DNA from: Vreelandella sedimenti
GTDB taxonomy: Bacteria > Pseudomonadota > Gammaproteobacteria > Pseudomonadales > Halomonadaceae
DNA length: 64,000 nucleotides
Direction of reading: 5' to 3'
NCBI RefSeq assembly: GCF_013416325.1
Contig: NZ_JACCGK010000014.1
Span: 1-64,000, forward strand
Shown here in pieces: positions 1-64,000 of the stretch. Both the position numbers and the translations under genes were made by a program. Each line of letters starts with the position of its first letter. The first letter of the stretch is position 1. Below the pieces are notes generated by a model. That model saw only the letters and a program-made list of their open reading frames with translations, did no database searches and was not told where the DNA came from.

Positions 1-115
1 CAAGCGAGGAGGAGTCCATATACGCGCTACGAAAACCACCCGATCATTACTTGCCTACCGCTAGCCTTCTTCTGCAAATCCGATTAGCCTGCTAATTCAC
101 TACTAAGGGTTTGGC

Positions 116-1429
116 ATGCAAGAGACGACTGTTCGGCAGCGCTTGGCGGGCGTGCTGATTCTGTTTGGATTGATCGCACAAATTATTGGTTTTACCGGCT
201 GGTTGAACACCGCGAATGCGGTGAGCTATTTGCTGTGGGCGGCGATTGTGTTGCTGTGGCGGGATATCCCCCGCCGTTCGCGGATTCAGGCGGGCATGCT
301 GATTGCGCTGGGTGCAGGCATGCTGCTAGTGGCGCGATTTGTGTATGGCGCCGAGGTGGATTGGCCCGCTATGTTACAGGGCAATTCGTTTGTGGCGGCG
401 ATGCTGGTGGGCGTTAGTTTTATCTCGCTGATCGGTAAGCAAGGTAACAAGGGTGCGACGGGGAGCCGAGTGACTGGCGCGGGCGGTATTTTGCGCACCT
501 GGCTGGGCGTTCACTTTCTGGGTACGATTTTAAATCTCTCTACCGTGTTTATGGTGGGCGATAAGCTGGCCCGGCGTGGGCCGCTCACTACACCACAGCT
601 TTTGGCGCTTAACCGCGGGCTCTCCAGCGCGGCGCTGTGGTCGCCTTTTTTTGCCTCCATGGGCGTGGTGATTGCTTTAGTACCCGATGTTGAGTACGCG
701 CAAATTGCCGTGGTGGGCTTTCCCATGGCGATGCTGTCGGGGCTATTAACTACGCTGGAGCTGAGGCGCCGGTTTGACCTCAGCGAGGTGGATGGATACT
801 CACTGGCGCCGCGTAGCCTATTTATGCCGGTAGGTATGGCAGCGTTGGTGATGCTTTTTCACTTTGTGCTTACCCCTGCCCTTACCATTGTCAGCATTAT
901 TACCTTTCTGCTGCCCAGCGTGGCGGTATTGAGCAACCTACCCCATGGGCCCCGTTTTACCCTGCGACGCATTCGCCAACACACCACCACACGGCTACCG
1001 GCCATGCGCGGGGAAATTTCGCTGTTTTTAGCCGCGGGGCTATTAACGATTGGTCTTTCAACACTGGTAACTGCGGCAGCTGGCAGCGACTGGACGCTGT
1101 TCACCCGCTTTGGTGCACCCCAGGCGATGCTTAGCTTTGCGGCGATTACCCTGAGCGCACTGGCAGGGCTTCATCCCATTATTGGGGTGTCGGTGTTGGC
1201 CTCGATACTGAACCTGCAGAACGGAGAACAGACCGTATTTGCGTTTGTGGCGTTAACATCTTGGGCGGTGGGCACCAGCGTGGGCCCGCTTTCTGGGATC
1301 AACCTGTCACTGCAGGGGCGCTACGGGGTGAGCGGCTACCGCATGATGAAAAATAACCTGCTCTACGCAGCAGTTATGAGCCTGCTCTCGCTAGGGGCGA
1401 TCGCAGGCGTCAGTTTACTGATTACCTAA
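116..1429 (+). CDS. Polytopic inner-membrane protein, possible ion or solute transporter
   Basis: A 437-residue protein made almost entirely of hydrophobic segments, about 11-12 by eye, with short charged loops, so it is an integral inner-membrane protein. The ATG is preceded by AAGGG at a normal distance (105-109). I do not recognise the family with certainty. The C-terminal half has a re-entrant-looking Gly/Pro/Ser stretch (GLHPIIG, then GTSVGPLSGINL), which resembles the ion-transporter superfamily of 12-segment carriers, but this is only a resemblance. It converges on the zinc-ribbon gene downstream, with 4 bp between their stop codons. No transport substrate can be inferred from the context. 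Confidence 0.75.
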   Translation: MQETTVRQRLAGVLILFGLIAQIIGFTGWLNTANAVSYLLWAAIVLLWRDIPRRSRIQAGMLIALGAGMLLVARFVYGAEVDWPAMLQGNSFVAAMLVGVSFISLIGKQGNKGATGSRVTGAGGILRTWLGVHFLGTILNLSTVFMVGDKLARRGPLTTPQLLALNRGLSSAALWSPFFASMGVVIALVPDVEYAQIAVVGFPMAMLSGLLTTLELRRRFDLSEVDGYSLAPRSLFMPVGMAALVMLFHFVLTPALTIVSIITFLLPSVAVLSNLPHGPRFTLRRIRQHTTTRLPAMRGEISLFLAAGLLTIGLSTLVTAAAGSDWTLFTRFGAPQAMLSFAAITLSALAGLHPIIGVSVLASILNLQNGEQTVFAFVALTSWAVGTSVGPLSGINLSLQGRYGVSGYRMMKNNLLYAAVMSLLSLGAIAGVSLLIT

Positions 1430-1433
1430 TCAA

Positions 1434-1955
1434 TCATGTCTCAATGATTTTATTGGGAAAACGGTAGAAGTAGCGATGGCCACATTGATGACAAGGCTCC
1501 AGGCGCGCAACGGTAGGCAGCATCACCTGAGCATCGCAGTGGGTGCAGGCCATTAGGCCGGGTGCCGCCATCTCACCTTCGCAGTAGTCGGCACGAGCAG
1601 CTTCTAAATCTTCTTCGAAGCGCTCGCGTTCGACAACGCTGCGGTCAGCAATCGAAAGCAGCGACTCCGCCACCCGGCGCGAAAGGCCGTTAATGTCGAT
1701 GCCCAGCCAGCTGGCCACCTGCTTGCCGGTGTCTGCCATGTAGTAGCGCATATCTTTCAGGTCACGCTCTACCCAGGCGCGCAGCAGGGCTAGCTCATCT
1801 TTGGTGTACTCTTCCAGCTCCGCTTCAAACTCGACCGCGTCGTCCAAATCCTTCTGCAAGTTTTCCCAGGTAAGCTCATTGGCGCCCCCCTGCATTCGCT
1901 CTAGCAAGCGCTCATAGCCTTCGCGTAGGCGATTGTCATTCTGCTGTTCACTCAT
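1434..1955 (-). CDS. Zinc-ribbon protein of the YbeL/DUF1451 family
   Basis: 173 residues. The N-terminal two thirds are acidic and helical (many Glu and Asp, predicted coiled coil). The C-terminal part has a zinc ribbon with two CxxC pairs, CTHC near residue 137 and CHQC near 155. This matches the YbeL/DUF1451 family, whose E. coli member also lies divergently beside leuS. Its function is not established. It is transcribed away from leuS, sharing a 161-bp intergenic region. Family assignment rests on the zinc ribbon, the length and the neighbour. Confidence 0.8.
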   Translation of the reverse strand: MSEQQNDNRLREGYERLLERMQGGANELTWENLQKDLDDAVEFEAELEEYTKDELALLRAWVERDLKDMRYYMADTGKQVASWLGIDINGLSRRVAESLLSIADRSVVERERFEEDLEAARADYCEGEMAAPGLMACTHCDAQVMLPTVARLEPCHQCGHRYFYRFPNKIIET

Positions 1956-2005
1956 GGTGCCTCTCCTTTTGTCGACGCGTGCAGTTACCTATCATCGGCT
2001 TACCG

Positions 2006-5189
<3,184 letters not shown>

Positions 5190-5193
<4 letters not shown>

Positions 5194-6257
5194 AGGTATT
5201 TGCTGATCAGCTACCCGCTGCGTTAGCAAAAAAGCTACCCCGCGTAGTGATCGTAGCCGGGGATGAGCCCTTACAGCATCGCGACGCCTGCGATGCGGTT
5301 AGGACCGCAGCTCGCCAGGGTGGTGTCGAAGAGCGTGAAGTACTCGATGTCGAGCCCAATTTTGCTTGGGGCCGCTTGATGGAAATGTCGAGCAATCTCT
5401 CGCTGTTTGCGACCAGCAAGCTGCTGGAGTTGCGCTTAGGCAATCACAAGTTAGGGCAAGAAGGCAGTAAAGCGTTAGCACAGTACGCTGAAACCCTGGA
5501 TAACAGCGATGACGTTCTGCTCATTGGTATGGGTAAGCTTGATGCCAAGCAGCAAAAAAGCGCTTGGTTCAAAGCACTGGATAAGCACGGCCTGTTTGTT
5601 CCCGTGTGGCCCGTGGACGCTTCCCGCTTAGGCTACTGGCTGCGGGATCGTGCTTCATTGCACGGTCTACAAATTGACCTGGAAGCCGCTCGCCTACTGG
5701 GTGAGCGCACCGAAGGCAATCTTTTGGCCGCTGACCAAGAGTTACAAAAGCTGGCGCTGATTCACCCCCAAGGCACCCGATTGAACGTGGAAAGTATTGC
5801 CCAGGGGGTAGAGGACAGCACCCGCTTCGATGTCTTCAATTTGGCCGATGCCTGCCTGAAAGGCGAACCCAGCCGCGCTTCGCGCATTGTGAATGGCTTA
5901 CGCAGTGAAGGCGTTGAGGCGCCTATCGTGCTGTGGGCACTTAGCCGAGAGCTACGCACGCTACTCTCGCTGCATCAGCACCTAGATCAAGGGCAGAGTT
6001 TTGAGCACGCCTGCAAAACCCAAAAGCCGATGATTTTTGATAAGCGCCGCCCCGCTTACCAGAAAGCCATTGGCCGCCTGCCCATGAAGCGCTTACATAA
6101 ATTGCTATTAATGGCCCAGCGGCTCGATTTAGCCGTCAAGGGGGCGGCAGCGGTGCCGCTATGGCCCGGCTTACACGATTTAGCCATGACCATGGCCGGA
6201 GGCCGTGGACTGCTGTCAGAATCCGCCTGGACCTATCGCATTAGTGCAAATAATTAG
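5190..6257 (+). CDS. holA: DNA polymerase III subunit delta
   Basis: 355 residues, close to the family length of about 340. Delta is the clamp-loader subunit that opens the beta clamp. The N-terminal domain begins with the family pattern (QLPAALAK then VVIVAGDEPL), followed by the AAA+-like middle region (LLIGMGKLD) and the helical C-terminal collar domain. It overlaps lptE by four bases. Third and last gene of the leuS operon. In E. coli and many relatives nadD follows shortly after, but here nadD is about 37 kb away. Confidence 0.95.
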
Positions 6258-6274
6258 CACTTTGCATATTACGC

Positions 6275-6303
6275 TTAAAAATCAAACCATTTGTTTCTAT
6301 ACT
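6275..6303 (+). promoter_or_regulatory. Candidate promoter for the PA2779/PA2778-like pair
   Basis: TTAAAA (6275-6280) and TATACT (6298-6303) are separated by exactly 17 bp, matching the consensus in 4 of 6 and 5 of 6 positions. It lies just after holA and about 70 bp before the next start codon, with a strong hairpin in the resulting leader. Confidence 0.45.
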
Positions 6304-6320
6304 CAGTAGGCGTGTAAATA

Positions 6321-6347
6321 TGGGGCAGGCCGAAAAAGCTTGCCCCA
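6321..6347 (+). other. Hairpin in the 5' leader of the PA2779-like gene
   Basis: TGGGGCAGGC (6321-6330) pairs with GCTTGCCCCA (6338-6347) across a 7-nt loop, giving 10 pairs with one G-U. No U-run follows, so it is not an obvious intrinsic terminator. It sits between the candidate promoter and the start codon at 6376 and could stabilise the leader or weaken readthrough from holA. Confidence 0.5.
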
Positions 6348-6375
6348 TCCCGACCAGTCTATAAGGAAGAAGACG

Positions 6376-6774
6376 ATGAAAACATTGCGTACTTACCTCT
6401 CCACCCTGCTGATTGCCGCGCTGGTTATTACCAGCTTACCCGTCGCCGCTGCTCCCGCCTCGCCCCAGTCAATGGATTTAGTCTCTACCCAGTCTGCTTT
6501 GGCAGCTGACCGTACTGGCGCTGATCGCGAGCGTATCAACGAGATACTGGCCCGCGCCGATGTGCAAGATCAGCTGTTAAAACAGGGTGTTGATCTGGAC
6601 GAAGTCGAAGCTCGCGTTGCATCACTCAGTGATGCTGAAGCACAGCAAATGGCCGATCAGCTTGAGCAACTGCCAGCCGGTGCCGGCGTTGTAGGCGCTT
6701 TATTTGCCGTTTTCATTATTTTGCTGGTAACCGACATTCTCGGCCTAACCGACGTTTACCCGTTTACTCGCTAA
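6376..6774 (+). CDS. PA2779-family small exported membrane protein
   Basis: 132 residues from the ATG at 6376, which has a good Shine-Dalgarno (AAGGAAGA); an in-frame ATG at 6340 lies within the leader hairpin and is less likely. It has a signal peptide (about residues 1-25, ending SLPVAAA), a polar helical middle with a Val/Asp-Leu-Asp-Glu-Val-Glu segment, and a C-terminal hydrophobic segment (GAGVVGALFAVFIILLVTDI), so it is probably anchored with its middle in the periplasm. This layout matches the PA2779 family, found beside PA2778-type peptidases in Pseudomonas. Function unknown. The next gene starts 13 bp downstream. Confidence 0.8.
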   Translation: MKTLRTYLSTLLIAALVITSLPVAAAPASPQSMDLVSTQSALAADRTGADRERINEILARADVQDQLLKQGVDLDEVEARVASLSDAEAQQMADQLEQLPAGAGVVGALFAVFIILLVTDILGLTDVYPFTR

Positions 6775-6787
6775 TATAAGGCCGCTC

Positions 6788-7726
6788 ATGACCCATCTGT
6801 TTTCCAACGCCCGCTTTGCGGGCGTTTTTATTATGCTGCTACTGCTCAGCGGCTGTGCGCGAAATCCGATATTACTGCAAAGCACCTATCAAGCCCTACC
6901 GCCCCATACAGAAATCACCAGCGTACCGTTTTACGCCCAAACAGAATTTCAGTGCGGGCCTGCCACGCTGGCAATGGTACTCAATCACCAGGGTGTCGAC
7001 ACCGATGTTGAGGAGCTGATTCCTCAAGTATTTCTGCCCGGACGCGATGGCAGTGTGCAGCCAGAAATGCTGGCAACGGTGAGACGGCACGAGCAGCTCG
7101 CGTTTCCTATTCGTGGCACCATGGACGCCCTATTAAACCATCTGGCAGCGGGCGACCCAGTGGTCGTTATGCAGAATTTGTCGCTGCCGATTTATCCAAT
7201 GTGGCACTACGCTGTGGCCATTGGTTACGATTTGCCCAATGAAACGCTTATTTTGCGCAGCGGCGAGATTGAGCGCCATACCATGTCGTTCAGCCGTTTC
7301 GATGCCACTTGGGCACGCACAGAGCGCTGGGGATTTGTGGTGGCCGAACCAGGTACATTGCCTACAGGTATTACTGCCCGCAACGCCTTAGAAGCGCTTA
7401 GCGCCTACGAAGAGGCCCATGGGCCACGCGCCACGCTTTCAAGCTGGCAAGCGTTTGTAAAACGCCATCCCACTAACGCTATGGGGCAGTTTGCGTTAGG
7501 CAATGCGCTTTACGCAGATCAACAACCCGACAACGCACGCAAGGCATTTGAGCGGGCCACGGAGCTAAATGAAAAAATGGGGGCCGCATGGCTAAATCTG
7601 GGCCTTTTACTACTGCAAGACGGCGCGCCTGACGGGGCTCGCGAAGCGTTAACACAGGCTGCTGCGCTTGAAGGAAGCTGGCAGGAAAAAGCGCGTTTAG
7701 CCTTGGACTCCTTAAATAACGATTAA
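6788..7726 (+). CDS. PA2778-family C39-like cysteine peptidase lipoprotein with TPR domain
   Basis: 312 residues. Signal peptide with lipobox LSGC (Cys at residue 23), so a lipoprotein. Residues of about 40-190 form a C39-like papain fold: QCGPATLAMVL carries the candidate nucleophile Cys and MWHYAVAIGYD the His. The usual third residue, Asp in a DP motif, is not evident; the equivalent segment reads ILRSGE. The C-terminal part (about 205-310) looks like two or three tetratricopeptide repeats (ALGNALYADQQPDNARKAFE, AWLNLGLLLL). It forms a tight pair with the PA2779-like gene. C39 domains usually cleave double-glycine leaders, but this family has no known substrate. Confidence 0.85.
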   Translation: MTHLFSNARFAGVFIMLLLLSGCARNPILLQSTYQALPPHTEITSVPFYAQTEFQCGPATLAMVLNHQGVDTDVEELIPQVFLPGRDGSVQPEMLATVRRHEQLAFPIRGTMDALLNHLAAGDPVVVMQNLSLPIYPMWHYAVAIGYDLPNETLILRSGEIERHTMSFSRFDATWARTERWGFVVAEPGTLPTGITARNALEALSAYEEAHGPRATLSSWQAFVKRHPTNAMGQFALGNALYADQQPDNARKAFERATELNEKMGAAWLNLGLLLLQDGAPDGAREALTQAAALEGSWQEKARLALDSLNND

Positions 7727-7889
7727 ATATCAAATAATTAAATAGATATTAATAATAACGAGCACAAGTATGATCCTGCAATTAGTAAAGTTGTGGGATG
7801 GTAGAAAAGACGAGTAAGTGCTTAAGTTGCATAAGGATGAAATCTTTAAGCTGTTCATTGGATTACCTAACCATTAACGGAGAGGTGCC

Positions 7890-8018
7890 ATGCAGAACTG
7901 CCCTTTGCAACGGATGCACTGTTACGATGATTTCGTTTACTATTCCAACGTGCCCTCGCCAACTCAGCAGTTGGCGAGGGGGAGCACCACCGCTGTCAGC
8001 TTGCTGACGCCCTCATGA
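7890..8018 (+). CDS. Possible 42-codon leader ORF coupled to the diguanylate cyclase
   Basis: An ATG with a strong upstream GGAGAGGT opens a 42-codon frame whose TGA (8016-8018) overlaps the ATG of the next gene (8015) in an ATGA junction, the usual mark of translational coupling. The peptide begins MQNCPLQRMHCYDD and has no recognisable domain. A perfect 11-bp hairpin (7953-7980) lies inside the frame. I cannot show that the peptide is made. An alternative is that the frame only serves to carry ribosomes to the downstream start. Confidence 0.4.
   Translation: MQNCPLQRMHCYDDFVYYSNVPSPTQQLARGSTTAVSLLTPS
7953..7980 (+). other. Perfect 11-bp hairpin upstream of the diguanylate cyclase
   Basis: CCCTCGCCAAC (7953-7963) and GTTGGCGAGGG (7970-7980) pair perfectly around a 6-nt loop. 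It is followed by GGGAGCACC rather than a U-run, so it does not look like a normal terminator. It lies within the small ORF and 35 bp before the next start. A second small palindrome, GTCAGC-TT-GCTGAC, lies at 7994-8007. Confidence 0.6.
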
Positions 8019-9220
8019 TGATGCGTCGCTTTCTTCGTCAGCCCGGTGGGCGCTTAGCATCCATTTTTGCCGTCATTCTTTGCGCGATGTCCGCAGTAAT
8101 GGGCAGCTATGTTTACAGTGCGTGCCAAAAAGCTAGCGCCGATTACACCACGCTAGTGAGTGATATTGTTCTAGCCCAACAGGCCACGCCTCAGTTACGG
8201 GCCGCATTAGAGGAAGGCAGCCGCCAGCCTAGCAGCGAACACATTAAATACATCGATTATTTTATTTCACTTTCCAAACAGCATTTAAATAACATACAGA
8301 GCAGTATTGAACGCCACCGATATCTCATCTCGGACGTTGAATACCTCCATAATCACTTCAGCGAGCTTAGCAATCGCCTCTCAGACTTAACCCAGCAGTC
8401 ACAGCAAGCCCAACAGCGCCCAGAGCTGATTGATCCGTTACAACGGGTTGCCATGGAGGTAGGCGGTGCTCAGGCCTGGCTGTATAACCAGCTGCTAGAA
8501 GAAGTGCGTGACACCTCTGTCCAGCAACGCTTGGTGATGCAGCGACTCTCGATTGCGGTGAGTGCGCTATTGGTGTTAATGGTCAGCGCTGCAATCACAC
8601 TCTGCCTAGCGGTTATTCATCTCCACCGTCAGCGCAACGTCATGCATCAGCTAATGCTAACCGATGAACTGACCGGGCTATATAACCGGCGCCATTTGGT
8701 CAATGTAGCATCCGCTGCGCTTACCCAAGCGCTGCGCGATCGAGCACCACTTAGCTTGCTGCTGTTAGATATTGATCACTTCAAGCAAATTAATGATACC
8801 TACGGGCACCCAACCGGCGATAAGGTACTTCGCCAGATCAGTAAACAGCTTCGCGAGCTTAGCCGCCCATCGGATACATTAGCGAGAATTGGTGGCGAGG
8901 AGTTTTGCTTATTGATGCCCAACACTGCCACCCATGATGCGCTACAGGCGGCAGATCGCCTGCGCCGAGAGATTGAAGTTAATGCGATGAGTGATATGGA
9001 ACTACACGCCAATCCAACCATTAGCATAGGCGTGACGACTTGCCAAAGTGGCTCGCTAACATTTGAGCAGCTTTATTCGTTTGCCGATAAAGCGCTCTAT
9101 CAAGCTAAAGCACTGGGGCGCAACCGCGTTGAAAGCTTGTTGCCCCCCACAGAACCGTCACCCTATAGCGAACTACAAGCTTACGGTCACACGCTTATAC
9201 GCGAATCCAGTGACTCTTAA
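8015..9220 (+). CDS. Membrane-bound GGDEF diguanylate cyclase
   Basis: 401 residues. A transmembrane helix near residues 12-32, a periplasmic helical sensor region of about 150 residues rich in Gln and Ser, a second transmembrane helix near 180-205, then a cytosolic GGDEF domain. The active-site motif is GGEEF (residues 293-297) and an RxxD inhibitory site (RPSD, 284-287) lies exactly five residues before it. DELTGLYNRR and DIDHFKQINDTYGH are also intact. It should make c-di-GMP from GTP and be subject to product inhibition. The periplasmic signal is unknown. The start overlaps a possible leader ORF; the gene converges on sthA. Confidence 0.95.
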   Translation: MMMRRFLRQPGGRLASIFAVILCAMSAVMGSYVYSACQKASADYTTLVSDIVLAQQATPQLRAALEEGSRQPSSEHIKYIDYFISLSKQHLNNIQSSIERHRYLISDVEYLHNHFSELSNRLSDLTQQSQQAQQRPELIDPLQRVAMEVGGAQAWLYNQLLEEVRDTSVQQRLVMQRLSIAVSALLVLMVSAAITLCLAVIHLHRQRNVMHQLMLTDELTGLYNRRHLVNVASAALTQALRDRAPLSLLLLDIDHFKQINDTYGHPTGDKVLRQISKQLRELSRPSDTLARIGGEEFCLLMPNTATHDALQAADRLRREIEVNAMSDMELHANPTISIGVTTCQSGSLTFEQLYSFADKALYQAKALGRNRVESLLPPTEPSPYSELQAYGHTLIRESSDS

Positions 9221-9277
9221 ACACCTAAGACAAAGGCGACGTCTCGGATCCTGAAAAAGCCCTCGCTAAAGGTGCGG

Positions 9278-10669
9278 CTAGAAGACTCGGTTTAAACCAT
9301 TCTGCGCAGCCACCCGGTACGCTTCTGCCATGGTGGGGTAATTAAACGTGGTATTTACAAAGTAATTGAGCGTGTTGGCGTTGCCTTCTTGCTGCATGAT
9401 CGCTTGGCCGATATGCAAAATCTCCGATGCCTGGTCGCCAAAACAGTGAATACCAAGTATTTCCAGGGTGTCTTGGTGGAAAAGAATTTTAAGCATACCC
9501 ACGGTATCACCGGTAATTTGTGCCCTGGCAGTATCTTTGAAGAAAGCTTTGCCAACTTCATAGGGCACTTTTGCTTCGGTAAGTTCACGCTCATTGGGGC
9601 CGAATGAGCTAATCTCGGGGATGGTGTAGATTCCGGTGGGTACATCACTCACAAAGCGATACTCTTTATCGAGCAACTCATTGCACGAGTTCAAGCCTTG
9701 GTCGTAAGCCGCGCTCGCCAAACTCGGCCAGCCAATTACATCGCCCGCTGCGTAGATATGGGAAACCGCAGTGCGGTAGTGCTCATCAACGCTTAGCTGA
9801 CCGCGCCCATTGGCGGTTAAGCCAATGTTCTCAAGGCCTAAGCTGTCGGTATTACCGGTTCGCCCATTGGCCCACAAAAAAGCATCAGCGCGAATTTTCT
9901 TGCCTGACTTCAGACGCACGACAACACCTGATTCATCGCCCTCAACGCTCTCGTATTCTTCATTATGGCGAACCAGCACACCGTGCTTACGCAAATGGTA
10001 GGAGAGTGCATCGCTAATCTCATCGTCCAGGAACGACAGCAGGCTGTCACGGTTATTAATGAGATCAACTTTGACGCCCAAGCCCGAAAAGATCGATGCA
10101 TATTCACAGCCAATCACCCCGGCGCCAAAAATCACCAGAGTGCGCGGGGTATGCGAGAGGCTTAATATGGTGTCAGAGCAGTAAATACGAGGATGGCGGA
10201 AGTTAATATCCGCCGGGCGGTAAGGGCGAGAACCGGTGGCAATCACGATTTTCTTCGCCACCAGTTCTTCCATGCCTTCCTGGCGGTCACGCACCACCAA
10301 GGTGTGCTCATCTTTAAATCGGGCGACGCCATGAAACAGATCAATGCGGTTGCGCGCATAGAAGGTGGTACGCATCTCTACCTGTTTATCGATGGTACCT
10401 CTTGAGCGTTCCATCACTTTGGGGAAGGAGAACCAACGCGGCTCACCAATATCGCGGAACATACGGTTGGTGTTGAACGCCATGATCTGTTTCACCTGAT
10501 GGCGCAACGCTTTGGAAGGAATGGTACCCCAGTGAGTACAGTTGCCACCTACCTGAAGCTGCTTCTCAATAATCGCTACACGCTTGCCATGCTTTGCAGC
10601 GTTGATAGCAGCGCTTTCCCCTGCAGGCCCCGTACCGATCACCACAACATCGTAATTGTGAACCGCCAT
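9278..10669 (-). CDS. sthA: Soluble pyridine nucleotide transhydrogenase (Si-specific)
   Basis: 463 residues. An FAD flavoprotein that moves hydride between NADPH and NAD+ in the cytosol. The FAD-binding GTGPAG lies at residues 12-17, the NAD(P)-binding GAGVIG near 180, and the C-terminal dimerisation domain is typical of disulfide oxidoreductases. At the redox-disulfide site it has NCTHWGT with one Cys, not the CxxxxC of lipoamide dehydrogenase, which is diagnostic of SthA. It stands alone. Neighbour order with nqr recalls Pseudomonas. Confidence 0.97.
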
Positions 10670-10729
10670 GCTCTCTGCGTCCCCTTGCTATTTTTGATCA
10701 ATCATCCCGTTGCATACAACGCAGTCTTG

Positions 10730-10984
10730 TTAGCGACGTGTAGCGTCATAGCCCAAATCGGCGCCACGGCTTTCATCACTACGGCGGCGCACACCCCCGC
10801 GCTTGCGGTTCTCCTCTTCACAAACCTCATCTTTGCCACCGCAGATATCGCAGCCATCTTTCATGCCGATTTGATTCAAACCGCCGCAAGAACCGGCAAT
10901 TGGTTTGCGGCCCATGATGACGCCCACAGCCATAGCACCCATAATCAGTGCCATGAAACCGAATACCAGTAGCCAAATAGTCAT
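10730..10984 (-). CDS. nqrM: Na+-NQR maturation protein NqrM
   Basis: 84 residues. One N-terminal transmembrane helix (about 3-24) followed by a short Cys-rich cytosolic part with Cys 33, 45, 48 and 55. NqrM is needed for assembly of Na+-NQR, probably by delivering iron to the NqrD/NqrE cysteines. The ATG is preceded by a strong GGGAGG. It lies 232 bp after nqrF, beyond a terminator-like hairpin and behind its own promoter, so it may be expressed separately from nqrABCDEF. The C-terminal 30 residues are rich in Arg and poorly conserved in character. Confidence 0.93.
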   Translation of the reverse strand: MTIWLLVFGFMALIMGAMAVGVIMGRKPIAGSCGGLNQIGMKDGCDICGGKDEVCEEENRKRGGVRRRSDESRGADLGYDATRR

Positions 10985-11086
10985 ATCAACCTCCCAGCTT
11001 CACATTGCTTCGCTTTAAATTATTGGCCTTACCTGACGACAACAGTCGTAGTGATAAGTGCCTCACGGTCATTCATCATTAAAGTG

Positions 11087-11128
11087 ATTATACCTTAGCC
11101 AAGCCCCTCTTATCAGCGCGGTGATAAG
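11087..11128 (-). promoter_or_regulatory. Promoter of nqrM with inverted-repeat operator
   Basis: Read on the minus strand, a perfect TATAAT -10 lies at 11092-11087. The -35 position, 17 bp upstream, falls in a poor hexamer (TGATAA) that is one arm of a perfect inverted repeat, CTTATCA-N6-TGATAAG (11109-11128). A third copy of the half site (GTGATAAGT) lies downstream at 11051-11059. A weak -35 overlapped by dyad symmetry suggests control by a DNA-binding protein, activator or repressor unknown. Confidence 0.5.
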
Positions 11129-11158
11129 TCATTCCCTTCACAAGGTTATATAAACAAA

Positions 11159-11185
11159 CGGGGCCAGCCCAAAAGGCCAGCCCCG
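11159..11185 (-). terminator. Probable terminator of the nqrABCDEF operon
   Basis: CGGGGC (11159-11164) pairs with GCCCCG (11180-11185), with an inner GCC/GGC helix across a small internal loop. On the minus strand it is followed by TTTGTTTATATA. It lies about 30 bp past the nqrF stop. Confidence 0.6.
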
Positions 11186-11216
11186 CTTAACGCTACTATC
11201 GACTTACGCCGACCGT

Positions 11217-12449
11217 TTAGCCACCGAAATCATCCAATAGGATATTTTCTGGCTCAACGCCCATATCAAGCAACAACTTGATAACCGAGGCGTTCATCAT
11301 CGGCGGCCCACACATGTAGTACTCGCAATCTTCAGGTGCTGGGTGATCCTTCAGATAGTTTTCGTACAGCACGTTATGGATAAAGCCTGTCGGCCCTTCC
11401 CAGTTATCTTCCGGCTGAGGATCAGATAGTGCCAAGTGCCACTCAAAGTTAGGGAACTCTTCGGCTAACTGGTCGTACTCTTCGTTGTAGAAGGTTTCAC
11501 GCCAGGAGCGCGCGCCGTACCAGAAGGTGATCTTGCGATCAGACTTCAAGCGCTTCAGCTGATCGAAGATGTGACTACGCATCGGTGCCATACCCGCACC
11601 ACCACCGATAAAGATCATTTCGGCATCGGTATCACGGGCAAAGAACTCACCGAACGGCCCCATTACAGTGACCTTATCGCCCTCTTTAAGGTTGAAGACG
11701 TAAGTCGACATCAAGCCAGGCGGATGGTCAGTGCCAGGAGGCGGCGTCGCAATACGAATGTTGAATTTGAGGATACCCTTCTCGTCTGGGTAGTTCGCCA
11801 TGGAGTAGGCGCGAATCACTTCCTCGTTGCTCTTGTGGGAAATTTTGAACATATCAAATTTTTCCCAATCCCCTCGATACTCCTCATCGATATCAAAATC
11901 AGAGAATTTGACATCATAAGGGGGAGCAACGAGCTGTACGTAGCCACCGGCGCGGAAGGCAACTTCTTCGCCCTCTGGCAGTTTCAGGTTTAACTCTTTG
12001 ATAAAGGTGGCAACGTTGGGGTTGGCAATAACCTCGCATTCCCACTTCTTCACCCCAAAGACTTCTTCAGGCACTTCGACTTTCATGTCCTGCTTCACAG
12101 GTACCTGACAAGAGAGGCGCCAGCCCTCTTTTTTCTCACGCATCGTGAAGTGCGACTCTTCGGTCGGCAGAATAGAGCCGCCGCCCTCTTCAACCCGACA
12201 CTTACACTGGGCGCAAGAACCACCGCCACCGCAGGCGGACGAGAGGAAAATGCCGTTAGCTGCAAGCGTGTTTAGCAGCTTACCACCGGCCTGGGTCTTC
12301 AAAGTGTGCTCAGGGTCGCCGTTGACCTCAATGGTCACGTCCCCGCTACTCACAAGCTTGCTGCGCGCTGCCAGAATGATCGCCGTTAAGCTAATAACGA
12401 TGACCGTGAACATGACAACACCGAGCAAGATGACTGTTGTATCAACCAT
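11217..12449 (-). CDS. nqrF: Na+-translocating NADH:quinone reductase subunit F
   Basis: 410 residues. The entry subunit of Na+-NQR: it oxidises NADH through FAD and passes electrons to a [2Fe-2S] centre. An N-terminal transmembrane helix (about 5-27) is followed by a plant-type ferredoxin domain with ligands Cys73, Cys79, Cys82 and Cys114, then an FAD domain (RAYSMANYP) and an NADH domain ([20 protein letters not shown]). The protein ends in the expected LDDFGG. Last gene of the nqrABCDEF operon. A typical apbE does not follow it. Confidence 0.98.
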
Positions 12450-12521
12450 GTCGGTTTCCTATTGCTGGAGGTTTTCTATTACCCGGCGATGTTTGGCATC
12501 GCCGGGAAAAACCGGCTCCGA

Positions 12522-13139
12522 TTAAAGCTGAATGCCCGAGAAGGACATAAAGCCCAACGACATCAGCCCCACGGTGATGAAAGTAATGCCCAGCCCTTGA
12601 AGGCCACCCGGCACATCGCTGTACTTCAGCTTTTCACGAATACCTGCCAGGGCGGCAATTGCCAGCGCCCAACCTGTGCCCGCGCCAAAGCCATAGACCA
12701 CGGCTTCGCCAAAGTTATAGCTACGCTCCACCATGAACAGTACGCCACCCAGGATGGCGCAGTTAACGGTAATCAGCGGCAGGAAGACCCCTAGCGCGTT
12801 GTAGAGCGACGGTACGTACTTATCAAGGAACATTTCCATGATCTGTACCAGCGCCGCAATGACACCGATGTAGGAGAGCAACCCAAGGAAGGAGAGGTCA
12901 ATGTTTTCAGCACCGCTAATACCGGTCCAGGTCAGCGCACCTTCCTGTAGCAAGAAGGTATAGACCAGGTTGTTAACCGGCACGGTGACGGTCAATACCA
13001 CAATAACCGCAATGCCCAGGCCAATCGCTGAGGAGACCTTTTTGGACACCGCCAAGAAAGTACACATCCCCAGGAAGAAGGCCAGTGCCATGTTTTCAAC
13101 AAACACCGAGGCAACAAAAAGACTCAGATAATGTTCCAT
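12522..13139 (-). CDS. nqrE: Na+-NQR subunit E
   Basis: 205 residues, six transmembrane helices. Together with NqrD it holds an iron centre in the middle of the membrane through conserved Cys residues, here including Cys26 in [10 protein letters not shown] and a second Cys near 120 in VNCAILGG. It starts just after the nqrD stop. Length and motifs match the family closely. Confidence 0.97.
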
Positions 13140-13140
13140 G

Positions 13141-13809
13141 TTACACGGCCTCCTTGGGCTTGGTGTTTTCCTTCATTTTGAACTCATTATCTTCTACTTG
13201 CTCAGGGTTAACGGAACGCATTACCCAAATCAGTAGACCGATAATAAAGAACGCTGAAGGCGGTAGTAATAGCAAGCCGTTAGGCACGTACCAGCCACCA
13301 TTTTGCACGGTCTGGAGGATAGTAATGCCAAATACGCTGCCCGAACCCAGCAGCTCACGGAAGAAACCCACCACCATGAGTACAAAGCCATAGCCGAGGC
13401 CGTTACCAATACCGTCTAAAAACGACATGCCAGGCGTATTGGACATCGCAAAGCCTTCAGCGCGCCCCATGACGATACAGTTAGTAATGATCAAACCCAC
13501 AAATACCGAGAGCTGCTTAGACATCTCATAGGCATACGCCTTGAGAATCTGATCAACCACGATAACCAGCGAGGCAATAATGGTCATCTGCACGATGATA
13601 CGGATCGAAGAAGGAATATGATTCCTGATCAACGATACGAACAGATTTGAGAATGCCGTTACGAAAATAACCGCCAGCGCCATAACGAGCGATACGCTCA
13701 TACTGGTGGTTACCGCAAGTGCTGAACAGATCCCCAGAATTTGCAGCGCAATAGGGTTGTTCTGGAAAATCGGCGCTGTTAAAACGCCTTTTGCATTTAC
13801 GTCCGCCAT
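13141..13809 (-). CDS. nqrD: Na+-NQR subunit D
   Basis: 222 residues, six transmembrane helices, homologous to NqrE in inverted topology. Conserved Cys are visible in [10 protein letters not shown] (about residue 29) and [13 protein letters not shown] (about 112), which share the membrane iron centre with NqrE. The short cytosolic C-terminus is Lys-rich. Only 2 bp separate it from nqrC. Confidence 0.97.
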
Positions 13810-13811
13810 GA

Positions 13812-14633
13812 TCAGGCCCCCTCAACGTCTTCGAAGTTGGTATCGGTCTCTTCGGCGTCTTCCGGCTCAGTGCCACTGCGGAATTTAGCCAAATAGGGAC
13901 CGAAAGCTTCTTCGCTCAACCAGAACTGCAGCATGTTAGTCACGCCGTTACTGGTCAGCGTAGCGCCAGATAGCGCATCGACTTCGTATTCGTCACTGGC
14001 GCCGCCTTTGGTCAGGTGAATTTCCGGTGAGAGGACGCCCTCTTCAGCGTAAATTTTCTTGCCTTCCCATTGGGCTTGCCAGCGCGGGTTGTTAACCTCT
14101 GCGCCCAAACCTGGCGTTTCACTGTGCTCGTAGTAAGTGATACTGACAATAGTATTGCCATCACCCTCTACGGCCAGGAAGCCACGCATCAAGCCCCAAA
14201 GCCCCTGACCACGAATCGGCAACACGATCTGTTCCGGATCGTCTTCACTGCCGACCAGATAAACAGTCGCGTAGTTTTCAACCCGTGAAAGGCCCGCGAT
14301 GTCTTGATCGCCAGAAAGCGTGCGACCCGAGGCGGGGTCACGGGCGGCCTCAAAACTATCGTAGGTCTCGGGATCGAACTCATCGGAGTACTCACCCGTA
14401 TCCAGGTCAACGACCCGAGCGATGATCTCATCGCTAAACACCTCTTCAACGTCCATACCCGGCTCATAGAGCTTGGCAACGTTCAAGATGTTGGTTTTAC
14501 GGTCGAGCTCCTGGTTAAGCTGCTGCATGGGTCGCAAGGCGACCGCCGCGGTCGAGACAATGACGGAGCACACAATACACAGTGCAAACGCCACAATCAG
14601 GACTTTCTTGATGGAGTTGTTACCTTGTGCCAT
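13812..14633 (-). CDS. nqrC: Na+-NQR subunit C, covalent FMN protein
   Basis: 273 residues. One N-terminal transmembrane helix (about 9-32) and a periplasmic domain that carries covalently bound FMN. The flavinylation motif SGATLTS ends with the acceptor Thr at residue 225, the same number as in the Vibrio protein. Attachment needs an ApbE flavin transferase, which is not encoded in this operon. The start shares one base with the nqrB stop (TAATG). Its C-terminal tail is strongly acidic, as expected for a halophile's periplasmic protein. Confidence 0.97.
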
Positions 14634-15856
14634 TAGGCAGTCTCCTCGGCCGGTACGCCGCTTCGCTTCACGCGACGCTTGATGTTGGCCTGGACGAAGA
14701 AATGGTCAATCAGCGGTGCAAACAGGTTAGCGAAGAGAATCGCCAGCATGATGCCTTCCGGGAAAGCCGGGTTCACAACGCGAATCAAAACAGTCATCAC
14801 ACCAATCAGCGCACCAAACAGCAGACGGCCTTGATTGGTCATCGACGCCGACACCGGATCGGTTGCCATGAAGACCATACCGAAAGCGAAACCGCCGATC
14901 ACCAGATGCCAGTACCACGGCATGGCAAACATTGGGTTGGTATCAGAGCCGACTAGATTAAACAGCGTACTGGTCACCACCATGCCCAGGAGTACCCCCA
15001 GCATGATTCGCCAAGAGGCAATTCCCGTCCACAGCAACACAGCGGCGCCGATAAAGATGGCTAATGTCGAGACTTCCCCGATCGAGCCAGGGATAAATCC
15101 GATGAAGGCATCCCACCAGCTAAAGGTGTCGGTCAACGCAGACATACCGTCCTGAAACGCTAGAGAGAGTGCCGTCGCACCGGTATAGCCATCGGCGGCA
15201 ACCCATACAGAGTCACCTGATATTTGCGCGGGATAGGCAAAGTAAAGGAATGCACGACCGGTCAGCGCGGGGTTCAAGAAGTTTTTACCTGTGCCGCCGA
15301 AGATCTCTTTACCAATTACCACACCAAAGGTGATACCCAGCGCAACCTGCCAAAGGGGGATGGTGGCGGGTAGTACCAGCGCGAAGAGTACGGAAGTGAC
15401 GAAGAAGCCTTCGTTGACTTCGTGACCGCGCTTGATAGCGAACAGCACCTCCCAGAAACCACCGACCACAAAGGTGACCAGGTAGATAGGTAGGAAGTAG
15501 GTAGCGCCAAGGACAAAGTTAGCCCATAGGCTATTCGCATCGTGACCGGACGACAGCGTCATCATAATCGCTTCACGCCAGCCTCCCATAGAGGCGTAGC
15601 CCGCATCAATTGCCGTGTTGGCCTGCCAACCAGCGCTCCACATGCCGAAAAACATCGCCGGAAAAGTACACATCCACACGGTAATCATGATGCGTTTAAG
15701 ATCGATACCGTCACGCACATGCGCAGTGGTTTTAGCCACGCTCGGAGGCGTATAAAAAATAGTATCTACCGCTTCAAACAGCGGATAGAACTTTTCGTAC
15801 TTTCCGCCTTTGTGGAAATGCGGCTCGATATTTTGGAGTGTCTGTTGAATACCCAT
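14633..15856 (-). CDS. nqrB: Na+-NQR subunit B, covalent FMN and riboflavin-binding membrane subunit
   Basis: 407 residues with about ten transmembrane helices. It is the main Na+-conducting subunit, binds riboflavin non-covalently and carries a covalent FMN. The flavinylation motif [10 protein letters not shown] places the acceptor Thr at about residue 228. The [20 protein letters not shown] segment and the conserved MATDPVSAS near the C-terminus are typical. Second gene of the operon, 2 bp after nqrA. Confidence 0.98.
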
Positions 15857-15858
15857 TA

Positions 15859-17223
15859 TCAGGCCTCTTTCTCGATCATGGTGAGATTATCACGCAGGAT
15901 GGGGCCATATTCGTATTTGCCAGGGCAAACATACGTGCACAGCGCCAGATCCTCTTCGTCCAGCTCCAAACACCCAAGCTGCATGGCAACCTCAATGTCG
16001 CCCACGATCAACGAACGCAGTAGCTGAGTCGGCATGATATCTAGCGGCATCACCTGCTCGTAGGCACCTACCGGCACCATAGCACGCTCGGAACCATTGG
16101 TAGAGGTCGTCGGCGCATAGTTGCTCAGCCCCTTAATCTTGGAGATATAAATACCCAAGACCGAGTGACGATTAGCACCAGGAGACAGCCAACCCATAAA
16201 CGTGCGCTTGTTGCCCTCTTCCAGCAAGCTCACTTGATTGCTGAAGCGGCCAAGGTAGGTCAACTTACCTTCAGCGGCAAAGCCAGAGAATACCGAACCA
16301 GAAATAACGCGAGTGTCTTCGGGTTTGATGACTTCGTTGGTCAGGAGTTCATCTGTACTAGCGCCGATACGGGTACGAATCAGACGCGGATTCTCAGCGC
16401 GCGGGCCACCAATGGCAACCACACGGTTCATATCCAGCTTCCCTTCTACAAACAACTTACCGAACGCAATAACGTCCTGATAGCCGATGTGCCACACTTT
16501 TTTGTGCAGTGCGACTGGAGAAAGGTAGTGAATATGCGTGCCGACAAGTCCCGCAGGATGAGGGCCGGCAAAGCTTTCGGTTTTTACGCCGTCAACATCG
16601 CCACCCGGAACTGAGGCATTTTCGCCCGCGCCATTTTCACCTGTACATAGGAAGACGTTGCCCTCGGTCAGGCGCGCTAACACCTTGAGGCCATCCTCGA
16701 ATGCCTGCGGCTGCTCGTTAATGATCAACGCAGGATCAGGGCTTAGTGGATGCGTATCCACGGCTGTTACAAAAATATCGGCCGGGGTGCTATCAATGGC
16801 CGGGGTGCGCGAGAAAGGACGAGTGCGCAATGCAGTCCAGAGTCCCGATTCTACCAGTTGGTCGACAACGACCTGACGTTCAAGCTGCGCTAAGGCATTA
16901 CGATCATGAGCAGCGAATTCGACCGCTTCCTCAGTTTCGTCTACTTTAATTACGACAGACAGCAAACGACGTTTTTCGCCACGGTTTATTGCAAGCACTT
17001 CACCGGCAGCGGGCGCTGTATAACGCACACCAGCAATTTTCTTATCGGTGAAGAGCAATTGGCCCAGTTTGACCTTATCCCCTTCCTGGACTTCCATCGT
17101 CGGCTTCATGCCAACGTAGTCGGTACCCAGGATTGCCACGTGGCGCACAGGCCGCGCATCTTCAATACGCTGCTCGGGCGCTCCCGTGATGGGGAGATCC
17201 AGGCCTTTTTTGACTTCGATCAT
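15859..17223 (-). CDS. nqrA: Na+-NQR subunit A
   Basis: 454 residues, no transmembrane helix. The cytosolic subunit of Na+-NQR, implicated in ubiquinone binding and contacts with NqrB. It begins [16 protein letters not shown], the usual NqrA start, and has the RnfC/barrel-sandwich region ([14 protein letters not shown]) and the C-terminal [19 protein letters not shown] segment. First gene of the operon, with a promoter and a 136-nt leader that contains a 22-bp tandem repeat. Confidence 0.98.
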
Positions 17224-17267
17224 AGTCTCGCCCAGTTGTTGGATCGGATATACGAAGGTATGGGGTT

Positions 17268-17311
17268 CGAATGCTTATTTTCTGCTCAGCGAATTGTTAT
17301 TTTCTGCTCAG
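17268..17311 (-). repeat. 22-bp tandem repeat in the nqrA leader
   Basis: Two adjacent 22-bp units (17290-17311 and 17268-17289) agree at 20 of 22 positions on the minus strand. Both begin CTGAGCAGAAAATAA and end ATTCG. They lie 45-88 bp before the nqrA start and downstream of the predicted promoter, so they should be in the leader RNA as well as in the DNA. The period equals about two helical turns. Confidence 0.85.
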
Positions 17312-17365
17312 ATTGTTACCAGTCCGGCCCAAGCAGCACTTGAACCACCCCGAAAAATCCATCGT

Positions 17366-17394
17366 ATTATAAAGATAAGCGCGTCCAATGACCA
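17366..17394 (-). promoter_or_regulatory. Probable sigma-70 promoter of the nqr operon
   Basis: On the minus strand TGGTCA (17394-17389) and a perfect TATAAT (17371-17366) are 17 bp apart. Transcription would begin near 17359 and give a leader of about 136 nt before nqrA. The 306-bp gap between nqrA and gap holds this promoter, the tandem repeat and the terminator of gap. Confidence 0.55.
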
Positions 17395-17450
17395 CATCCC
17401 TGATGACCACCAAAAGTGCTATATACATTGGCAAAAGATGGGATTGAGAC

Positions 17451-17477
17451 CAAAAAAACGCCACCCGAAGGTGGCGT
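17451..17477 (-). terminator. Intrinsic terminator of gap
   Basis: ACGCCACC (17458-17465) pairs with GGTGGCGT (17470-17477) around a CGAA loop (TTCG on the transcribed strand). On the minus strand it runs into seven T. It lies about 50 bp after the gap stop codon. Confidence 0.85.
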
Positions 17478-17529
17478 CAACGCATTCTCTTAGCTCTAAC
17501 ACCCGGCATGCGGGCCTTGCTAAGTTTAA

Positions 17530-18996
17530 CTAGCGAGGAAGTTTTAAAAACCGCACGTTAGACATTTGCTGCAAAATACGTACGACTTGGCAGCTATAAC
17601 CGAACTCATTGTCGTACCACACATAAATGACCGCATGATGGCCGTTGGCGATGGTAGCTTTAGCATCCACGATACCGGCATGACGATTGCCCACAAAGTC
17701 CGACGACACCACTTCTGCTGAATCGACAAAGTCAATTTGCTTCTGGTAGGCAGACTCGATCGACATACGGCGCAAGTAATCATTTAGCGCTACGGCATCC
17801 GTCGTTTTATCTAGGGTCAGATTGAGAATGGCCATAGAGACATTAGGGATTGGCACGCGAATGGCATTGCCGGTCAGCTTACCCTCTAGCTCAGGCAGCG
17901 CTTTTGATACGGCCTTGGCGGCTCCTGTCTCCGTCAATACCATATTCAGCGCCGCACTGCGGCCACGACGGTCACCTTTATGGTAGTTGTCGATCAAGTT
18001 CTGGTCGTTGGTATAGGCATGCACGGTTTCCACATGACCATTCACCACACCGTACTCGTCGTTGAGTACCTTCAATACTGGAACGATCGCATTGGTGGTG
18101 CAAGAGGCAGCAGAGACGATGAGATCGCTATCGCCAATGGATTCGTGGTTAATACCGTACACGATGTTTTTAATATCACCTTTACCCGGTGCCGTTAGCA
18201 GCGCTTTGGCAGCGCCTTTACACTTCAGATGCTGGCCCAAGCCCTCTTCATCGCGCCAGATACCGGTATTATCAACAATCACCGCGTTATCGATATCATA
18301 CTCGGTGTAGTCAATCTCGCTGGGCGAATCGGCGTAAATAACCTGAATGACATTGCCGTTGACCGTCAGCGTACGGGCCTCTGCATCAACCATGATGGTG
18401 CCGTCAAAGGGCCCATGCACGGAGTCACGACGCAGTAGGCTGGCACGCTTTTCAAGGTCTTTAGCCACATCTCCACGGCCACGCACCACAATAGCGCGCA
18501 AACGCAGCAGATTACCGCCCCCGGCCTTTTCCACCATCACTCGTGCCAGTAAACGACCAATACGACCAAAACCGTAGAGCACCACGTCTTGCGGCTCCCC
18601 GGTACTAGCCCCCGGCTGGTAGCCGTCAATAATCTCTTGCAGCTCTTTACGCAGGAAGGCTTCGACATCGCCACCGCCCTGGTTCTTGAACATCACCGCC
18701 AGCTTACCTACATCCACATGGGCAGGACCAAGATTCAAAGCGACCATCCCCTTCACGATAGGGTAGGTATCCTCAACGGAGAGCTCAGTGCCTTCTATTT
18801 TGCGCACGAAGCGGTGGTCTTTAAGAATGCGGATGACCGACCGTTTAATAAGCGAACGTCCGAACATGGTGGCAACGACGTTATTTTGACGATAGAGCTG
18901 TCCTACTAACGGGATCATCTGCTCCGCCAAGGCTTCGTTGCCTTGCCATTCTTGAAAAACGTTTTCGAGCGCTTGCTGACTCACGTGCGGCCTCAT
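17530..18996 (-). CDS. gap: Glyceraldehyde-3-phosphate dehydrogenase, long form
   Basis: 488 residues, about 130-150 longer at the N-terminus than classical GAPDH. The NAD-binding GFGRIGR begins near residue 144 and the catalytic Cys is residue 299 in SCTTN; the sugar-phosphate site follows. The extended N-terminus (helical, no recognised domain) is shared with the long GAPDH of Pseudomonas, which also lies beside mfd. It oxidises glyceraldehyde 3-phosphate to 1,3-bisphosphoglycerate or works in gluconeogenesis; which direction dominates cannot be read from the sequence. Transcribed divergently from mfd. Confidence 0.93.
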   Translation of the reverse strand: MRPHVSQQALENVFQEWQGNEALAEQMIPLVGQLYRQNNVVATMFGRSLIKRSVIRILKDHRFVRKIEGTELSVEDTYPIVKGMVALNLGPAHVDVGKLAVMFKNQGGGDVEAFLRKELQEIIDGYQPGASTGEPQDVVLYGFGRIGRLLARVMVEKAGGGNLLRLRAIVVRGRGDVAKDLEKRASLLRRDSVHGPFDGTIMVDAEARTLTVNGNVIQVIYADSPSEIDYTEYDIDNAVIVDNTGIWRDEEGLGQHLKCKGAAKALLTAPGKGDIKNIVYGINHESIGDSDLIVSAASCTTNAIVPVLKVLNDEYGVVNGHVETVHAYTNDQNLIDNYHKGDRRGRSAALNMVLTETGAAKAVSKALPELEGKLTGNAIRVPIPNVSMAILNLTLDKTTDAVALNDYLRRMSIESAYQKQIDFVDSAEVVSSDFVGNRHAGIVDAKATIANGHHAVIYVWYDNEFGYSCQVVRILQQMSNVRFLKLPR

Positions 18997-19215
18997 CAGG
19001 TTGTGGGAAGGGAGAGTGCATTATCCGGGGCAAGCGCAGTGGTCGCAATGACTGGATAGTCGCACAACATGTAGGGGTATTACAGGAATGCCAATCTCAC
19101 TACAAAACCCCTTTCAATACAGATTAACCCGCTACCTTAAGCCGCGGCACTCTAACTGAAACGGGTGATCGTGTATGATCTCTCTTCCGTTTCAGCGCAA
19201 AACGATATCTTGCTT

Positions 19216-22200
19216 ATGCCGACATTCTCTCTGCTCGAACCGCCCCAGCCCCAAGGGACTCTCGATACGCTCTACTGGACATCGCCGCCGGGTAGCGCGA
19301 CTGCGCTGGCACTCTCCCGCGTTGCTGCGAAAGCTCCGCTATTGGTGATCACCCCCAATACGGCCAGCGCGCAGCGTCTTGAACAGGATCTCTATTTTTA
19401 TAGCGACGTACCGGTACTGCCCTTCCCCGACTGGGAAACGCTACCCTACGACAGCTTTTCACCCCATCAGGACATTGTCTCTGCGAGGCTGCGCACCCTG
19501 CGCCAACTGCAAAATGGCGTGCGCGGTATTGTGCTGGTGCCGATCAACACGTTGATGCAGCGCTTGCCCCCGGTTGAGTACATTGCTGGACGGGTCATGA
19601 CACTCAAAACTGGCGAGCGTTTGAATCGCGAAGCGTTTAGGGAATCGCTCTCCCGAGCGGGCTATCGCGCTGTCGAAACGGTCTACGAGCCCGGCGAATA
19701 CGCTATGCGAGGGGCGCTGATTGACCTGTTTGCGATGGGTATGGATGAGCCCATCCGTATTGATCTGTTCGATGACGAGATCGATTCGCTGCGCCACTTC
19801 GACCCTGGCAGCCAGCGCTCGACTGATAAGCTTGAATCGCTAGAATTGCTACCCGCCCACGAATACTCGCTAAGCCGCAGCGCGATTGCCTGTTTTCGTG
19901 AGCAGTTTGAAACCCTGTTCGACGTTGATCCGCGGCAATGCCCTCTTTATAACGATGCGTTGAAAGGCATTCCTTCGCCGGGGCTTGAGCACTATTTGCC
20001 ACTGTTTTTTGAACACACCGCGTCGCTGTTTGACCACCTGACCGACGATACACGAGTAGCACTGCTGCCGGGAGTGTTTGATGCCGCGGAGCATCACTGG
20101 CAGTCGATTGACGCCCGCTACGTAAATTTGGGCGTTGATCCAACCCGCCCGTTGCTACCACCCCACCGAGCGTTTTTCCCGGTCAATGATGTATTCTCGG
20201 CGATCAAAGCCTGCCCGCGAATAGAGCTAACCGAGGATAGCGAGCAGCGCCATGCACAACAGCCTGAAGCCGCGCCACTCCCCACGCTCTCTATCAATGC
20301 CCGCGCCAAGCAGCCATTAGCGGAGCTGTCAGCGTTTTTACATTCCCATGCCCAAACCCGGGTGCTGTTTGTGGCAGAGTCGCGGGGGCGCCGGGAAGCC
20401 CTGGAAGAGATCCTGTCGCCACTTAAGCTCTCGCTTCCACATACCAATAGCTTCCACGACTTTCTAGCTAGCGCTCATACCTATGCGATTACGGAAGGTT
20501 TGGTCGACAGCGGCTTATGGCTAAATAATCCAAGCATTGCGGTGATTAGTGAAACCGAGCTGTTTGGTGACGTGGTACGCCAGAGCCGTCGGCGCGAAAA
20601 AGCCACGGATGACAATGAACTTGCAGTACGCCACTTGTCGGAGCTGCGCGAAGGTGCGCCAGTGGTTCACCAGGCCCACGGCGTTGGCCGCTATTTAGGG
20701 CTGGAAACCTTAGAGGCCGGCGGCCAGGCAAATGAGTTCCTGGCGCTCTCCTATGCCGATGGCGCCAAGCTTTATGTGCCTGTCGACAGCCTGCATATGA
20801 TCTCCCGTTACAGCGGGGCCGGTGACGAACTGGCCCCGCTGCATAAGCTCGGCTCGGATCAGTGGGAAAAAGCCCGCCGCAAGGCCGCCGAGAAAATTCG
20901 CGATACCGCCGCAGAGCTGCTGGATGTCTACGCCCGCCGAGAAGCCCAGCAAGGGGTGGTCTATGAGGCGCCTGGCGAGGAGTATCTGCGTTTTGCAGGC
21001 AACTTCCCATTTGAAGAGACCGCTGATCAGCACGCGGCGATTGAAGCGGTCATCAGCGATATGACCTCACCGCAGCCCATGGACCGCGTGGTGTGCGGCG
21101 ATGTCGGCTTCGGCAAAACCGAAGTGGCCATGCGCGCGGCATTTTTGGCCGTACAGTCTGGCCGCCAAGTGGTGGTATTGGTGCCCACTACGCTGCTGGC
21201 GCGCCAGCACTTCGAGAACTTCCGCGACCGCTTTGCCGACACCGCCGTCAATATCGGCCTGATCTCGCGCTTTACCAGCGGCAAAGAGGTCACCCAGACG
21301 CTAGAGAGCATTAAAAGCGGCCAGACCGACATCGTCATCGGCACCCACAAGCTGCTCGCCAAAAGCGTTGAGCTGCCCAAAATGGGCCTGCTGATCATCG
21401 ATGAGGAGCACCGCTTTGGGGTGGCGCAAAAAGAGAAGCTCAAAACGCTGCGTGCCGAAGTCGATATTTTGACGCTGACCGCGACCCCTATCCCGCGCAC
21501 GCTCAATATGGCCATGAGTGGCATCCGTGATCTGTCGATTATCGCCACGCCGCCCGCCCGCCGCCTGTCGGTTAAAACCTTTGTTCAGCAGCACGATACC
21601 AGTATCATCAAGGAAGCCCTGCTACGTGAAATACTGCGTGGTGGGCAGGTCTATGTACTGCATAACGAAGTCAAAACCATTGAAAACAGTGCCGAACAGA
21701 TTCGTGAACTGATCCCCGAAGCGCGGGTAGCGGTTGCCCACGGCCAGCTCCCCGAACGTAGCTTGGAACGTATTATGTCGGACTTCTACCATCGGCGCTT
21801 TAACGTGCTGGTGTGTTCGACCATCATTGAAACTGGCATTGATGTACCCAGCGCCAACACCATTATTATCGAACGCGCCGATAAATTTGGCCTGGCACAG
21901 CTGCACCAACTGCGGGGCCGGGTTGGCCGTAGTCACCATCAGGCGTACGCCTACCTATTAACACCACCGCCCAAAGCGATGACCCGGGATGCTATCAAGC
22001 GCCTGGAAGCGATTAGCGCTTCGGATGATCTAGGCGCAGGCTTTACCCTGGCCAGCCACGATATGGAAATACGTGGCGCGGGTGAACTGTTGGGGGATGA
22101 ACAGAGCGGCCAGATGGAAACCATCGGCTACACCCTTTATATGGAGATGCTGGATCGAGCGGTGAAGGCTATTCGCGCGGGCAAAACGCCCAATATCGAT

Positions 22201-22665
22201 GCGCCCTTCAATACCGGCGTTGAAATCAACCTCAACCTGCCCGCGCTGATTCCAAGCGATTATATTCACGATGTTCAGCAGCGCCTGGTGATGTACAAGC
22301 GTATTGCCAACACCCAGAGCGATAGTGAGCTAAAAGAGTTGCAGGTTGAACTGATCGACCGCTTTGGCTTGCTGCCCAACCCGGTGAAAAACCTGATTCG
22401 CCAGACCAAGCTGCGCCACCGTGCCGAGCAACTGGGAATCAGCAAAATCGAGGCTGGCGAGAGCCGCGGCAGAGTACTGTTTGATAGCAGCACCCAGGTG
22501 GATCCCTTAACCCTGGTGACCCTCATCCAGACGTCACCAAAGCACTACCGTTTAGATGGCTCTGACACCTTACGGTTTGAATTACCAATGGAAAGTGTCG
22601 ATGAGCGCTTCCAGCAACTTGAAAACCTGCTTAGCACCCTTAACCAAAAAGTAGCGGCGGCGTGA
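19216..22665 (+). CDS. mfd: Transcription-repair coupling factor Mfd
   Basis: A DNA translocase that removes RNA polymerase stalled at lesions and recruits UvrA. From the ATG at 19216 it has 1149 residues, the E. coli length; an upstream in-frame GTG at 19165 would add 17 residues of unlike character. The N-terminal UvrB-like region, the RNA-polymerase-interaction domain (LREGAPVVHQAHGVGRYLGL), the helicase motor with Walker A GDVGFGKTE and a DEEH box, the helicase C-terminal domain, and the D7 domain appear in order. Confidence 0.97.
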   Translation: MPTFSLLEPPQPQGTLDTLYWTSPPGSATALALSRVAAKAPLLVITPNTASAQRLEQDLYFYSDVPVLPFPDWETLPYDSFSPHQDIVSARLRTLRQLQNGVRGIVLVPINTLMQRLPPVEYIAGRVMTLKTGERLNREAFRESLSRAGYRAVETVYEPGEYAMRGALIDLFAMGMDEPIRIDLFDDEIDSLRHFDPGSQRSTDKLESLELLPAHEYSLSRSAIACFREQFETLFDVDPRQCPLYNDALKGIPSPGLEHYLPLFFEHTASLFDHLTDDTRVALLPGVFDAAEHHWQSIDARYVNLGVDPTRPLLPPHRAFFPVNDVFSAIKACPRIELTEDSEQRHAQQPEAAPLPTLSINARAKQPLAELSAFLHSHAQTRVLFVAESRGRREALEEILSPLKLSLPHTNSFHDFLASAHTYAITEGLVDSGLWLNNPSIAVISETELFGDVVRQSRRREKATDDNELAVRHLSELREGAPVVHQAHGVGRYLGLETLEAGGQANEFLALSYADGAKLYVPVDSLHMISRYSGAGDELAPLHKLGSDQWEKARRKAAEKIRDTAAELLDVYARREAQQGVVYEAPGEEYLRFAGNFPFEETADQHAAIEAVISDMTSPQPMDRVVCGDVGFGKTEVAMRAAFLAVQSGRQVVVLVPTTLLARQHFENFRDRFADTAVNIGLISRFTSGKEVTQTLESIKSGQTDIVIGTHKLLAKSVELPKMGLLIIDEEHRFGVAQKEKLKTLRAEVDILTLTATPIPRTLNMAMSGIRDLSIIATPPARRLSVKTFVQQHDTSIIKEALLREILRGGQVYVLHNEVKTIENSAEQIRELIPEARVAVAHGQLPERSLERIMSDFYHRRFNVLVCSTIIETGIDVPSANTIIIERADKFGLAQLHQLRGRVGRSHHQAYAYLLTPPPKAMTRDAIKRLEAISASDDLGAGFTLASHDMEIRGAGELLGDEQSGQMETIGYTLYMEMLDRAVKAIRAGKTPNIDAPFNTGVEINLNLPALIPSDYIHDVQQRLVMYKRIANTQSDSELKELQVELIDRFGLLPNPVKNLIRQTKLRHRAEQLGISKIEAGESRGRVLFDSSTQVDPLTLVTLIQTSPKHYRLDGSDTLRFELPMESVDERFQQLENLLSTLNQKVAAA

Positions 22666-22776
22666 AGCTTGGGGCAAACTTGCCAGTAGCCATGGCCCAG
22701 TTGGTCAACAGTCGTTTATTGATCCCAGTGGCCTAGCAACGCGCATCAGCAGTGAATTAACACATTAGGAACGATC

Positions 22777-23949
22777 ATGAACATTCGCGATACCTTTACC
22801 ACCCTTTGGGGCCCTACCAGCTTGGCCGTGCTACTCGCCGCTAGTCTGGTAAGCCCAGCTTTTGCGCAACCAGCTGACGAGCAAGCCGACAGCCCGGCAC
22901 AGTCGCAAGAGCAGCAGACTCAAGAAAGCTCAGAAGAATCGCCACAGGCGCAAGCACAGGAAATCAGCATAGACGCCGCCGATAGCGCCGCTCAGGTTGC
23001 TGATCAGGATGAGCTACCACGTGGTCACTTCCGCCTGCCCGAAGAAGGCGATGTCATAGGGGAGCGCTACACCGTCGTTGTCGAAGACCCCAAGCAGACG
23101 CTGATCGATATCGCCCGACGCCACAACATTGGCTATGAAGAGATTCGCATGGCCAACCCGGGCGTCAGCCTCTGGGTACCTGGTGTAGGTACCGAAGTGG
23201 TGATCCCGGCCCAATACATCCTTCCGCCTGCGCCGCGGGAAGGCGTTGTCATTAACCTTTCTGAGCTACGCCTCTACTACTACCCGGCCGATAAGCCCGG
23301 CATTGTCGAAACCTACCCGGTTAGCGTGGGGCGCGAAGAGTTCGCCACCCCCGTAGGCATCACCCGCACCACGGTTAAGGTGAAAGACCCCGCCTGGGCT
23401 CCACCGGCATCCATGCGTCGCGAAGCAGCCGAACGCGGCGAACCAGCGCCTTCCATAGTGCCGCCCGGCCCTGACAACCCCTTGGGCGAGCACGCGATCC
23501 TACTGGCCATGCCGAGCTATCTGATTCACGGTACCAACCGCCCTGATGGCGTCGGCATGCGCGTTAGCCGCGGCTGCATTCGTATGTACCCGGAAGACAT
23601 CAAATCGCTCTACGAACGCTTACCCAGCGGCACTCAGGTCAACCTGATGGATGCACCGTTCAAAGCGGGCTTTGCAGCCGATGGCACGCTGTTTGTACAA
23701 TCTTTCCCACAGCTGGAAGAGAACGCGGAAGGCTTTGAGCCGCTACTCAACGCCCTAGAGCGCGTCACTGCGCTGACTGACAATGACACTGAAATAGACG
23801 CCGAACGGATTCAGCGCGCCGTAGAAGCCCCTGACGGCCAATTTATCGCCCTCTTTGGCCCTCAGGCACCTGAACCAGAGCCCGAGCCTGTTGAACTGAT
23901 TGACGAGCTTAAGCTCAGTGCCGCCACTGGCGACGATAAAGACGCTTAA
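22777..23949 (+). CDS. LysM and L,D-transpeptidase (YkuD) protein
   Basis: 390 residues. Signal peptide (about 1-30, cleaved after SPAFA), an acidic Gln/Ser/Glu-rich linker, a LysM peptidoglycan-binding motif (about 90-150), then a YkuD catalytic domain with the His and Cys motif (IHGTNRPDGVGMRVSRGCIRM). It is like E. coli ErfK/YbiS/YcfS/YnhG, which link Braun's lipoprotein to peptidoglycan or make 3-3 crosslinks. A C-terminal tail of about 100 residues, rich in Glu and Pro, follows. An OprI-like lipoprotein is the next gene, which supports an anchoring role. Confidence 0.93.
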   Translation: MNIRDTFTTLWGPTSLAVLLAASLVSPAFAQPADEQADSPAQSQEQQTQESSEESPQAQAQEISIDAADSAAQVADQDELPRGHFRLPEEGDVIGERYTVVVEDPKQTLIDIARRHNIGYEEIRMANPGVSLWVPGVGTEVVIPAQYILPPAPREGVVINLSELRLYYYPADKPGIVETYPVSVGREEFATPVGITRTTVKVKDPAWAPPASMRREAAERGEPAPSIVPPGPDNPLGEHAILLAMPSYLIHGTNRPDGVGMRVSRGCIRMYPEDIKSLYERLPSGTQVNLMDAPFKAGFAADGTLFVQSFPQLEENAEGFEPLLNALERVTALTDNDTEIDAERIQRAVEAPDGQFIALFGPQAPEPEPEPVELIDELKLSAATGDDKDA

Positions 23950-23964
23950 CCGAACACCTAGCAA

Positions 23965-23993
23965 CAAAAAACCCCGCCAAGGCGGGGTTTTTT
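23965..23993 (+). terminator. Intrinsic terminator after the L,D-transpeptidase
   Basis: ACCCCGCC (23971-23978) pairs with GGCGGGGT (23981-23988) around AA, with flanking A and T runs on both sides, so it can work in both directions. It lies 20 bp after the stop codon. Confidence 0.9.
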
Positions 23994-24127
23994 GCGTAGC
24001 TAGTATAAAAACCTACTGGTCTGACGCTTTAATTTACAGCGCCTTACTACGGCGTATTAACTAACTACAGCTTCCTTCCAGCAGCTACTGAGAGAGTCAG
24101 ACGACTCCCTCAGCAGCCCAAGCAGAA

Positions 24128-24391
24128 TTACTTCTGCATGGAACGCTGGAACATACGGTTCATTTCTTCACGGTTCTGCTCAGACATCTGCAGAGCAGCC
24201 TGCGCGTCGCGCTGGGCTTGGTTTGCAGTGTTCATAGCTTGTGAAGCCATGCTGCGTGCTTCTGCAGCGTCAGCCTGTGCAGATTCTGCAGTCATGCGAA
24301 CTTCTTCCAGCGCGCTGGTAGAAGCACAACCAGCAAGAATTGCCAGAGAAGCGGCAGCAGCAGTCATCTTCAGAGTAGTTTTCAGAGTCAT
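24128..24391 (-). CDS. Lpp/OprI-family alanine-zipper outer-membrane lipoprotein
   Basis: 87 residues. Signal peptide with lipobox LAGC (Cys at residue 22), then a heptad-repeat Ala zipper (AEARSMASQAMNTANQAQRDA), ending in a C-terminal Lys, the residue that is bonded to meso-diaminopimelate in Braun's lipoprotein. This matches OprI of Pseudomonas. It should form a trimeric coiled coil tethering the outer membrane to peptidoglycan. L,D-transpeptidase genes stand on both sides. A good promoter precedes it. Confidence 0.93.
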   Translation of the reverse strand: MTLKTTLKMTAAAASLAILAGCASTSALEEVRMTAESAQADAAEARSMASQAMNTANQAQRDAQAALQMSEQNREEMNRMFQRSMQK

Positions 24392-24462
24392 AATGTTCTC
24401 CTTGAGTCGTCCTTGGGTACTACGTTAAGGGTATGACAAAGGTAAGGCTAGTCACTTAAATT

Positions 24463-24491
24463 AGAATAAGTTCTTAGCTTAAATTTGTCTA
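24463..24491 (-). promoter_or_regulatory. Promoter of the OprI-like lipoprotein
   Basis: On the minus strand TAGACA (24491-24486) and TATTCT (24468-24463) are 17 bp apart, 5 of 6 and 4 of 6 matches. The leader would be about 65 nt. An ACCTGC-ACC-GCAGGT palindrome lies directly upstream of the -35. Confidence 0.55.
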
Positions 24492-24621
24492 CCTGCGGTG
24501 CAGGTTCTTTTCAGTGACTTGTGCTGCAAAGCACGCAAGTCAAACGCTGTTTTATAATAGACCACAGCGGTTGTCTATAGCCACTTGTTTAAAACCTCGA
24601 ACTTCCATCAACGGCGTTAGC

Positions 24622-25251
24622 TTAACGGATCACTACCCGGGTGCCAACACCCACTAGCGCTGCCAGGCGATCGATTTGATCGTTGGTAACGGCAACACAC
24701 CCCTGAGTCCAGTGATAGCGCCCGTGAATATCGGGGTCTGCGCTACCCAGGCCATGAATTCCAATCGCCCCACCCAGTGCGGTATCTTGCGGGGGGCGAC
24801 CGTAACGTCGATAGTAGTCGAAGTAGTCATCATAATCAGCTTGGGAATAAATCCCTTTTTCCAGCGCCATTCTAGCGTGCACTGGGGTCGGGTAATCAAT
24901 GCCTATGAAGGTACGCCACTGGCTTTCGTAATTAAAGCGGTTGACATGAAACTCCCCCATGGGAGTCACATTATCGCCGCGAACCCGTTGGGTTTTAGCC
25001 CCAGCACGGCCAAGTGATATGGGCGCAAACCGCTCCAGCAGCGCGTTACCCCGAAACACGCTAAGGGTGGCTTCCTTGTCGTCCACCAGCACCCACAGTT
25101 CATTGCTATGACGCGGTACATGGGCGCGACTCAGCATCGCTTCTACGAGATCGGTGGCGGTGTCCTGGTTGGGCGCAGTAACAGCAGCACTGGCCACGGC
25201 TGGCAAGCTCAACACCATGGCTAAAAATCGACGGCGATTAACTAAAAACAT
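24622..25251 (-). CDS. L,D-transpeptidase family (YkuD) protein, short form
   Basis: 209 residues. N-terminal signal with a twin-arginine-like NRRRFLAMV, then a YkuD domain with His in GIHGLG and Cys in QGCVAV, the catalytic pair. No LysM. It may crosslink peptidoglycan or attach the OprI-like lipoprotein encoded 230 bp downstream. In Pseudomonas an ErfK/YbiS-type gene also accompanies oprI. The 24392-24621 gap holds the lipoprotein's promoter and two short palindromes. Confidence 0.9.
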   Translation of the reverse strand: MFLVNRRRFLAMVLSLPAVASAAVTAPNQDTATDLVEAMLSRAHVPRHSNELWVLVDDKEATLSVFRGNALLERFAPISLGRAGAKTQRVRGDNVTPMGEFHVNRFNYESQWRTFIGIDYPTPVHARMALEKGIYSQADYDDYFDYYRRYGRPPQDTALGGAIGIHGLGSADPDIHGRYHWTQGCVAVTNDQIDRLAALVGVGTRVVIR

Positions 25252-25405
25252 GACAGCTCTCGAAACAAGTTAGCCCGTGGTTGACCGACTCGGCGCATCT
25301 GGTGGCTGTTATACCCTATTCCCACATTCGCCGTTAGCAATTTCGTCATGTACACGACTGACGCCCCGAAGGGCAGTAACCGACAATCCACTAATAGAGC
25401 CCCCA

Positions 25406-25870
25406 TCAAACGCCCTGCAACTCTTCCATACTCGCCATTATATTGCGTATCTCGGAATTATGTCCTTGAGCCAGGGCGTTGAAAAACTCCTCTTCAGGCT
25501 CAATTTTCGCTCGTGCCGCGCGATGCTCGTAGAGCGCTTGAAGACGCTGATGCGACGATGTGGCAGTTCTCATCGCATCCTCTATCGTGCCGGTGATCGT
25601 TTGTTCCGCCAAATGATCCAACTCAGGCGGTTGGGGAAAATCGCTGGAATCATCGAACCATAACTCCAGCACTTCTGAATGGTCGGAACCATCGTGGAAG
25701 AGATCTTCAAGCCCCGTTTTCATTTTTAGCTCTCGGCTAGCCAAGTAATTAAACGCCATTTCTAAGCGCTCATTCTCAGCATCCTCAGCGGCTTCGCTAT
25801 ACTGTCGCGCCATCCGGGCATGAAAACCCGCCGCCCATTCGATTAAATCTTTCACCTGGTTATAACGCAT
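25406..25870 (-). CDS. Uncharacterised helical protein, possible ferritin-like fold
   Basis: 154 residues from the second of two adjacent ATG codons, chosen because GGAG lies 6 nt before it. The protein is acidic, mostly helical, with four regularly spaced amphipathic helices and Glu/His pairs (AAGFHARMARQYSEAAED, HQRLQALYEHRAARAKIEPEEEFFNAL), which suggests a four-helix bundle of the ferritin-like or rubrerythrin-like type. I do not recognise the family. It is followed by the DUF6586-like gene upstream, with a 46-bp gap, so it may be in the topA transcript. Confidence 0.65.
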   Translation of the reverse strand: MRYNQVKDLIEWAAGFHARMARQYSEAAEDAENERLEMAFNYLASRELKMKTGLEDLFHDGSDHSEVLELWFDDSSDFPQPPELDHLAEQTITGTIEDAMRTATSSHQRLQALYEHRAARAKIEPEEEFFNALAQGHNSEIRNIMASMEELQGV

Positions 25871-25916
25871 CATGATCTCCTTTCTTGACGACTTGAGCGA
25901 TGCATAACAATAAACA

Positions 25917-26378
25917 CTACCACTCCAGACTGCTTTCGCGCAGCGCGCCTATTTCACGCTTGGCCGCCTGAAGATTATCCAGCAGCTGCTGGCGCAAACT
26001 GGTTTGATTACCCACGGCAATCATAGCGGGGTTGTGAGTTGCGCGCCGCGCAGCACCTTCGTCACTATGTAGGCGCTCAAGCTGACCCTCCAACCAACTC
26101 AGCCAGCTTTCCGGCTGGGCTTTCAAGTCGCGCAGACGCTGCAGCTCGGCCAGAGCAGGGCCATCTTGTGCCAGCAACACAGTCCAGCGATGCTCCGACA
26201 GCCGAGCGTGTTCGGTAACTTCGCGCAGCAGCGACTCAAGCGCCAGCTCAAAAAGCGCCAGCGCACTCTCTTCCAACGCCATCTGCCGCGCAGGGGCATG
26301 CTCATCACTCCCAGCGGGCAAGGTGGCTAACAGCTCCGCTTGGTAGAGCAGTTGGTTGGTTCGTGACCGTGCATTCAC
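25917..26378 (-). CDS. DUF6586-like protein beside topA
   Basis: 153 residues if it starts at GTG 26378, which overlaps the topA stop in a GTGA junction with GGAGG upstream; an ATG at 26402 would overlap topA by 28 bp and is less likely. The start ([16 protein letters not shown]) and helical character match the small protein encoded beside topA in Pseudomonas (DUF6586). No transmembrane helix or catalytic motif. Function unknown; the coupling suggests co-expression with topoisomerase I. Confidence 0.75.
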
Positions 26379-29002
26379 TTGCGTTTGTCCTCCACGTGCC
26401 ATTTACCGGCATCAAACATGGCCTTCCAGCCTGTGGCCTTGCCCTCCTCGTCGGTCATCACGTACTGCTCTTTACTCTTACGCGAGTAGCGGATTTGCGC
26501 CGGGCGACCATCCGGATCTTCACTCGGCGCTTTAAGAATGAAGTGATACTTTTCGGGCAGCTCCTCGGCATGCGCTTTCAGCTCTTTCACCAGCGGCGGC
26601 CGTGTTTCGCGATTTTTAGGGAACTTGCTGGCAGCCAAAAATAGTCCGCTTGCGCCATCACGGAGCACGTAATGGTCGTCAACTTTTTGGCAAGCCAGTT
26701 CCGGCATCGGGATCGGATCCATTTTTGGCGGTGCTACTTCGCCGCTTTTCAATAGCTTACGAGTGTTTTTACATTCGCTATTAGTACAGCCAAAATACTT
26801 GCCAAAGCGGCCTGACTTCAACTGCATCTCAGAGCTGCACTTATCGCACTCGATGATCGGGCCGTCATAGCCTTTGATCTTGAATTTGCCGCCTTCAACT
26901 TCGTATCCGTCACAATCGGGGCTGTTACCACAGATGTGCAGCTTACGCGTTTCATCGATTAGGTAGTTGTCCATCGCCGTGCCACACTTGGGGCAGCGAC
27001 GCTTGGCACGCAGTGCATTGGTTTCGGCCTCTTCACCCGCGTCTTCGGCCACCGCCTCTTCACCAGGAATCAGGTCAATGGTGGTTTTACAACGCTCTTT
27101 GGGCGGCAAATTGTAGCCACTACACCCCAGGAAAACCCCGGTGGAAGCGGTACGAATCTGCATATGACGGCCACAGCTTGGGCAGTCAATATCCGTCGCC
27201 ACTGGCTGATTGGGGCGCATGCCATCTTCGCTCTCCGCCTTGACCAGCTCTTCACGGAATTCTTCGTAAAAGGCGTCCAGCAGCGCCTGCCAGTTGCGTT
27301 CGCCTTCGGCGACCTCATCCAGACTATCTTCCATACGGGCGGTGAACGAGAAGTCCATCAAATCAGGGAAGGACTCTTTCAATCGCTCGGTGACGATATC
27401 GCCTAGCTTTTCGGCATAGAAACGGCGGTTTTCCAACTTCACATAGCCGCGATCCTGGATCGTTGAGATGATTGAAGCGTAGGTTGATGGTCGGCCAATA
27501 CCCTGCTTCTCAAGCTCTTTGACCAGGCTTGCTTCGGTGTAGCGTGGTGCCGGCTTGGTAAAGTGCTGCTGAGGATCGAGCGCTTCCAGCGCCATGGGCG
27601 TACCCTTTGGCAAGTCCGGTAAGCTCTGATCTTCATTTTTGCCACTAGGCTTCATTACTCGGGTATAACCATCAAACTTCAGTACACGTCCTTTGGCACG
27701 TAGCTCGTAGCCATCGACTTCAACACTCAGCGTACTTGAAAGGTACTCTGCGGGGGTCATTTGGCAGGCCACAAACTGACGCCAGATCAGTTCGTAGAGA
27801 CGCTCGGCATCCCGCTCCATTCCAGCCAGATCGGAAGCCTTACGCTCGACACTGGAAGGGCGAATCGCCTCATGGGCCTCTTGAGCACTCTCTTTACTAC
27901 TGTAACGATTAGGTGCTTCTGGCAGGTAGCGTTCGCCGAACTCTTCGCCGATATAGCTGCGCACTCCCTCAACCGCATCTTTCGATAAGTTGGTGGAGTC
28001 GGTACGCATATAGGTGATGTACCCCGCCTCATAGAGGCGCTGAGCCATGGTCATGGTTTTCTTCACAGAAAACCCTAACCGGCCACTTGCCGCTTGCTGC
28101 AGCGTAGAGGTAATAAAGGGTGCCGTGGGCTTTGAACTGGTGGGTTTGTCTTCCCTTGAGGTAATCGCCAGCTTGGCTTTTCTAAGCTGTTCAATACGCG
28201 CCAGGGTGTCTTTTTCGGAGGTGGGCTTAAAAGCCTTGCCATCCTGACGAACCAGGGCAAAGCGCACCAGCTCACCCTCGGGAGAGGCCAAATCCGCGTG
28301 CACATCCCAAAACTCTTCAGGAATAAAGGCACGGATTTCGCGCTCGCGCTCAACAATTAGACGTACCGCGACTGACTGTACACGGCCAGCCGACAGCCCG
28401 CGCGCTACTTTCGCCCACAGTAGAGGCGAAAGCATAAAGCCCACAACGCGATCCAGGAAACGCCTTGCCTGCTGCGCCTCTACCCGTGGGATATTGAGCG
28501 CGCCAGGCGCCTTGAAAGCGTCTTGAATCGCGTTTTTGGTGATTTCGTTGAACACCACGCGCTTGTAACGGCTGTCATCGCCACCGATGGTCTCGCGCAG
28601 GTGCCAAGCAATGGCTTCCCCTTCGCGATCCAAATCCGTTGCGAGGTAGACAGCGTCAGCCTTCTCAGCCAGCTTCTTTAGTTCGGCAACGACTTTCTCT
28701 TTTCCGGGCAGCACCTCATAGCGAGCTTCCCATCCGTTGTTGGGGTCAATCCCCATCCGCCGAATCAACTGATCTTGGCTTTTACGTTTTTTATATTCTT
28801 CTTTCTCTTCCGCCGACATCTTGCGTGTCGCTGCGGCCTGGCGCGCGCGCTCCTTGGGGTCGGAGGCTGCCTTACCTGAGCCGCTGGTCGGCAGGTCACG
28901 AATGTGGCCCACGCTCGACTTCACGATGAAATCGTTGCCGAGATATTTGTTAATCGTCTTCGCTTTCGCTGGCGACTCGACGATGACCAGTGACTTGCCC
29001 AT
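26375..29002 (-). CDS. topA: DNA topoisomerase I
   Basis: 875 residues. A type IA enzyme that relaxes negative supercoils. The TOPRIM domain begins at the N-terminus ([19 protein letters not shown]); the catalytic Tyr is residue 331 in YITYMRTDS. The C-terminal third has several Cys4 zinc ribbons ([31 protein letters not shown]) and a final basic domain. ATG with GGAG 5 nt upstream. A 314-bp gap upstream separates it from the DUF3141 gene; apart from that gene's terminator I see no clear feature there. Confidence 0.98.
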
Positions 29003-29270
29003 AGTGCTCCACTTTCCTAATGCACGGACTGTCTAGCGCGTGCTCTGAATTCGGTGCCGTATCGACGGGATGAAACTGCCCGTTAAAAAAGATACGGATG
29101 AAAAAATGCGCCTACCCTACCCCAGCCCTTAGCTAAGCGCCAGTGGCAACCAAGCCGTAGGGAGAATCCATAGACTTTAGACAACCAGGGTTATATTTCA
29201 GACAAATAGTAGCTAGACACTAGACTGCCACCGACATTACAGCAACCCAAAAGGTAATCAGGCAAACAAA

Positions 29271-29297
29271 GCGCCCCCACCAAATAGGCGGGGGCGC
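29271..29297 (-). terminator. Terminator of the DUF3141 gene
   Basis: GCGCCCCC (29271-29278) pairs with GGGGGCGC (29290-29297). On the minus strand it is followed by TTTGTTTG. It lies 20 bp after the stop codon, in the 314-bp gap before topA. Confidence 0.75.
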
Positions 29298-29316
29298 AAT
29301 GAGCTAATGTACTGAT

Positions 29317-31860
29317 TTAGCGCTTAGGCGGCGTCTTTTTACGCTTGGTAGTGCTGGTGGGTTTAGCCGCCGGCTCACTGGCCGACTCGCTAGCCGCAGT
29401 AGGTTTAGACGATGACTCCTTAACCACGGACTCCTTATTCACCACGGGCTGCTCCTTGGCCACTGGCGCAGGCGAGGTCGTTTGCGTTTCGGCCACCTTA
29501 GCAATAGCAGCCTTGGGCTTAGCCGCAGGCTTAGTTGTCGCAGACGTTTTGCTCACCGTCGGCTTGCTCGCAGCGGGCTTATTCGCTACCGATTTGCGGG
29601 GTCTTGCCTTATCAAACAGCGCTTTAATTTGAGCAAAGCGCTCAGCAGCATGCTCTGAAAGATCGCCGCTGGCGGCAAACACATGCTCAAGGTGGCTAAT
29701 ATAGCCATCGACATCGTCGTTGCTGCTACCTGCTAGCAAAGTAGGCAGCGAATTCAACGCCTGTTCACGATCCAGCTTCAAGATAAAGAACTGCTCGCGC
29801 ACCAAGTTTTTAAAATCACTCAGTTCAATACCAGGCTCAAGCTCCGCACGGGAGGCGCGTAGCCGCTTAAAGTTACGCTCATCTGTAGCTGGGGCGCCAC
29901 CGAGTACATAGATAAGCGAGCGCATAACCGCTTCATGGGCACTGCCCTTAGCAATTTTTTCTCGCAGCTCTTCCTGACGCTGTTCAATAAAGCGACGATG
30001 CTCGGGCTCTGCCCCTGGACGGCGGCGGTGTACGTGGGCATCGCCAAACAGACCGACAGCAGCTTGCAATAGCGGCTGGCCGTAGATATCCATAAACATT
30101 TTTTCGGTGCTGCTATCCCGCAAATCGCGCATCGCATTGAGGCTGGCGACCAGTTGATCAGACCCCATGGTTTCAAGCGCTTTGAACATATTATCTTCTG
30201 ATACTGGGTGACGATCTTTGCGCACGGCTTCCGCCATTACCGGTAGCGGCACCGAAAGTGGATTACGATCAGAAAGCAGTTTGTAGCCCAAACGGATAGG
30301 GTGCATACGACGGATCAAGCGGGCAGCTTCCGGTGTCATGATGGCTTTTAGCCAGGGCTGCAGAAAGAGACGATACATCCCCAAATTGATTTCTGAGATC
30401 CGCGCCACGGTGGCAAAACGACGATCATCTTCCGGCTTGTGCATTACTGCCTGATCTAACTCTTCAAAGTTACGCGGCATAAATTCAAGCAGATAATCAC
30501 GCTCGAACAGCTCAGCGTCTTCGCCCTTCTCTGCCGGAGATATGGTGGTTTCGTACAGCCCAGGCGGCAGCACGTCGATGTAATCCATATTGGCGGTGAA
30601 TTCGGTATGCTCTTTGCGCGATACGCTGCCCGAAACAAATATACCTAGATGGCCGGTCGTATCATGCTGGCAATAGACGATGGTTTGCTCATTGGCAATG
30701 ATGTCATCGGTGTTTTCATATAAATCACGAATCCATCCCAATGCTTGAGGCGGCGGGGTAATATCATCCCCACGCGAACAGAACACAACGACCGGCGAGC
30801 GTACATTTCGCAGATCGATTCGGCGTCCATCACGGGTCACCAACTGTGCGGTAGAGAGCCGATTACCGACAAACAGATTATCGACGATATACTGAATCTC
30901 TTCACCGCCTAATACGACGTGACCACCCCACCAACGTTCAAAATCGAGGTATCGGCCCGCTTCGGTATCGATATTGTCGTAAAGGTGATACTGCTTTTTC
31001 CAGTAGGTATTAGCCGGGTTGAGGCGCTCGAAGTTCTGCACCAGCCACGCCCCGTCAAACAGGCCGTCGCCGATATCGCTGGTGAGTGCCGTAATCCAGC
31101 TGCCTCCTGCCATTCCACCGGTATAGCGCATGGGGGCTTTGCCGTGCTCACCCGCCCAGTAGGAGAGCGGCGCGCCGGCAATCAGGATCGGGCCAAAAAC
31201 GTCAGGCTCCAAGGCAGCCGCCATCATTATCTGCCAGCCCGCCTGGCAATTGCCCACCACCATCGGCTTTTCGGTGGTTTCGGGATGCAGCTCAATCACA
31301 TGGCGTAAAAATGCGATCTCCGACTCGACCACATCCTCAACGGTTTGGCCTGACTCAGGAAATGGCAAAAAACCAATAAAGTAGCAAGGGTGCCCCGCTT
31401 TAAGCGCCACGCCCAACTCACTGTCCGGCTTAAACCCACCAATCCCTGGCCCATGCCCCGCACGTGGGTCAACCACTACAAACGGGCGCTTTTGCAGATC
31501 AATTTCTGTTCCTTCATGGGGCAATACGCGCAGCAGTTCGTAGTTGGTTGGCCGCGGCAGCGTCCGACCATCCATCAGCACTTCGGTATCGAACCCCAAC
31601 ACATTGGGCTTGGTTTGCTCCATATGTTCGAGGTACTGATTACCGCGTTCGCGCATAACGTCCAGATAGAGAACGCTGCGCTCCATACTATCGCGCCAGT
31701 AATCAAAGGCAGCGCGCCCAAATCCGAACGGGTCGAACAACGCTGAGAGCGCCTCGCCACCTGGCACCGCGGTGGAAGCATTTTGATCTTTCGACCACGC
31801 GCTTGTAAAAGCGCTGGCTGGAAACAAAGAGGTGGTCAGAGGATTGGCAAGAAAGTTCAT
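29317..31860 (-). CDS. DUF3141 alpha/beta-hydrolase with basic low-complexity tail
   Basis: 847 residues from the ATG at 31860, which has GGGAG 5 nt upstream; a longer reading from 31917 adds 19 unlikely residues. The central part is an alpha/beta hydrolase like polyhydroxyalkanoate synthase: VVGNCQAGW holds a Cys in the nucleophile position (about residue 205), with Asp in RGDDITPP and His in TTGHLGIFVSG. This fits DUF3141. A helical C-terminal domain (about 600-750) follows, then about 100 residues rich in Lys, Ala, Pro, Thr and Ser, like histone H1 or the tail of PhaF. Substrate unknown. It diverges from a LysR gene. Confidence 0.85.
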   Translation of the reverse strand: MNFLANPLTTSLFPASAFTSAWSKDQNASTAVPGGEALSALFDPFGFGRAAFDYWRDSMERSVLYLDVMRERGNQYLEHMEQTKPNVLGFDTEVLMDGRTLPRPTNYELLRVLPHEGTEIDLQKRPFVVVDPRAGHGPGIGGFKPDSELGVALKAGHPCYFIGFLPFPESGQTVEDVVESEIAFLRHVIELHPETTEKPMVVGNCQAGWQIMMAAALEPDVFGPILIAGAPLSYWAGEHGKAPMRYTGGMAGGSWITALTSDIGDGLFDGAWLVQNFERLNPANTYWKKQYHLYDNIDTEAGRYLDFERWWGGHVVLGGEEIQYIVDNLFVGNRLSTAQLVTRDGRRIDLRNVRSPVVVFCSRGDDITPPPQALGWIRDLYENTDDIIANEQTIVYCQHDTTGHLGIFVSGSVSRKEHTEFTANMDYIDVLPPGLYETTISPAEKGEDAELFERDYLLEFMPRNFEELDQAVMHKPEDDRRFATVARISEINLGMYRLFLQPWLKAIMTPEAARLIRRMHPIRLGYKLLSDRNPLSVPLPVMAEAVRKDRHPVSEDNMFKALETMGSDQLVASLNAMRDLRDSSTEKMFMDIYGQPLLQAAVGLFGDAHVHRRRPGAEPEHRRFIEQRQEELREKIAKGSAHEAVMRSLIYVLGGAPATDERNFKRLRASRAELEPGIELSDFKNLVREQFFILKLDREQALNSLPTLLAGSSNDDVDGYISHLEHVFAASGDLSEHAAERFAQIKALFDKARPRKSVANKPAASKPTVSKTSATTKPAAKPKAAIAKVAETQTTSPAPVAKEQPVVNKESVVKESSSKPTAASESASEPAAKPTSTTKRKKTPPKR

Positions 31861-32106
31861 AGGGTCTCCCATTGGGTTGATGCACAGGCACCAGACCCGA
31901 AAGCAATGATGCTGCAATGCAATATAGTCTAGGCCACTACGTGCGCGGCGTCGATCATTAACCCTGATAATTACGCCTTATGCGACTAATGAGGCCATGT
32001 TTAGGCAGTGCCAAAGATTCAGTGGTAGCATGCTTTGCCCTGGCGATGAAGCCTGATTTTGATATTAATTCCTACGTCGATATAGGACGTTGACTACGAG
32101 GTTGCC

Positions 32107-33093
32107 ATGTCATCCCCTAATCTGCTCAATCGCCTCACATTTAGACAGCTGCAGGTCTTCCAGGCAGTGCATCGGCAGCGCTCTTATTCACGCGCGGCTG
32201 AACAACTGGGGCTAACCCAGCCGGCGGTGAGCGCGCAAATACGCCAGCTTGAGCAGGCCCTGGGCCAGTCACTGTTTAACTACGCGGGTAAAACGCTCCA
32301 CACGCTTCCCGCCGCCGATACCCTCGCCCACTCAGCGCGCGAAATTTTTGGCCAACTGTCACGGCTGGAAATGAACCTATCGGATATTAACGGCAAAATA
32401 AGCGGGGAACTCAACATCGCGGCGGTTTCCTCAGCCCAATATGTGGTGCCTTATTTACTTGCCCGCTTCCGTGCTCACTACCCTGAGGTACACGTCCGCT
32501 TAAAGGTGTGCAATCGCTGCCAGGCACTCGATCGATTGGCTGAGCAGCAGGATGACTTGGTTATCATGGCCATGGTGCCTGAAGACGATCGCTTGGTAGT
32601 GATGCCGATTATTGATAACGAACTGATCGCCGTCGTCTGGCCCGAGCATCCGCTACTTTCGATGCCGCAACCCTCGTTAGCAGACTTTGCGCGCCATTAC
32701 GTGCTAATGCGCGAACCCGGCTCCGGCGTACGCAACGCTTTTGAGCAGATGGCGGCCAGTCAGCAGGTCGCCCTTCCCCACGGTATTGAGCTAGGTACTA
32801 ATGAAGCAATTAAAGGGGGCGTCATGGCTCACTTAGGTGTTGCTGTGCTGCCGCGTTTGGCGGTACAGCTGGAGCTTGAGCAGGGGTTACTTTTTGAGTT
32901 GGGGCTGCCGGACTTTCCCATCCACCGCTCTTGGTGCACGGTCTATACGAGAGAGCGCTTACCCACTCCGGTCGCCGAGTTGTTTTTGAGCTTCATCCGT
33001 GAACACTTACCCGACTATCGCCGTCACTTTCAGGCACCCGCAAGCCCCTTACCCAGCCACGGGGTAGCCTGTTTGCCGATACTTCCTCCCTGA
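32107..33093 (+). CDS. LysR-family transcriptional regulator, CbbR-like
   Basis: 328 residues. N-terminal winged helix-turn-helix (FRQLQVFQAVHRQRSYSRAAEQLGLTQPAVSAQIRQLE, split here only by position, residues about 11-50) and a periplasmic-binding-type effector domain (about 95-300). The start of the effector region and its IKGGVMAHLGVAVLPR segment resemble CbbR-type regulators, but no RuBisCO genes are here. It is divergent from the DUF3141 gene across 246 bp, so it may control that gene or itself. Effector unknown. Note that about 20 residues at the C-terminus are Pro-rich and probably disordered. Confidence 0.85.
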   Translation: MSSPNLLNRLTFRQLQVFQAVHRQRSYSRAAEQLGLTQPAVSAQIRQLEQALGQSLFNYAGKTLHTLPAADTLAHSAREIFGQLSRLEMNLSDINGKISGELNIAAVSSAQYVVPYLLARFRAHYPEVHVRLKVCNRCQALDRLAEQQDDLVIMAMVPEDDRLVVMPIIDNELIAVVWPEHPLLSMPQPSLADFARHYVLMREPGSGVRNAFEQMAASQQVALPHGIELGTNEAIKGGVMAHLGVAVLPRLAVQLELEQGLLFELGLPDFPIHRSWCTVYTRERLPTPVAELFLSFIREHLPDYRRHFQAPASPLPSHGVACLPILPP

Positions 33094-33271
33094 AGGAGAG
33101 TGATGGCTTACGGTGTCTTGTTGGCAGCGAGATATGTTACATTAGCCATCATTAGCGCGATAAAATATCGAGCAAACTTCGTATTAACCAGGTATCAATA
33201 GGCAGGCTTGGAACGGGGTTAAACCTTTTTTACGCCTTCGGCCTACCGCACAGAAGAGAGGCTCTGTCACT

Positions 33272-34336
33272 ATGAGCAATAACCCCTCGCAGCGCGTGTC
33301 CAGCGGTGAAAAATACCGTAATGAACATGGCATGTCGGTGATCAAGGATGGCATGAAGCAGCGCAAAGCGCAGCCAGAGGCCCCTTCTGTTGAGCTTGAG
33401 CGCAAACCCAAGTGGCTGCGAGCACAGATTCCAGGTGGCGAGCGCTTTGAAGCGGTCAAGAAAAACGTCGCGACCCATCGATTAAGCACTGTTTGCGCTG
33501 AATCCCACTGCCCCAATATGGGCGAGTGCTGGAGCAATGGCACGGCCACTATCATGCTGATGGGCTCGGTATGTACCCGCGCCTGCCGGTTCTGCGCAGT
33601 AGACACCGGCAACCCCCAAGGCTGGCTTGACCACGAAGAGCCTGAAAATACAGCCAAATCTGTAGAGCTCATGGGGCTGCGTTATATCGTACTGACCTCT
33701 GTTGACCGTGATGACCTTGACGATGGTGGCGCAACCCACTACGCCAACTGCATCAGCGCGATCAAAGTGCGCACACCCGATGTGGTAGTGGAAGCCTTGA
33801 CGCCCGACTTTGATGGTGACCTTGCCGCTATCGAACGCGTCGTCGATTCAGGCCTTCAGGTATTTGCCCAAAATGTGGAGACCGTGGAACGTCTGACAGG
33901 CAGAGTGCGTGACCGGCGGGCTGGTTACCGGAAAACCCTCGATGTCCTTGCCCATGCCAAGCGCTACCGCCCAGATATCATCACCAAAACCAGCCTGATG
34001 CTAGGCTTGGGTGAAACCGACGAAGAGATTTTGCAAACGTTTGATGATTTACGTGAGATCGGCGTCGATATTGTCACGCTTGGCCAGTACCTACGCCCGA
34101 CCAAAAATCATCTATCGGTGGAGCGCTGGGTCACGCCTGAAGAGTTTGATCGCTACCGCGTGATTGGCCTGGAAAAAGGCTTTATGGAAGTACCCTCTGG
34201 CCCGCTGGTACGTTCAAGCTACCGTGCTGATCGCGTATTTGAGAAAAACAACCTGGGGCTCGCCTCACCTGCCGCGATTCCCGGGCAGGAACAAGAAGCA
34301 AACCCCAATATTATTCCAGCTCTCAACGTAGGATAG
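33272..34336 (+). CDS. lipA: Lipoyl synthase
   Basis: 354 residues. A radical SAM enzyme that inserts two sulfurs into protein-bound octanoyl groups. It has the family's two clusters: [12 protein letters not shown] (CX4CX5C, auxiliary cluster) and CTRACRFC (CX3CX2C, radical SAM), and the C-terminal RSSY motif. About 30 polar residues lead the conserved core. ATG with GAGAGG upstream; a shorter start at 33332 is possible. It converges on lipB, unlike the tandem arrangement in E. coli. Confidence 0.97.
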
Positions 34337-34374
34337 GCTTAAATTAAGCGTTCTACGGGGCTTGCTACTATGGG

Positions 34375-34405
34375 GCGGGTTTTAAGACCCGCTTTATAAG
34401 CCTCG
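34375..34405 (+). terminator. Possible terminator of lipA
   Basis: GCGGGT (34375-34380) and ACCCGC (34387-34392) form a short stem closed by TTTAAG; TTTATAAG follows it, and a T5 run lies further on near 34406. Stem is short, so this is tentative. It lies between the convergent lipA and lipB and could act on both. Confidence 0.45.
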
Positions 34406-34428
34406 TTTTTAATAACGGTAACCCAATT

Positions 34429-35091
34429 TTACAGTGACGTGTTCTCGACACTGACCAATGCGCGGTTTAGCCGTTTAGCCAGCGCCTCGGCCAGTTGCTC
34501 ACCCACCCGATGATCACCTGGCAACGAGACGAGGTCAGCCAACTTCGCCATGGGCATACCTGCATAGCCGCAGGGGTTAATGCGCAAAAAAGGCGTCAGG
34601 TCGCCGTCTACATTCAACGCCACGCCGTGAAAGCTCGCCCCCCGCCGAATACGCAGGCCGAGTGAGGCAATCTTCGCCTCACCCGCCTCTGTCATTACAT
34701 AAACCCCTGGAGCATCGGGCCGAGCTCGGGCGCTCACGCCATAGTGGCTCAAGACGTCAATCACGGCATTCTCCAATGCTGTGACTAAATCGCGCACACC
34801 AATTTTCCCCCGCCGTACATCCAGCAGCGGGTACAGCACCACCTGCCCTGGCCCGTGATAAGTGACTTGCCCCCCCCGATCAACGTGCACCACCGGAATA
34901 TCGCCGGGCAGTAGCAGGTGCTCGGGCTTACCAGCCTGTCCTTGGGTAAACACTGGGTCATGCTCGACCAACCAGAACTGATCAGGGGTTTGCGCATCCC
35001 GTGTATCGGTTAGCGTGCGCATAGCTTGCCATACTGGCAGGTAGGCCTGGTGACCCAAATCGTGCAACTCAATCGGGACGGCGTCATCCAC
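34429..35091 (-). CDS. lipB: Octanoyltransferase
   Basis: 220 residues starting at GTG, right after ybeD. It transfers octanoate from acyl carrier protein to lipoyl domains, the step before LipA. The BPL/LplA-like fold shows [11 protein letters not shown], the catalytic Lys in [16 protein letters not shown] and the catalytic Cys in INPCGYAGM. Last gene of the minus-strand cluster. Confidence 0.96.
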
Positions 35092-35093
35092 GG

Positions 35094-35402
35094 TTACACC
35101 ACCATATGCACACGGCCAGTAGCCTTGAGGTCGTCGAACAACTCTTTAATGTGCTGCTCTCCGGTCGCTCTAATCACCACACGTACCGATTGAAAACGGC
35201 CATTGCGGCTATCGACCACCTGCATTGCCGTTGCATCGAAGTCGGGGTCATGGCGCACAATCACTTGGCACACACAGGCAGGAAAGTCTTCGGCCGCATC
35301 GCCGACGACTTTTAACGAGTAATCACATGGGAAGGTGATTTTAGGCGGCTCCTGAGCCGCCGGTTGGCGCAAATCACGAAGTCCCGGAGCACCTTTTTTC
35401 AT
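35094..35402 (-). CDS. ybeD: YbeD/DUF493 protein
   Basis: 102 residues from ATG 35402; an upstream in-frame TTG at 35420 is less likely. The core ([25 protein letters not shown], then a beta-sheet with [18 protein letters not shown]) fits the ACT-like DUF493 fold. A role in lipoate metabolism has been suggested from its place beside lipB, but it is not established. The N-terminus is about 15 residues longer than in E. coli. It ends 2 bp before lipB. Confidence 0.92.
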
Positions 35403-35411
35403 AACAAACCT

Positions 35412-35458
35412 ATTTCGCAAAGACTATATTTTCACAATGACTGATTTTCACAAAGACT
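35412..35458 (-). repeat. Three iterated direct repeats before ybeD-lipB
   Basis: On the plus strand ATTTCGCAAAGACT (35412-35425), ATTTTCACAATGACT (35428-35442) and ATTTTCACAAAGACT (35444-35458) stand at a period of about 16 bp. On the transcribed strand they read AGTCTTTGTGAAAAT. They occupy the 112 bp between dacA and ybeD, immediately before the ybeD start, where a promoter or operator would be. Confidence 0.75.
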
Positions 35459-35514
35459 GGGTTCATCACAGATATACGCTAGAACCCATCAACCTACCGG
35501 CTGTAAGTCTATAA

Positions 35515-36729
35515 TCAATCCGTAAAATTACTAATCAGGTTACTAAAGAAGCGCTGCACCTGATCGAACAGGCGCTTAAAGAGACCACCCTCTTCGATGT
35601 TTTCCAGCGCCACTAGGCGGCGCTCACCGACCACTTCGTCACCTAAATGCACTTCCAGCGTACCGACCTCGTCGCCAATGGCAATCGGTGCCTGTAGATC
35701 TGGATTGAGGTTTAGGCGCGCACGCAGCTCTTCGTTGCGGTTGCGTGGCAGGGTCATAAAGACTTCTTCATCGACACCAACACGCAGCTCATTGTTATCG
35801 CCGCCCCACACCCGCGGCGTTGCCAATACGGCACCGCGCTCATAGAGCTTCATGGTTTCGAAAAAGCGGAAACCGTAGCTGAGCAGCTTTTGGGTTTCTT
35901 GAGCGCGCGCTTCATCAGAGTTGGTGCCCATCACTACGGAAACCAAGCGCATATCATCACGCTTAGCTGAAGACACCAGACAGAAGCCGGCTTCTGTCGT
36001 CCAGCCGGTTTTCAGGCCATCCACCGACGGATCACGCCACAGCAAGCGGTTGCGGTTGGGCTGATCAATACCGCCATAGGAGAATGTACGATTGGAGTAG
36101 ATTTCGTAATGATCAGGGTAATCATTAATAATGTGCTGGGATAAACGCGCTAAGTCATGAGCCGTTGAGTAGTGATTGTCGGCGGGTAAGCCAGTGGCGT
36201 TCTGAAAGTTAGTGTTATTCATACCCAACCGCGTGGCATGCTGATTCATCAAATCGGCAAAGGGCACCTCGCCACCCGCCAAATGCTCTGCCATGGCGAC
36301 GCTGGCATCGTTGCCCGACACAATGATGATACCGTGGAGTAAATCATCCACCGAAACCTGATCACCCACCTCAATAAACATTTTCGAACCGCCGGTACGC
36401 CAGGCATTCTCGCTAATATTAACCATATCAGTGAGCTTAATGGTGCCACGATTGAGCTCACGCTCTACCAAATAGGCGGTCATCAGCTTGGTTAAACTTG
36501 CCGGCGGCAAACGTTCATCGGAATTATGCTCGGCCAAGATACGGCCACTGTTAGCATCCATCAGAATCCACGAACTTGCCGCTAACTGAGGGGCTGAAGG
36601 GATAATGGTTTGCGGCTGCGGAATTACCGGTTGAGGCGTTGGCTGGGCAATGGCAGGCACAGCAACCGTCGCCATGGCAGCAAAGAGGCACAAGCGTGCA
36701 GAGCGGCCAATGGATGTAAACACGTTCAT
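35515..36729 (-). CDS. dacA: D-alanyl-D-alanine carboxypeptidase (PBP5/6 family)
   Basis: 404 residues. A periplasmic DD-carboxypeptidase that trims the terminal D-Ala of peptidoglycan peptides. Signal peptide about 1-28 (ending PAIAQ); then the three active-site motifs: SLTK (78-81), SGN (138-140) and KTG (240-242). The beta-rich domain 2 (about 290-380) and a C-terminal amphipathic helix (KRLFDQVQRFFSNLI) for membrane attachment follow. A Pro/Gln-rich stretch follows the signal peptide. Confidence 0.97.
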   Translation of the reverse strand: MNVFTSIGRSARLCLFAAMATVAVPAIAQPTPQPVIPQPQTIIPSAPQLAASSWILMDANSGRILAEHNSDERLPPASLTKLMTAYLVERELNRGTIKLTDMVNISENAWRTGGSKMFIEVGDQVSVDDLLHGIIIVSGNDASVAMAEHLAGGEVPFADLMNQHATRLGMNNTNFQNATGLPADNHYSTAHDLARLSQHIINDYPDHYEIYSNRTFSYGGIDQPNRNRLLWRDPSVDGLKTGWTTEAGFCLVSSAKRDDMRLVSVVMGTNSDEARAQETQKLLSYGFRFFETMKLYERGAVLATPRVWGGDNNELRVGVDEEVFMTLPRNRNEELRARLNLNPDLQAPIAIGDEVGTLEVHLGDEVVGERRLVALENIEEGGLFKRLFDQVQRFFSNLISNFTD

Positions 36730-36826
36730 AACGTCAGTCTCACTTACTTGAAAGCTTACTTGAAAAGCTTATTTTAAAAAAACGGCGGCGCGTAAGGTGC
36801 GCCACAGGAAATAAACAGGGAGTGAA

Positions 36827-37837
36827 TTATCGCACAACAAAGACCTGGGGGAACCCTGCTTGGCGCAGTGTTTCTCGCGCTTGAGGTTCTTGGCCCGGAG
36901 CGATGGGCCCCACTTGAACACGATAAACATCAGCGTCGTTCATAATACGCACCGCGTGGGGCTGCTCACCTTGTAAACGCTGCTGCAACTGCTGAGCGCC
37001 TTCCGGATTACCCAGTGCCGCGATCTGCAGATACACGGCGTCGCCTCCCCCTTCGTTTGGCGGCTGCGCTGTTTGCGCCTGTGGTGAAGGATCAGCCGCT
37101 GATGTAGCAGACGCCGTCGGCGGAACGGGCAAAGAAGCGTTTTCAGCAACCCGCGGCGCCTCGGCTACGCGAGGCTGTGGGGGAGCGCTGCCAGCGCCCC
37201 TGCCGTGCTCGGCTAGCCACTGTTCAGGGTTGATCGCTTCCACTTTCACGGAACCGGTGCCATTGTCGAGGAAGCCTAGCCGGGCGGCTGCCGCGTAGGA
37301 GAGATCGATCTCACGGTCACTGTGGAAGGGGCCACGGTCGTTCACTCGGACAATGACTGATCGCCCGTTATCCAGGCTTGTGACTCGCGCAAAGGTGGGT
37401 AGAGGCAGCGAACGGTGCGCCGCCGACATTTTATACATGTCGTAGATTTCACCGTTTGAGGTCGCGTAGCCATGGAATTTTTCGCCATACCAGGAAGCCG
37501 TACCACGTTTCTCATAACCCGTTGCATCAGGCAGCACTTGGTAGGTTTTCCCCCACACTTCATAGCTAGAGCGGTTGCCCGCTCTAGAAGGCTGCTCGAT
37601 GCGGGGCTCTGCGTCGGGCACTTTGGTAACATCCGGCGGCTCGAGTGGATAGGCATCACCACTCATGGCATAGCGGCCACTACCAGTGGTGGCCGCCGTT
37701 GAAGCAGGAACCGCCGCTTTATTCTCGGAACCGGAGGCATCTACCCGCTGAGTGTCATTGCTGGCACAGCCGCTGACCAGCGCCAGTAAGACAATCGCAC
37801 CAACTGCCCGCTGGCTAGTCCTCAATTTGCTCTTCAT
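36827..37837 (-). CDS. rlpA: Septal ring lytic transglycosylase RlpA lipoprotein
   Basis: 336 residues. Lipobox VSGC (Cys24), a disordered linker, a double-psi beta-barrel domain (GTASWYGEKFHGYATSNGE; NDRGPFHSDREIDLSYAAA) with the putative catalytic Asp, and a C-terminal SPOR domain (about 265-336) that binds denuded glycan strands at the septum. RlpA of Pseudomonas is a lytic transglycosylase. Overlaps mltB by ATGA. Confidence 0.95.
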   Translation of the reverse strand: MKSKLRTSQRAVGAIVLLALVSGCASNDTQRVDASGSENKAAVPASTAATTGSGRYAMSGDAYPLEPPDVTKVPDAEPRIEQPSRAGNRSSYEVWGKTYQVLPDATGYEKRGTASWYGEKFHGYATSNGEIYDMYKMSAAHRSLPLPTFARVTSLDNGRSVIVRVNDRGPFHSDREIDLSYAAAARLGFLDNGTGSVKVEAINPEQWLAEHGRGAGSAPPQPRVAEAPRVAENASLPVPPTASATSAADPSPQAQTAQPPNEGGGDAVYLQIAALGNPEGAQQLQQRLQGEQPHAVRIMNDADVYRVQVGPIAPGQEPQARETLRQAGFPQVFVVR

Positions 37838-38895
37838 ACCTCATCCTCGTGTAGCTCAGCAATCGCTTCCGCCAACTCGGCTACGGCCATGGCATAGAGG
37901 TGGCTATGGTTGTAGCGGGTAATCACGTAAAAATTATACTCGCCAAACCGGTAACGGGTCTCCCCATTGTCGAACTCAAGCGCCAACGGCACCACTGGCA
38001 AATTATCATCAAGTGGTTCACTGGGCTCAAGCCCATGAGTGGCCAACTGAGCAATGCTCACCGCGGGAGGTGAGGTTTGGTTAAATGAGAGCTCCTGAAG
38101 TAACTCTACGGGCATTACGTCTGGCCCAGTGGCCTGGTGGTAGATATCAGCCCCCGGCTTCCAGTTATGCTCGGCAAAGTAATTCGCGACGCTGCCAATC
38201 GCATCAACCGGGTTCTCCCAAAGATCACGTCGTCCATCGCCATCAAAATCCACAGCATAGGCTTGGTAACTGGTGGGAATAAACTGCGGGTAACCCATCG
38301 CGCCGGCATAGGAACCGCGCAACTCGGTAGGGTCGACCTGCTGCTCGTAGGCAATACGTAAAAAGGCCGCTAGCTCACCGCGAAAAAAAGCGCCCCTTGC
38401 TGGATGATGAAACGCCAGTGTGGCTAGCGAATCCAGTACGCGATGCTGGCCTTTATGGCGACCATAGTAAGTTTCAACACCAATAATAGCGGTAATGATT
38501 TCAGCGGGCACACCATAGGTGCTTTCCGCTCGCGCCAAGGCGTCGGCATGAGCATCGATAAACTCCACGCCCTCTTCAATGCGCTGCTGGGTCAGAAAAA
38601 TGGCACGATATTCGTACCACTTCAGACGCCGCTCAGCAGCCCCCTCCATGGCATCTAATACGCTTTGGGTATAGCTCGCCTGCCCCAGCGCTTCTGCCAA
38701 CCAGTCTTGCGGTAACCCTTGCTCGACCAGCTCTTCCACCAGCGCTTGGCTGTCAGCATTTTGCTGGGGAGCAAAGTGGCGAGGAGTCTCAAACTGAGCC
38801 TGCGGTGAAGGCTGATCAGCAAACACCCCAGGGGCCACCCAGCACATCAGCGCGGCCAACACATAGCTGCTCGTCTTCCCTTGAACCTTGTTCAT
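37834..38895 (-). CDS. mltB: Lytic murein transglycosylase B
   Basis: 353 residues. It cleaves glycan strands to 1,6-anhydro ends. The catalytic Glu is residue 141 in IIGVETYYGRHKG; the PSYAGAMGYPQFIP-type segment (GSYAGAMGYPQFIPTSYQ) and DLWENPVDAIGSVANYF are typical. The N-terminus has a signal peptide (about 1-26, ending GVFA) without a valid lipobox, so it is probably a soluble periplasmic form, like SltB enzymes. Confidence 0.95.
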   Translation of the reverse strand: MNKVQGKTSSYVLAALMCWVAPGVFADQPSPQAQFETPRHFAPQQNADSQALVEELVEQGLPQDWLAEALGQASYTQSVLDAMEGAAERRLKWYEYRAIFLTQQRIEEGVEFIDAHADALARAESTYGVPAEIITAIIGVETYYGRHKGQHRVLDSLATLAFHHPARGAFFRGELAAFLRIAYEQQVDPTELRGSYAGAMGYPQFIPTSYQAYAVDFDGDGRRDLWENPVDAIGSVANYFAEHNWKPGADIYHQATGPDVMPVELLQELSFNQTSPPAVSIAQLATHGLEPSEPLDDNLPVVPLALEFDNGETRYRFGEYNFYVITRYNHSHLYAMAVAELAEAIAELHEDEV

Positions 38896-38973
38896 TGGCT
38901 CTCCACTCCTGAGCTATTCAATCCTGAATTATCCATTACCGAGCAACATTAGCGTCTGAAGCAGGCAGCGTCG

Positions 38974-40134
38974 CTAGCGCGACAGTAACCGACGATGCGC
39001 ATGTATCGACATGAGAATACCGAAACCCGCTAACAAGGTCACGCTAGAGGTGCCGCCATAACTAACCAACGGCAGCGGCACTCCCACCACGGGCAAAATG
39101 CCGCTCACCATGCCCATATTGACGAACACGTAGATAAAAAAAGTTAAAATGATGCTGCCTGCCACCAAACGCCCAAAGGTATCTTGCGCGGAGCTTGCCA
39201 TCCACAAACCACGGCTAACAATCAATAGATACAGGAACAGCAGCACCAGCATACCCACCAAACCAAACTCCTCGCCCAACACGGCAATGATGAAATCGGT
39301 GTGTCGCTCAGGTAAAAACTCTAACTGGGACTGGGTACCCTGCAGCCACCCCTTGCCCCATAGCCCTCCACTACCTATGGCCGTGGTCGACTGAATAATA
39401 TTCCAGCCTGACCCCAACGGATCGCTTTCAGGGTTGAGAAACGTCAATACCCGCTGACGCTGGTAGTTATGCATATTCATCCAGAGCAGCGGCACACCCG
39501 CAGCTCCTAGGGCAGCAATAAATCCAATTAAACGCCATGACAAGCCCGCCAATAGCACTACAATAAGGGCCGCGCTAGATACCAGCAGCGAAGTACCCAA
39601 ATCAGGTTGGATCGCGGTTAGCACCACAGGCACGCCAATAATGACCCCGCACACGACAATATCACGCAGGCGGGGCGGTAGTTCGCAGCGATTTAGATAG
39701 GCAGCAACCATTAACGGGGCTGCTAACTTCATCATTTCCGATGGCTGAAAACGTATCACACCAGGAATCACTAGCCAGCGCTTCGCCCCCATGCCCACAT
39801 CACCCACTACATCAACGGCAATCAGCATGGCTACGCCAACGCAATAGGCCAATGGCGCGAAGCGCAAAAAGGTCGAGGGAGAGAACTGGGCAATAATTAC
39901 CATGCCTACCAGCGCGATAAGAAAGCGCACGCTTTGACCAATAACTGCATCAATAGATTGTCCGGAAGCGCTGTAAAGAACGATTAAACCGCTCCCCATC
40001 AGCACCAGCAGTAAGCCTAGCAGCCAAGGATCAAGATGAATTCGCTCCCAGATACTTTTACGCCGGGCGATACCACTCTCAGGCGGACGAACAGGATGGC
40101 CACGCATCGAACGGGCTATATAATGCCAAGGCAT
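38974..40134 (-). CDS. rodA: Peptidoglycan glycosyltransferase RodA
   Basis: 386 residues with about ten transmembrane helices. SEDS-family glycosyltransferase that polymerises lipid II for the cylindrical wall with PBP2. Family motifs include AAPLMVAAYL, the GVPLLWMNMHNYQRQRVLTF loop, GWNIIQSTTAIGSGGLWGKGW and the C-terminal PLPLVSYGGTS. It starts 3 bp after mrdA. The first 30 residues are basic and cytosolic. Confidence 0.97.
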   Translation of the reverse strand: MPWHYIARSMRGHPVRPPESGIARRKSIWERIHLDPWLLGLLLVLMGSGLIVLYSASGQSIDAVIGQSVRFLIALVGMVIIAQFSPSTFLRFAPLAYCVGVAMLIAVDVVGDVGMGAKRWLVIPGVIRFQPSEMMKLAAPLMVAAYLNRCELPPRLRDIVVCGVIIGVPVVLTAIQPDLGTSLLVSSAALIVVLLAGLSWRLIGFIAALGAAGVPLLWMNMHNYQRQRVLTFLNPESDPLGSGWNIIQSTTAIGSGGLWGKGWLQGTQSQLEFLPERHTDFIIAVLGEEFGLVGMLVLLFLYLLIVSRGLWMASSAQDTFGRLVAGSIILTFFIYVFVNMGMVSGILPVVGVPLPLVSYGGTSSVTLLAGFGILMSIHAHRRLLSR

Positions 40135-40137
40135 GGC

Positions 40138-42045
40138 TTAGTTTCCCTCCACATTGGCATCATCTTCTTCCAATACTTCACGCACTTCCTCTACGTCGGG
40201 GGCCTCATCCTCAAGTAACCAGGCATCGGTCATTGCACGAGCCAGGTGCGCCGCGTGGGTACTGCCACCACCAGCATTTTCAACAATAACCGATACAGCA
40301 ATCTGGGGGTCATCCAACGGCGCAAAGGCCATAAACAGCGCATGGTCGCGCAGTCGTTCGGCCAACTCATCGGCGTTGTAGCGCTGATCCTGCCCCAGCG
40401 AAAATACTTGTGCGGTGCCTGATTTTCCGCCCATGCGGTACTCAAGGCCCACACCGGTTCGCCGGGCAGTGCCTTCCGTGCCACTAATCACCTTTTCCAT
40501 GCCGCTGAAGACACGATCCCACCAGCTATCATTGGCGAGCACAATATCATCTAACGTATCCGGCAGATCACGTGGCACAGGGGTATCACCAATCTGACGG
40601 GCCAGCCTTGGTTTCACCCAATGGCCCCGATTGGCCAGCGTTGCGGTAGCACTGGCTAGCTGGAGAGGCGTTACCTGCCAATAGCCTTGCCCAATCCCCA
40701 CCGAGAGGGTTTCCCCAGGATACCAGGGCTGGTTAAAGCGGCCACGCTTCCAATCTCGCGAAGGCATCAAAGCACCACTCTCTCCCTGAACGTCATGGGC
40801 TACACGTCGGCCAAAGCCAAAATTACTCATTTGATCATGTAAATCATCAATGCCTAAATCGTGCGCAAGGGTATAAAAATAGGTGTTATTAGATACCGCT
40901 AAAGCTCGTTCTAAATCTACCCGCCCGTGCCCCCAACGCAGCCAGTTGCGATAGCGTCGGGAATCATTAGGCAGTTGGTAGTAACCAGGGTCGTTGATGG
41001 TGCTGTCTGGAGTGATTACCCCTTCCACCAACCCCGCGAGCGCAAGAAAGGGCTTAATCGTAGAGCCGGGAGGATAGTGACCGCGAGTCGCGCGGTTAAA
41101 CAGAGGGAGATCAAGGTCTTGCTGCAAATCGCGATAAGACGCAACATCAATACCGGTGACAAACTGGTTACTGTCAAAACCCGGTGTCGATACCATGGCA
41201 AGGATCTCACCAGTACCCGGCACGATAGCCACAATGGAGCCGCGACGACCATCCAGCAATTCGTAGGCCAGTGTTTGCAGCGACTTATCCAGGGTTAAGG
41301 TTAGGTTCTTACCAGGCACCGGATCGGTTCGCCCAAGCTCCCGCAAGACTCGCCCGCGAGCGTTTGTCTCAACTTTGCGCAAGCCTGCCTGGCCGTGCAG
41401 CTCTTCTTCATAAAAACGCTCAACCCCCGTCTTACCGATAAAATGAGTCCCTGCGTATCGACCCGCGTCCAGGGTTTCCATCTCTTCGGCGTTAATCCGC
41501 CCAACGTAGCCCAGTGTGTGTGCCATGATTTCGGCATCGGGATAGTAGCGCAGCGGCTGAGCCTCTATCTCGACCCCAGGCAGACGGTGACGATTAACCG
41601 CCAAACGGGCAATTTGCGCTTCGCTTAAGTCACTGGTAAGAAGGGCTGGCTGGAAAGGACGCTGGCGTTGGCGTGAACGCACATTGAACGCCTCGATCTC
41701 CTCTTCAGGCAGTTCAAGCAGGTCGACCAATAGCGCCAGGGTTTCGTCTAGGTTATCGACACGCTCGCGAACCAGCGTGAGGTTGTAGGTGGGACGGTTT
41801 TCAGCCAGCAGCACACCGTTGCGGTCATAGATCAAACCGCGGTTCGGCGGCAGCGGCTCGACGCGAACCCGGTTATTTTCGGAGCGCGTGCTGTACATAT
41901 CATGCTGGACGATCTGTAAATAAACCAAGCGACTCGTTAGCAAGCCTGCAAGCGTAAAAACCACTAACACCGCGAGTAGCGCTCTAACACGAAAAATACG
42001 CAGTTCTTGCTCGGAGTTTTTTAGCGTGTTGGGGCGCTTGAGCAT
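40138..42045 (-). CDS. mrdA: Penicillin-binding protein 2 (elongation transpeptidase)
   Basis: 635 residues from ATG 42045 (MLKRPNTLKNSEQ); the reading from TTG 42072 adds nine doubtful residues. One transmembrane helix (about 22-42), a dimerisation domain, and a DD-transpeptidase domain with STIK, SNN and KSGT motifs. It partners with RodA in the elongasome. The C-terminal tail is very acidic (Glu/Asp-Val-Glu-Glu). Confidence 0.97.
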   Translation of the reverse strand: MLKRPNTLKNSEQELRIFRVRALLAVLVVFTLAGLLTSRLVYLQIVQHDMYSTRSENNRVRVEPLPPNRGLIYDRNGVLLAENRPTYNLTLVRERVDNLDETLALLVDLLELPEEEIEAFNVRSRQRQRPFQPALLTSDLSEAQIARLAVNRHRLPGVEIEAQPLRYYPDAEIMAHTLGYVGRINAEEMETLDAGRYAGTHFIGKTGVERFYEEELHGQAGLRKVETNARGRVLRELGRTDPVPGKNLTLTLDKSLQTLAYELLDGRRGSIVAIVPGTGEILAMVSTPGFDSNQFVTGIDVASYRDLQQDLDLPLFNRATRGHYPPGSTIKPFLALAGLVEGVITPDSTINDPGYYQLPNDSRRYRNWLRWGHGRVDLERALAVSNNTYFYTLAHDLGIDDLHDQMSNFGFGRRVAHDVQGESGALMPSRDWKRGRFNQPWYPGETLSVGIGQGYWQVTPLQLASATATLANRGHWVKPRLARQIGDTPVPRDLPDTLDDIVLANDSWWDRVFSGMEKVISGTEGTARRTGVGLEYRMGGKSGTAQVFSLGQDQRYNADELAERLRDHALFMAFAPLDDPQIAVSVIVENAGGGSTHAAHLARAMTDAWLLEDEAPDVEEVREVLEEDDANVEGN

Positions 42046-42133
42046 GGCAACGATGACTCTCAAATCAAACAATCAAATCAAATAAAAGGCGCAGCTGGCC
42101 GTAACAGTGATCGCTCACCATCTCAGTTAGCCG

Positions 42134-42601
42134 TCAGCGGTGATAAGGGTGACCTACCAGTAGTGTCCAGGCACGGTAGAGCTGCTCGGCCAGCATAATC
42201 CGCACCAGTGGGTGGGGCAGCGTCAGCGGGGAGATCGACCAGGTTTTGTCAGCCGTCGCAGAGAGTGAGGGCTCGAGACCGTCTGGCCCCCCTACAAGCA
42301 GGACAATATCTCGCCCGGCCATACGCCAAGCATCGGCTTCTTGCGCTAACTGTTCGGTGGTCCAAGGCTTACCTTTGACTTCCAGCGCGACTAGATACTC
42401 GTCGCCACGCAACTTATCGCGAATTCGCTGCGCCTCTTGGGCGCGCGCCTTCGCGATATCTGCATTTTTGCCACGCTGACCGAGGGCAATTTCTTCTATC
42501 TCGAGATTAAAATCTCTCGGCAGCCGCTTGCGGTAAGTATTTACGCCCTCTTCTACCCAGCCAGGCATTTTGCTTCCCACCGCTAACAGCCGGATCTTCA
42601 T
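42134..42601 (-). CDS. rlmH: 23S rRNA pseudouridine-1915 N3-methyltransferase
   Basis: 155 residues. SPOUT methyltransferase; the SAM-binding LLVGGPDGL knot and the C-terminal RAWTLLVGHPYHR are typical, as is the length. It overlaps rsfS by four bases. In this cluster it follows rsfS as in E. coli. Confidence 0.97.
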   Translation of the reverse strand: MKIRLLAVGSKMPGWVEEGVNTYRKRLPRDFNLEIEEIALGQRGKNADIAKARAQEAQRIRDKLRGDEYLVALEVKGKPWTTEQLAQEADAWRMAGRDIVLLVGGPDGLEPSLSATADKTWSISPLTLPHPLVRIMLAEQLYRAWTLLVGHPYHR

Positions 42602-42984
42602 GACATGCCGGCTCGCTCTTGGAAGCGCTCAAGAGAGTCGCCAATGGCACCCGAGTCGCTAGGTAGATCGGCCCATAGCCGCTCTAAGTCATACAAGGTG
42701 CGTGCCTCGGGCATCATTACGTGGACAACAACATCCCCCAAGTCAACCAGTACCCAATCAGCGTTATCGCCACCTTCAACGCCCAGCGGGCCAAGCCCTG
42801 CAGCCTTGGCTTTTTCCACGACGTTTTGCGCCAGGGCAGCCACATGGCGAGTCGAAGTGCCGCTGGCAATTAGCATGAGGTCGGTAACCTCGGTTAATTT
42901 GGCAACATCCAACTGCGTAATGTCACGTGCTTTCAGTTCTTCTAGCGCGTCAACCGCTAGATTTTTCAATGTATCGATGTGCAT
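42598..42984 (-). CDS. rsfS: Ribosomal silencing factor RsfS
   Basis: 128 residues from ATG 42984, which follows AGGAG closely; an in-frame TTG at 42999 is an alternative start. It binds uL14 and blocks subunit joining in starved cells. DUF143 signature: LMLIASGTSTRHVAALAQNV and DNADWVLVDLGDVVVHVM. Stop overlaps rlmH. Confidence 0.95.
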   Translation of the reverse strand: MHIDTLKNLAVDALEELKARDITQLDVAKLTEVTDLMLIASGTSTRHVAALAQNVVEKAKAAGLGPLGVEGGDNADWVLVDLGDVVVHVMMPEARTLYDLERLWADLPSDSGAIGDSLERFQERAGMS

Positions 42985-43062
42985 GACTCCTAAAGACAAC
43001 CTTATTGGTTAATCGGTCAATAAAGCCGGCCATTGTAACGGCTTCTTTGATGACTGCCAGCG

Positions 43063-43722
43063 CTATTCGCGTTGTCGATAAAGTCCGTCCTGCGTAATGG
43101 CCAATTCAACGGCTTCTGGCAGTAAATAGCGCACGCTTTTCCCGGCCTCCAAACGCTCGCGGATATACGTTGCCGAGATCGCCATCAGTGATGGCAGTTC
43201 CAACGGCAGATAGCCGCCGCAAGGCCGATGCATCAATGCGTCTACGCTATCGACTCTGCGATGCGCCACCAGTTCCATTAATGATTCCGGTAACGGATCG
43301 TCATAACCCGGTCTGGCAATCACCACTAGATGAGCAAACTCAAACAAGCGCTCAGGCTGGTGCCACTGGGCGAGCCGCAAGAAGGCATCAAAACCAATCG
43401 CCATCACCAGACGGGCCTGTTCGCCAACTTCCGCACGCAGCTCAGCCAGTGTATCGACGCTATAAGAGGGGCCGTCACGGCGCAGCTCGCGGTCATCGGC
43501 GATCAGCCCGGGCGTCGCACCGATACCCGCTTCTAATAGCGCCAACCTCTGTGTCGCCGAGACTTGGGGTCGCCCGCGTAGCGGTGGCTGTTGAGCCGGT
43601 ATCATGTGTAGCCGATCAAGCGACAGCGCCTCATGCAACTCTACCGCGCTGCGCAAGTGCCCCAGATGAATAGGGTCAAAGGTGCCGCCTAACATGCCGA
43701 TACGCTGCTCCGTTTGACTCAT
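43063..43722 (-). CDS. nadD: Nicotinate-nucleotide adenylyltransferase
   Basis: 219 residues. It adenylates nicotinate mononucleotide for NAD synthesis. The nucleotidyltransferase motif GTFDPIHLGH lies near residues 13-22 and ISATYIRERL near the C-terminus. ATG preceded by AGGGTGG; 9 bp after proA. In E. coli nadD follows holA directly; here it is in another block. Confidence 0.97.
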   Translation of the reverse strand: MSQTEQRIGMLGGTFDPIHLGHLRSAVELHEALSLDRLHMIPAQQPPLRGRPQVSATQRLALLEAGIGATPGLIADDRELRRDGPSYSVDTLAELRAEVGEQARLVMAIGFDAFLRLAQWHQPERLFEFAHLVVIARPGYDDPLPESLMELVAHRRVDSVDALMHRPCGGYLPLELPSLMAISATYIRERLEAGKSVRYLLPEAVELAITQDGLYRQRE

Positions 43723-43731
43723 GCCACCACC

Positions 43732-45039
43732 CTATTCACGTACCTGGCCATCGCCAAATACGACGTATTTCTGAGTGGTTAGCCCTTCCAAACCAACAGG
43801 CCCACGGGCGTGAAGCTTGTCGGTTGAAATTCCGATCTCAGCGCCAAGCCCGTACTCAAAACCATCGGCAAACCGAGTAGAGGCATTAACAATCACCGAA
43901 CTGGAGTCGACTTCCGCCATAAAGCGGCGTGCGAGTGAATAATCCTGGGTGACAATCGCATCAGTGTGGTGAGAACCGTACTGTTCAATATGGGCAATCG
44001 CTTCATCGATACCATCGACCACTTTGATTGCCAGTACAGGGGCCAAATACTCGGCATACCAATCGGCTTCTTCAGCAACTGCCGCCTGTGGCAACAGTGC
44101 CTGCGTACGCTGGCAGCCACGCAGTTCAACTTCATGTTCGGCATAAGCGCGGGCCAGCTCCGGCAGCAGCAGGTCAGCAATCGGCGCATCAACCAGCAAC
44201 GTTTCCATGGTATTACAGGTGCCGTAGCGATGAGTTTTCGCATTGACCGCGATGGCTAGCGCTTTGGCGGGATCAGCAGTGGTATCGATATATACATGAC
44301 AAACACCGTCGAGATGTTTGATAACCGGTACGCGGGCATCACGGCTGATACGCTCAATCAACGACTTTCCACCGCGGGGGATAATCACGTCGACATATTC
44401 CGGCATGCTAATCATTTCACCCACCGCCGCGCGATCAGTGGTGGCGACCACCTGCACACTACCCGCTGGCAGGCCTACATCAGCTAACCCTGCTTGAATA
44501 CAGGCACTAATGGCGGCATTTGACTGGCTGGCTTCCGACCCGCCGCGCAAAATACAGGCGTTACCCGACTTCAAACATAGGCTGGCGGCTTCCAGGGTCA
44601 CATTGGGGCGCGACTCGTAAATAATCCCGATGACGCCCAGCGGTACGCGCATTTTGCCCACTTGGATGCCGCTAGGCCGATAACGCATATCGCCAATTTC
44701 GCCCACCGGGTCGGGTAAGCCCGCTACCTGCTGTAGCCCTTCAATCATGGCGTCGATACGCGCGTCATTCAGCGCTAAGCGATCCAATAGCGCGCTTTCC
44801 AAACCGCTCTCGCGGCCACGCTGTAAATCCTCTGTGTTGGCATCCAGTATTTTGGCTCGCGCATCGGCCAAGCGCTGCCCCATAGCCATCAGCGCACGGT
44901 TTTTCAACCCGGTATCCGCCCGCCGCAGTTCACTGGCGGCGCGTCGCGCAGCTTGCCCCAAGGCCTGCATGTAGGCGGGCACATTCCCGGCAGTTAAGTG
45001 CTGATGGGCCTCGTCTTGGAACGGTGTTGAAGCGCTCAT
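43732..45039 (-). CDS. proA: Gamma-glutamyl phosphate reductase
   Basis: 435 residues. NADPH-dependent second step of proline synthesis. The aldehyde-dehydrogenase-like fold shows [21 protein letters not shown], the catalytic Cys in [11 protein letters not shown] and the C-terminal [17 protein letters not shown] with GGAG six bases upstream. Probable first gene of the long minus-strand cluster. In halophiles proline is also an osmolyte, but the sequence gives no sign of special regulation. Confidence 0.97.
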
Positions 45040-45237
45040 AGTGTCTCCGTGCGGAAGGATACTTTAATTTTTTAATTAACCATGTGTCGTGTTTTACATG
45101 TTTTGCTTATGTTACGTCATTTCATCGTTATACTGAGGACGATTAAGGCACTAATATGTCTCGCGTACATTTATTATCCTACAATTACTTTACTTGATGA
45201 GATACATCTGGTTATTCAGGACGAATAGTAAGTCACC

Positions 45238-46092
45238 ATGCAAAGCAAGTACAAAATCCGCCTACTACGTGCCAACCTTTTAGCTGCTGCCGTCGCTTTG
45301 GCACTATGGACACCCGCTACCCCCCCTGCTGCTGCCCTAGTGCTGTGGCTATCAGTCGGCTGGTTACTCATCACCGCGCTGATGCTTGATTTTAGCCACC
45401 GTCGTTCGCGAGGATTGCCATGGCAAATTGTACCGGGAGCACTGCTACTGGGCTTAATTGCCGCTGCGCCAGAACGACACGGCATTTTAATCTGGGCGTG
45501 GGCAGCAATGCTGATGCTGCCGCAAAACAATTGGGTCGCCGCTTTTAACCTCAGCGCTGCACTGATTAGCGCTGTAATGGTAGCACCTCAATTAGAGGCG
45601 TCAGCGTTTGTTCTGCTGATTTGCTCACTGCTGGTGCTTGGCCTGCTGGCCTTATCCAGAGCCCAGCAGCTTATTGATATGAACGGCTCCATTCGACAAC
45701 GCCTGCGATTGATCCCCGGCCTTAACCTTTGGGCCGGAGAGCAGTTACTGCGCGATATCGCCCGGGAACAAACGCGCTGCGAGCGTGAAGGCGTTCATGC
45801 GGAACTGTTTATTCTGCACGTAAAACGCCACCAACTGTGGCCAATGGCGCAAAAGCTATGCGAATTAACCTATGATTTTGAAAACGTTTACCGCTTAAGC
45901 AGCACAACGCTGGTGACCCTCATTCTTGCCCGCTCACCTAGAGAAGCCGCTCAACGACGCAGCCGACTACTCGCCGACTTACCCGACAATATTACGAGTG
46001 AACATCTTGAATTAATCGATATCGAACCGGCAACGCTTTCGGTGTTTGAAATCAGCAAACTTCCGGCTGAGCGGGTGCGGGAGACGATATGA
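45238..46092 (+). CDS. Membrane protein with degenerate GGDEF domain (first of pair)
   Basis: 284 residues. About four to five hydrophobic segments in residues 10-145, then a cytosolic domain of about 130 residues that follows the order of a GGDEF domain. Where an active protein has RLGGDEF it has RLSSTTL followed by VTLIL, and the Mg-binding Asp positions are not kept (FILHVKRHQ replaces the LLDLDxFK strand). It should therefore not make c-di-GMP. The stop overlaps the next start by ATGA. I do not know a described family for this. The similarity is by eye and weaker than for the next gene. Confidence 0.75.
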   Translation: MQSKYKIRLLRANLLAAAVALALWTPATPPAAALVLWLSVGWLLITALMLDFSHRRSRGLPWQIVPGALLLGLIAAAPERHGILIWAWAAMLMLPQNNWVAAFNLSAALISAVMVAPQLEASAFVLLICSLLVLGLLALSRAQQLIDMNGSIRQRLRLIPGLNLWAGEQLLRDIAREQTRCEREGVHAELFILHVKRHQLWPMAQKLCELTYDFENVYRLSSTTLVTLILARSPREAAQRRSRLLADLPDNITSEHLELIDIEPATLSVFEISKLPAERVRETI

Positions 46093-47018
46093 TTGAGCAC
46101 CTCCCCAAACGATTAATGACCCTGGCTTATACTTCCAGTATCGCGTTGATGACGGGCTACGCACTATGGCTGTATGCCATGGGTGACTACCGCGACCTGC
46201 TGATTCCCACCTTTATGACCCTGCTGCTAATGGCAGCTCTGCTGATGCATATAGGGCAGGGCGTGAAAAGCTACCTACCGCGTATTATTCTACTCTGCAG
46301 CACCTACTCGGTAGTGCTCGGCGCTTTCTATTTTCAGCCGCAGGTATCACCTCTATGGTTAGGCCTGCCGATTACCGCCGCGTTTTTACTGTTACCGCTA
46401 TGGGCTGCAATGCTAATTAATATTGCCATTGGGCCATTGTGGTGGCTGCTTCCTTCGGTCGCCTCCGCGCCACCGGCGATTATCGTGGGCTATGCTGCTT
46501 TAATACTGTTACTTGCCCTCCCCCGCTGGGAGCATGCTCGTCGCCGCGCACTCTTAAGAGCTACCGACCCCAACGACAGCGACTGCGAAGCTTTCCACAT
46601 GGACACGCTAAAAGAGCGCTTACACAGCGAGTTCCAGCGCGCTGCCATGCTCAATCAGCAACTGGCAGTACTGGTACTGCATTTACCGCAGCTGGATATG
46701 GCAGCAGAGCAGTTTGGCCATCGTGCGCAAACGGCGCTGCTGGGGGCGCTATGCGGTGAAGTGAATAGCCGTTGTCGCGATCATGACGTGCTGGGGCGCG
46801 CGGACAGCGCCACTTTTTGGCTGGTTCTACCTGACACTAGTGAAAGCGGCGCCCTGTTGGTACGCGAGCGTTTACAAAGAGCTCTTTCACAGCGTGTACT
46901 GGTAGAAACTGGTCAACTGGAAGCGCGCATTGCGGCCTGCTTACCCAGTCGCACCGAGCACTTTGCGCAATATGTAAAGCGCCTGGAAACCCGCGGCGCC
47001 GCCCTCGCCAACCTCTAG
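46089..47018 (+). CDS. Membrane protein with degenerate GGDEF domain (second of pair)
   Basis: 309 residues. Five or six transmembrane segments (residues about 12-150), then a GGDEF-derived domain (about 170-300). The frame is clear: LAVLVLHLPQLDMAAEQFGH corresponds to the LLDLDxFKxxNDxxGH segment and DVLGRADSATFWLVLP to DxxxRxGGDEFxxLLP, but GGDEF has become ADSAT and the metal-binding Asp is missing. It is probably a non-catalytic sensor or a GTP-binding or protein-binding domain. Starts within the stop of the preceding gene. Confidence 0.8.
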   Translation: MIEHLPKRLMTLAYTSSIALMTGYALWLYAMGDYRDLLIPTFMTLLLMAALLMHIGQGVKSYLPRIILLCSTYSVVLGAFYFQPQVSPLWLGLPITAAFLLLPLWAAMLINIAIGPLWWLLPSVASAPPAIIVGYAALILLLALPRWEHARRRALLRATDPNDSDCEAFHMDTLKERLHSEFQRAAMLNQQLAVLVLHLPQLDMAAEQFGHRAQTALLGALCGEVNSRCRDHDVLGRADSATFWLVLPDTSESGALLVRERLQRALSQRVLVETGQLEARIAACLPSRTEHFAQYVKRLETRGAALANL

Positions 47019-47061
47019 TCTGCCTTTTCAATGTCTCTTATCTGACGCTGGAGTACTCTCC

Positions 47062-48459
47062 TTGCCGCTAGCCGATCTGCTCCACTCATTAACGCCATCG
47101 CCTGCGTTGATTGTCTGTCTGGTGCTGGTGATTTCATTAGTAGAATCACTTGCCTTGATCGGGCTGCTGGTGCCGGGCGTGGTGTTAATCACTACCGCAG
47201 CCTCCCTGGCGGGACACCAGGATCTTGGCCTGACATGGTTAATCGGTGCCGCCTTCATAGGCGCTATTTTAGGCGACGGCGTAAGTTTTTCGCTAGGCTT
47301 TAAGCATCATGAGCAGGTCACTCAGAGATGGCCCCTTTCCCTGCATCCCGAATGGTTGGGCCGCGGGGCACGGTTCTTTGAGCGCTATGGCATTTGGTCG
47401 GTGTTTATCGGCCGTTTTGTCGGCCCGGTGCGACCAATTATTCCCTTGGTAGCAGGCATGATGCGTATGCCGCCACGCACCTTTATATGGGCTAACGTCA
47501 CTTCTGCAGCGCTGTGGGCGCCTGCCTATATACTGCCCGGTTATTTGTTAGGGCGTACCTGGCAGCATCATTTGAATCTACCGCCGGGTTTAGAGGCTGC
47601 ACTGCTTATCCTCGCAGCGATCATTGTCGTGCTCGCGGTGATTTTCTCCTGGGGTCGGCATCAGGCGACGCGGCATGGGCGACTTTACCGGGCTATTGCT
47701 GGCAGCGTTCGCCGTATGCCGCTACTACGCAGGCCATGGCTGGCCATGAGCCAAACCGGTGATGTTCCCTTGGCTTCACTACTGTTACTGGTCATAGCGC
47801 TAGGCAGTCTGTCTGGCTGGACACTTCTGGTCATCGCCCACCATGAACCGCTTGAGATGGATCTGTTCATTCAGCAACTGTTCACCTGGCTGCAGAGCGA
47901 TGTTTTGTACCTAGCGGGGAATGTTTTTGCACGCATTGGCGACACCCTGGGCATTATCGCTTTAACACTGCCTTGGGCAGCATGGATGCTGGTGAGTAAG
48001 AGATGGGAGGCTTTACTGCACTGGAGTGGCGCCTTTGCCAGCGTCGCCCTGCTAAACATAGTAGGCAAAGGGCTGTTTGGTCGTGCTCGCCCAGAAACAC
48101 CGGACTACTTAATGGGCTCGTTTTCCTACCCCAGTGCCCACACCTCAACCGCTGTGGTGCTCGTTGGCCTTACAGCGGCATTCGTTGCTGCCGAGATACC
48201 CCGTCAAAAACGCTTTTGGGTGTACTGGATAGCACTAGCGCTTGCGCTGCCCATGGCGCTTTCAAGACTGGTGGTGGGCGTGCACTGGCTCAGTGACTTA
48301 GTGGGAGGCGCGCTACTCGGTTTGGTCGTTTGCGCGCTCACGCTACTTCATTGGCAGCAGCAGTTGCGCCCGCCGATGCGCCCCTGCCCATGGCTTCTGC
48401 TCAGTGTGGCATCGCTAGTGCTTATCAGCGCTCGCGTCGGCTTCCTCCCGCCGGTTTAG
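47062..48459 (+). CDS. DedA-PAP2 fusion membrane protein
   Basis: 465 residues starting at TTG, with GGAG eight bases upstream. The N-terminal 210 residues are a DedA (SNARE-associated/VTT) domain: FIGRFVGPVRPIIPLVAGMMRM and EXGXFXG-like ERYGIWSVFIGRF. The C-terminal 230 residues are a membrane PAP2 phosphatase with K336-x6-RP, PSAH (357-360; most have PSGH) and SRLVVGVHWLSDLVGG. Such fusions may move and dephosphorylate undecaprenyl pyrophosphate or other lipid phosphates. Activity is inferred from motifs. Confidence 0.9.
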   Translation: MPLADLLHSLTPSPALIVCLVLVISLVESLALIGLLVPGVVLITTAASLAGHQDLGLTWLIGAAFIGAILGDGVSFSLGFKHHEQVTQRWPLSLHPEWLGRGARFFERYGIWSVFIGRFVGPVRPIIPLVAGMMRMPPRTFIWANVTSAALWAPAYILPGYLLGRTWQHHLNLPPGLEAALLILAAIIVVLAVIFSWGRHQATRHGRLYRAIAGSVRRMPLLRRPWLAMSQTGDVPLASLLLLVIALGSLSGWTLLVIAHHEPLEMDLFIQQLFTWLQSDVLYLAGNVFARIGDTLGIIALTLPWAAWMLVSKRWEALLHWSGAFASVALLNIVGKGLFGRARPETPDYLMGSFSYPSAHTSTAVVLVGLTAAFVAAEIPRQKRFWVYWIALALALPMALSRLVVGVHWLSDLVGGALLGLVVCALTLLHWQQQLRPPMRPCPWLLLSVASLVLISARVGFLPPV

Positions 48460-48477
48460 CTTTAAATGAGCACCGCT

Positions 48478-49101
48478 TTACCCCAAGGCAAGCCACAGAC
48501 CTACCCCAATCATCAGTGTTCCGGCGATGCGATTCAGTAGCCGCACATTACCGCTTTTACCGAGCACATTACGTAGCGTTTTGCCACCGGTGGCGTAGAC
48601 CAGCATGCTGGCAAACTCAATGGTCAAAATAACCGCGATCAGCAAGCTGAGCTGTCCCGGCAATGGACGACTACTATCCAAAAAAGGCGGCAGCAGCACC
48701 ATAAAAAATGCCCATCCTTTAGGGTTTGCCACCGCGGTAACAAACCCTTGCATGGCTAACTGCAGGTGGCTAGCGGGTGGGCCCGCATCCAGCTCGCAGG
48801 GAATCGCCATGCGCCCTCGGGAGCGCCACATCATAATACCCAAATAGCCCAGGTAAGCACCGCCCACCCATTTAAACAGTACAAACAGCTCTGGCTGACG
48901 CAGCATCAACGCAGCCACCCCCGCGCCTGCGGCGGCAGCCACTAAGCCAACGCCCAGCAACTCGCCCACCATCATCCACAGCGTGCGTTTAACGCCTTGG
49001 GTCATGCCAAGCACCATGGCGAGGGTCATGCACATACCAGGGGTCAGCGAGACAAACAGAAACGTTGGCACAAAAACCGACAGCGTGGCCCACGACATCA
49101 T
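48478..49101 (-). CDS. LysE/RhtB-family amino-acid exporter
   Basis: 207 residues, six transmembrane helices. The N-terminal LFVSLTPGMCMTLAMVLGMTQG and the FVTAVANPKGWAFFMVLLPPFL segment mark the LysE family (RhtB type), which exports amino acids such as threonine or homoserine. Substrate not predictable. It begins 3 bp after ubiX, so probably the third gene of mpl-ubiX-lysE, converging on the DedA-PAP2 gene. Confidence 0.92.
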   Translation of the reverse strand: MMSWATLSVFVPTFLFVSLTPGMCMTLAMVLGMTQGVKRTLWMMVGELLGVGLVAAAAGAGVAALMLRQPELFVLFKWVGGAYLGYLGIMMWRSRGRMAIPCELDAGPPASHLQLAMQGFVTAVANPKGWAFFMVLLPPFLDSSRPLPGQLSLLIAVILTIEFASMLVYATGGKTLRNVLGKSGNVRLLNRIAGTLMIGVGLWLALG

Positions 49102-49104
49102 AGA

Positions 49105-49749
49105 TCACTCATCCTTATCTTCGACCTCTCCCCAGCGAGGCACTAGCGAATGCTCGATTCCCAACTGGTTGAGGATGCGCGCTACAATAAAATCAATCAG
49201 ATCATCAATACTTTGCGGGCAGTGATAAAACCCAGGAGCCGCCGGCAAAATGACCACGCCCAAGCGGCTCAACGCCAACATGTGCTCCAAGTGAATGGGT
49301 GAAAATGGGCTTTCCCGCGGCACCAGCACAAGCATTCGGCGCTCTTTAATCGCCACGTCCGCTGCCCTCTCAATCAGGTTATTGCTAGCCCCTGTTGCAA
49401 CGGCAGAAAGCGTGCCGGTAGAGCACGGGCACACCACCATGGCAGACGGCGCGCCAGAACCTGAAGCCACCGGCGCCATCCAGTCTTCGCGACCAAAGCA
49501 GCGAATCTGACCGGGCCGCGCCCCACTGCGCTCACTCAGCGCCACGGCTAAACGCTGGGGCTGTGCGGGCAGCTCAATATCTGTTTCTGTGGCGATGACC
49601 ATGTGCGCGGCTTTCGAAATCATGACCCACACTTCATGACCTGCAGCGACTAGTACATCAATCAAGCGCAAACCGTATTGAGCCCCGGATGCGCCGGTGA
49701 GTGCCACGGTAATCGGCTTTTTGAACGATGCCTCGGCTCTATCTGTCAC
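49105..49749 (-). CDS. ubiX: Flavin prenyltransferase UbiX
   Basis: 214 residues. It makes prenylated FMN for UbiD-type decarboxylases, needed in ubiquinone synthesis. [44 protein letters not shown] and [18 protein letters not shown] fit the family. GTG start with GGAGG upstream; it overlaps the mpl stop in GTGA. mpl-ubiX also occurs together in Pseudomonas. Confidence 0.96.
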
Positions 49750-51170
49750 GCTTTCCCCTCCTTGGCGGCGGCTAATGCGGTGAGCAAGCGATCATGTACT
49801 CCCTCAAAGCCACCGTTGGACATCACCACAATACGATCCAGCGGTGTCGCTTGGGTGACCACTGCCGCCACCAGCGTATCAATATCGCTAAACAGCTGGG
49901 CATGCGCCCCTTGCGTGGCAACCAACTCGTCCATCGACCAGTCAAGCCCGGCGGGCTGAAACCAAAACACGCCATCAGCGTCAGCAACACTCTCAATTAA
50001 CCGCTCGCGCAGGGCGCCTAAGCGCATGGTGTTCGAGCGAGGCTCAATGACCGCCAGCAGTCGCCCTTTAGTGGTTGCCGCTCGTAGCCCTTTGAGCGTC
50101 GCGGCAATCGCCGTGGGATGGTGGGCGAAATCATCGATTACCTGAATACCATTGATTTCACCACGCACTTCCTGACGCCTCCTGGGCGTTTCAAAACGCG
50201 CAAGCGCTGCACAGCCACGGGCTAAATCAACCCCACACAAATGCGCCGCTGCCAACGCTGCCAGGGCATTGCGCGCGTTGTGCTCGCCAGTCAGCGGCCA
50301 CTCAACGACGCCATCTTCTTCCTGACCCTTGTTATTCTGAGAATGGCTATCCTGGCCGGGCACGCCACCGCTATAAATAACCTGGAAGCGGCTAGCGTCG
50401 GCGCGCTCTAGTTTAAGCTGCCATTCGCTCGCGGTCTGGTCGCCAAAATGCGCTACCGGCGTCCAGGCGCCCTGGCTCAGCACGCGTTCAAGGGAGGGCT
50501 GCTCATCAGCAACTAATAAGTGGCCATGACTAGGCACGGTGCGCACCAGATGATGGAACTGGCGCTCAATAGCTGCCAAGTCGGGGAAGATATCGGCGTG
50601 GTCAAACTCAAGATTGTTGAGGATGGCGATATGCGGACGGTAGTGAACAAACTTGGAACGTTTATCGAAGAAAGCGGTGTCGTACTCATCAGCTTCCACC
50701 ACAAACGGCGCCTGCGGATCACCCAAACGCGCCGATACGCCAAAATTACGTGGCACGCCACCGATTAAAAACCCCGGCGCTAAGTCGGCACTCTCTAAAA
50801 GCCAGGCTAATACGCTGGCGGTGGTGGTTTTACCATGGGTACCTGCCACCGCAATGACGTGTCGGCCGGGCAGCACGTGCTCCGCCAACCACTGCGCCCC
50901 CGAGGTATACGGCAGACCGCTATTGAGTAACGCTTCAACCTCTTCATTGCCCCGTGACAAGGCATTGCCCACCACGACAAGATCCGGCGCTGGCGACAGA
51001 TGCTCGGCGTGGTAGCCCTCCATCAAGGTGATGCCCGCATCAACCAACTGAGTGCTCATGGGTGGGTAAACATTTTGATCGGAGCCACTCACCTGGTGCC
51101 CCATTTCACGCGCCAGCAGTGCCAGGCTACCCATAAAGGTGCCGCAGATACCCATAATATGCAGATGCAT
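49746..51170 (-). CDS. mpl: UDP-MurNAc:tripeptide ligase Mpl
   Basis: 474 residues. It recycles murein tripeptide by joining it to UDP-MurNAc in the cytosol. MurC-like: N-terminal [15 protein letters not shown], the ATP-binding GTHGKTTT (110-117), and the C-terminal ligase domain. The Mpl-specific [13 protein letters not shown] separates it from MurC. First gene of mpl-ubiX-lysE. Confidence 0.96.
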
Positions 51171-51426
51171 GGCTCTCGCCCCGTTAATCGCCCGTAAACC
51201 AATTCACTAAAAGCCAAAAAATGGCGTAAAAATAGCCAAGTAGCCTAGCATGTTGAGGCTATTTGCTCATCTATTCATCGCCATAAACGCTTACAAAGCA
51301 CCACTCAAGTGACAAATCTCTTTAGTTGTTGCAGGATGCGGCCACTGTTTACTTACGATGACGACCCCTTTCTTCCCACTTGTCACGCTGATGTAAGCCA
51401 ACATCTCAGCACAGGAGCCTTTTTCG

Positions 51427-51813
51427 ATGCGCATTTTAATTCGCTATTTCTTTCGTGGTCTTCGCTTGGTGCTCGCCCCGGTCATGCTGATTTCCGAGAA
51501 GCTTTCCACGCCTAAGTCAGTAGAGCGTACGCCTGAAGAGCAAGCCAAGGTGGATCAAGTGTGCCAGAACCTTGCGCTGTACCAATTTCGCACCTGCCCT
51601 TTCTGCATCAAGGTGCGCAAAGAGATAGCGCGGCTGGGTTTAAACATTGAGGTACGTGATGCTCAACTTGATCCTGCCCATAAGCAGGCGCTCTTGGAAG
51701 GGGGCGGCAAAGTCAAAGTGCCCTGCTTGAGAATCACCCACGACGATGGGCGTGAAGAGTGGATGTACGAATCTGACACTATTAATACCTGGCTGCACCA
51801 GCAGTTCGGTTAA
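51427..51813 (+). CDS. Glutaredoxin-like protein with N-terminal membrane segment
   Basis: 128 residues. A hydrophobic N-terminus (about 1-22, MRILIRYFFRGLRLVLAPVMLI) that may anchor it, a short linker, then a glutaredoxin fold with CPFCIK (the active-site CPxC) at about residue 58-62 and the cis-Pro in KVPCL, and WMYESDTINTWLHQQF at the end. A thiol-disulfide role is likely, partner unknown. AGGAG about ten bases before the ATG. It stands alone between mpl and an unknown exported protein. Confidence 0.85.
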   Translation: MRILIRYFFRGLRLVLAPVMLISEKLSTPKSVERTPEEQAKVDQVCQNLALYQFRTCPFCIKVRKEIARLGLNIEVRDAQLDPAHKQALLEGGGKVKVPCLRITHDDGREEWMYESDTINTWLHQQFG

Positions 51814-51881
51814 GCGCTTTTGGTGGACATGGATAGCCTCTGAGGTCTTTTCATCAGGTCGGCAAACGTCGACCTGGAAGC

Positions 51882-52430
51882 TTAGAACTCTACTTTTTGC
51901 GCTTCTACATCGAACGCCACGTCGATTTCAATGCCCTCTTCCTGGCTTGGCGGTTCACCTAGTTCGATTTGCAGTAGCAGCACCCCTTCTATTCTCCCTG
52001 CCACGTGAACCGTTTGGCTGGAGCGCTCATAATGAGTTAGCGTTACCGCCACTTCTCCGCCTTCAGAGGTGAATAACGGCGGGGAAATAGCACTTCCTAT
52101 TGAGTAAATGACCACTGCATTGATCAACTGCCCTTCGTTCACGGTCAGGCTAATAGAGAGCGCCTCCTTGCCTTCCCACGTCTCCTCGTCAACAGAGCCA
52201 GTGATATCAATATTGATATCGTCGCCTAGCTCTACGAATGAGGCATTTGAGTCATTACCATGACTTAAAATAAACCACTCGCGTAGCTCATCATCCAACG
52301 ACCCTGCTATTTCAGGCGCAGCGTGCTCAGAGCCACCTTGATCAGGGGTACTTTGCCCCACAGGCTCAGTGGCCAAACCAGTGATAGGTAGCCAAAACCC
52401 CATCAACGCTATCCCAATTTTTTCCCACAT
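51882..52430 (-). CDS. Uncharacterised acidic exported protein
   Basis: 182 residues. A signal-like N-terminus (GIALMGFWLPITGLATEP), a Gln/Pro/Ser/Glu-rich stretch, then a mostly beta-sheet acidic body (DELREWFILSHGN, IDITGSVDEETWEGKEALSISL). It has no recognised motif. Acidic composition fits a secreted or periplasmic protein of a halophile. It faces away from the dpp operon. I cannot name a function. Confidence 0.65.
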   Translation of the reverse strand: MWEKIGIALMGFWLPITGLATEPVGQSTPDQGGSEHAAPEIAGSLDDELREWFILSHGNDSNASFVELGDDINIDITGSVDEETWEGKEALSISLTVNEGQLINAVVIYSIGSAISPPLFTSEGGEVAVTLTHYERSSQTVHVAGRIEGVLLLQIELGEPPSQEEGIEIDVAFDVEAQKVEF

Positions 52431-52724
52431 AAGATTTTCCGTCCGATTATGCGTCGCTTTTCGCTTGCTACTTTCGTCTTAAGTAGAGCCTTCAGCGTAC
52501 CGCTATTAGCCCCATCATTCAGTAGACGAATGATGCCTGTCATTATTTCGATTGTATGACGCGATAGGCACTCTCTATGTTGTAAGCCTAGGTTGTACGC
52601 TTGTGTTGTAAATAGACTTAACAACTGACCGTGTCTGTTTTACTGACGCTTTCCTAGCGGGAAGGGTGCTTCTAGCTAAGAAAACGGCGGTAAAACGAAC
52701 AATAAACAATGATTTAAGGGAACG

Positions 52725-54308
52725 ATGATGACGCTCAAGAAAACCTTACTGGCTTCCGTTATTGGTGCAGTGGTTGCGGGTACGACGTTGCTACCGATGA
52801 CTGCAAGTGCTGAAACCCTGCGCATTGGCTACTCCGCTGACCCTGAAACACTCGACCTCCATGAGCAGCTTTCTGGCGGCGTGTTGCGCTTTTCTCATAT
52901 GGCATTTGATCCGCTGGTTCGCTGGACAAAAGATTTTGAGTTTGAGCCGCGCTTAGCCACCGAGTGGGAACAAGTCGACGAAACCACCATGCGCATGACC
53001 TTGCGCGAAGGTGTTACTTTCCACTCAGGTAACGAATTCACTGCCAAAGACGTGGTATGGACCATTGAGCGTCTAAAAGAGAGCCCTGACTACCGCGCTA
53101 TTTTTGAGCCGGTTTCCAGCGCCGAAGCGGTTGACGACTACACCGTTGAGATCGTCACCGCCGAACCTTACCCGCTGCTACTCAACCTGGCTACCTACAT
53201 CTTCCCGATGGATAGCGAGTTCTATAGCGGTGAAACCGACGAAGGCAGCGACAAAGCTGAAATTGTTAAAGCAGGCAACTCCTTTGCTTCGCGCAATGTT
53301 TCCGGTACTGGTCCGTTCATGGTCACTGACCGCCGTCAGGGTGTACGGGTAGATTTTGAGCGTTTTGAAGATTACTGGGATACCGAAAGCGAAGGCAACG
53401 TCTCTAATATCGTGCTGACGCCCATCGCTGAGAATGCCTCACGAGTTGCTGCCCTACTCTCTGGCGGTGTCGACTTTATTGATGCCGTGCCTCCCAACGA
53501 TTTGGATCGCGTACGCGAGGCCGACGGCGTTAATCTGGTAGAGGTTGATGGTACGCGTATCATTGGCTTCCAAATGAACGAAGAGCGCGTTGAAGCCTTC
53601 CAGGATGCCCGCGTTCGACAAGCGGTCGACCTGGCTATTAACCAGGAAGGCATTGCTGACCGGCTCATGCGCGGCTTTGCTAACCCTGCAGGGCAATTCT
53701 CACCTGAGGGTTACTCAGGCCACAACCCAGATTTAACGCCCCGCTACGACATTGAGCGCGCCAAAGAGCTGATGGCCGAAGCGGGCTACGAAGAGGGCTT
53801 CAGCGTTGAAATGATCGCCCCGAATAATCGCTACGTGAACGACGCCCAAATCGCCCAAGCGGTTGCCAACATGCTGGCGCAAATCAATATTGACGTGGAT
53901 TTACGTACCATGCCCCTGGCGCAGTACTGGCCTGAGTACGATACCCGCCAGTCCGATATGGCGATGATCGGCTGGCACGCGGATACCGAAGATACCGCTA
54001 ACTTCTTCCAGTACCTCTCTTTCTGCTTCGATGAAGAGACCGGTGCTGGCCAGTACAACTACGGTGGCTATTGCAACGAGGAGATCGACGCACTCGTCAC
54101 CGAAGCAGATAGCGAAACCGATCTGGAAAAACGCAACGAAATGCTGCGCGAAGCCGAAGCCATGCTCTATGAAGACGTCGGCTATATCACACTGCACTGG
54201 CAGAACCTTGCCTACGCAGCCGCTGAAGGGGTTGAGATTGAGCCGGTAGTTAACGCTCTTGACTTTCCTTACCTCGGTGACTTGGTCATTAATCGCAGCG
54301 ACGATTAA
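52725..54308 (+). CDS. dppA: Dipeptide/oligopeptide ABC transporter substrate-binding protein
   Basis: 527 residues (the second ATG, 52728, is better spaced from AAGGGA). Signal peptide about 1-29 (PMTASA), then a SBP_bac_5 domain (IGYSADPETLDLHEQ, LATEWEQVDETTMRMTLREGVTFHSG). Periplasmic receptor for peptides, delivering to DppBCDF encoded next. The strongly acidic surface is in keeping with a halophile. Peptide specificity cannot be read from the sequence. A 208-bp gap with a strong hairpin separates it from dppB. Confidence 0.93.
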   Translation: MMTLKKTLLASVIGAVVAGTTLLPMTASAETLRIGYSADPETLDLHEQLSGGVLRFSHMAFDPLVRWTKDFEFEPRLATEWEQVDETTMRMTLREGVTFHSGNEFTAKDVVWTIERLKESPDYRAIFEPVSSAEAVDDYTVEIVTAEPYPLLLNLATYIFPMDSEFYSGETDEGSDKAEIVKAGNSFASRNVSGTGPFMVTDRRQGVRVDFERFEDYWDTESEGNVSNIVLTPIAENASRVAALLSGGVDFIDAVPPNDLDRVREADGVNLVEVDGTRIIGFQMNEERVEAFQDARVRQAVDLAINQEGIADRLMRGFANPAGQFSPEGYSGHNPDLTPRYDIERAKELMAEAGYEEGFSVEMIAPNNRYVNDAQIAQAVANMLAQINIDVDLRTMPLAQYWPEYDTRQSDMAMIGWHADTEDTANFFQYLSFCFDEETGAGQYNYGGYCNEEIDALVTEADSETDLEKRNEMLREAEAMLYEDVGYITLHWQNLAYAAAEGVEIEPVVNALDFPYLGDLVINRSDD

Positions 54309-54396
54309 GCGCCCACAGAGCTAATTGATTGAATGCCTAGCATTTAATTAAAAGAGTCACTGCAGCGTTAACCGCCAACGAGTAAACCGCAAGGAT

Positions 54397-54432
54397 GCTT
54401 CGCTCCCTAAGCGTTTAGGGAGCGAAGCCTTT
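54397..54432 (+). terminator. Strong intergenic hairpin between dppA and dppB
   Basis: GCTTCGCTCCCTAA (54397-54410) pairs perfectly over 14 bp with TTAGGGAGCGAAGC (54415-54428) around GCGT, followed by CTTTTGG. The four-T run is short, so it may be a partial terminator or an mRNA-stabilising stem that gives more binding protein than permease. Confidence 0.7.
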
Positions 54433-54516
54433 TGGCTGGCAGTTCGCGTCTGAGAGAACTCTGCATAACATGCCCCTACTCCCTTTGATGAACCCCTCAT
54501 ATAGGTGGCGTACGCC

Positions 54517-55566
54517 ATGATTGCCTTTTTAATCAAGCGGCTGATGCACGCGATTTTGGTGATGTTTGTCATCAGCGTGCTGGCCTTCGCCATTCAGGAT
54601 AACCTGGGTGACCCCGTACAGCAGATGGTGGGCCAGTCAGTACCGGAGAGCGAGCGTGAAGAGATTCGCGAGCGCTTTGGCCTCAATGACCCCTTCCTGG
54701 TGCAGTACGTTCGTTTTGCTAAAAACGCCGTTCAAGGCGATTTCGGCTACTCCTACTTTTATCGCGAACCGGCGTTAGAAGTGATTGCTCGCCACTTACC
54801 CGCCACCCTGGAGCTGGTATTTGCCGCGACGCTGATTATTGTGCTGTTTTCGGTACCCATTGGGGTGTATAGCGCCATCAAACCGCGCTCACCGATTTCA
54901 CGCCTGTTTATGGGTATATCGATTATCGGTATCTCAATTCCGGTGTTCTTGACCGCGATCGTACTGATTCAAATCTTCGCCATCGGCGTTACCGTCACGC
55001 TGTTCCCCGAAAGTACCGGCTGGGGCGCATGGCTGAATGACTTTTTCTCCACCGAAGGCAATATGCCCTCCTTCGGCCGTGGTTATGACCTCGTTAATGT
55101 GGTGGGCAACTGGGACACCAACCTAGCGACTTGGAACGGTTTACAGCATCTAGTGCTACCGGCGGTCTCGCTGGCCTCCATTATGCTACCGCTGTTTATC
55201 CGCCTGATTCGCGCCGAAATGATGGAAGTCCTGCAGTCGGAGTATGTGAAGTACGCCCGCGCTAAAGGTATCTCTATGCGCCGGGTCTATTTCGTTCACG
55301 CCCTTAAAAACACCATGCTACCGGTAATTACCGTGGGCGGCGTGCAGATCGGCACCATGGTGGCCTACACCATTTTGACCGAGACCGTTTTCCAATGGCC
55401 CGGCATGGGTTTGATGTTTTTGGATGCGATCAACCGCGCCGATATACCGCTGATTGTGACCTACCTGATGATCGTCGGCGTGATTTTTGTCGTTACTAAC
55501 ACCATCGTGGATCTCATCTACGGCATGGTAAACCCCACCGTTAAACTGACTGGGAAGCCCGCATGA
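54517..55566 (+). CDS. dppB: Peptide ABC transporter permease DppB-like
   Basis: 349 residues from ATG 54517, with AGGTGG eight bases upstream; a GTG at 54505 would add four residues. About six transmembrane helices with the ABC EAA loop (KYARAKGISMRRVYFVHALKNTMLP). It begins MIAFLIKRLMHAIL, typical of DppB/OppB. An extra loop of about 50 residues near residue 165-210 (VTLFPESTGWGAWLNDFFS) is somewhat long. The stop overlaps dppC by ATGA. Confidence 0.95.
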   Translation: MIAFLIKRLMHAILVMFVISVLAFAIQDNLGDPVQQMVGQSVPESEREEIRERFGLNDPFLVQYVRFAKNAVQGDFGYSYFYREPALEVIARHLPATLELVFAATLIIVLFSVPIGVYSAIKPRSPISRLFMGISIIGISIPVFLTAIVLIQIFAIGVTVTLFPESTGWGAWLNDFFSTEGNMPSFGRGYDLVNVVGNWDTNLATWNGLQHLVLPAVSLASIMLPLFIRLIRAEMMEVLQSEYVKYARAKGISMRRVYFVHALKNTMLPVITVGGVQIGTMVAYTILTETVFQWPGMGLMFLDAINRADIPLIVTYLMIVGVIFVVTNTIVDLIYGMVNPTVKLTGKPA

Positions 55567-56504
55567 GCACCACCACCAACGTCCCCCCCAGCCGCTGGGA
55601 ACGCCTGCGCGACTCCTATATGTGGTACAGCTTCAAGCGTGACCGCACCGCCCAGCTCTGCCTGGCTGTGTTTATCTGCATGGTCATCGCCGCCTTTGCC
55701 TCACCGCTGCTGGCGCCCACGAACCCTTACGACCTCTCCCAGATCGACATTATGTCATCTGAACTGCCGCCCTTCTGGATTGACGGTGCCGATGAGCGTT
55801 ACGCGCTAGGCACCGATGCCCAGGGGCGCGATTTGTGGTCGATTGTGCTGTATGGCACCCGCGTATCGCTGCTGATTGGTTTCGGTGCGGTTATTTTGCA
55901 GGCGCTGCTAGGAGTCACCTTCGGCCTAATGGCTGGCTACCTGGGCGGCCGTGTCGATACGATTTTGATGCGCCTGGCGGACATTCAGCTCTCCTTCTCG
56001 ACGCTGATGGTCGCTATCGTGGTGGGCGCTTTGGTCAAAGCGACCATGGGTAGCGCCTTCTATAGCCAGTACGCAGTGATGATGCTGATCCTGATTATCG
56101 GCCTAGCCGAATGGCCCCAGTATGCACGTACCGTGCGCGCCTCAGTGCTTGCAGAAAAAAACAAAGAGTACGTTGACGCTGCCCGCGTGATGGGCCTACG
56201 CAGCAAACGGATTATGTTCCGCCATGTACTGCCCAACACCATGTCACCGATATTCGTTATCTCTACCGTGCAGATCGCCAACGCGATTATCTCTGAAGCG
56301 GCGCTGTCGTTTCTAGGGCTGGGGATGCCAGAGACCCACCCCTCGCTTGGCTCACTGATCAAATCGGGCTTTGACTACATCCAGTCCGGTTCCTGGTGGA
56401 TAACCTTGATCCCGGGCGCAGTTCTGGTGGTGCTGGTGCTGTCGATCAATCTACTCGGCGATTGGCTGCGTGATGTCATGAACCCACGACTCTACAAAGG
56501 CTGA
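55563..56504 (+). CDS. dppC: Peptide ABC transporter permease DppC-like
   Basis: 313 residues with about six transmembrane helices and the EAA loop (YVDAARVMGLRSKRIMFRHVLPNTMSP). The N-terminal GTDAQGRDLWSIVLYGTRVSLLIGF segment is typical. It couples with DppB to form the channel. The dppD start is 8 bp after its stop. Confidence 0.96.
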   Translation: MSTTTNVPPSRWERLRDSYMWYSFKRDRTAQLCLAVFICMVIAAFASPLLAPTNPYDLSQIDIMSSELPPFWIDGADERYALGTDAQGRDLWSIVLYGTRVSLLIGFGAVILQALLGVTFGLMAGYLGGRVDTILMRLADIQLSFSTLMVAIVVGALVKATMGSAFYSQYAVMMLILIIGLAEWPQYARTVRASVLAEKNKEYVDAARVMGLRSKRIMFRHVLPNTMSPIFVISTVQIANAIISEAALSFLGLGMPETHPSLGSLIKSGFDYIQSGSWWITLIPGAVLVVLVLSINLLGDWLRDVMNPRLYKG

Positions 56505-56511
56505 GGACACC

Positions 56512-57528
56512 ATGGCACTACTTGAAGTCAACAACCTCGATGTGCGCTTTGCACTGCGCCAGGGTGAAGTGCACGCCCTGCGCGATATCTGTTTCAGCCT
56601 TGAACGCGGTGAGCGCCTGGGTATTGTCGGTGAGTCCGGCGCTGGTAAATCGGTTGCCGCGTTTTCGCTGCTCAACTTGATCGCCAAACCGGGCTTTATC
56701 GCCGGCGGCACGGTGACATTTGACGGTCAGGTGCTTAACCGCATGTCTGAGCGTGGCCTGCGTAAAGTACGCGGCAACCGCGTTTCGATGATCTTCCAAG
56801 ACCCAATGATGACGCTGAACCCAGTGCTCTCCATTGGCGAGCAGATGGTTGAGTGTTTAAAAGCGCACAGACGTATTTCCTCTAAGGAGGCCCGCGCGAT
56901 CGCCCTGGACAAACTCCAACAGGTGCAAATCCCTTCGCCGGAAACGCGCCTGGATCAGTACCCCCACGAGCTTTCAGGTGGTATGCGCCAGCGGATTATT
57001 ATCGCCATTGCCCTGCTGCTCGACCCGGACATTATCATTGCCGACGAGCCTACTACGGCGCTTGATGTGACCATTCAAGCCGAGATCATGGCGCTGCTAC
57101 TTGATCTCTGCGAGCAGCACAATGTGGGGCTTATTCTGATCACCCACGACCTGGGCGTGGTCAGCCAGGTCACCCAGCGCATGCTGGTCATGTACGCTGG
57201 CCGAGTCATTGAGCAAGGGCCAACACGGGAGATTATCAACGACCCGCAGCACCCTTATACCCAGGGGTTAATCAACGCCCTGCCTCAGATGGCTACGCCG
57301 GGTGAAAAGCTCAATCAAATTCGTGGCAGCATGCCGTCACTTTCTAACCTGCCCAGCGGCTGCGCGTTTCATCCGCGCTGTGATTTTATCAATCGTGCCG
57401 ATGGCCAGCCCCGCCCCGCCTGCACCCAGCAGGTACCTGAATTTGTCGAATCCGGCAACTGTCGTGTGGCATGTCATATGGTGGCTGAAATGCTCGAAGA
57501 TCGCCGTTTGAAGGAGGAAACCTCATGA
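56512..57528 (+). CDS. dppD: Peptide ABC transporter ATP-binding protein DppD-like
   Basis: 338 residues. Walker A GESGAGKS at residues 40-47, signature LSGGMRQR, Walker [12 protein letters not shown] and the His switch THDLG. The C-terminal oligopeptide/dipeptide-specific domain carries Cys ligands for the iron-sulfur-like motif ([15 protein letters not shown]). Overlaps dppF by ATGA. Confidence 0.96.
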
Positions 57529-58598
57529 GTGCGCACGCTGAGGCTATAACGGACAGCCATAATCCTACTCCACGTCAGAACGAAGAGAGCGCTGATTCGC
57601 TACTGCAGATTCGCGACTTGAAAAAGCGCTTCTCGCTCTCTGGGGATTTCCTTGATCAGTTGCGCTTTAAGGGAGGCAAGCTGGTTCGCCACCAAGAGCA
57701 CGTTCACGCCATTAATGGTGTCAATCTGGATATCAAACGCGGTGAAGCACTGTGCGTGGTCGGCGAGTCGGGCTGCGGTAAGTCCACCGTGGCACGTACC
57801 GTCATGGGGCTACTGACCCCAACAGAGGGTGAGATTCGCTACGACGGCAACCGCATCGATAACTTAAGCTCGCGCCAACTGCTGCCGTATCGCAAGCGGA
57901 TGCAGATGATCTTCCAAAACCCTTATGCGTCGCTCAACCCGCGCATGACGATTCAGCAAACTCTGGAAGAGCCGCTACGCCTGCACCACCCTGATTGGAA
58001 ACGGCCACAGATTCTCGACAAGGTAGAGGAAGTGATGCGCTCGGTGGGCATCGACCCTGACTGGGGCAAACGCTTTGGCCACGAGTTCTCCGGCGGTCAG
58101 CGGCAGCGTATTGCCATTGCCCGTGCCCTGGCCGTTGACCCTGAGTTTATCGTTGCCGATGAGCCTATCTCCGCACTGGACGTCTCGATTCAAGCCCAGG
58201 TGCTCAACCTGCTGATGGAAGCCCAGCAAGAGCGCAATCTAACCTATCTATTCATTACCCACGACCTAGCCGTCGTGGAACACTTTGGCACCCGCGTGGC
58301 GGTGATGTACTTAGGCACGGTGTGTGAAGTTGCCACCACCGCGACACTGTTTGATAAGCCGCGCCACCCCTATACCCAGGCGCTGCTCTCGGCAATTCCG
58401 CGCTTGAAGGATGATCGGCCCCAGCATATTCGTCTCACCGGCGAAGTGCCGACCCCGGTCAACCTGCCTAGCGGCTGCGTGTTTCATGGCCGCTGCCCCC
58501 ATGCCAATGCGCGCTGTAAGCAAGAGATCCCCTTGCTGCAAACACAGGATGACGGAACCCGAGTGGCGTGCCACGCTGTTGAGGAGGGGCGCCTATGA
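57525..58598 (+). CDS. dppF: Peptide ABC transporter ATP-binding protein DppF-like
   Basis: 357 residues. Walker A GESGCGKS (80-87), signature FSGGQRQR, Walker B IVADEPISALD, and C-terminal oligopeptide domain (GCVFHGRCPHANARC). N-terminal 25 residues are polar. Last ABC gene; it probably heterodimerises with DppD. Confidence 0.96.
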   Translation: MSAHAEAITDSHNPTPRQNEESADSLLQIRDLKKRFSLSGDFLDQLRFKGGKLVRHQEHVHAINGVNLDIKRGEALCVVGESGCGKSTVARTVMGLLTPTEGEIRYDGNRIDNLSSRQLLPYRKRMQMIFQNPYASLNPRMTIQQTLEEPLRLHHPDWKRPQILDKVEEVMRSVGIDPDWGKRFGHEFSGGQRQRIAIARALAVDPEFIVADEPISALDVSIQAQVLNLLMEAQQERNLTYLFITHDLAVVEHFGTRVAVMYLGTVCEVATTATLFDKPRHPYTQALLSAIPRLKDDRPQHIRLTGEVPTPVNLPSGCVFHGRCPHANARCKQEIPLLQTQDDGTRVACHAVEEGRL

Positions 58599-58647
58599 AG
58601 CGGGCGTCATATTCGATACAGCGAACCCAGGCGCTGAGAGGTAGAGC

Positions 58648-59559
58648 ATGGAAATTCGCTGGCTAGAAGATTTTATCGCCCTGGCCAGAACGCGGCACTT
58701 CTCACGCGCAGCAGATGATCAAAACGTTACGCAACCCACCTTCTCCCGGCGGATTAAACTGCTTGAGGAGGAGATGGGCGTAACGCTGATTAATCGTCAA
58801 ACGCTGCCGCTCTCACTCACCCCGGCCGGGGAGGAGTTTTTGACCCTGTGCGAACAGGTGACCGACCGGGTGCGGCTGACTCGTGACCGGGTGCGCGAAA
58901 TTAACGCTGGTCAGCAGCGACGTATTATGGTTGCAGCACCGCAGAGTCTGTTGCCGCATTTTTTACCGGAATGGTTGGCGTCTACGGGGTGGCAAGATCG
59001 CGTACAGCCATATTTGCGGGCGACCGGCTGGGTGGCCAATGATTACTTTCAAGCCTTAGCGCGTGCCGAGTGCGACCTGGCTATCTGTTACTGGCCGATT
59101 GGACGCTGCGATCTGGAGATCGACACCAGTGCCTGCAATTATCGTGTGATTGGTCATGAACGACTGATTCCAGTGACTGGGTTAAATGCTGAAGGAGAAC
59201 CACACGCATTGCTGCCTGGCTCGCGCCATCAACCGCTACCTTGGCTTGCCTACCCCAAGCGTGGGTTGTTGGGGTCTGCGGTTAAAGCACACCTAGCTAG
59301 GCTCCCCCAAACCACCTATTTAACTGCGCAGAGTGAAAATCTCTACGCGGCGGGTATTAAAGAGCTGGTGCTACTTGGCTACGGCATGAGTTGGTTGCCA
59401 GAACGCAACGTCGCGGCAGAGCTTGCTCAAGGCACGCTGGTAAGAGCAGGCGATAGCCGCTGGGATGTGCCTATGGAGCTACGGCTATACCGTCATCAAA
59501 ATCATCGCCACGCGGAGCTGGATAGCCTGTGGAGCGAACTTGCGCCGCCACGTGTATGA
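58648..59559 (+). CDS. LysR-family regulator beside dpp
   Basis: 303 residues. N-terminal winged helix-turn-helix (EDFIALARTRHFSRAADDQNVTQPTFSRRIKLLE at about 6-40, given in pieces) and an effector domain. The FSRAADDQNVTQPTFSRR form resembles E. coli HypT, but this rests on a few residues. It follows dppF by 49 bp in the same direction and precedes the M24 peptidase gene by 43 bp, so it may be in one transcript and may regulate peptide use. GAGG upstream of the ATG. Confidence 0.85.
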   Translation: MEIRWLEDFIALARTRHFSRAADDQNVTQPTFSRRIKLLEEEMGVTLINRQTLPLSLTPAGEEFLTLCEQVTDRVRLTRDRVREINAGQQRRIMVAAPQSLLPHFLPEWLASTGWQDRVQPYLRATGWVANDYFQALARAECDLAICYWPIGRCDLEIDTSACNYRVIGHERLIPVTGLNAEGEPHALLPGSRHQPLPWLAYPKRGLLGSAVKAHLARLPQTTYLTAQSENLYAAGIKELVLLGYGMSWLPERNVAAELAQGTLVRAGDSRWDVPMELRLYRHQNHRHAELDSLWSELAPPRV

Positions 59560-59602
59560 CCCCCATTTGAGAAACCTTACTTAAGAGAGGGCACAGCTTT
59601 GT

Positions 59603-60895
59603 ATGTCAACCACACTATTTAACCTGCAACGCGAGCATATAGCGCACCTACAGCATGCTTATTCCGATATTTTGACCGACCACGGGCTCGATAGCCTGGC
59701 AATTTACAGTGGCCATGCCAGCGACCATTTTGCAGATGACCACACCCCTCCTTTTCAGGCTTACGGGCATTTCATGCACTGGGTGGGTTTAGCCGATGTG
59801 CAGCATAGCTGGCTGATTATTCAACCGGGAGAGCGCCCCCAGCTGTACTTGTATGCGCCCGCCGACTTTTGGCACTTGCCTACTCACCTACCCGAAGAGC
59901 CCTGGGTAGCAGCGTTTGACATCCACTTATGCAGCGAGAAAATTTCCCCACCGCTTTCGGGAAAGGCTGCCGTCATTGGCGATATAGAGCGTCTTGCCTC
60001 CAACATTCAGCAGGCGCTAGAGCATCATCCTGAGCGAATAGTGCATGCCCTTGATGAATTACGGCTGTTTAAGACGCCCTATGAGATCGCCTGTATCCGT
60101 GAAGCCAATCGCTTAGCGATAGCGGGCCATCAGGCATCCCAAGCCGCCTTTATCGGCGCTGCCGGTGAGCTAGATATTCAGCTGGCGTACTTAGCAGCGA
60201 GTCGCCAGCGCGAATCAAACGTGCCCTACCAAAATATTATTGGTTTAAATGAGCATGCTGGCGTGCTGCATTATCAACACTACGACCTTAACGCGCCTAA
60301 ACAGCGCTATAGCCTGTTAGTGGATGCGGGTCGCCGTTTTCGGGGTTACTGCGCCGATATTACCCGCACTTACGCCGGCCCCGATGCCCCCGTCGCGTTT
60401 GGCGAACTGGTCACCTCCATGCATGGGCTGAAAGATGAGTTAGTCAGAGGCATAGCCCCAGGCGTTAACTTTTTAGCACTGCACGAGCAGATGCATCACC
60501 ACCTGGGTGAAATATTGGTGGCTAATGATCTGTTTAAAGGAACCGCAGAACAAGCGGTTGCCGAGGGCGTTACGCGGGCATTCTGCCCTCATGGACTGGG
60601 CCACTCGCTGGGCCTTCAAGTGCATGATGTGGCCGGGTTACGCCACCCGGATGGCACTCCCGCCCCTGCACCAGAGCAGCACCCAGCGCTACGACTGACG
60701 CGCACCCTGCGCCCTGGCATGGTCGTTACCATTGAACCCGGGCTCTATTTTATCGCCATGCTGCTCGACCCGCTGCGCAACACCTCATTGCCCATTAACT
60801 GGCGGCTGGTCGACCAACTCTCATCCTGTGGCGGTATTCGTATCGAAGATAACGTAGTAGTGACAGAGAGCGGCTTTGTTAACTTAACGCCCTAA
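59603..60895 (+). CDS. pepQ: M24-family Xaa-Pro dipeptidase, PepQ-like
   Basis: 430 residues. A cytosolic metallopeptidase that cleaves Xaa-Pro dipeptides. The pita-bread fold keeps the five metal ligands: Asp241 and Asp252 (VDAGRRFRGYCAD), His334 (GLGHSLG), Glu378 (TIEPGLYF) and Glu415 (RIEDNVV). The N-terminal creatinase-like domain is intact. The symbol is by resemblance to E. coli PepQ (443 residues). Next to a dipeptide importer, it probably digests imported proline-containing dipeptides. Confidence 0.88.
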   Translation: MSTTLFNLQREHIAHLQHAYSDILTDHGLDSLAIYSGHASDHFADDHTPPFQAYGHFMHWVGLADVQHSWLIIQPGERPQLYLYAPADFWHLPTHLPEEPWVAAFDIHLCSEKISPPLSGKAAVIGDIERLASNIQQALEHHPERIVHALDELRLFKTPYEIACIREANRLAIAGHQASQAAFIGAAGELDIQLAYLAASRQRESNVPYQNIIGLNEHAGVLHYQHYDLNAPKQRYSLLVDAGRRFRGYCADITRTYAGPDAPVAFGELVTSMHGLKDELVRGIAPGVNFLALHEQMHHHLGEILVANDLFKGTAEQAVAEGVTRAFCPHGLGHSLGLQVHDVAGLRHPDGTPAPAPEQHPALRLTRTLRPGMVVTIEPGLYFIAMLLDPLRNTSLPINWRLVDQLSSCGGIRIEDNVVVTESGFVNLTP

Positions 60896-60933
60896 GCCCT
60901 CTGTAACGTCTTGCTAATCGATACTCTACAACG

Positions 60934-60964
60934 CACTACGCCCGGCTCAAGGCCGGGCGTAGTG
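60934..60964. terminator. Bidirectional hairpin between pepQ and ompW
   Basis: CACTACGCCCGGC (60934-60946) pairs perfectly with GCCGGGCGTAGTG (60952-60964) over 13 bp around a 5-nt loop. No long T-run follows on the plus strand (ATATTT), so termination efficiency is uncertain. It lies between convergent genes. Confidence 0.6.
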
Positions 60965-60987
60965 ATATTTCAGAAGACTTAGCAAGA

Positions 60988-61038
60988 CTAAAATCTAGGC
61001 AAAGCTAAAATCTAGTAAAACTCATATCTAGTAAAACT
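60988..61038. repeat. Short near-tandem repeats at the ompW 3' end
   Basis: CTAAAATCTAG occurs at 60988-60998 and 61005-61015, and ATCTAGTAAAACT at 61010-61022 and 61026-61038. The last copy enters the ompW stop codon. It looks like a slipped or expanded sequence of low complexity. Confidence 0.7.
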
Positions 61039-61634
61039 TAGAAGCGGTAAGTAACACCACCGCCAATGGTAACGGGTTCGATGTCAACTTCACCACCGAC
61101 GTTAATATCTGCGTTCACGTCAGCGTAGCTTGCGTAACCATTGAGCATAATATTATCAGTCACGGCCAGATCAACGCCTACTTGGCCGATCGCGCCGTAG
61201 CTTTCATCAACATTCACTCCACTCGGCTCGCCAGAGAAACGTGTGTAGTTTAGGCCAGCACCAACGTAAGGCTGTACACGTGAATCCAAGCCACCCATCG
61301 GGTAGTAATTCACGAGTAGATTAACAGGCAGACGATCAACACTACCCACATCGCCTGAAGCAGAGGTGTTCAGATCGTGCTCGAACTTCTCAGAGCTGTT
61401 GAGTTCAACGCCTACCTTATCAGTAAACAGGTAACCTGCACCAAAGGTGAAGCCACGAGCGCTCTGCACGTTCAGTGAATCACCATTCAGATTGCCATTA
61501 CCTGAACCCGTATCCGTTTGGGCAACACCACCACGAACGAATACATCGCCAGCGTTATAAGCGAGAGCCGCCTAGCTTGCCAGTGCGAAACCGGCAGTGA
61601 TTACAGCAGCAGAAATCAGTTTCATATTACTCAT
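61038..61634 (-). pseudogene. ompW: OmpW-family outer-membrane protein interrupted by an in-frame amber codon
   Basis: From the ATG at 61634 (AGGA eight bases upstream) the frame encodes 198 codons with a single TAG at codon 21 (61572-61574). Around it the sequence reads FALAS-stop-AALAYNAGDV, the end of a signal peptide, so the stop probably replaced a Gln or other codon in an intact leader. The rest is a normal OmpW beta-barrel: VFVRGGVAQT, YLFTDKVGVEL, and the terminal aromatic (TYRF) of an outer-membrane protein. All 3' codons are open, so the loss looks recent, or the codon is read through, or it is a sequencing error. Confidence 0.85.
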
Positions 61635-62132
61635 AAGGGTCATCCTCTATGCAGCGCGCAGTTCCTTGCGCTTGGGGATTGCGGTACTTGCTATCCAACT
61701 TTCCTGTACAGGGTATAGTATACGAACACTGTTTCCAAATTGCTTGTAAAATATTGTTATAAGAAACTGAACCCTGATAGTTTTCTAATATAAAATCCGG
61801 GCACAAAAAAAAGTCCCCCGAAGGGGACCAGGTGGAGCACGCCAGCTCACTCGGTTTGTTGCTACCAGCCGGTAGCAACATGGATGAAGAAGGAAAAGAA
61901 GCCAGATAGTTAATTACGCCTCTCTATTCACTCATCCTTTGCCATATACATTGCGATCTGCGTGCCACTTTTTTAAATATCATTAAAAATCATATAGTTA
62001 ACAAAAAACCACTTCACTGGCATCAACCTCCGACGCACTGCAGCAAACAAAATGCACCAGCATTGCGCACTTTGAGGTCTTTTTGCATCACAAAGCATCA
62101 TATGCGTTTGTTTACGCTTCGGAATCCTCAGA
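61635..62132. other. 498-bp intergenic region before ompW
   Basis: No gene. It holds the ompW promoter region (near 61700-61760, with a GTATA-G-TATAC palindrome but no convincing hexamer pair), a terminator at 61805-61828, a 9-bp hairpin at 61858-61879 (GTTGCTACC and GGTAGCAAC around a 4-nt loop) and then A/T-rich sequence up to the stop of the dehydrogenase. Nothing else recognised. Confidence 0.6.
61805..61828 (-). terminator. Intrinsic terminator of the dehydrogenase transcript
   Basis: GTCCCC (61813-61818) pairs with GGGGAC (61823-61828) around CGAA; on the minus strand eight T follow (61812-61805). It lies about 305 bp after the dehydrogenase stop. Confidence 0.8.
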
Positions 62133-63215
62133 TTAGTGGTTGGGTGTCACGATGATTTTCACTTGAGCTTTGTCGTTTAGAAGCGCCTCAAAGCCCTCCT
62201 CCACGATATCCGCCAATGGAATGCGCTGGGTCACCATGTCCTCGGCGCGGAAGTAGCCCCGCTGCATCAGTGCCATTACCGCGGGGTAAACATGGCGATA
62301 GGCAATAATGCCCTTCATGGTGCGCTCTTTGATGACTAGGTCGTTAGGCTGAAAGCTGGCCTCGCCTTCCCAGATACTCACCACCACCACTTCACCCCCT
62401 TCGTGTGTGCTATGCAGCGCCTGATTCAGCACGGCAGGAATGCCGGTCACTTCAAACGCCACGTCCACCCCGCCACCACTCAAGGCTTGTAGCTTTGTAA
62501 CCGCATCCTCCTGCTGTGGGTCAACCACAATGGCCCCTAACGCTTCGGCTTTGGCTTTCCGTGAAGGCGCGACCTCAACGGCATATATTTGAGCAGCGCC
62601 TGCGGCTTTTAGCGCTTCAATAGTCATCAAGCCAATTGGCCCCGCGCCAAAAACTACCGCGCTATCCCCGGCTTTTAGGCAGCTTTGGCGCACCGCATGC
62701 AGCGCTACCGCCGCGGGCTCTACCAGAGCGCCCTGCTCGAAGCTGAGATCATCCGGCAGCTTGTGCACCATATGTTCCCCCATCACGGTAAACTCGGAAA
62801 AGCCGCCGCCACCGCCCGAAAGGCCGTGAAAGCCCAGCAAGGGCGTGAGGTTATAGCGCTCCATCTGATAAGCGCCATCCTTGTTGGGTGAGAGAATCGG
62901 CTCAATGGCCACACGGTCGCCTACCTTCACCCGTGTGACTTTCTCGCCGACCTCTACCACTTCCCCGGCAAATTCATGGCCCATGATGATCGGCGCCTGT
63001 TCGCCGCTAATAGGGTGCGGCTTGCCCACCGGGATAAAAATCGGCCCGGCGGCATACTCGTGTAAGTCACTGCCGCAAATACCACAGGCAGCCACTTTCA
63101 CCTTCACTTCATGGGGGGCGCTGATAGTGGGAACCGAAACTTGCTCAACGCGTAAATCTTTTGCTGCGTACCAAACCGCTGCCTGCATAGTTTGCTGATG
63201 GTTCGACTGACTCAT
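62133..63215 (-). CDS. Zinc-dependent alcohol dehydrogenase, 2,3-butanediol dehydrogenase-like
   Basis: 360 residues. Medium-chain dehydrogenase with catalytic-zinc ligands Cys47 (CGICGSD) and His80-Glu81 (GHEF), and an NAD-binding GAGPIG near residue 190. The pattern of the family is closest to butanediol/(R,R)-acetoin dehydrogenases. The stretch that usually holds four Cys for structural zinc (after residue 110) has none. It follows the monooxygenase gene by 15 bp, so the two are likely co-transcribed. Substrate not fixed. Confidence 0.88.
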   Translation of the reverse strand: MSQSNHQQTMQAAVWYAAKDLRVEQVSVPTISAPHEVKVKVAACGICGSDLHEYAAGPIFIPVGKPHPISGEQAPIIMGHEFAGEVVEVGEKVTRVKVGDRVAIEPILSPNKDGAYQMERYNLTPLLGFHGLSGGGGGFSEFTVMGEHMVHKLPDDLSFEQGALVEPAAVALHAVRQSCLKAGDSAVVFGAGPIGLMTIEALKAAGAAQIYAVEVAPSRKAKAEALGAIVVDPQQEDAVTKLQALSGGGVDVAFEVTGIPAVLNQALHSTHEGGEVVVVSIWEGEASFQPNDLVIKERTMKGIIAYRHVYPAVMALMQRGYFRAEDMVTQRIPLADIVEEGFEALLNDKAQVKIIVTPNH

Positions 63216-63230
63216 GGCTTTCCCTTCCTG

Positions 63231-64000
63231 TTACGACATATGGTGAACTGGCTGCAGACCGTAGACAGGCGTTTCCAGCCCCTCCATGCGTGCCTTTAAC
63301 TGCAGCGCCAAATAGTGTGAGTAGTGCCGCGACTGGTGGAGGTTGCCACCATGGAACCACAGCGCCTCTTGCTGGGTAGGTTTCCACATATTGCGCAGCT
63401 CGCCCTCCCAAGGGCCGGGGTCTTTGGTGGTGTCAGAGCCCAGGCCCCAGCACTTGCCGACTTTATCTGCCACTTCCTGAGAAATAAGCCGCGCCGCCCA
63501 GCCATTCATGGAGCCATAGCCGGTGGCGTAGACGATCAAATCTGCCTCTAGCTCACTGCCATCGGTAAGTGTGATGGAGTGGGGGTTAATGCGCTCAATG
63601 CCCACACCGCTTCGCAACTTGATATCGCCGTTAGCCACCAAGTCGCAGGCGCCTACGTCGATGTAATAACCTGAGCCCCGGCGCAGGTACTTCAAGAACA
63701 GCCCGGAGTCATCGTCACCGAAATCGAGCAGAAAGCCCGCGTCTTCCAGCTTCTGATAAAACTCGGCGTCGCGCTGTTTGATTGCCTCAAACGCCGGGCG
63801 CTGAAAGTCCGGAAGCACCTTGTAGGGGATCGAGGCAAAAATCAGATCAGCCTTGTCGTGGGTTAAGCCATTGGCCACCGCCTCTTCGGAGTAGAGCGGC
63901 CCCAGCACTTCTTCCATCAAAGAGTCCGACTTCACAATATGGGTGGATGAACGCTGCAGCATGGTCACATCGGCATCGTGCTCCCAAAGTGCCGCGGCAA
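63231..64000 (-). CDS. Flavin-containing monooxygenase, 3' part (5' end beyond the window)
   Basis: The frame is open through position 64000, so the N-terminus is outside the window; a GTG at 63968 is not the start. About 256 residues are visible. ATGYGSM (the FMO/BVMO ATGY signature) lies in LIVYATGYGSM, and the C-terminal part (KDPGPWEGELRNMWKPT, LWFHGGNLHQSRHYS) is like the long FMO-type NAD(P)/FAD oxidoreductases of about 600 residues. It oxidises an unknown nucleophile or carbonyl. Upstream of the dehydrogenase in the same operon. Confidence 0.82.
   Translation of the reverse strand, partial: AAALWEHDADVTMLQRSSTHIVKSDSLMEEVLGPLYSEEAVANGLTHDKADLIFASIPYKVLPDFQRPAFEAIKQRDAEFYQKLEDAGFLLDFGDDDSGLFLKYLRRGSGYYIDVGACDLVANGDIKLRSGVGIERINPHSITLTDGSELEADLIVYATGYGSMNGWAARLISQEVADKVGKCWGLGSDTTKDPGPWEGELRNMWKPTQQEALWFHGGNLHQSRHYSHYLALQLKARMEGLETPVYGLQPVHHMS

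Follow-up and report, generated by a model that had tools for sequence, protein, structure and literature searches.

Does an OmpW-family gene of Vreelandella sedimenti, interrupted by one amber codon early in its frame, represent a lost gene, an error in the assembly, or a gene that is still read through? The locus lies in the window analysed here (the whole stretch of 64,000 nucleotides), on a 158-kb contig (C8) of a 5.06-Mb draft genome. The draft consists of 61 contigs; its completeness is rated at 100% and its contamination at 0.21%. The most likely reading, to which we assign a probability of roughly 0.8, is that a dispensable gene was recently inactivated by a nonsense mutation.

The interrupted frame and its family

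The OmpW-family frame runs on the minus strand for 198 codons plus a stop and terminates in ...TYRF followed by TAA (Table 1). Its TAG codon is preceded by MSNMKLISAAVITAGFALAS and followed by AALAYNAGDVF, and no other internal stop was found, in agreement with the original observation of a single in-frame amber codon. A hydrophobic N-terminus and the C-terminal Phe were noted by eye, and the TAG cuts the putative signal peptide. A restart downstream of the TAG was considered and rejected, because the earliest in-frame ATG, GTG or TTG lies past the signal peptide. Under the loss reading, translation should halt within the signal peptide once 20 residues have been made; the outer-membrane barrel would therefore not be made, and the gene would be a young pseudogene.

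The part of the protein after the stop matched the Pfam OmpW family (PF03922) with 91.4 bits, and the intact orthologue in the nearest relative (G075) matched it with 97.8 bits, against a cut-off of 24. The same intact orthologue scored 112.2 bits against the NCBIfam OmpW equivalog (NF008202), far under its cut-off of 287, so 'ompW' is used here as a family label for the broken gene. The identity proposed originally thus holds at the level of the family and does not extend to the equivalog. Sequence comparison also matched the intact orthologue to the solved OmpW, OprG and AlkL. Like these small outer-membrane barrels, the broken gene shows a PF03922 match across the mature protein, but it differs from them in falling below the NF008202 cut-off and in being interrupted by a stop.

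Table 1. Features of the interrupted locus (coordinates within the window)
Feature	Coordinates	Strand	Basis
OmpW-family gene, interrupted at codon 21	61038..61634	-	Frame and Pfam PF03922 match
Internal TAG (codon 21, in frame) within the signal peptide	61572..61574	-	Sole row with an internal stop in the comparison of 82 genus genomes
20 codons still translatable, most of the predicted signal peptide	61575..61634	-	Read from the sequence
First later in-frame ATG/GTG/TTG, a GTG at codon 56, beyond the signal peptide	61467..61469	-	Starts a 143-aa ORF
Upstream region, 126 bases	61635..61760	-	98.4% identity to G075, gap-free

Divergence from relatives and distribution of the stop

The nearest relative found, G075, which we infer to be Vreelandella titanicae BH1, aligned at 95.6% identity in one alignment spanning nearly the whole window. 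Its codon at the aligned position is CAG, consistent with the single C-to-T change that had been proposed. The coding sequences differed at 17 codons, with 15 synonymous differences, one missense difference (codon 93) and the stop. The predominance of synonymous differences, together with the Pfam match, indicates that the frame is more than a chance one. The differences are few and mostly synonymous, which suggests that the protein was conserved until recently and that a loss would be recent. The 126 bases upstream of the gene carried 2 mismatches (98.4% identity). For the whole 498-base intergenic stretch (window 61635-62132), the alignment of 527 columns contained 29 gap columns, all outside the 126 bases adjoining the start, and 10 mismatches. 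Near 61810-61840 in this stretch, a hairpin with a T run, resembling a terminator, was also noted by eye. The proposal of a recent loss without other damage is in line with the private stop, the nearly unchanged remainder of the protein and the well-conserved upstream region.

The genus comparison covered 82 genomes, the source genome included, with a close copy defined by at least 68% protein identity. Close copies were present in 62 of the 82 genomes; 61 of them had no internal stop, and the source genome alone had one, the TAG. A DNA search returned 30 loci, namely the broken gene and 29 relatives, all 29 of which carried a sense codon at the site (Gln in 27, Ser in 2). A TAG-specific pattern for the region matched one of 275 family genomes, the source genome. 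A version of this pattern with CAA or CAG in place of TAG matched 95 of the 275 and so was able to find the site. Some of its matches are likely other sequence, as they include three genus genomes that lack a close copy; a reversed control pattern matched 3 of 275. The TAG is private to the source genome among the genomes compared. The stop is absent from the orthologues and the frame is otherwise intact, the combination that defines a recent nonsense pseudogene. It had been suggested that intact codons in all related strains would speak against a loss. This does not hold, since a recent private loss predicts intact relatives.

A second OmpW-family gene without an internal stop was found on another contig (C18) of the same genome, and it is 48% identical to the intact orthologue of the broken gene. 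A close copy of the broken gene was absent from 20 of the 82 genus genomes, 15 of which are at least 90% complete. With an intact second family gene in the genome and 20 of 82 genus genomes free of a close copy, a loss is not surprising. The patchy presence in the genus suggests that the gene is dispensable and that its loss is tolerated. However, at only 48% identity the second copy may not replace the broken one.

Assembly error and readthrough as rival readings

The main rival is that one base of the draft assembly is wrong, which would leave the gene intact in the living strain. In its favour, the remainder of the gene looks to be under selection (15 synonymous differences to 1 missense against G075), the stop is present in no relative, and the genome is a draft of many contigs. 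However, the high completeness and low contamination of the assembly argue against it, and there was no general excess of broken frames: 139 conserved ORFs of G075 were matched on the contig, and of 9 flagged, 2 were accepted as real disruptions, with four flags dismissed by position alone. We consider such an error unlikely.

These counts came from a search for other lesions. Within the window, 58 ORFs of at least 100 aa on the corresponding G075 stretch were compared, and 6 were flagged, one being the OmpW-family gene. Two of the other flagged ORFs lay before the aligned part and one overran the window end. The flag at 43170-43874 (+) lay opposite other ORFs and was not accepted as a lesion, and that at 52738-52412 (-) was short, contained two stops and had nothing to support its status as a gene. 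The OmpW-family gene is the only lesion accepted within the window. Along the whole contig, four of the nine flags were inspected, yielding one real frameshift and three flags upstream of a likely start, and the four dismissed by position had a stop in codon 3, 5 or 8, or in codon 243 of 245. In the reverse direction, 5 of 136 own ORFs on the contig were flagged against G075, and two of them were inspected; in the window, the two frames flagged on the G075 side had the stop before a likely start. Wider decay was rejected, with two accepted disruptions among the 139 conserved ORFs. Outside the window, at C8:92491-93113, a frameshift near 92985-92991 relative to G075 interrupts a transporter-like gene, which we take to be LysE/RhtB-like.

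If an amber suppressor or some near-cognate tRNA read through the TAG, a certain amount of OmpW would be made, and the intact and conserved frame after the stop is compatible with such readthrough. However, no amber anticodon (CTA) was found among 61 tRNA matches (ARAGORN, with 150 of 207 first-look candidates scored), a list that is incomplete, as Ile-GAT, Ala-TGC and Leu-TAA were unseen. A suppressor could have escaped such a list, which we regard as unlikely. The tRNA-Leu with the anticodon TAG is an ordinary tRNA. Pyrrolysyl-tRNA synthetase (PylS) over its cut-off was absent from the genome, the two matches scoring 21.4 and 20.6 bits against 178; in the control genomes this search gave matches in 13 of 14 and passed the cut-off in one. 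Furthermore, among the contig's 136 conserved own ORFs, 28 end in TAG, indicating that TAG works as a stop, and the amber codon of the OmpW-family gene is shared with no relative compared. The suggestion of suppressed readthrough thus finds little in its favour, and we consider it extremely unlikely; a full-length product is probably not made. Five consecutive tandem tRNA-Glu/tRNA-Gly pairs were observed outside the window, at C14:45520-46875.

On the preferred reading, a recent, lineage-specific nonsense mutation would have struck one of two OmpW-family genes in a strain close to V. titanicae. Three parts of this reading are ones that we infer: that the base is real, that no product is made, and that dispensability of the gene makes its loss tolerable.

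Possible causes of the loss

One candidate origin of the C-to-T change is a CCWGG site of the Dcm type in which methylcytosine was deaminated, and the aligned site in G075 indeed reads CCAGG. In the window, 20 of 382 inner C positions of CCWGG read T in this genome, compared with 986 of 34,849 C positions overall; in the opposite direction the count was 10 of 366. The contig gave 50 of 1040 (4.8%) for CCWGG versus 2847 of 82,418 C positions overall (p 0.02), with a lower count of 32 of 1004 in the opposite direction; these counts come from nine aligned blocks covering about 148.5 of 158 kb, and the directions are unpolarised, as no outgroup was used. However, the matched context DCWGG was equally high on the contig, at 120 of 2608 (4.6% versus 4.8%), and stood at 113 of 2596 in the opposite direction in the aligned blocks. 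The excess seen in the window is thus matched by the DCWGG context and the hotspot is not supported, although a weak difference remains both from all C and between the two directions.

Cytosine-5 methylase matches occurred at two places in this genome (C4 and C10) and nowhere in G075, which would favour methylation of the site, but neither methylase was identified as a CCWGG enzyme. Some cytosine-5 methylase matches were also found in the four other relatives searched. The C4 match of the present genome, at C4:261-1244, outside the window and close to a contig end, is a 327-aa cytosine-5 DNA methylase that scored 103 bits against TIGR00675 (cut-off 100.65); G075 had no PF00145 match. No Vsr was found in a search of the genome, and a literature search for methylcytosine amber hotspots returned nothing. 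Within the loss reading, we hold a methylation-driven origin to be very unlikely.

A second candidate cause, suggested by analogy, is that a phage or bacteriocin with the barrel as its receptor selected for the loss. The accessible text of PMC12300545 offers a precedent in ompW of V. cholerae and phage VP5: strains of phage type 6 carry an 11-bp ompW deletion and are resistant to VP5. The accessible part of PMC10132071 provides another in ompW of Serratia and phage LC53, a T4-like phage there requiring ompW. As described in PMC12300545, phage type 6 resembles the present case in that an OmpW-family gene is privately inactivated and the nearest relatives are intact. It differs in that the lesion there is a deletion accompanied by resistance, whereas here it is a nonsense codon known from sequence alone, and in that the Vreelandella genome has a second family copy. 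The type of lesion also speaks against phage selection, since the same text reports substitutions in only 3 of 56 laboratory V. cholerae mutants obtained under VP5, most being deletions (37) or insertions (16). Selection of this kind seems to us quite unlikely as the cause. The fuller proposal, in which the barrel was lost under phage or bacteriocin selection, the mutant indicates a Vreelandella receptor and the second OmpW-family gene covers the usual role, is likewise improbable. Among the matches listed in the literature on OmpW with Halomonas, no title concerned a Halomonas OmpW mutant.

Among the causes considered (drift, culture, and phage or bacteriocin selection), near-neutral loss needs the fewest assumptions. 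The broken gene adds one more case to an ordinary kind of loss. Either it should be annotated as a pseudogene or its base should be checked, and it has little importance beyond annotation. According to the accessible part of PMC5786537, OmpW takes part in carnitine uptake in V. cholerae and thereby aids its growth under hypersaline conditions. In view of that role, if the stop is real, the strain would be a natural null for an OmpW-family copy in a halophile and may serve as a modestly useful comparison.
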